DNA from: a virus
Strand: one strand, 5' to 3'
DNA: 20,386 bases
IMG/VR virus record: IMGVR_UViG_3300046007_003393
Span: 1 to 20,386 of that record
Each line of letters begins with the position of its first letter. The first letter of the stretch is position 1. The notes under the pieces are model-generated. The model worked only from the letters and a program-made list of their open reading frames with translations, was not told where the DNA came from and searched no databases. Of this stretch, positions 1 through 20,386 are shown in pieces. A program made the position numbers and the translations under genes.

Positions 1-1
1 G

Positions 2-343
2 GTGACTGACTACCAGCTCGAACCGCTGAACGGCAATCTCGACGGCATCCCGTGGGCGTACGATCGCATTCGCGCAGTCGGCGACTACGCGTTCCCAATG
101 GTCTCCGCCAACTTTGGCGAGCAGGCGCTCGTAAAGATCACCGGCGTCTGGGGATGGCCAGCGGTTCCAGTAGCAATTGTGCAGGCGACGATCCTCCAGG
201 CAGCGCGTCACTTCAAGCGTTACGACTCGCCACTCGGTGTCGCCGGCTTCGGAGACTTCGGCGTGGTACGCGTCAGCCGGTTCCTAGATCCCGACGTTCA
301 GATGCTCGTCGAGCCATACAAGAAGATGCGTCTGTTCCGATGA
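2..343 (+). CDS. Head-tail connector protein (gp6-like), possibly 5'-truncated
   Basis: Probable head-tail connector or adaptor protein, which joins the portal to the tail during assembly. The 113-aa reading frame ends with a pattern common in actinophage connectors: tryptophan-rich VWGWPAVPVAIVQAT, then an alanine-rich helix ending HFKRYDSPLGVAGFGDFG, and a C-terminal LDPDVQMLVEPYKK. A GTG at position 2 can open the frame, but the gene sits at the window edge, so the true start may lie upstream; family members are often longer. Its stop overlaps the next start (ATGA), as expected inside a morphogenesis operon. The family call rests on remembered sequence character and on synteny (connector, terminator, major tail protein). 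Confidence 0.65.
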   Translation: MTDYQLEPLNGNLDGIPWAYDRIRAVGDYAFPMVSANFGEQALVKITGVWGWPAVPVAIVQATILQAARHFKRYDSPLGVAGFGDFGVVRVSRFLDPDVQMLVEPYKKMRLFR

Positions 344-744
344 CGGCTACCGTAGGGCAAGTCAAGACGGCACTCGCCACAGCTGCCGCAACGATCACGG
401 GTTTACGCACGTACGATCGGCAGCCCGACAATCTGAACGCACCATTCGCTTTCCCCTCGCTCCAGTCGATTGACTATCACGGCGCTATGGGCGCCGGTTC
501 CATCCTTCAGACGTACACGCTGACCGTCGTAGTTGGTCGCGCGTCTGAGCGCGCTGCCGAGGATCTGCTCGACACGTATCTTGGCTACGGCTCGGGTGGC
601 ATTCGTGCCGCGATCGAAGCGGACACCACGCTCGGCGGCGTCGTGCAGACGTGCATCGTCGAGTCGGCTGGCACGATCGGCACAATTGACGGCAACGACA
701 CGCTGTATCTCATGGTTGAGTTCCGCGTCCTGGTCTACACTTAG
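340..744 (+). CDS. Putative tail terminator / neck protein
   Basis: A 134-aa protein that starts at the ATG overlapping the previous stop (ATGA), so translation is probably coupled. It begins MTATVGQVKTALATAAATI and has an alternating hydrophobic pattern (LTVVVGRASERAAEDLLD, LYLMVEFRVLVYT) typical of the small alpha/beta tail-terminator or tail-completion proteins that sit between the connector and the major tail protein in siphoviruses. Such proteins cap the tail tube and bind the connector. No catalytic motif is expected or seen. The function is inferred mainly from gene order and length; another neck protein is possible. Confidence 0.5.
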   Translation: MTATVGQVKTALATAAATITGLRTYDRQPDNLNAPFAFPSLQSIDYHGAMGAGSILQTYTLTVVVGRASERAAEDLLDTYLGYGSGGIRAAIEADTTLGGVVQTCIVESAGTIGTIDGNDTLYLMVEFRVLVYT

Positions 745-754
745 GAGTTTGACG

Positions 755-940
755 ATGGCAAAGTTTATCGTGGCACCCGGCTTTATTGTTGCCGGCAAGA
801 CCGAGGGGCAAGAGGTCAAGGCGTCCGACGTGGATCGCTTGGACGTGATGATCGAGTCCGGGCGCGTGATTGTCAAAGTCGCAGAATCGTCGTCTACAAT
901 GAAGTCACAACCCGACGTGATCGACTCCGAGGAGGAGTAA
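755..940 (+). CDS. Small hypothetical protein in tail operon
   Basis: A 61-aa protein of unknown function. The start is the ATG 7 nt after an AGGAG ribosome-binding site at 743-747. It begins with hydrophobic MAKFIVAPGFIVAGKTEG and ends with an acidic SEEE tail. It lies in the 200-nt gap between the putative tail terminator and the major tail protein and is closely spaced to both, so it is presumably co-expressed with them. No family was recognised. A small head-tail accessory protein is plausible but unproven. Confidence 0.6.
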   Translation: MAKFIVAPGFIVAGKTEGQEVKASDVDRLDVMIESGRVIVKVAESSSTMKSQPDVIDSEEE

Positions 941-944
941 CCAA

Positions 945-1349
945 ATGGCGAAACTCGTATTGACCAACAGCAACATTACGATTGGCGGCACGGACGTGTC
1001 GGCGAATGTTGCCAGCGTCCAGATCGAGACTTCGGTTGACGAGGTGGAAACGACTGCGTTCGGTCCGGGCAACGGCAAGACGCGCGTCGGTGGTCTGCTC
1101 GACACCACGATCTCGCTTTCAATGCACAACGACTACAGCGTTATCGAAGGCCTTGTCTACCCGCTGATCGGAAGCACAACGACAATCGTCGTAAAGCCGA
1201 ACGGTACTGCTGTTTCGACGGCCAATCCCTCCTACTCGATGACGGCCCTTGTTACCGGGTGGTCTCCAGTAAATGGAGCCGTCGGAGAACTGGCCTCGGT
1301 CGATATCTCGTGGCCAGTTTCGGGAACGGTAACGAAGGCTGTCGCTTAG
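945..1349 (+). CDS. Major tail (tube) protein
   Basis: A 134-aa protein, the likely subunit of the tail tube, which polymerises around the tape measure. It begins MAKLVLTNSNITIGGTDVSA and contains VEIETT-like VDEVETTAFG, a hallmark of actinophage tail-tube proteins (strand then a TTA/F G loop). It is rich in Thr, Ser and Val with predicted beta structure throughout and ends in a beta strand, VDISWPVSGTVTKAVA. A strong GGAGGAG ribosome-binding site overlaps the end of the preceding gene. Position directly before the frameshifted chaperone pair and the tape measure is the canonical location. The length is at the short end for this family. Confidence 0.82.
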   Translation: MAKLVLTNSNITIGGTDVSANVASVQIETSVDEVETTAFGPGNGKTRVGGLLDTTISLSMHNDYSVIEGLVYPLIGSTTTIVVKPNGTAVSTANPSYSMTALVTGWSPVNGAVGELASVDISWPVSGTVTKAVA

Positions 1350-1387
1350 TCTGATCGCGTAACCTCTACGCCCAGGGAGGGCTGGAC

Positions 1388-1690
1388 ATGGAACTACAAT
1401 TCAAGATCAAAGAGACAGGCAAGGACAGCGTGATCGTACGCGCTGCCCTGGTCGACATCGTTGCATGGGAGGATCGCTTCGAGCGACCATCCTCGACAAT
1501 GGGTGGCGATTCGATCTTTGCTCGCGACTTCGTTTGGCTTGCTTGGCATTCGCAGAAGCGCACGGGCGCGACGACTCTGGACTTCATGGATTGGGTCGCC
1601 ACGCTCGATGAAATCGAGGGCGCTGAGGAGACTACGCTTGTCCCTTTGGAGAATCCTCCAGCCATTGGCTCGTCGCCAGTCTCGCAGTAG
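1388..1690 (+). CDS. Tail assembly chaperone, short (G-like) product
   Basis: A 100-aa tail assembly chaperone made without frameshifting, equivalent to lambda gpG. It starts at an ATG behind a GGGAGGG ribosome-binding site. Typical features are the N-terminal MELQFKIKETGKDSVIV, a central WEDRFERPSSTMGGDSIFARDFVWLAWHS helix region, and an acidic C-terminal part (DEIEGAEETTLVPLENPP). It binds the tape measure protein and recruits tail-tube subunits. It lies between the major tail gene and the tape measure with an overlapping second frame, exactly as in siphoviruses. The slippery heptamer falls at codons 86-87. Confidence 0.85.
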   Translation: MELQFKIKETGKDSVIVRAALVDIVAWEDRFERPSSTMGGDSIFARDFVWLAWHSQKRTGATTLDFMDWVATLDEIEGAEETTLVPLENPPAIGSSPVSQ

Positions 1691-1791
1691 AGACAGGCAT
1701 CGCGCCCAGTGTGCTGATGCTGGAGTCGGAGCGGATGCTCTGGACCATGCTGGGATATATTCGTTGGCGAAGCGTTCACAGCAACCGGTAG
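1388..1791 (+). CDS. Tail assembly chaperone, -1 frameshift (GT-like) product
   Basis: Extended 134-aa chaperone made by -1 ribosomal frameshifting at 1642-1648. The ribosome reads 1388-1648 in the G frame, slips back one base, and continues from 1648 to the TAG at 1789-1791. The added 47-residue T domain begins GESSSHWLVASLAVETGIAP and ends YIRWRSVHSNR. Its helical, Trp/Met-rich character (LMLESERMLWTMLGYIRW) resembles T domains of other siphovirus chaperones. The -1 frame has a stop (TGA 1624-1626) just before the heptamer and has no good start of its own, so it is only accessible by slippage. The domain presumably contacts tail-tube subunits. Confidence 0.8.
1642..1648 (+). promoter_or_regulatory. 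Programmed -1 frameshift slippery heptamer CCCTTTG
   Basis: The bases read C CCT TTG in the chaperone frame, matching the X XXY YYZ rule for -1 slippage. After slippage the tRNAs re-pair on CCC and TTT. It is placed between the -1 frame stop at 1624-1626 and the 0-frame stop at 1688-1690, the only interval where a shift can join the two open frames. No convincing downstream pseudoknot was worked out by eye. Confidence 0.8.
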
Positions 1792-1801
1792 ACTGACTCT
1801 A
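1789..1801 (+). promoter_or_regulatory. Leaderless-type -10 element before the 1801 gene
   Basis: TAGACT (1789-1794) fits the actinobacterial -10 consensus TANNNT and lies exactly 6 nt before the ATG at 1801; there is no Shine-Dalgarno sequence. This is the geometry of a leaderless transcript in which the A of ATG is +1. A clear -35 is not visible (TTGGCG at 1764-1769 would give a 19-nt spacer). The box overlaps the stop of the frameshifted chaperone. Confidence 0.45.
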
Positions 1802-2382
1802 TGGCTACGCAGAAGATACGCGGCCTAGACGACGCGCTGAAGACGCTTCAGAAGATGGATCCTGTCTTGAAGCGCGAGGCAGTCAAGCGCCTGAAGGGCG
1901 ACGTGCAGCCGATCGTTTCGGCTATCAAGGCCGGGATGCCGCAGACTCCATTGTCTAACTGGGTCGCGCCTAAGCAATCGAGCGCACGACGCGGGACTGT
2001 TTCTGCTGGTCGTAGTGGTGCTGCTGGCACACCGTACTGGCAGGCTGGCAAAGCAAAGAGTGGCGTACGTGCGAGCGTGAAGAAACAGGGGGCGCGTCAG
2101 ATGAAAGGGAAGGCGATCCTTGTCAGCATTCGTCAGTCGAATGGCGCCGGCGAGGTATTCGACATGGCTGGAAAGAAGACGAATAGCGTCTTCACCCGTA
2201 ACCTAACTGCCAAGTGGGGCGGACCTTCGCGTCTGATGTGGCCGACTGCCGAGAGGCATAAGCCACAAGTCCTTGCTTCGATCAATCGCAGCGTCGTCAA
2301 CATGTCGGATATTATCAATGAGGAACTTCGACTACGCGGTTATTCGCGTTCTGCTCCGCGCGCCTCTGGTCATTTCCGCTAG
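1801..2382 (+). CDS. Basic tail protein (HK97 gp10-like?)
   Basis: A 193-aa, strongly basic protein of uncertain function located between the tail assembly chaperones and the tape measure. It begins with a helical, Lys-rich segment (LDDALKTLQKMDPVLKREAV) and contains a Gly/Ala/Lys-rich middle (AGRSGAAGTPYWQAGKAKSG). The helical start followed by beta-like segments is reminiscent of HK97 gp10-type head-tail or tail-completion proteins, although those usually lie before the major tail gene. It has no ribosome-binding site; a -10-like box lies 6 nt before the ATG. Tail completion or tape-measure accessory are the main options; the gp10 resemblance is weak. Confidence 0.6.
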   Translation: MATQKIRGLDDALKTLQKMDPVLKREAVKRLKGDVQPIVSAIKAGMPQTPLSNWVAPKQSSARRGTVSAGRSGAAGTPYWQAGKAKSGVRASVKKQGARQMKGKAILVSIRQSNGAGEVFDMAGKKTNSVFTRNLTAKWGGPSRLMWPTAERHKPQVLASINRSVVNMSDIINEELRLRGYSRSAPRASGHFR

Positions 2383-2386
2383 AGAT

Positions 2387-2411
2387 AGGCAGGTAGAATA
2401 GACTCATGGCT
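2387..2411 (+). repeat. 25-nt start-associated repeat, copy 1 (tape measure gene)
   Basis: This segment spans the start of the tape measure gene and is identical over 25 nt to 6087-6111, which spans the start of the tail-tip gene. It includes TAGAAT (2394-2399), the 6-nt AGACTC and the first four bases of each gene (ATGG) plus CT. A related but diverged version precedes the gene at 1801. Confidence 0.9.
2394..2406 (+). promoter_or_regulatory. Leaderless-type -10 element before the tape measure gene
   Basis: TAGAAT at 2394-2399 followed by AGACTC and then the ATG at 2406. There is no Shine-Dalgarno in the 20 nt upstream. The -10 to ATG distance equals that needed for transcription to begin on the A of ATG. 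No recognisable -35 hexamer. Confidence 0.5.
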
Positions 2412-4775
2412 ATCGTAATCCCGATTGGCGTTGATACCTCCGGCTTGACTCGCGGACTCTCGCAAGGCACTAGCGGTCTCCGCAAGTTTGGCAAGATGGC
2501 TGCCATTGTCGGCGGCGCAGCTGCGCTTGGCGGTTTGGTCGCCACGCTGAAGATTGGCGTCGACGAGTTTATGGGCGCGCAGAAGGTATTGGCGCAGACG
2601 GGCGCGGTGCTGAAGTCAACGGGTGGCGCGGCGAACGTGACGAGTAAGCAGATCACCACGATGTCGGAAAGCCTGATGAAACTGTCGGGCGTTGACGATG
2701 AGGCGATCCAGTCTGGTCAGAACTTGCTGTTGACGTTCACGAAGATTCGCAACGAGACTGGCAAGGGAAATAATATCTTCGATCAGGCTACGCTGGCGAT
2801 GACGAATCTGTCCGTTGCGATGGGGAAGGATCTGAGCTCGTCAGCGATCCTCGTCGGCAAGGCTTTGAACGATCCCGTGAAGGGTGTCGGCGCGTTGTCG
2901 AGGGCAGGCGTGCAATTCACGGCGTCGCAGAAGGACACGATCAAGGCGCTCGTAGATTCTGGCAACGTCATGGGCGCGCAGAAGATGATCCTCAAAGAGC
3001 TCGAAACGCAGTTTGGTGGGAGTGCGAAGGCTGCGGGTCAGACGTTGCCGGGGCAGCTGAACATTCTCAAGGAGACATTCCGCAATCTTGCCGCTGATCT
3101 AATCGCCGGATTCATTCCAGCGGTCAGTCGTGGTGCGGAGATATTCCTCGGTTTTGTTCGTGACATTGCGAAGCAGCCGACGCTATCGGCAAAGATCCAG
3201 TTTGTTATTGGGACTTTTGCTGGTGCTGCGTGGCGCGGGGTCCAGTCAATCATCGATTGGTGGACGACGCCGAAGACAGAGTTTGAGAAGAGTCCGACGA
3301 GTGGACTCCATATCAAGTTGATCCCGGCTGGTAAGGATCAGGTCGCCGCGTTCTTTACATCACTAAATATTGCGATGAAACAGAAGGCCAACGAGTTTGG
3401 TAATACCATTGGCTTTGGCATTATGGATGCGATCTTTGGCGGGGCGAAGTCGCAGGCTGGTAAGAACGCGAAGAATACCCTCGGACTATTTGTCACGTTG
3501 CTCAATCCTGTTGCGCTGAACGAGTGGGCGGGTGGCGTTGGTCGAGAGATGATTGCTGGATTGTGGGACGGTATTACGCAATGGCTGAACGAGAATCCCG
3601 GCATCGCTACGAAGGCGATCAAAGACTGGTTTATGTCTGCTGGCGATTCGATTGGTGGCGTTATTGGTGAAGCGTTCAGGTTGATGACGCGAGAAGCACG
3701 CAAGGGCGCTCCAGTCTTCATTGGTGTCATCACGAAGACCGTGCGCGAAGCCGTGAACGCTGCGCGCCAGGGACTGGCTGGTCTTGGTTCATCGCTTGGC
3801 GGGATGCTCTCGACGATCACAGGTACGTCCTCGCCGGACGCGAAGCGTGCTGCCGAGATTCGCGCGCAGCAGAAGGCTGAAGCGACTACGCGCGAGCGTG
3901 CGCGCCTGACGCTTGTGAGGGATTCTGCCGCTACTGATGAAGATCTCGCGCAAGCCAAGCAGGATCTTGCTGATTTCGAGTTGGAGGTTGACGCGACATC
4001 TGCTGAAGAGCGCGTGGCGATCGCGCAGTCTACAAATCAGCGGCTGATTGAAGATCTTGTTGAAAGGTTCAACCGGGGGACGATTGACGCGACGAAGTTT
4101 GCGAGCGATCTCGACGGAATCATCGGTGCCGACAAGGGAGCAGAACTGGGGATTGCGTTTGCTGGCGCGTTTGGTCGGGAATTGGAATCAATCAAGGCTG
4201 CGGCGAGTGATATCCAGAACGTGATCGATCGGTACGCCAAGGGCAATCTCCCGATCACGGCTGACAAGCCGACGCCGGCGATGGATGCTGCGCGCACCGC
4301 TGCCCTGAACCAATGGAAAGATGATCGTGCTGCTCGGTTGAAGAAGGCTCGTGATGCTCGGAAGAAAGACGGCATCACGAAGGAAGAGCAAACTGATATC
4401 AATAACATCATGAAGAAGTGGGACGACGACCATCAAAAGCCTGTTGCGATGGCTGCCGGTGGCATCTTGAAGCGTCAGGTCTTTACGGCTGGTGAGGCTG
4501 GTCGCGAGGCCGTCATCCCGCTCGGGTCGAGTGAGGCGATGGGCATCATGCGGGATGCGCTTGGTGGTGGCGGTGGCGGAGGGGCGACGTATAACCTCGT
4601 TATCAACGCGGGGCTGGGCACGAATCCTGACGAGCTCGGTCGGACGATCGTAGAGTCGATCAAGAAGTTTGAGAAGCGCAACGGGCAGGTCTTCGCTGGT
4701 CCGCAGATCCAAGCGACCTCGGCTGGTGTCTCGACGAATGGTGGCACGCAGACCCGTAGCCTAAGGAAGAACTAG
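2406..4775 (+). CDS. Tail tape measure protein
   Basis: A 789-aa tape measure protein, which sets tail length and is ejected ahead of the DNA. The N-terminus (IPIGVDTSGLTRGLSQGTSGLRKFGK) is followed by an Ala/Gly-rich hydrophobic helix (residues about 30-50), then the core region conserved in phage tape measures (SGVDDEAIQSGQNLLLTFTKIRN, ALNDPVKGVGALSRAGVQFT). Around residues 470-560 is a charged coiled-coil segment. Near the C-terminus is the common GEAGREAVIPLG motif and a poly-Gly stretch. At roughly 0.15 nm per residue the tail would be near 120 nm, which is an inference from the usual rule. It is the largest gene in the window, as is normal for siphoviruses. Confidence 0.95.
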   Translation: MAIVIPIGVDTSGLTRGLSQGTSGLRKFGKMAAIVGGAAALGGLVATLKIGVDEFMGAQKVLAQTGAVLKSTGGAANVTSKQITTMSESLMKLSGVDDEAIQSGQNLLLTFTKIRNETGKGNNIFDQATLAMTNLSVAMGKDLSSSAILVGKALNDPVKGVGALSRAGVQFTASQKDTIKALVDSGNVMGAQKMILKELETQFGGSAKAAGQTLPGQLNILKETFRNLAADLIAGFIPAVSRGAEIFLGFVRDIAKQPTLSAKIQFVIGTFAGAAWRGVQSIIDWWTTPKTEFEKSPTSGLHIKLIPAGKDQVAAFFTSLNIAMKQKANEFGNTIGFGIMDAIFGGAKSQAGKNAKNTLGLFVTLLNPVALNEWAGGVGREMIAGLWDGITQWLNENPGIATKAIKDWFMSAGDSIGGVIGEAFRLMTREARKGAPVFIGVITKTVREAVNAARQGLAGLGSSLGGMLSTITGTSSPDAKRAAEIRAQQKAEATTRERARLTLVRDSAATDEDLAQAKQDLADFELEVDATSAEERVAIAQSTNQRLIEDLVERFNRGTIDATKFASDLDGIIGADKGAELGIAFAGAFGRELESIKAAASDIQNVIDRYAKGNLPITADKPTPAMDAARTAALNQWKDDRAARLKKARDARKKDGITKEEQTDINNIMKKWDDDHQKPVAMAAGGILKRQVFTAGEAGREAVIPLGSSEAMGIMRDALGGGGGGGATYNLVINAGLGTNPDELGRTIVESIKKFEKRNGQVFAGPQIQATSAGVSTNGGTQTRSLRKN

Positions 4776-6086
4776 GTGGCTACGCCGAGCCTGCTAGTCC
4801 AGATTGGGTTTGATACGTCGAGCCAGGGTGGTCCGTTCTTTTTGTGGGCTGATGGGACGGCGACGAATACGCCAGAGGCTATAGCTGCGAATCCGCAGAG
4901 TCTTTTCGATAACACCGAATACCGTTTCGGCGGGACGCTGGACTATGACGTGACGGATCGTGTGCGTTCGGTTTCGATCACGCGCGGCAGGTCGCGCGAG
5001 TTGGATCGTTACCAGACCGGCGTTGCAAATATCACCTTCAATAACCAAGACAGGGCGTTCGACCCGTTCTACGAAGCCAGCCCGTACTACCCGGATATCA
5101 AGCCGCGCCGCAACCTGAAGATCTCGACGATCATCGCCGCGTCGACTGCCGTTCAATTTACCGGCATCATTGAGGACTGGGGCTTGGATTACAACATCTC
5201 GGGCGAGTCGACGGCTGGCGCGGTCGCTGCTGACGGATTCATTACGTTTGGCGGTCAGCAGATCGCAGCGCATACGGCGACCAGTCAGACGTCGGGCGCG
5301 CGTATCAACGCGATCCTGAACCGCAGCGAGATCGATTGGCCTGCCGCGCTTCGTAACATTGACACGGGCGCGCAGACGCTACTCGCCGACGTCGTGGATG
5401 CTGGCACGGATGCGCTGGGGTATTTGCAGCTGATCGAGGCGTCCGAGCCTGGTCAACTATTCATGAGCAAGGCGAACGCGGTGACGTTCAAGAATCGGAA
5501 CGCTGGCGCCACGATCGGAACCGTGACGTTCTCGGACGCCGGCGGAACCACTATCCCTTACACGGACATTACCGTTTCATATGGCACCGAGCTGCTGTAT
5601 AACCGCGTCAACATTGCTCGGCTAGGTGGCTCGATCCAGACGGCTGCCGGAAGCGCGTCGCAGAGTGAGTATGGCATCACTTCACTCGACTACAACGGCT
5701 TGCTGATCGACACGGATGCGAACGCGCTTGCGCTCGCAAAATATCTGGTCGGGAAATATGACGAGCCAGATCTGCGCTTCGATACGATGACGGTCGAGTT
5801 GGCCGGACTTGGCACGGCTGACCAGTCGCGCGTCCTCGGCTTGGAGATCGCAGACATCATCTTGCTGCAATACCAACCGAATAGGATCGGCGCTCGGATC
5901 TCGAAGAACGTGCAGATCATCGGTATCCGCAATGATATTCGCCCAATGACGCACAAGGTAACTTTCTCACTTGCGTCGACTGATACGGTTGCAATGGTGT
6001 TCGCTGGTGGTACCGTGACGAGCGGAACGGCAGTTGCGGCAGCGTATCCATTCAGTATCTTTGGCACGTCGACATTCGGACTCTAG
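4776..6086 (+). CDS. Minor tail protein (distal tail / baseplate-like)
   Basis: A 436-aa minor tail protein. It starts at a GTG immediately after the tape measure stop, with an AAGGA ribosome-binding site inside the end of that gene. The segment VRSVSITRGRSRELDRYQTG followed by VANITFNNQDRAFDPFY is a signature seen in many actinophage minor tail proteins. The remainder is beta-rich, with YTDITVSYGTELLYNRVNI and a C-terminal RPMTHKVTFSLAS segment. Such proteins form the tail tip that connects tube to receptor-binding fibres. No enzymatic motif was seen. Position directly after the tape measure supports the call. Confidence 0.8.
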   Translation: MATPSLLVQIGFDTSSQGGPFFLWADGTATNTPEAIAANPQSLFDNTEYRFGGTLDYDVTDRVRSVSITRGRSRELDRYQTGVANITFNNQDRAFDPFYEASPYYPDIKPRRNLKISTIIAASTAVQFTGIIEDWGLDYNISGESTAGAVAADGFITFGGQQIAAHTATSQTSGARINAILNRSEIDWPAALRNIDTGAQTLLADVVDAGTDALGYLQLIEASEPGQLFMSKANAVTFKNRNAGATIGTVTFSDAGGTTIPYTDITVSYGTELLYNRVNIARLGGSIQTAAGSASQSEYGITSLDYNGLLIDTDANALALAKYLVGKYDEPDLRFDTMTVELAGLGTADQSRVLGLEIADIILLQYQPNRIGARISKNVQIIGIRNDIRPMTHKVTFSLASTDTVAMVFAGGTVTSGTAVAAAYPFSIFGTSTFGL

Positions 6087-6111
6087 AGGCAGGTAGAATA
6101 GACTCATGGCT
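6087..6111 (+). repeat. 25-nt start-associated repeat, copy 2 (tail-tip gene)
   Basis: Exact copy of 2387-2411, here overlapping the first residues of the tail-tip gene and the stop region of the minor tail gene. Identity ends one base beyond GCT on the right and at the A of AGGC on the left. Confidence 0.9.
6094..6106 (+). promoter_or_regulatory. Leaderless-type -10 element before the tail-tip gene
   Basis: TAGAAT (6094-6099), AGACTC, then ATG at 6106, the same arrangement as at the tape measure gene. TCGACA at 6069-6074 resembles a -35 hexamer, but the 19-nt spacer is long. No Shine-Dalgarno is present. Confidence 0.5.
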
Positions 6112-6687
6112 TGGACTACACCGGGAACAGCTGTTGCGGGAGACGTACTCACAGCTTCGCTGTGGAATACTAATGTCCGCGACAATCTCAATAGTGTCGG
6201 CGCAATACTTGTTGCGACATCGACATTTACCGCATCGGCAACAATTCAGATCACGTCTTGCTTTTCTTCGAGTTATCAGAATTATTTGATCGTCGGAGAA
6301 TACGTGCATACCGTTACGAATAACGGAATCTATTTCAATATGCTTTCTGCAACGACTCCGGCAACCGGAGCGAACTACGGGAATACTGCCATAGAGGCAA
6401 ATGCTGGTGGTGGACCTACTCGAATCTATACAAGCGCACAGACAAAAGCGCGGATCGCGTATGCAACAAATGCTGGGGCTGGTAGGGCTGGGTTTACGGC
6501 AACTATTTACGCGCCGAATGTTGCAACTCCGACTAACGTAACGAGTGTCACAAATGCCGGCTCACAATATTTTCAGAGTATTGGCGCAACCCACATAGTT
6601 TCAACGTCGTACGATGGTATTCAATTCACACTAGACTCGGATACTTTGACTGGTGCAATTCGTGTCTATGGACTTATCAATTCGTGA
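6106..6687 (+). CDS. Tail-tip / receptor-binding-like protein
   Basis: A 193-aa structural protein. The N-terminus reads WTTPGTAVAGDVLTASLWN followed by NVRDNL, a motif I recognise from many phage tail-fibre and tail-tip proteins. The rest is Ser/Thr/Asn-rich and beta-like, ending IQFTLDSDTLTGAIRVYGLI, consistent with an exposed host-recognition domain. Its codons are noticeably more AT-rich than those of the flanking tail genes (many AAT, ATT, ACA), suggesting recent acquisition, as is common for host-range genes. A putative tail-fibre chaperone follows directly. Host binding is inferred, not shown. Confidence 0.65.
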   Translation: MAWTTPGTAVAGDVLTASLWNTNVRDNLNSVGAILVATSTFTASATIQITSCFSSSYQNYLIVGEYVHTVTNNGIYFNMLSATTPATGANYGNTAIEANAGGGPTRIYTSAQTKARIAYATNAGAGRAGFTATIYAPNVATPTNVTSVTNAGSQYFQSIGATHIVSTSYDGIQFTLDSDTLTGAIRVYGLINS

Positions 6688-6696
6688 GTATGAATT

Positions 6697-7029
6697 ATGA
6701 CTACTAACATCCAAAATATTCGCAAAAATCTTGCACAGGTCCACACGATCGTCAATCGCAACGTGAACGGTGTAGATATTCCGCTGACGAGCGATGAACT
6801 CGAATTGTGGCTAGATCAGCAGGCTGAGATCATGTTGGCGAACGAGCATGGCTGGAGCGAGTTTCGTTCCAAGCGTGACTTTCTGCTTAGTGCCTCGGAT
6901 TGGACCCAGGTTTCCGATGCGCCTGTAGACGCAAAATTGTGGAGCGCGTATCGTCAAGAGCTTCGCGATCTTCCTGCAAATGTTTCTGATCTGACAGATC
7001 CTATTTTGTGGCCGGAACCTCCGCAGTAG
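6697..7029 (+). CDS. Tail fibre assembly chaperone-like protein
   Basis: A 110-aa protein resembling phage tail assembly chaperones that fold or attach fibres (PF16778-like). The C-terminal half shows the family pattern RSKRDFLLSASDWTQVSDAP, then LWSAYRQELRDLP and a final DPILWPEPPQ. Proteins with the 'R-D-LL-SDWTQ ... W-YRQ-LRDLP ... WP-P' layout typically lie directly after a tail-fibre gene, as here. The start ATG at 6697 is 9 nt after the previous stop and has no clear ribosome-binding site. Like its neighbour it is relatively AT-rich, so the pair may have moved together. Confidence 0.7.
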   Translation: MTTNIQNIRKNLAQVHTIVNRNVNGVDIPLTSDELELWLDQQAEIMLANEHGWSEFRSKRDFLLSASDWTQVSDAPVDAKLWSAYRQELRDLPANVSDLTDPILWPEPPQ

Positions 7030-7090
7030 ATAGATAGGTAACGACTGACGTCGCCAGCTGCCAGTAGGTGAACCTTGCCACTAGGGGCGT

Positions 7091-7103
7091 TACACTATGC
7101 TCA
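7091..7103 (+). promoter_or_regulatory. Leaderless-type -10 element before the lysis cassette
   Basis: TACACT (7091-7096), then six bases, then ATG at 7103, the same spacing seen at 1801, 2406 and 6106. Here the six bases themselves contain an alternative in-frame ATG (7097). The 60 nt between the previous stop and this box carry no gene; TTGCCA at 7075-7080 is too close to be a -35. Confidence 0.45.
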
Positions 7104-7336
7104 TGTCTGATGCCGAAGTTGAGCGTTTGTATCGGGCGATGGAAGCGTTGCGTATCGAGGTCGTTCAGTATCGGGCAGACTTGAACGGTCGGCTGCGGAC
7201 GCTAGAGGTTCACAGCGCCGAGGTCGATGCGCGCGAGGATCAGCGCACGATGACGCGGAGTGTGACGCTGGCGTATATTGCCGGCATCGCCGCGCTTACC
7301 GGTATCATTAGTGCCGTACTAACGAATCTACTGTAG
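7103..7336 (+). CDS. XhlA-like coiled-coil membrane protein (holin accessory)
   Basis: A 77-aa protein (79 aa if the ATG at 7097 is used). Residues about 1-50 are charged and heptad-like (VERLYRAMEALRIEVVQYRA, LNGRLRTLEVHSAEVDARED), predicting a coiled coil. The C-terminus is one transmembrane helix (LAYIAGIAALTGIISAVLTN) ending in LL. This soluble helix plus C-terminal anchor layout matches the hemolysin XhlA-type proteins that accompany holins. It is directly followed by the holin and endolysin. I prefer 7103 because of the -10 spacing. A structural role at the end of the tail module is less likely. Confidence 0.6.
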   Translation: MSDAEVERLYRAMEALRIEVVQYRADLNGRLRTLEVHSAEVDAREDQRTMTRSVTLAYIAGIAALTGIISAVLTNLL

Positions 7337-7346
7337 GGAGCTCATA

Positions 7347-7520
7347 ATGCAGATCAGTCCAAAAGTCACCGCCGCCGCTCTTGCTGCCGCGCTCGTCACC
7401 ATCATCGTCTGGGGCGCCAGTCTCGCAGGCGTCGAGATCCCGACTGTCGTCCAGGGCGCGATCATTACGATCCTCGTTGCCGCTGCCGGGTACTTCGTTA
7501 CCGATCCTGCCCGGTCGTGA
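7347..7520 (+). CDS. Holin (small membrane protein)
   Basis: A 57-aa protein beginning MQISPKVTAAALAAALVTII with a GGGAG ribosome-binding site 8 nt upstream. Two hydrophobic helices are visible (residues about 8-27 and 36-51), separated by GVEIPTVVQG, and the C-terminus is polar (VTDPARS). This two-helix form with a 'VP/IPTVVQGAI' loop is typical of small actinophage holins, which form inner-membrane lesions that release the endolysin. Its stop overlaps the GTG start of the endolysin gene (GTGA). Confidence 0.75.
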   Translation: MQISPKVTAAALAAALVTIIVWGASLAGVEIPTVVQGAIITILVAAAGYFVTDPARS

Positions 7521-8368
7521 AGATCCTCCGCCTGACCTCGCCGCTGACCGAGGGCACCGCCGTCGCCCTAGCGCAGCAGCACCTCGTCAAGTATGGCGTG
7601 CTTGCCAAGACCGCCGTAGACGGCATTTACGGCCCCGTGACGGCGAACGCAGCGAAGAGGGCTAAGTACCTGCTGGGCTATGCAGACACCGCAGGGACGT
7701 ACGACGCGGCACTACAGGCGTTCATGAGTGGCAAGACGAAGCCGACGGTCGCGATGCGCGCCCGTGTCGCGGCGCGGAAGCGAAAGCCGCTCCCGTCGTT
7801 GACTCTGGGCGAGCGTGCCGCTGACCGAATGGTTGGCTGGTACAACGCGCGCTGGTCGGAGAATCCTGCCGGGTCGAACTTCGTCCAGCCTCTCTCCCTG
7901 CTCTGCAAGGATCTCCGGCTTGCCGCCTACTACTACCAGATGAACTACGCCTGGTGCGCGCTCGCAGCATTCACCGCCTACCTCGCCGAAGGCTCGACAG
8001 CCGCGAAGTACGGGTTGCGCGAAGGCAAATACAACGCGCTCTACACGCCAGAGATCCGCGCAGTCGCCGAGCGTGGCGCGTACGGGTTGGCTTCGCAATC
8101 CAAGACAACGATCGTCAAGGGAACCGCGCTCCTGTTTGACTTCGGCGGATCGAACGGCTCGGAGGTCGACCATATTGGCATCGCCCTCGGCAAGCCTGGT
8201 CAAGTCGTCAAGGCTGGCGGCAAGACGTGGCGACCCGGCAAGAACTCGGTCGTCACGGTCGAAGGTAACACGTCCTACGACGACTCTGGTAGCCAGTCCA
8301 ATGGTGGCTGCGTCGCGATCCGAACGCGTAGCCTGACCGTCATCCGCGCGGCGGTACGCGTACAATAA
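7517..8368 (+). CDS. Endolysin: peptidoglycan-binding domain plus CHAP amidase/peptidase
   Basis: A 283-aa endolysin. Residues about 13-70 form a peptidoglycan-binding domain (KTAVDGIYGPVTANAAKRAK is the canonical 'vDGiyGp.T..A' motif). A basic linker follows (RARVAARKRK, about 81-90). The C-terminal catalytic region fits a CHAP domain: Cys147 in YAWCALA, His219 in EVDHIGIAL and Glu249/Asn251 in VTVEGNTS as the expected Cys-His-Glu/Asn residues. It degrades host cell wall at lysis, released by the holin immediately upstream. No signal peptide. The GTG start overlaps the holin stop, implying coupled translation. Confidence 0.88.
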   Translation: MKILRLTSPLTEGTAVALAQQHLVKYGVLAKTAVDGIYGPVTANAAKRAKYLLGYADTAGTYDAALQAFMSGKTKPTVAMRARVAARKRKPLPSLTLGERAADRMVGWYNARWSENPAGSNFVQPLSLLCKDLRLAAYYYQMNYAWCALAAFTAYLAEGSTAAKYGLREGKYNALYTPEIRAVAERGAYGLASQSKTTIVKGTALLFDFGGSNGSEVDHIGIALGKPGQVVKAGGKTWRPGKNSVVTVEGNTSYDDSGSQSNGGCVAIRTRSLTVIRAAVRVQ

Positions 8369-8397
8369 CGGACGACACGACCGGGGAGGGTTTCGGT

Positions 8398-8637
8398 ATG
8401 GGACTGCTAGACGAGATCGGCGCACAAACGAAGTCGCGACATAGACCGTGCATCGTGACGGAGATCCTCGACGACTTGCCAATCGAGGACGCGCGAGAAC
8501 TACAGCTAGCCCTCGACGATGCGGCGATGACTCATACCGCGATCACGCGCGTCCTCGTCAACCGTGGCTACCCGGTCGCGCCTAACGGGAAGCAAGTGGC
8601 GAATCATCGCCACGGGTCTTGTCAATGTCGGGCATAG
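8398..8637 (+). CDS. Small HTH-like DNA-binding protein with Cys-rich tail
   Basis: A 79-aa protein starting at an ATG behind a GGGGAGGG ribosome-binding site. The central part (DLPIEDARELQLALDD, then THTAITRVLVNRGYPVAPNG) reads like a short helix-turn-helix in which a resolvase-type 'T-AI-RVL---GY' helix pair is followed by a basic His/Cys tail (NHRHGSCQC). I have seen similar small proteins in actinophages, but the role is not established. It overlaps the downstream metallophosphoesterase gene, so the two may act together. TACAAT at 8361-8366 could be a -10 for this pair. Confidence 0.6.
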   Translation: MGLLDEIGAQTKSRHRPCIVTEILDDLPIEDARELQLALDDAAMTHTAITRVLVNRGYPVAPNGKQVANHRHGSCQCRA

Positions 8638-9626
8638 GCAAAGAGGTCGCGCTCGAAGTCAGGTGTGACGAACTAGCGCAAACGTGCGCGCATTTGCAGC
8701 GCCAACTCGCACGCGCGAAGGGCAAGTCTGCGGATCTCGTCGCAGCCGTCGAGCGTGCCGCGCTAGAGTCGGCGAGCATCGCCGGCAGAGGCAAGGCAGT
8801 CAAGGCGCCGAAACGTGACAAGCGTCCAGGCGGCGAAGTCGCCCTGCTCCACCTCACAGATTGGCAGCTGGGTAAGCAGACGGAATCCTACGACACCGAG
8901 GTCTGTCGGCTGCGCGTCATGACGGCTGTAGCAAAAGTGCTACGGCTGACGGAGATCCAGCGCGCAGCGCACCCGGTCGACGAGATCCACGTCATGCTCG
9001 GTGGCGACCTGATCGAGAACGTGACGATCTTCAAGATGCAACCATTCGAGGTTGACAGCTCGGCGACGATGCAAGTCTTCGCAGCTGCAACCCTGATCGA
9101 GTCCGTGCTGCTGACGTTGCTTGAGAACTTCGAGCGCGTCGTGGTGCACGAAGTGCGCGGCAACCACGGGCGGATCGGTCTAAAGGGCGAGACACCAGAC
9201 AACTGGGATCGTGTCGTCGGCAGGATCGTCCGCGAGCGTCTGATCGACCCGCGCCTCGCGTGGGAAGCGCCAGACAACTGGTACGCCATCGGCGAGATCG
9301 GAGAGTACCGATTCCTGCTGGTCCACGGAGACCAGGTAAAATCGTTCGGGGGAAATACGCCGGCTTTCGGAATTATCCGCAAGGCTACGGCCTGGTCCTC
9401 GGGTGTTCTTGAAGGATGGGACGACCTCTACCTCGGGCATTACCATCACGTCAGCCAATTCCAGATCCCGAACGGTGGACGCGTCTTCATGACGGGCAGC
9501 ACCGAATCCGGCAGCGAATATGCACGCGAGTTTGTCAGCGCGAAAGGTAAGGCGTCGCAGCGGCTTCACTTCGTCGACCCGCGCGCCGGGCGCGTAACTG
9601 CCGAGTACGTCATCTGGCTCGACTAG
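8625..9626 (+). CDS. Calcineurin-like metallophosphoesterase (SbcD/Mre11-type)
   Basis: A 333-aa phosphoesterase from the ATG at 8625 (TTG at 8619 is an alternative). After a coiled-coil N-terminus (about 10-50) and a basic linker, the metal-binding motifs appear in order: LLHLTDWQLGK (Asp79), GGDLIEN (Asp128), VRGNHG (Asn180-His181), VHGDQ (His234) and GHYHH (His272, His274). The first motif has DxQ where DxH is usual; I recall DWQ variants in phage relatives. It probably acts on nucleic acid (nuclease or phosphatase), but the substrate is unknown. The gene is last in the plus-strand block and is followed by terminator-like hairpins. Confidence 0.82.
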   Translation: MSGIGKEVALEVRCDELAQTCAHLQRQLARAKGKSADLVAAVERAALESASIAGRGKAVKAPKRDKRPGGEVALLHLTDWQLGKQTESYDTEVCRLRVMTAVAKVLRLTEIQRAAHPVDEIHVMLGGDLIENVTIFKMQPFEVDSSATMQVFAAATLIESVLLTLLENFERVVVHEVRGNHGRIGLKGETPDNWDRVVGRIVRERLIDPRLAWEAPDNWYAIGEIGEYRFLLVHGDQVKSFGGNTPAFGIIRKATAWSSGVLEGWDDLYLGHYHHVSQFQIPNGGRVFMTGSTESGSEYAREFVSAKGKASQRLHFVDPRAGRVTAEYVIWLD

Positions 9627-9629
9627 GCG

Positions 9630-9656
9630 CGCTCTACACGTCTGGCGTGTATAGCG
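9630..9656 (+). terminator. Hairpin after the metallophosphoesterase gene
   Basis: Arms CGCTCTACACG (9630-9640) and CGTGTATAGCG (9646-9656) pair over 11 bp with one mismatch around a 5-nt loop. It lies 4 nt after the stop codon at 9626. There is no T tract, as is often the case for GC-rich actinobacterial terminators. Confidence 0.55.
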
Positions 9657-9677
9657 TCTGACTGGCGGCGATGGCGC

Positions 9678-9702
9678 GTAGATAGACACGGCACCTATCT
9701 AC
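9678..9702. terminator. Inverted repeat in convergent intergenic region
   Basis: GTAGATAG (9678-9685) and CTATCTAC (9695-9702) form a perfect 8-bp stem with a 9-nt loop. It lies between the convergent plus- and minus-strand operons and could act on either transcript. Confidence 0.4.
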
Positions 9703-9710
9703 ATGACGGT

Positions 9711-9744
9711 GCGGAAGCGTATCAATCCGATACGCTCTAGCCGC
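9711..9744. terminator. Hairpin with nested stem in convergent region
   Basis: AGCGTATC (9716-9723) and GATACGCT (9729-9736) pair perfectly across a 5-nt loop. Outer GCGG (9711-9714) and CCGC (9741-9744) extend the stem past a small bulge. It is symmetrical, so it may terminate transcription from either side. Confidence 0.45.
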
Positions 9745-9757
9745 GCAATGATGCGAA

Positions 9758-9796
9758 GTAAGAGCGCCTTACCAGCGCGCGTCGCAGACTTGTGCG
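9758..9796. repeat. 39-bp direct repeat R1, distal copy
   Basis: Matches 9895-9933 at 33 of 39 positions (137-nt offset). The two copies flank the 17-codon gene remnant and the long hairpin. Each copy contains a small GTAAG/CTTAC stem of its own. Confidence 0.8.
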
Positions 9797-9846
9797 GATT
9801 AGGCTTGGAAAGTATCCGCCTGGGCGATACTATTCAAGCCTAATCC
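9796..9846 (-). terminator. Long hairpin, likely terminator of the minus-strand operon
   Basis: GGATTAGGCTTG (9796-9807) and CAAGCCTAATCC (9835-9846) are perfect 12-bp complements. The stem continues inward with one wobble, one further pair, one mismatch and AGTATC/GATACT, about 20 bp in all, capped by a 9-nt loop. Read on the minus strand, the first arm contains the TAG stop of the duplicated HTH-gene tail. It is therefore placed as the natural terminator of a gene ending with that tail. Confidence 0.65.
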
Positions 9847-9893
9847 TCGGTCGCGTAGGCGCCGAACTGGCGCCCATGAACATCGACGTGCGA
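9840..9893 (-). pseudogene. Duplicated 3' end of the 10854-11282 HTH gene (remnant)
   Basis: In the minus-strand frame this reads SHVDVHGRQFGAYATED then TAG, identical in protein sequence to the last 17 residues of the HTH gene at 10854-11282. The two nucleotide differences between the copies are both A/G changes at third codon positions and are silent. Upstream in frame is a stop codon (9906-9908) and there is no start, so it is not an independent gene. It lies between the Mom-like gene and the long hairpin. Confidence 0.75.
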
Positions 9894-9894
9894 G
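9840..9894. repeat. 55-bp direct repeat flanking the Mom-like gene, copy A
   Basis: Matches 10854-10908 at 53 of 55 positions with a constant 1014-nt offset. The two copies bracket the Mom-like gene exactly: copy B ends the HTH gene at the Mom-like start codon, and copy A lies after the Mom-like stop. Confidence 0.9.
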
Positions 9895-9933
9895 GTAAGC
9901 GCGCCTTACCGGCGCACGTCGCAGAGTTACGCG
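9895..9933. repeat. 39-bp direct repeat R1, proximal copy
   Basis: Partner of 9758-9796 (33/39 identical). It includes the TAA stop and the last codon of the Mom-like gene and contains a GGTAAG/CTTACC stem with a 5-nt loop (9894-9910). Confidence 0.8.
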
Positions 9934-10853
9934 ACTCCGCCACGATCCTTCGGATACTCGTACGTCTTATTGATCTCCGAGAATCTCGCGCGCAGTTGCG
10001 CTGTCTCTTTTTTATTGGCACCGCAAAGCATCGCGTACTTGTGCTTCGGCGGGACGGGGATGCTATCCGACTCGGCGTGCTTCACTTTGCTCTGCTCGCG
10101 TAGTTGCTGCTCGATGTCGTCGGGTATGTTGTCCCACGCCATCCCCGTCGCGTGGCACCAGTCTGCACGCCAACGGATACCAAGCTCTTTGGCGTACCTC
10201 TTGTATGCCGAACGCGAACGGAAGAAGCGATCCGAAACGTACTTCCCCGTGTAAGGATTTATGTGTCGCGTCGCCGCGCCCGAGGTCTGACCGAGGTAGT
10301 AGAAATTGCAGGCTTGGTAGATCGTGCCGAGTTCCTTCGCCATCGGGTCGGAGTACGCCGTGAACAGTCGGTATTGGGTGGTCTGCGCCATGTCTTTGAT
10401 GCTCGACATGATGAACGCGCTGGCAAGATTCTTCGGCGACCAGGACACGCACGCGCCTCGACTGATTAGGCGTTCAAGGTTCGGGGTATCTTCGCCGAGG
10501 AGTTTGCTGAACGCGTTAGGCATGTTGAACAGGAGGGCGCCGGCGAGGATTGTCCCGTGATACGCGCCATACCAATGCGTCGTGTATTGGGATAGGTTGC
10601 CGAGCCATTCGTGCCGATGGATGAACCGCGTAAGATCCTGCTTGTCTTCGGTGCTGGTGACTTGACGAAACTCGAAGTCAGACACGCGCAAGGTTGCCGC
10701 GTAGTCCTCGGTCATGCCGGCGTCGAGCAAGTCGTCTACGCGGTTACGCAGACGAATGTCGTACTGCCAGCAATGCGACTCCGTATACTCGCGAGTCTCC
10801 GGCGCGTTCGGCTGCGTCGATTCTTCCTGCCATAGTTGCAGGGCGCCTTGCAT
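9927..10853 (-). CDS. Mom-like GNAT-fold protein, putative DNA modification
   Basis: A 308-aa protein. Residues about 80-220 resemble a GNAT fold of the kind found in phage Mu Mom (adenine methylcarbamoylation) and related phage proteins: HWYGAYHGTILAGALLFNMP (strand-turn-strand), ISRGACVSWSPKNLASAFIM, then RLFTAYSDP and GTIYQACNFYYLGQT, followed by a basic tail (DRFFRSRSAYKRYAKELG). The 'SDP ... GTIYQA-NFYYLG' pair is the feature I rely on. Mom is shorter, so the N-terminal 80 residues and C-terminal 80 are extra. It starts directly after the stop of the HTH gene (TAGATG) with GAGGA upstream, so it is co-transcribed. Direct repeats flank it. Another GNAT-type transferase is possible; the Mom link needs a profile search. 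Confidence 0.5.
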   Translation of the reverse strand: MQGALQLWQEESTQPNAPETREYTESHCWQYDIRLRNRVDDLLDAGMTEDYAATLRVSDFEFRQVTSTEDKQDLTRFIHRHEWLGNLSQYTTHWYGAYHGTILAGALLFNMPNAFSKLLGEDTPNLERLISRGACVSWSPKNLASAFIMSSIKDMAQTTQYRLFTAYSDPMAKELGTIYQACNFYYLGQTSGAATRHINPYTGKYVSDRFFRSRSAYKRYAKELGIRWRADWCHATGMAWDNIPDDIEQQLREQSKVKHAESDSIPVPPKHKYAMLCGANKKETAQLRARFSEINKTYEYPKDRGGVA

Positions 10854-10908
10854 CTAATCCTCGGTCGCGTAGGCGCCGAACTGGCGCCCGTGAACGTCGA
10901 CGTGCGAG
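10854..10908. repeat. 55-bp direct repeat flanking the Mom-like gene, copy B
   Basis: The functional copy: the last 18 codons, including the stop, of the HTH gene. Partner of 9840-9894, differing only at two silent positions. Confidence 0.9.
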
Positions 10909-11282
10909 CCGGGTGCGCCGAAGCGTTCGCGCCATTCGGCGATCGTGTACGTACAACCATCCGGCTCGGTGTCGAAGACGTGGCTACTGACAACGGGCGG
11001 CTCGGCGGCGACGGGCTTGCCAACCTTCGCTCCCTTGTCATTCGACCAGGGCGCGTACAACTCACCATCGCCACGCGCTAAGTCGATAGCGTCAAGGAAC
11101 GTCTGCGCGCGTGGACCCCAGCGCGCGATGATCTGGTGACGCGCACCCTTCGGGATACGCCGATCACCCGTGACGTAACGCGTAACGCGTGGACGCTCGC
11201 AGCCAATCACGCTAGCCAGCTCGTCAGCGTCAATCTCCAACTGAATCATGAGTGCGCGGCTCGGCGACAAGACCGGCATCAC
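10854..11282 (-). CDS. HTH (XRE-like) protein with conserved C-terminal tail
   Basis: A 142-aa protein (GTG at 11282; the adjacent ATG at 11279 gives 141 aa). The N-terminal part contains an XRE-like helix-turn-helix: IDADELASVIGCERPRVTRY then VTGDRRIPKGARHQIIARWG. The middle is a Gly/Pro-rich linker, and the C-terminus (TIAEWRERFGAPGSHVDVHG...) carries the 17-residue tail that is duplicated at 9840-9893. It is likely a DNA-binding regulator; no dimerisation or protease motif suggests a classical repressor. The start overlaps the stop of the small basic gene upstream, and the stop abuts the Mom-like start. Confidence 0.6.
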   Translation of the reverse strand: MMPVLSPSRALMIQLEIDADELASVIGCERPRVTRYVTGDRRIPKGARHQIIARWGPRAQTFLDAIDLARGDGELYAPWSNDKGAKVGKPVAAEPPVVSSHVFDTEPDGCTYTIAEWRERFGAPGSHVDVHGRQFGAYATED

Positions 11283-11407
11283 GCCGCCGCCTTCGCCGCT
11301 CGACGCTTCGACTTCGCAGCCAGCTTCGCGGCGCCACGGTCCAAGCGCACCTTCATATTCGCCGCGATCTTATTCTGACCTAAACGATTGCGCCTTTTGT
11401 TGCTCAT
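11279..11407 (-). CDS. Small, very basic protein
   Basis: A 42-aa protein starting at the ATG behind a GGGGAG ribosome-binding site. It begins MSNKRRNRLGQNKIAANMKV and ends AAKLAAKSKRRAAKAAA: nearly a third Lys/Arg, many Ala. This resembles histone-H1-like or nucleic-acid-binding tails, but no family was recognised. The stop overlaps the start of the HTH gene. TATGAT on the minus strand (complement of 11438-11443) could be its -10, giving a leader of about 24 nt. Confidence 0.55.
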   Translation of the reverse strand: MSNKRRNRLGQNKIAANMKVRLDRGAAKLAAKSKRRAAKAAA

Positions 11408-11457
11408 CTCGTTCTCCCCTGGTGGTGGTGTTCGACGATCATACACAATCTGGCGAA

Positions 11458-11487
11458 CACCCGGCAGGACGCGAATCCTGCCGGGTG
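11458..11487. terminator. Perfect 12-bp hairpin in the minus-strand operon
   Basis: CACCCGGCAGGA (11458-11469) and TCCTGCCGGGTG (11476-11487) pair without mismatch across a 6-nt loop. It lies 62 nt downstream of the stop of the 11550-11789 gene and about 50 nt upstream of the small basic gene. No T tract follows on either strand. It could terminate or attenuate transcription, or protect an mRNA end. Confidence 0.55.
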
Positions 11488-11549
11488 CGAGTCGCCCGAG
11501 GGAGGGGAGGGCGCCTGCATACAGGATACCCGTCCCCTCGCTGTTATCA

Positions 11550-11789
11550 TCACGCCGTGGGTGCGTCGCCTGTCCCCGTGGTGGTGGACTGCGACGCACC
11601 CGCCTTCACGATCAACCCGACCGCAGCGCGCGTTAGTCCAACCATGTCGCCGATCGCCTGAAGCGTCATCTCTGGGGCTGCCTTCCTAATCAGATGGTCA
11701 CGGTCACGCCGGCGAGCCTGCACGATGAACTCTGCATCGAGCAGCTCATCCGCCGCGTTGTAGAGGTCCGCTTGGATCTTGGTTCTCAT
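11550..11789 (-). CDS. Small HTH protein
   Basis: A 79-aa protein. Residues about 36-62 (RKAAPEMTLQAIGDMVGLTR then AAVGLIVKAG) form a clear helix-turn-helix of the sigma-70 region 4 / MarR-like short type: 'TLQAIGDMVGLTRAAVGLIVK'-style spacing. The N-terminus (MRTKIQADLYNAADELLDAE) is helical and charged. It is a probable small regulator. Its ATG overlaps the stop of the 58-aa gene upstream (ATGA). The last codons lie in one arm of an 11-bp inverted repeat (11559-11569 with 11591-11601). Confidence 0.65.
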   Translation of the reverse strand: MRTKIQADLYNAADELLDAEFIVQARRRDRDHLIRKAAPEMTLQAIGDMVGLTRAAVGLIVKAGASQSTTTGTGDAPTA

Positions 11790-11962
11790 GCTGCCACCTT
11801 CCGGTTCCGCGACTCGTAAACGGCGTAGGCTCGGGCTTCGGGCAGGTAGTCGAAGTCATGTCTAGATTCCCGCACAACGACGACATAGCGCCCCGCATCT
11901 GTCGCCCACAACTGCACGACAGGATCGGTAGTCGATGAGACGTAGATCAGGGTTGCGCTCAC
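11786..11962 (-). CDS. 58-aa hypothetical protein
   Basis: A short frame filling the gap between the XF1762-like and small HTH genes. It starts at a GTG that overlaps the upstream stop (GTGA) and ends in an ATGA overlap with the next gene, so both ends show translational coupling, the main reason to accept it. The protein reads MSATLIYVSSTTDPVVQLWA, then YVVVVRESRHDFDYLPEARA and ends RNRKVAA: a compact alternation of strands and a charged helix. No family was recognised. Confidence 0.7.
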   Translation of the reverse strand: MSATLIYVSSTTDPVVQLWATDAGRYVVVVRESRHDFDYLPEARAYAVYESRNRKVAA

Positions 11963-12513
11963 GATTCACCACCAAACAAAGTAGGGTCAGATTCTTCGGA
12001 CAACGCTTCAGGGATACCGACCGACGTAGGTGAGTCGGTCCTATGCAGAACCTTCGCCCATCGTTGCTTGACCGTCGTTGGCTGATCCGTTCTCCGCGCC
12101 TTCCCATCGGTGTGCTTCCATTGTCCGCCGCCGGCGGCTCCCTCGTTAGTCCACCCCGCAGCAAGTAGCGTTGCTCCTGTTTCGCTGTCGAGAATATACG
12201 TCTGGATTCGCAGATACCCGCTCGCCTTTCCAGATCGAGCGGCAGCGGCATACAGCATCGAGCAAGCGTTTGGCGTCCCGTCGGTAACGAGCCGAGTGAC
12301 TTCGAGTACCTGCCGCGGGTGTCCCGCAAGTCGGGCAACGGGTCGCCCGATGATTGCGGCACCGCGTACCTGGTCATCGTCATCGATGACGCCGATGCTG
12401 AAGCGATGTCCCTGGCATGGCTGATGATGACGATGCCAAGCCGCGACCACGGCATTCGCTTCCTTCAATTCAAGCGGAACGACCCGCAGGCTGATTGCTC
12501 CCTCGGGCTTCAC
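11959..12513 (-). CDS. XF1762-like protein, putative GNAT fold
   Basis: A 184-aa protein with the layout of the XF1762 family found in phages and prophages: VVAAWHRHHQPCQGHRFSIG (residues 22-41), GRPVAR (56-61), a V-L-EVTRLVTDGTPNACSMLY block (about 69-88), Tyr106 in YILDSETGATLLAAGW, and a C-terminal GGGQWKHTDGKARR basic segment. The 'EVTRL ... DGT-NACS-LY ... GY ... E-G-L-AAGW' pattern resembles the substrate-binding half of GNAT proteins; the true activity of the family is unknown to me. GTG start overlaps the stop of the preceding gene. It lies in the same operon as the Mom-like gene. Confidence 0.7.
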   Translation of the reverse strand: MKPEGAISLRVVPLELKEANAVVAAWHRHHQPCQGHRFSIGVIDDDDQVRGAAIIGRPVARLAGHPRQVLEVTRLVTDGTPNACSMLYAAAARSGKASGYLRIQTYILDSETGATLLAAGWTNEGAAGGGQWKHTDGKARRTDQPTTVKQRWAKVLHRTDSPTSVGIPEALSEESDPTLFGGES

Positions 12514-12767
12514 AACTCACCACCCGTGTACCAAGTCGCTGGGTGCATTGGCTGGATGTAGTTTTCTGGTCGATAGTCGGTACTCGATGGGAATGGTGTC
12601 CGGCAGAGCGGCTCACCAAGTGCTTCGAGGGCTTTCGAGATGTTGCGCTGGATATCGTGAAGCAATTCGCAGGCAGAGTCATCGCCGCATTCGGAATACT
12701 CGTGCATCTGATCGATCATTTCCGACATGTCGAAGCGAGCGCATTGGAGGTGGTGGGCGGCGCTCAT
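12510..12767 (-). CDS. Hypothetical early protein
   Basis: An 85-aa protein, beginning MSAAHHLQCARFDMSEMIDQ. The ATG at 12767 is chosen over the upstream in-frame codon at 12785 because it follows a full AGGAGG ribosome-binding site by 6 nt. The N-terminal half is helical and acidic (MHEYSECGDDSACELLHDIQ), the C-terminal half is Pro-rich (PFPSSTDYRPENYIQPMHPA). The stop overlaps the GTG of the XF1762-like gene (GTGA). No family recognised. Confidence 0.6.
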   Translation of the reverse strand: MSAAHHLQCARFDMSEMIDQMHEYSECGDDSACELLHDIQRNISKALEALGEPLCRTPFPSSTDYRPENYIQPMHPATWYTGGEL

Positions 12768-12768
12768 G

Positions 12769-13032
12769 TTAGACCTCCTCGCCATTGTAGATGGCGGTGT
12801 TGGCAGAGTTGATTAGCGCGATTGCTGCTTTATTTTTGAGGTTGCGTCCGACGTAGACCTCCTCGCCATCGATCTGGCAGTAGACATCGAACCGGATCTC
12901 ATGGCAGTTTGAGAAGTTGATGGTGCAGTATCCGTGCATCCCGACGGCATCGCTGCCAAGACGACAGAGTGCTTTCACGTCTAGGTCATCCATCGCGAAG
13001 ATGGTGGTCGGGGCTTTTTGCGTGGTGGTCAT
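12769..13032 (-). CDS. First gene of the minus-strand early operon, unknown
   Basis: An 87-aa protein of unknown function, starting MTTTQKAPTTIFAMDDLDVK, with a beta-rich C-terminal part (IRFDVYCQIDGEEVYVGRNL, AIYNGEEV). I chose the ATG at 13032 because AGGAG lies 6 nt upstream. An in-frame ATG at 13065, sitting exactly 6 nt after the -10 box, would add 11 Thr/Ala-rich residues and be leaderless; the added residues read like translated leader, so it is less likely but cannot be excluded. Driven by the consensus promoter at 13072-13100 and followed within 2 nt by the next gene. Confidence 0.6.
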   Translation of the reverse strand: MTTTQKAPTTIFAMDDLDVKALCRLGSDAVGMHGYCTINFSNCHEIRFDVYCQIDGEEVYVGRNLKNKAAIALINSANTAIYNGEEV

Positions 13033-13071
13033 TTCAATCTCCTGTGTGGTGGTGGCGGTTGCCATGCAGTA

Positions 13072-13100
13072 AAGATAGGGCATAAATATCCCCGTGTCAA
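13072..13100 (-). promoter_or_regulatory. Strong early promoter, minus strand
   Basis: On the minus strand a perfect TTGACA (complement of 13095-13100) is followed after exactly 17 nt by TATCTT (complement of 13072-13077). Transcription would start near 13065. This is the best sigma-70-type promoter in the window, and its -35 is one half of the palindrome at 13095-13112. Confidence 0.75.
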
Positions 13101-13112
13101 GTGCAATTGACA
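13095..13112. promoter_or_regulatory. Near-perfect 18-bp palindrome, candidate operator
   Basis: TGTCAAGTGCAATTGACA equals its own reverse complement except for one base pair (positions 7 and 12). It sits in the middle of the divergent early region, covering the -35 of the minus-strand promoter and lying 8 nt upstream of the plus-strand one. This is the position expected of a repressor or activator site controlling both operons. Confidence 0.6.
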
Positions 13113-13120
13113 AACTGGTG

Positions 13121-13150
13121 TAGACAGTCGGGGACACCGAGGCGTACTAT
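13121..13150 (+). promoter_or_regulatory. Early promoter for the replication operon
   Basis: TAGACA (13121-13126; five of six consensus -35 bases) and TACTAT (13145-13150; TANNNT) are separated by 18 nt. Transcription would begin about 13157, giving a leader of roughly 45 nt up to the SSB-like gene, which has its own ribosome-binding site. Confidence 0.55.
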
Positions 13151-13201
13151 CCACCACGCGGCACAAGTCGCAAGCCAACATTCAACTCAAGGGAGAACAT
13201 G

Positions 13202-13651
13202 ATGGCAAATATCGTATCCGCGGAAGACATCCTCGGAGGGGGCGGCGAGCCGTACCTGTCCGCAGAGGATAAGGCCGCACTTCACAACGCGCAGACCGCT
13301 TTTTATATGACGAGTGCGGTCGCCGAGCGTGAGGGAACCTACGGCACGCAGACGATCTTCACGATCAAGGCCAAGGGCATGGAGCCTTCCATGCTCGCGT
13401 TCCAGGCATCCGCATCCCGCATCTCGCAGGCTCGCAATGTCCTCAACGCGATCGCGCAGGGCGCCGACGCAATCGGACCTTGCTACCTCGGTCGCTGGGA
13501 AGCCAACGGAAAAAGCGGGTGGCAAATTACTTTCAATCCGACCACGCCGATGACGATCCCGGCAACCCAGCAGCAAGCCGCGCAGGCTGCAACCACCGAA
13601 CGCGTCGCAGCTGTCACGGCTGATCTCGTTGACAGCGATATCCCGTTCTAG
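13202..13651 (+). CDS. Single-stranded DNA-binding-like protein
   Basis: A 149-aa protein and the first gene of the replication operon. The C-terminal tip, VDSDIPF, is the acidic-hydrophobic tail typical of bacterial and phage SSB proteins, which recruits partner proteins; before it is an Ala/Gln-rich linker (ATQQQAAQAATTERVAA), also SSB-like. The folded part contains TYGTQTIFTIKAKG and beta-like segments compatible with an OB-type fold, although I cannot assign it to a named SSB family. GGGAG at 13191-13195 is 6 nt before this ATG; the adjacent ATG at 13199 is too close. Confidence 0.65.
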   Translation: MANIVSAEDILGGGGEPYLSAEDKAALHNAQTAFYMTSAVAEREGTYGTQTIFTIKAKGMEPSMLAFQASASRISQARNVLNAIAQGADAIGPCYLGRWEANGKSGWQITFNPTTPMTIPATQQQAAQAATTERVAAVTADLVDSDIPF

Positions 13652-14163
13652 TGGCGAATGAAGTCGCGGTGCGCGTCGGCGGCCTAACCGTCGGCGCGCT
13701 CCAAAACATCGCAGAGAACCGCCACGTCATCACTTCGGATGGGGAGTTGCTCGACGTTACGCTCGCCACCGATGATGACTTGGTGATCTGGTCGATTGTT
13801 ACGCAACGGCTGCGAACGCTTGCGCGGAACATCGAGCAAGGCGTGAACGCCGAACTCGCTGACCGCGTACGCCGAACAGGTGGCGCGATCACAACACCCG
13901 AAGGCAAGGCGTCTGAGACAATCAGCAGGGGATCGGTGTCGGGCATCGCGTCGGCGCAGATCCGCGAACTGCTCGAAGCGGCTGCTGCCGACGGGCTAAT
14001 CCCATGGGAAGCCGTTGACAACGTGGCTCCCCTGGTCGCTCACGTCACGCCACAGAAGGCTTGGCAGTATGCCGAGGATGCGCCCGATGAGATTCGGGAG
14101 CAGCTGGAAGCCATGATTCCGGCGAAGCGTCGAACGATCAAAGTCGACGAATCGCCCGTATGA
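13651..14163 (+). CDS. Hypothetical replication-operon protein
   Basis: A 170-aa protein starting at a GTG that shares one base with the SSB-like stop (TAGTG), so it is coupled to it. Residues about 40-75 are helical and charged (DDDLVIWSIVTQRLRTLARN). The second half alternates charged helices (SAQIRELLEAAAADGLIPWE, APDEIREQLEAMIPAKRR). It has no motif I recognise. Sitting between an SSB-like and a resolvase gene, it may act in replication or recombination. Confidence 0.55.
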   Translation: MANEVAVRVGGLTVGALQNIAENRHVITSDGELLDVTLATDDDLVIWSIVTQRLRTLARNIEQGVNAELADRVRRTGGAITTPEGKASETISRGSVSGIASAQIRELLEAAAADGLIPWEAVDNVAPLVAHVTPQKAWQYAEDAPDEIREQLEAMIPAKRRTIKVDESPV

Positions 14164-14708
14164 CAGTTTCGCCACCCGTTCCCACTCCCATCCTCCAAGA
14201 TGATCCATTGGTGGGAGCGGGTGGCGTTCACACCGTCATCATCGGACTGGACGCCAGTCCACTCCGCATCGGCTACGCCGTCATGATCCTCCATACCGGC
14301 GAGCTCCTGACGAGCGGCACGATGCACGTCAGCAACACCGGCGATGATCTTCGCAATCGGCAGGCTGGCTGGCGGCATATTATGGCCGAGGTCAACCGCG
14401 TCACCGACTCCAGCCTCGTTGTCTGCGTCGGACTAGAGGAAGCCTACGTCCGTTTCAAGCGGCAAGCGATCCTCGGCGCGCTGACGATCGGCAACCTCGA
14501 AGCCTTCGCGCTGCGATCCTATCCGTGGATCCTCGTTCACCGGCTCCAGCCGACCGAGTGGCGCCGACTGATCGGCATCAAACAAGGCGGCAAAGAAGCA
14601 CCAATGGAGTACGCTCGCACTATCCTGCCCGACCTAAACGATCAGGACGAGGCGGACGCGATCTGCATCGCGCGCGCCCTCTGCCTCGTCGTCGATAGTG
14701 GCGTCTAA
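14160..14708 (+). CDS. RuvC-like Holliday junction resolvase
   Basis: A 182-aa RNase H-fold nuclease of the RuvC type, which resolves branched DNA before packaging or during recombination. Catalytic acidic residues are visible in order: Asp31 in VIIGLDASPLRIGYAV, Glu93/Glu94 in VCVGLEEAYV, and Asp163/Asp166 in NDQDEADAICIARAL. The third motif (DQ-EADAICIA) is characteristic of RuvC and its phage relatives. Its ATG overlaps the previous stop (ATGA). The N-terminal 24 residues are Pro-rich and poorly conserved in character. Confidence 0.85.
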   Translation: MTVSPPVPTPILQDDPLVGAGGVHTVIIGLDASPLRIGYAVMILHTGELLTSGTMHVSNTGDDLRNRQAGWRHIMAEVNRVTDSSLVVCVGLEEAYVRFKRQAILGALTIGNLEAFALRSYPWILVHRLQPTEWRRLIGIKQGGKEAPMEYARTILPDLNDQDEADAICIARALCLVVDSGV

Positions 14709-14773
14709 TGTCGCTTGCAGGAAACTACGGGCGCAGCCCGAAGAACTCACCGACCACCACCGGAAGGATCGTT

Positions 14774-15463
14774 ATGACACCCCGCAAGACACGCACGAAA
14801 CACACCGAAGAGATCGCGATCGCCTTCGCCTTCACCGAATACGACGCGCACACCCGGCGCGTACGCGACCAACGCGCCAAGCGTGATCGTGACCTAGCCA
14901 CCTCGGTAGGCATCGAGATCGGCACAATGCGCGAGGCGGATCGGCGCAAACGCCGCGAGGCTCGCATCTGGGATCGCGGCTTCATCGTCGGCGTACTCGT
15001 TGCGCTCGCGTGCATCCTGATCGGCCTCTACTCGGCGAGCCTCGCGCAAGGCGCGAGCCGCCCTGCGCCTCATGCCGCATCCTCTAACCCGTTCGCCGGG
15101 TATCCTCCCCACTTTCGGACATGGCTGCGTATTGGAATGTGTGAGCAGCCGAAGCGCGGGATCAGCTGGCACGATGTCAAGACTGACAAGCAGCGCCTCC
15201 GAAGCATCGCGTGGAAGCAGAATTACAACCACTCGTTTCCCGGCGGTCTCGGTCTGACTCTTGCCAACTGGGACACCTTCAAGCCGCCGAGCGCCAAGCG
15301 CATCGCCCTGATGAGCGACGCGAGCATCGCCCAGCAACTCTGGGCAGCCGAGCGCCTTTGGCGCTGGGCGGAGCGCACCTACCCGACGAACGGGCATACG
15401 GCGTGGGAATGCTCGTTCACCATCGGCTGGACCACCGGCGACCCGACAGACGCGCTGCGATGA
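14774..15463 (+). CDS. Membrane-anchored transglycosylase-like (Rpf/lysozyme-fold) protein
   Basis: A 229-aa protein with a basic cytoplasmic N-terminus (about 1-68), one transmembrane helix (FIVGVLVALACILIGLYSAS, about 70-90) and an external domain. The domain reads TWLRIGMCEQPKRGISW, NYNHSFPGGLGLTLANWDTF, then SIAQQLWAAERLWRW and a final TAWECSF: the 'W---CE ... GG-GL---W ... A-eqQ--aAerl ... W-C' pattern of actinobacterial resuscitation-promoting-factor or transglycosylase-like domains, with Glu124 as the probable catalytic acid. It should cleave peptidoglycan outside the membrane. AGGA lies 5 nt before this ATG; a start at 14708 overlapping the RuvC stop would add 22 residues. Its place in a replication operon is unusual. 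Confidence 0.7.
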   Translation: MTPRKTRTKHTEEIAIAFAFTEYDAHTRRVRDQRAKRDRDLATSVGIEIGTMREADRRKRREARIWDRGFIVGVLVALACILIGLYSASLAQGASRPAPHAASSNPFAGYPPHFRTWLRIGMCEQPKRGISWHDVKTDKQRLRSIAWKQNYNHSFPGGLGLTLANWDTFKPPSAKRIALMSDASIAQQLWAAERLWRWAERTYPTNGHTAWECSFTIGWTTGDPTDALR

Positions 15464-15564
15464 ACCTTGACCAAGCACTCAATCTTGCCGTCCTGATCGC
15501 CCTAGTCGCCGCGATCGTGGCGATCGTCGCTGGCGAAGTCATCCAACGCTGGCGGCGACGATGA
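15460..15564 (+). CDS. 34-aa single-pass membrane protein
   Basis: A tiny protein with ATGA overlaps at both ends. It begins MNLDQALNLAVLIALVAAIV and closes with GEVIQRWRRR: one transmembrane helix (about residues 8-25) followed by a positively charged tail, suggesting an N-out, C-in orientation. It follows the membrane-anchored transglycosylase, so a holin-like or regulatory partner role is possible. No family recognised. Confidence 0.6.
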   Translation: MNLDQALNLAVLIALVAAIVAIVAGEVIQRWRRR

Positions 15565-15794
15565 GCCTCGACGACTACCCAAACAACGCGACACCAGAAG
15601 AACGCGCTGCATACAAGCTCGGACGACTCAAAGAACAGAAAGCGACACGCGCCCAATCCCGCAACCACGACAAACTCCACCACGCTGCACGATCCATCGC
15701 CGCCTACTTCCCGACGCATCCGGCAGGATCTATCGCGCAGAAAGCGCTCGACTCCCTCAAGTACCACATCGAAGCCGACCATGATGATCTCTGA
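15561..15794 (+). CDS. Hypothetical 77-aa protein
   Basis: A small soluble protein beginning MSLDDYPNNATPEERAAYKL and ending YHIEADHDDL. It is helical, rich in Lys, Arg and His in the middle (RLKEQKATRAQSRNHDKLHH) with an acidic end. The ATG overlaps the previous stop (ATGA). The function is unknown. Confidence 0.6.
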   Translation: MSLDDYPNNATPEERAAYKLGRLKEQKATRAQSRNHDKLHHAARSIAAYFPTHPAGSIAQKALDSLKYHIEADHDDL

Positions 15795-15858
15795 CGCCTT
15801 GATCCTCGCCGGCATCGTCATCCTATTTCTTTTACTAGATAAGTCTGGACGCGCATGA
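15781..15858 (+). CDS. 25-aa single-pass membrane protein
   Basis: A very short frame overlapping the end of the preceding gene and ending in an ATGA overlap with the next. It reads MMISDALILAGIVILFLLLD then KSGRA, a single hydrophobic helix with a short basic end. The coding case rests on the coupled 3' overlap, on filling the 60-nt gap in an otherwise gapless operon, and on the clear membrane helix. It could still be chance. Confidence 0.5.
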   Translation: MMISDALILAGIVILFLLLDKSGRA

Positions 15859-16124
15859 CAACCACCACAATCACAATCACGCCGGCATACCTTGCCCGAA
15901 TCCATGACGGCTTCGAGCTCGCCAACATCATCCACGAATCGACATTTGACGCCTTCAACACGCACAATGTCGATTTCGACCTTGCCGTTGTTCACACGCT
16001 GATCGCAAAGATCACGACCGCCCTGGCTGACGAGTGCGACACCGGCACGACCGCGGAGGGCGATGTCTATCATCTCGTCCCCGTCACTACCTACATCCCG
16101 ATCGAGAAAGCAGCCGCAGCATGA
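15855..16124 (+). CDS. Hypothetical 89-aa protein
   Basis: Unknown function. It begins with a Thr-rich beta-like stretch (MTTTTITITPAYLARIHDGF), followed by helical NIIHESTFDAFNTHNVDFDL and AVVHTLIAKITTALADE, and ends IEKAAAA. Start and stop both overlap neighbours by ATGA. Confidence 0.6.
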   Translation: MTTTTITITPAYLARIHDGFELANIIHESTFDAFNTHNVDFDLAVVHTLIAKITTALADECDTGTTAEGDVYHLVPVTTYIPIEKAAAA

Positions 16125-16432
16125 AACGCAGCGACCTAATCCACCAGCCCGACGTTTGGCCTTTGCTCGCTGCGAAGATCCCCGAGGTCGTCGACGGCAT
16201 CGGCGAGATGATTGAGGCAGTAACCCGCCGGCGAGACTTCAACGAACAGATCGAGGCAAAGTATCGCGCCGGCGAAGTCGAGCATGAGCGGGACTGGTTG
16301 ACATGGAACGACCCGCATCGTTTCATCGTCGAAGCCGCCGAAGAACTCCACGATCTCATCGTCTACCAAGCGATGCTGCTCGTCTGGCTCGACGCGGAAC
16401 TGTCTGACGACGCGCCCTCGGTGACGCTATGA
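16121..16432 (+). CDS. Hypothetical 103-aa protein
   Basis: Unknown function. It starts at the ATG overlapping the previous stop (MKRSDLIHQPDVWPLLAAKI). It is helical and acidic, with charged runs (FNEQIEAKYRAGEVEHERDW), then RFIVEAAEELHDLIVYQAML and a C-terminal LVWLDAELSDD. The spacing of charged and hydrophobic residues suggests a helical bundle. Longer in-frame starts upstream overlap the preceding gene fully and are unlikely. Confidence 0.6.
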   Translation: MKRSDLIHQPDVWPLLAAKIPEVVDGIGEMIEAVTRRRDFNEQIEAKYRAGEVEHERDWLTWNDPHRFIVEAAEELHDLIVYQAMLLVWLDAELSDDAPSVTL

Positions 16433-16587
16433 CGCGCGACATCTCCGACGAACACGCCGCCTATCGGGCAGCGCTCGAACAGATCGCCCGCTACAAACAC
16501 ACTCCGCGCGCGTATCGGCATACCAAGTTTGAGCAGCTCGTCAAGATCGCACAGGAAGCCCTAACCACCACCACCGATGCAACCTAG
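16429..16587 (+). CDS. Hypothetical 52-aa protein
   Basis: A small frame joined to its neighbour by an ATGA overlap at the 5' end; its last 11 nt overlap the primase-helicase start. It begins MTRDISDEHAAYRAALEQIA, contains RYKHTPRAYRHTKFEQLVKI, and is likely an all-helical, basic protein. It fills the 145-nt space between its neighbours. Function unknown. Confidence 0.6.
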   Translation: MTRDISDEHAAYRAALEQIARYKHTPRAYRHTKFEQLVKIAQEALTTTTDAT

Positions 16588-18430
16588 CCTACGCACCGCG
16601 GCAGCCAAATACGCGAGCCTCGGCTATGGCGTCATTCCCCTGCATTGGATCAAAGACGACAGCAAATGCAGCTGCGGACGCGTTGACTGCGAGTCGGAAG
16701 GCAAACACCCACTAGGCGAGCATGGCGCATCTAATCCGATGCTTGACGCCGAGCTCGTAGCAGCCCAATGGGAAGACACGCCCGAAGCGAACATTGGTCT
16801 AGTCGCCGGCGCGTCGCGTCGCGTGATCGTCGACCTCGACTCGCTGGCAGCGAAGGATCACCTCAAAGACATCTGCGATTTAGATACGCATACGGCGATG
16901 ATGACGGCACCGATCGCCAAGACCGGCAACGGGTGGCATGTCCACTTCGACGACCCGTCGGGATCGTACGCGCCCAGCGTTGGCACGGGCGAAGACTCGG
17001 GCATCGACATCCGAGGTGGTGTCTCCTACATCGTGGCGCCACCGAGCAGGCACAAGAACGGCACGACCTACAAGTGGATACAGGGAACCGATGCCACCTC
17101 CGCGCCACCCGTCACGGCATGGCTGCACGACTACCTGACCGGGCGTCGCAAGGCACCCGCGCCGATCCTCGAAGACGATCACGTCGAAACAAAAGGCGGC
17201 AGGAACAATCTACTAGCGAGCCTGGCGGGATCGATGCGACGGCGTGGCATGAGTGTCACGGCAATCGAAGCCGCCCTGCTCGCAGAGAACGCGCTGAAGA
17301 ACAAGCCGCCGCTACCGGTCGCCGAGGTCACGGCGATCGCTCGCAGCATCGGCAAACTCCAACCGACAGATGTGCCGGAATACATGCCAAGCGTGTACCT
17401 CGGCGATCTGATCACGGAACGCGCCGAAACAACCGAGCGGCGCTACACGTTCCTCAACGAGACGCAGATAGAGAACCTGCCACCCGTCGCGTACCTAGTA
17501 GACAAGGTGCTACCACTAGGCGGCTACGGTCTGATCTACGGCCGGCGTGGATCTGGCAAGACATTCGACGCACTAGACCTAGCCCTATCGATCACGACCG
17601 GGCGGCACTATCACGGGCTTGCCACTCACGCCGCCGGCAGTACCGTCGCCTACATCATGTCCGAAGGCGCAGCAGGCCTCAAGAAGCGAATCAACGCATG
17701 GAAACAAGCCCGACTCGTCACCACCATCCCCGGCTTCCACGCACTCCCATCGAGCGTCCCACTCAACGACCCCATCGCCCTAGCCGAACTATGCCTAGCC
17801 ATAGACCAACTACCATCGGCGCCATCCCTGCTCGTCATTGACACTCTTGCTCGTAGCGCCTCGGGTCTTGATGAGAACAGTTCGCAAGACATGACGAAAT
17901 ACATCGGCATCGTAGATAGTCTTCGCGAACGCTACGGCTGTGCCGTGATCCCGATCCATCACGCAGGTTGGAACGCTGGTCATGAACGCGGATCGACCGT
18001 CATCGGTGACGCAGCTGACTGGATCATGAAGGTCAGTCGTGACGATCAAGACGTAGTGCATTGCGCGACAGAGAAAGTCAAAGACGACGAACAGCCCGAC
18101 GTTTGGAAGGCAGTCTTCGTAGGTCAAGACGGCACCGGGTCCGGGACGCTGGAACCTGACACGACACCCGTCCCGATCGATCCCGACGTAGAGCTCGTCA
18201 TCCTCGAATGGGAGCGACTATCGCCGACCGACCAGGGTCAGACATCATGGAACCAGATCTGCAAGATGGTTGGATTCGGAAGCGACAAAGCGGGACGATT
18301 ACGACGCAGCCGAGCGCACGACATCGAGTCGATCGGCTGGCGATTCGCGTACATCGGAAACACCGGAACCACGGGCGCAGGGTACACGCTGGAACGCATC
18401 GAAACAGCCCCGCAGATGGTGGTCGAATAG
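16577..18430 (+). CDS. Primase-polymerase / helicase fusion (replication initiator)
   Basis: A 617-aa replication protein. The N-terminal ~185 residues are a bifunctional primase/polymerase (Prim-Pol) domain: ASLGYGVIPLHWIKDD, a CSCGRVDC cluster (31-38), GKHPLGEHG, DLD at 86-88, and GNGWHVHFDDP (His121, His123). Residues about 205-262 look like a PriCT linker. The C-terminal part is a RecA-like helicase of the RepA/DnaB type: Walker A GRRGSGKT (322-329), Walker B LLVIDTLAR (Asp422) and HHAGWN (461-466). It would lay primers and unwind DNA; no separate polymerase is present, so the host enzyme is probably used. The structured region just downstream may be its origin. Confidence 0.88.
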   Translation: MQPSLRTAAAKYASLGYGVIPLHWIKDDSKCSCGRVDCESEGKHPLGEHGASNPMLDAELVAAQWEDTPEANIGLVAGASRRVIVDLDSLAAKDHLKDICDLDTHTAMMTAPIAKTGNGWHVHFDDPSGSYAPSVGTGEDSGIDIRGGVSYIVAPPSRHKNGTTYKWIQGTDATSAPPVTAWLHDYLTGRRKAPAPILEDDHVETKGGRNNLLASLAGSMRRRGMSVTAIEAALLAENALKNKPPLPVAEVTAIARSIGKLQPTDVPEYMPSVYLGDLITERAETTERRYTFLNETQIENLPPVAYLVDKVLPLGGYGLIYGRRGSGKTFDALDLALSITTGRHYHGLATHAAGSTVAYIMSEGAAGLKKRINAWKQARLVTTIPGFHALPSSVPLNDPIALAELCLAIDQLPSAPSLLVIDTLARSASGLDENSSQDMTKYIGIVDSLRERYGCAVIPIHHAGWNAGHERGSTVIGDAADWIMKVSRDDQDVVHCATEKVKDDEQPDVWKAVFVGQDGTGSGTLEPDTTPVPIDPDVELVILEWERLSPTDQGQTSWNQICKMVGFGSDKAGRLRRSRAHDIESIGWRFAYIGNTGTTGAGYTLERIETAPQMVVE

Positions 18431-18647
18431 TGCGCCAAACACGCTCCGAACCCCCTGCACGGCACCCTCAAAAACGGCTACCCCCTGTGCAGGGGGTTGC
18501 AGAGGGTTACAACCCGATAGATAAGCCAAACAACGACAGTCCAAGGCACCCCATGCACCCCCTCCCCACCCCTATAGGGTGGGAGGGTGCAGGGGGTAGT
18601 GCCGCGGCACATAAAATAGGGGTAAGCCAAACAGGAAAGTGCAGGTG
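18431..18647. other. Structured non-coding region, candidate replication origin
   Basis: About 217 nt without a gene, dense in repeats. GCCAAACA occurs three times (18434-18441, 18525-18532, 18626-18633), the last two within TAAGCCAAACA. AACCCCCTGCAC (18449-18460) and GTGCAGGGGGTT (18487-18498) are perfect 12-bp complements, and GTGCAGGGGGTA recurs at 18587-18598. A long C-rich/G-rich imperfect hairpin centres on CTATA near 18571-18576. GTGCCGCGGCAC (18599-18610) is a perfect 12-bp palindrome, followed by AT-rich ATAAAATA. This clustering directly after the primase-helicase is what is expected of an iteron-type origin; a terminator plus promoter is the alternative. Confidence 0.5.
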
Positions 18648-18896
18648 ATGATGAGCAAAAAGAAGCCAGAGCAAGTGTTCGCAATCACCGCCTCGACCTG
18701 CTTCCTCGCCCTGTCTGGCTTAGTGACAATCCGAGACAACGATGACGGTCTGTACGATGATGAAGCCGTGGCATTTGCCGACTACCTGATCCAGATCATC
18801 CTCGCCCAACCCGACACCGTACTGGCGATGGAAGCTAGCGAGCTCGACGAGATCGGGCAGACGCTCATCCATAACTGTGAAGCCTGGCTAAGTTGA
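18648..18896 (+). CDS. Hypothetical 82-aa protein
   Basis: Unknown small acidic protein, beginning MMSKKKPEQVFAITASTCFL; the neighbouring ATG at 18651 would drop one Met, and a GTG at 18639 is also in frame. The middle is helical and acidic (DNDDGLYDDEAVAFADYLIQ) and ends ELDEIGQTLIHNCEAWLS. It is the first gene after the candidate origin; TAAAAT at 18612-18617 could be a -10. The stop overlaps the next start (TTGA). Confidence 0.6.
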   Translation: MMSKKKPEQVFAITASTCFLALSGLVTIRDNDDGLYDDEAVAFADYLIQIILAQPDTVLAMEASELDEIGQTLIHNCEAWLS

Positions 18897-19165
18897 CCTG
18901 CTGCCGATCGTGCGACGCGCAACTCTCCAAGTACGCCAAGCCATCGGAGAAGGTATGCGCGCCATGCGACAGGCGGATGGTCGCAATCAGCCAGCAGCAC
19001 GCCTTCGAGATGGAACCGATCGAACGCGACCACGCCGCCTTCGCCTTGCGCTGGCATGGTTACGAGTGGGACACGATCCAGCGACGGCTAGGGATGGTGT
19101 CGGTATCCTCTGCAACCAGAGCAGCTGGACGCTATGCCAACCGTAACGATCTGAGATTGCCATGA
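18893..19165 (+). CDS. Zinc-ribbon protein with HTH-like C-terminus
   Basis: A 90-aa protein with a TTG start overlapping the previous stop. The N-terminus carries two CxxC pairs, CCRSCDAQL and VCAPCDRR (residues 3-6 and 22-25), a likely zinc ribbon. The C-terminal half reads HAAFALRWHGYEWDTIQRRL then GMVSVSSATRAAGRY, a typical short helix-turn-helix ('A--L---GY-W--I---LG-VS-A-A-RAA-RY'). It is probably a DNA-binding protein; I recall similar HTH ends near packaging genes in actinophages. The TTG is supported by the CCRSC motif beginning directly after it. Confidence 0.65.
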   Translation: MTCCRSCDAQLSKYAKPSEKVCAPCDRRMVAISQQHAFEMEPIERDHAAFALRWHGYEWDTIQRRLGMVSVSSATRAAGRYANRNDLRLP

Positions 19166-19698
19166 ACGCGAACGTGCAGAACCTAGACGACAAGATCACC
19201 AGCGAAGCGCCTGCTGATCATTGGGGCGACGTTGACTGCTCCGGCGTCACCGTGTTGGATCTTGGTGCTGGAGACTTCGGGATGCGTCACAATCGCGGCT
19301 ACATCTCCACGGTCGATCATTGGCTAGGGCTTGGCGCTGCGTCCGTCATTGCGGTTGACATGAACCTGCGGGATCTGGTCGAGGTCGGTGGTGATGATCG
19401 CGTGACGATCGTGGCGGACACGATGTTCCACTCGGCGCAGATCGACGCGCTGTTGGAGCAGCATCGCCCCGCGATCGTGAAGGTAGACATCGAGGGCGCC
19501 GAGTGTCTGCTGCGTGACGTGCGTCGTCAAGCGTTCCGCATCGCCGAGGCATGGCTGGTCGAGACTCACACCGACGCGCTGCATGATGACGTGATGGTTG
19601 CCCTGGACGATCACGGCTTCGATGTCGTGCGCGTTCGTGGTCATGTCGACTCTGACCGCTTCCGCGTGATCTACGCAGCTAGGCGATCCAATGATTGA
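19162..19698 (+). CDS. FkbM-type SAM-dependent methyltransferase
   Basis: A 178-aa methyltransferase. Motif I is VLDLGAGDFGMRHNRGY (31-47), the SAM-binding loop; the acidic end of strand two is VIAVDMN (62-68). VKVDIEGAE (106-114) is the signature of the FkbM family, followed by AWLVETHTDALHDDVM and GFDVVRVRGH. Known FkbM enzymes O-methylate sugars or other small molecules; the substrate here is unknown and could be a phage or host glycan. The ATG overlaps the preceding stop. It is shorter than many FkbM proteins but contains the full core. Confidence 0.8.
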   Translation: MNANVQNLDDKITSEAPADHWGDVDCSGVTVLDLGAGDFGMRHNRGYISTVDHWLGLGAASVIAVDMNLRDLVEVGGDDRVTIVADTMFHSAQIDALLEQHRPAIVKVDIEGAECLLRDVRRQAFRIAEAWLVETHTDALHDDVMVALDDHGFDVVRVRGHVDSDRFRVIYAARRSND

Positions 19699-19948
19699 GC
19701 CTAGCCTGCCCGGTTGGCGGATGCCACAGATGCACCGCTGTCACGTTGCCGCGCTGAACCACGGCTACCGCATTGGCTTGGAGATCGGTGACAACGGTGC
19801 CGTCGCGCTTGGTTGTCGTGACATCGATGGTGAGAAGCCTACGATCGTGGTGCTTGGTACTGACATCGAATACGTTGCGACGATCCTGTTCGCGAAACTA
19901 CTGCAAGAGGAATATATCCCCCGGTCTGTTACGCCGGGCGGGGAGTAG
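19691..19948 (+). CDS. Hypothetical 85-aa protein
   Basis: Unknown protein overlapping the end of the methyltransferase gene by 8 nt. It begins MIEPSLPGWRMPQMHRCHVA, with beta-like YRIGLEIGDNGAVALGCRD and a helix-like DIEYVATILFAKLLQEE. It may be a small alpha/beta fold. No family recognised. Confidence 0.6.
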   Translation: MIEPSLPGWRMPQMHRCHVAALNHGYRIGLEIGDNGAVALGCRDIDGEKPTIVVLGTDIEYVATILFAKLLQEEYIPRSVTPGGE

Positions 19949-19962
19949 GGGAGGCGGAGGGT

Positions 19963-20298
19963 ATGGCGATCATGCGACCGTGCTTGGATTGTCGATGTTT
20001 GTCTGCGAATGGTTCGCGATGCCAGACGTGTGCAAGTAGGCGGGAGGCGGGTAGGGCGGCGGGTCGGGCGCACTATCGTGGCGACTACCGCAAGCGTGCA
20101 GCCGAGGTTCGTGCGACCGCGACAATCTGTTGGCTTTGTGGTCAAGGTCCGATTGATGGTGATCCGTGGACTGCGGATCATGTTCAGCCCGGCGATCCCG
20201 ATTCGATTCTGCTTCCAGCCCATCGCTCCTGTAATAGTGCTAGAGGCGATGCTAAGGGGCGCCGCGCGGCGCAGTACCAGTCTATGGAGAAGCGATGA
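19963..20298 (+). CDS. HNH endonuclease near packaging genes
   Basis: A 111-aa HNH nuclease with a strong GGAGG-rich leader. The N-terminus has a zinc knuckle (CLDC at 7-10 and CQTC at 20-23). The HNH core is CWLCG (56-60), WTADHVQP with Asp72-His73, and HRSCNSARG with His87, Cys90 and Asn91. Small HNH proteins of this form sit beside the terminase in many siphoviruses and help cut DNA for packaging. Its stop overlaps the start of the next gene (ATGA), which supports a packaging role rather than a homing endonuclease. Confidence 0.85.
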   Translation: MAIMRPCLDCRCLSANGSRCQTCASRREAGRAAGRAHYRGDYRKRAAEVRATATICWLCGQGPIDGDPWTADHVQPGDPDSILLPAHRSCNSARGDAKGRRAAQYQSMEKR

Positions 20299-20386
20299 GT
20301 GCGCCTGAGACCCCCGTGTATACCCCGGAGGGTGGGTCTAATGTCGCAAACGCGATCCCACGGACACCCCGGCGCATTTCCTATCC
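20295..20386 (+). CDS. Start of packaging gene, probably terminase subunit (truncated by window)
   Basis: The first 30 codons of a gene cut off by the window end. Its ATG overlaps the HNH stop (ATGA), so the start is well supported. The visible residues are MSAPETPVYTPEGGSNVANA then IPRTPRRISYP, a Pro/Thr-rich N-terminus. Terminase is inferred only from its place after an HNH gene; no terminase motif is in view. Confidence 0.45.
   Translation, partial: MSAPETPVYTPEGGSNVANAIPRTPRRISY

Follow-up and report, generated by a model that had tools for sequence, protein, structure and literature searches.

Morons in mosaic phages are precise insertions between resident genes, at sites that are empty in relatives and that can hold various cargoes at one point. 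In Cluster J mycobacteriophages, unrelated HNH genes lie at one intergenic point and share the same left junction (PMC3706429). Islands and integrative elements that use the 3' end of a gene are flanked by a direct repeat equal to that end and leave the gene intact, and microhomology-mediated tandem duplication or unequal recombination sets two versions of a segment in tandem across a short joint. A locus that resembles all of these was found in 20,386 nt of virus DNA from an uncultured phage (IMGVR_UViG_3300046007_003393, positions 1 to 20,386; hereafter the window), where a Mom-like gene is inserted behind an HTH gene. This Mom unit is a moron-type acquisition in a mosaic phage, with an unusual scar. 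What sets it apart from other morons is the 55-bp copy of the upstream gene's tail, along with the copy of the resident downstream element, that flanks the cargo; the Mom-like gene also starts on a resident ribosome site (a scan of 8500-12600 found no sigma-70-type promoter of its own). No account of such a scar was found in the open-access literature searched; precedents may exist elsewhere.

The repeat had been described in a first-pass annotation made from the sequence alone, and both a repeat search of the window (9840-9894 versus 10854-10908; 53/55 identity at a spacing of 1014) and blastn (96.4% identity, E 9e-19) recovered it. Copy B (10854-10908, minus strand) comprises the final 18 codons and stop of the HTH gene (10854-11282, minus strand), an open reading frame of 142 amino acids with an uncertain start codon. 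Copy A (9840-9894, minus strand) is a second HTH tail that lies outside any gene; it begins 32 nt past the stop of the Mom-like gene (9927) and leads into a hairpin at 9796-9846, so the earlier description of a coding tail stranded behind that stop holds. Both mismatches between the copies are at third positions and silent in the HTH frame, as had been noted; the suggestion that this reflects coding constraint on both copies does not stand, copy A being non-genic and carrying a non-silent change in the related contig L002. An assembly error is an unlikely source of the repeat, since the same tail/Mom/tail arrangement is present in three independently assembled contigs, one nearly the same as the window (L001/L087; 99.95% identical over 10.7 kb) and two divergent (L002 and L003). 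Homologs of the HTH protein share 75-85% identity in L002-L005 and 52% in L215; among annotated phage records, tblastn found no HTH relative, and a DNA-level comparison of the region likewise gave no useful match.

The gap behind the HTH gene is closed on its other side by a convergent phosphoesterase/exonuclease-like gene (8619-9626, plus strand; phrog_284, E 1.4e-45). The first-pass annotation had proposed that the HTH gene was ancestrally followed by its terminator hairpin, that relatives might show this order with no Mom-like gene between, and that a unit of about 1 kb carrying this gene had entered at the HTH 3' end. Comparison of filled and empty sites bears out all three points: in L004, L005, and L006, the HTH stop is followed directly by one hairpin (hp1), then by a second (hp2), and then by the convergent phosphoesterase gene. 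In more distant relatives (L205, L207, L209, L210, L212, and L214) and in L215, a Thermoleophilia metagenome-assembled genome (MAG) contig from Lake Baikal, just 26-67 nt separate the HTH and phosphoesterase genes; together with the empty close relatives, these short gaps suggest that the empty slot is probably the ancestral state. The assignment of L215 also makes an Actinomycetota host possible, and the phage group may infect Actinomycetota, with the caveat that MAG binning can err. In L089 the slot is occupied by a different Mom gene plus one more gene; in L204, L206, L208, L211, and L213 its occupants are small and unrelated genes. These differing contents indicate that the gap is an accessory-gene slot.

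Slot contents gave no Rfam match. L086 has a 115-nt non-coding insert right after the HTH stop (9837-9951, plus strand of the locus) that contains no tRNA and has complementary ends (GTTGTCC/GGACAA). In L089 (598-1860), the slot's Mom-family gene precedes another gene, which has a leader resembling a promoter and a hairpin resembling a terminator, and hp1 is missing.

The Mom-like gene (Mom1; 9927-10853, minus strand; 308 amino acids) alone fills the unit, which, as had been stated, encodes no recombinase. Its product matches PF25680 over only 142 of its 308 residues (E 1.9e-12, 47.7 bits versus a curated cut-off of 27.1) and also matches phrog_1384; a PDB sequence search with the protein matched no solved structure. 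Mom of phage Mu modifies adenines of the phage DNA, evading restriction, and by analogy the cargo probably modifies adenines of its own phage's DNA against restriction. The window and L002 versions differ at 22 synonymous and 2 nonsynonymous codons, so the gene looks to be under purifying selection.

Both ends of the Mom-like gene appear to draw on resident DNA. Its ATG lies directly after the HTH TAG, and a GAGG in copy B (10859-10862) is at Shine-Dalgarno distance before it, as read from the sequence; this arrangement suggests that translation of the HTH and Mom-like genes is probably coupled. Mom relatives end in YPKDR or YPKDRG, whereas the protein of the window continues with GVA*, for which GTCGCGTAAC codes. 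This same sequence precedes hp2 in the slot of L006, and the terminal codons GTC GCG TAA are common to the resident flank; the gene's 3' end thus runs into resident DNA, and its last codons and stop derive from there.

Downstream of the Mom-like gene stand two hairpins, both without a clear T-run. The first, hp2' (9880-9932, minus strand; nhmmer E 2.4e-15), lies beside copy A and is an extra copy of hp2 (9742-9795, minus strand; E 3.8e-15), the resident downstream element; it constitutes a second, imperfect repeat that is absent from the first-pass annotation. The other, hp1 (9796-9846, minus strand), starts in the tail's GGATTAG and is conserved at the HTH stop in the empty relatives; folded with the copy A tail, it reaches -50.4 kcal/mol (z -6.1), in keeping with the strong hairpin reported there earlier. 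The order of elements in the window is therefore tail, Mom, hp2', followed by tail, hp1, hp2. The hp2 profile is found once each in the empty genomes L004, L005, and L006, once each in L086 and L089, and twice in filled genomes, and nhmmer detected no hp2-like element beside the other Mom genes covered by that search. Between hp2' and copy A lies TCGCACG (9887-9893, minus strand), a 7-nt stretch common to the HTH tail and to the end of hp2 as it occurs in L086, which has the motif in both places. Microhomology of at least 7 nt at random joints has a probability of 0.0009; the microhomology is nonetheless short, and hp2 alleles vary. The joint of hp2' and copy A (within 9880-9932) also gives rise to a perfect stem of 9 bp, CGACGTGCG/CGCACGTCG, which exceeds the stem of the parental elements in length.

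The unit has moved between lineages. Over 9840-10853 the window and L002 are 97.3% identical, compared with 84.6% for the HTH gene, 80.8% for the intergenic region, and 87.2% for the phosphoesterase gene; at third codon positions the Mom-like gene diverges from L002 by 6.8%, and the seven other measured genes by 19-45%. Because third positions diverge so little, the likeness of the two Mom-like genes points to recent shared ancestry, not to constraint, and these comparisons indicate that the unit of about 1 kb moved as a block. Copy A travelled with it, since in L002 this copy has 8/55 mismatches to L002's own HTH tail and 2/55 to copy A of the window. The left exchange point lies in GAGGATTAG and the right one in GAGGATTAGGCTTG, in both cases among the final 9-14 nt of the tail. 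Their position fits recombination halting at the edge of non-homology, and two exchange points confined to this same stretch are compatible with the insertion of a circle at a single point as well.

The first-pass annotation had proposed that the tail was regenerated on insertion, as genomic islands do at tRNA ends, and a small element that integrates at the HTH 3' end by means of a recombinase acting in trans would agree with an insertion exactly at the end of the gene, with the existence of both empty and filled sites, and with both L002 exchange points inside the end of the tail. We consider such an element quite unlikely. Unlike 3'-end integrative elements, the unit lacks an integrase, its copy A in L002 does not derive from the tail of the target, and the resident downstream element hp2' lies inside the unit, as does a Mom stop derived from resident DNA; tail regeneration is thus not supported as the main reading.

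We favor, as the probable course of events though with appreciable doubt, a tandem joining of filled and empty versions of the slot, followed by homologous spread. The tandem versions are suggested by the duplicated resident hp2, the TCGCACG joint, and the resident stop codon. The ancestral empty slot would have read HTH tail, TAG, hp1, hp2, and a Mom-family gene would have entered it in one lineage, right after the TAG and replacing hp1. There the gene would have taken its ribosome site from the tail (GAGG) and its end from a resident stop codon; this intermediate is inferred, and no Mom-hp2 arrangement lacking a second tail was found among the relatives. The filled version would then have recombined, illegitimately or unequally, with the tail of an empty version at the 7-nt TCGCACG, leaving tail-Mom-hp2' ahead of tail-hp1-hp2, so that the 55-bp repeat would be the overlap of two tandem slot versions. 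The block would later have spread across divergent lineages, its movement being visible in L002 and homologous recombination being the probable means. Every filled example goes back to the same joint, so the two-step order, itself inferred, rests on a single event. Microhomology-mediated tandem duplication would leave the same arrangement as the joining of filled and empty versions; the difference from a simple duplication is that here the versions differ (Mom in one, hp1 in the other) and the block later spread between lineages. An ancient tandem duplication with a partial gene in between had been named by the first-pass annotation as an outcome that would overturn its reading, and it comes close to this result; the other such outcome, both repeats in all relatives, is contradicted by the empty sites.

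Copies of gene junctions were also found at other insertions. The Mom gene of L089 (Mom2; PF25680, E 2.2e-32) terminates in a copy, read in frame, of the last HTH codons (22/26, stop-aligned; 0/2000 shuffles, score 16 versus a shuffle maximum of 11), and its relatives are without that HTH-like ending. In L005, a two-gene cassette that is absent from L086 lies between copies of a 24-nt ATGA stop-start junction (7766-7789 and 8514-8537; 22/24, p about 0.01). The window itself contains a second Mom-like gene (Mom3; 11959-12513, minus strand; phrog_1384, E 3.2e-33), a precise insertion absent from L004, L005, L006, and L086, whose end GGTGGTGAATCGTGA resembles that of the upstream gene, GGTGGTGAGTTGTGA; this 15-nt copy is weak (13/15, p about 0.03). 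Junction overlaps across insertions measure 55, about 24, 7, 4, and 0 nt, several clean insertions having 0-7 nt; the ungapped test used misses a repeat at indels, and its zeros are uninformative for Mom1 in L005 and L006 and for the L005 cassette in L086. Flanking repeats were also considered as a general feature of Mom genes, and this was rejected, as nothing comparable occurs at the roughly 50 other Mom loci; in L015, L017, L049, L071, and L084 the flanking matches are weak or of a different kind.

That the different Mom gene of L089 also ends in a copy of the tail would suit an integrating element. The first-pass annotation had suggested looking for other genes flanked by the same 55 bp; the brackets at other insertions in these phages differ in sequence and length, which argues against a single integrase site (att core), and most of the other Mom loci have no flanking repeat at all. 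One-step insertion with target duplication, in which a staggered break at a gene junction is filled in so as to copy 15-55 nt, would place junction copies around Mom1 (55 nt), Mom2 of L089 (26 nt), the L005 cassette (24 nt), and Mom3 (15 nt). This too appears rather unlikely for the Mom1 unit, given that it leaves hp2' within the unit unexplained, that other clean insertions in these phages overlap by just 0-7 nt, and that no nuclease or end-joining system has been identified for it. Nor are features of a transposon present: there is no fixed-length target duplication, and the repeats listed include no inverted-repeat pair at the unit ends. In L089 and L005, on the other hand, the junction copies have no hp2-like partner, which counts against the tandem joining and makes a more direct duplicating insertion possible.

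It is also conceivable that selection keeps or rebuilds the repeats, the junction being needed on both sides as a stop with a Shine-Dalgarno sequence or as the left arm of hp1. The GAGG before the Mom start, the L005 and Mom3 repeats (ATGA/GTGA stop-start overlaps with a ribosome-site-like stretch), and the use of the tail's GGATTAG as an arm of hp1 are consistent with such a role. As an origin of the repeat it is nonetheless very improbable: a 53/55 match is far above what a stop and ribosome site need, no gene starts after copy A, and the tail hairpin is not conserved in L005 and L006. A broader pattern, which we offer tentatively as possible, is recurrent gene gain without an integrase, in which Mom-type and other accessory genes would enter gene junctions, become bracketed by 15-55-nt junction copies, and borrow the resident ribosome site and stop, the repeat then providing homology for transfer of the cassette. 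Junction copies may be favored for supplying a stop codon and ribosome site.

Other repeated sequences were seen at gene starts. An identical 25-nt sequence, AGGCAGGTAGAATAGACTCATGGCT, spans the starts of the tape measure gene and the gene at 6106 (2387-2411 and 6087-6111, plus strand), and the window contains no further copy within 3 mismatches; the TAGAAT just 5' of its ATG resembles a putative leaderless-mRNA promoter. A leader like ATGGCAACnACnACnCAnGAG, with a short peptide MATTTxQE, is common to several accessory genes, around 13037-13117, at 1342-1421 in L089, and in the slots of L204, L206, L208, and L211. Leaders of this type recall the start-associated sequences known from Cluster K mycobacteriophages (PMC3203893).

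Gain of single genes by phages without a recombinase is usually inferred just from clean comparisons of presence and absence. At this locus a scar (tail copy, hairpin copy, microhomology joint, and borrowed stop) is seen together with empty, filled, and alternative slots in close relatives, so that the steps of acquisition can be reconstructed. The locus is also a warning that a copy of a neighbor's 3' end around a gene does not by itself mark that gene as an integrated element. Its cargo probably counters restriction, by analogy with Mom of phage Mu, and this small phage group carries three distinct Mom-type genes as insertions.
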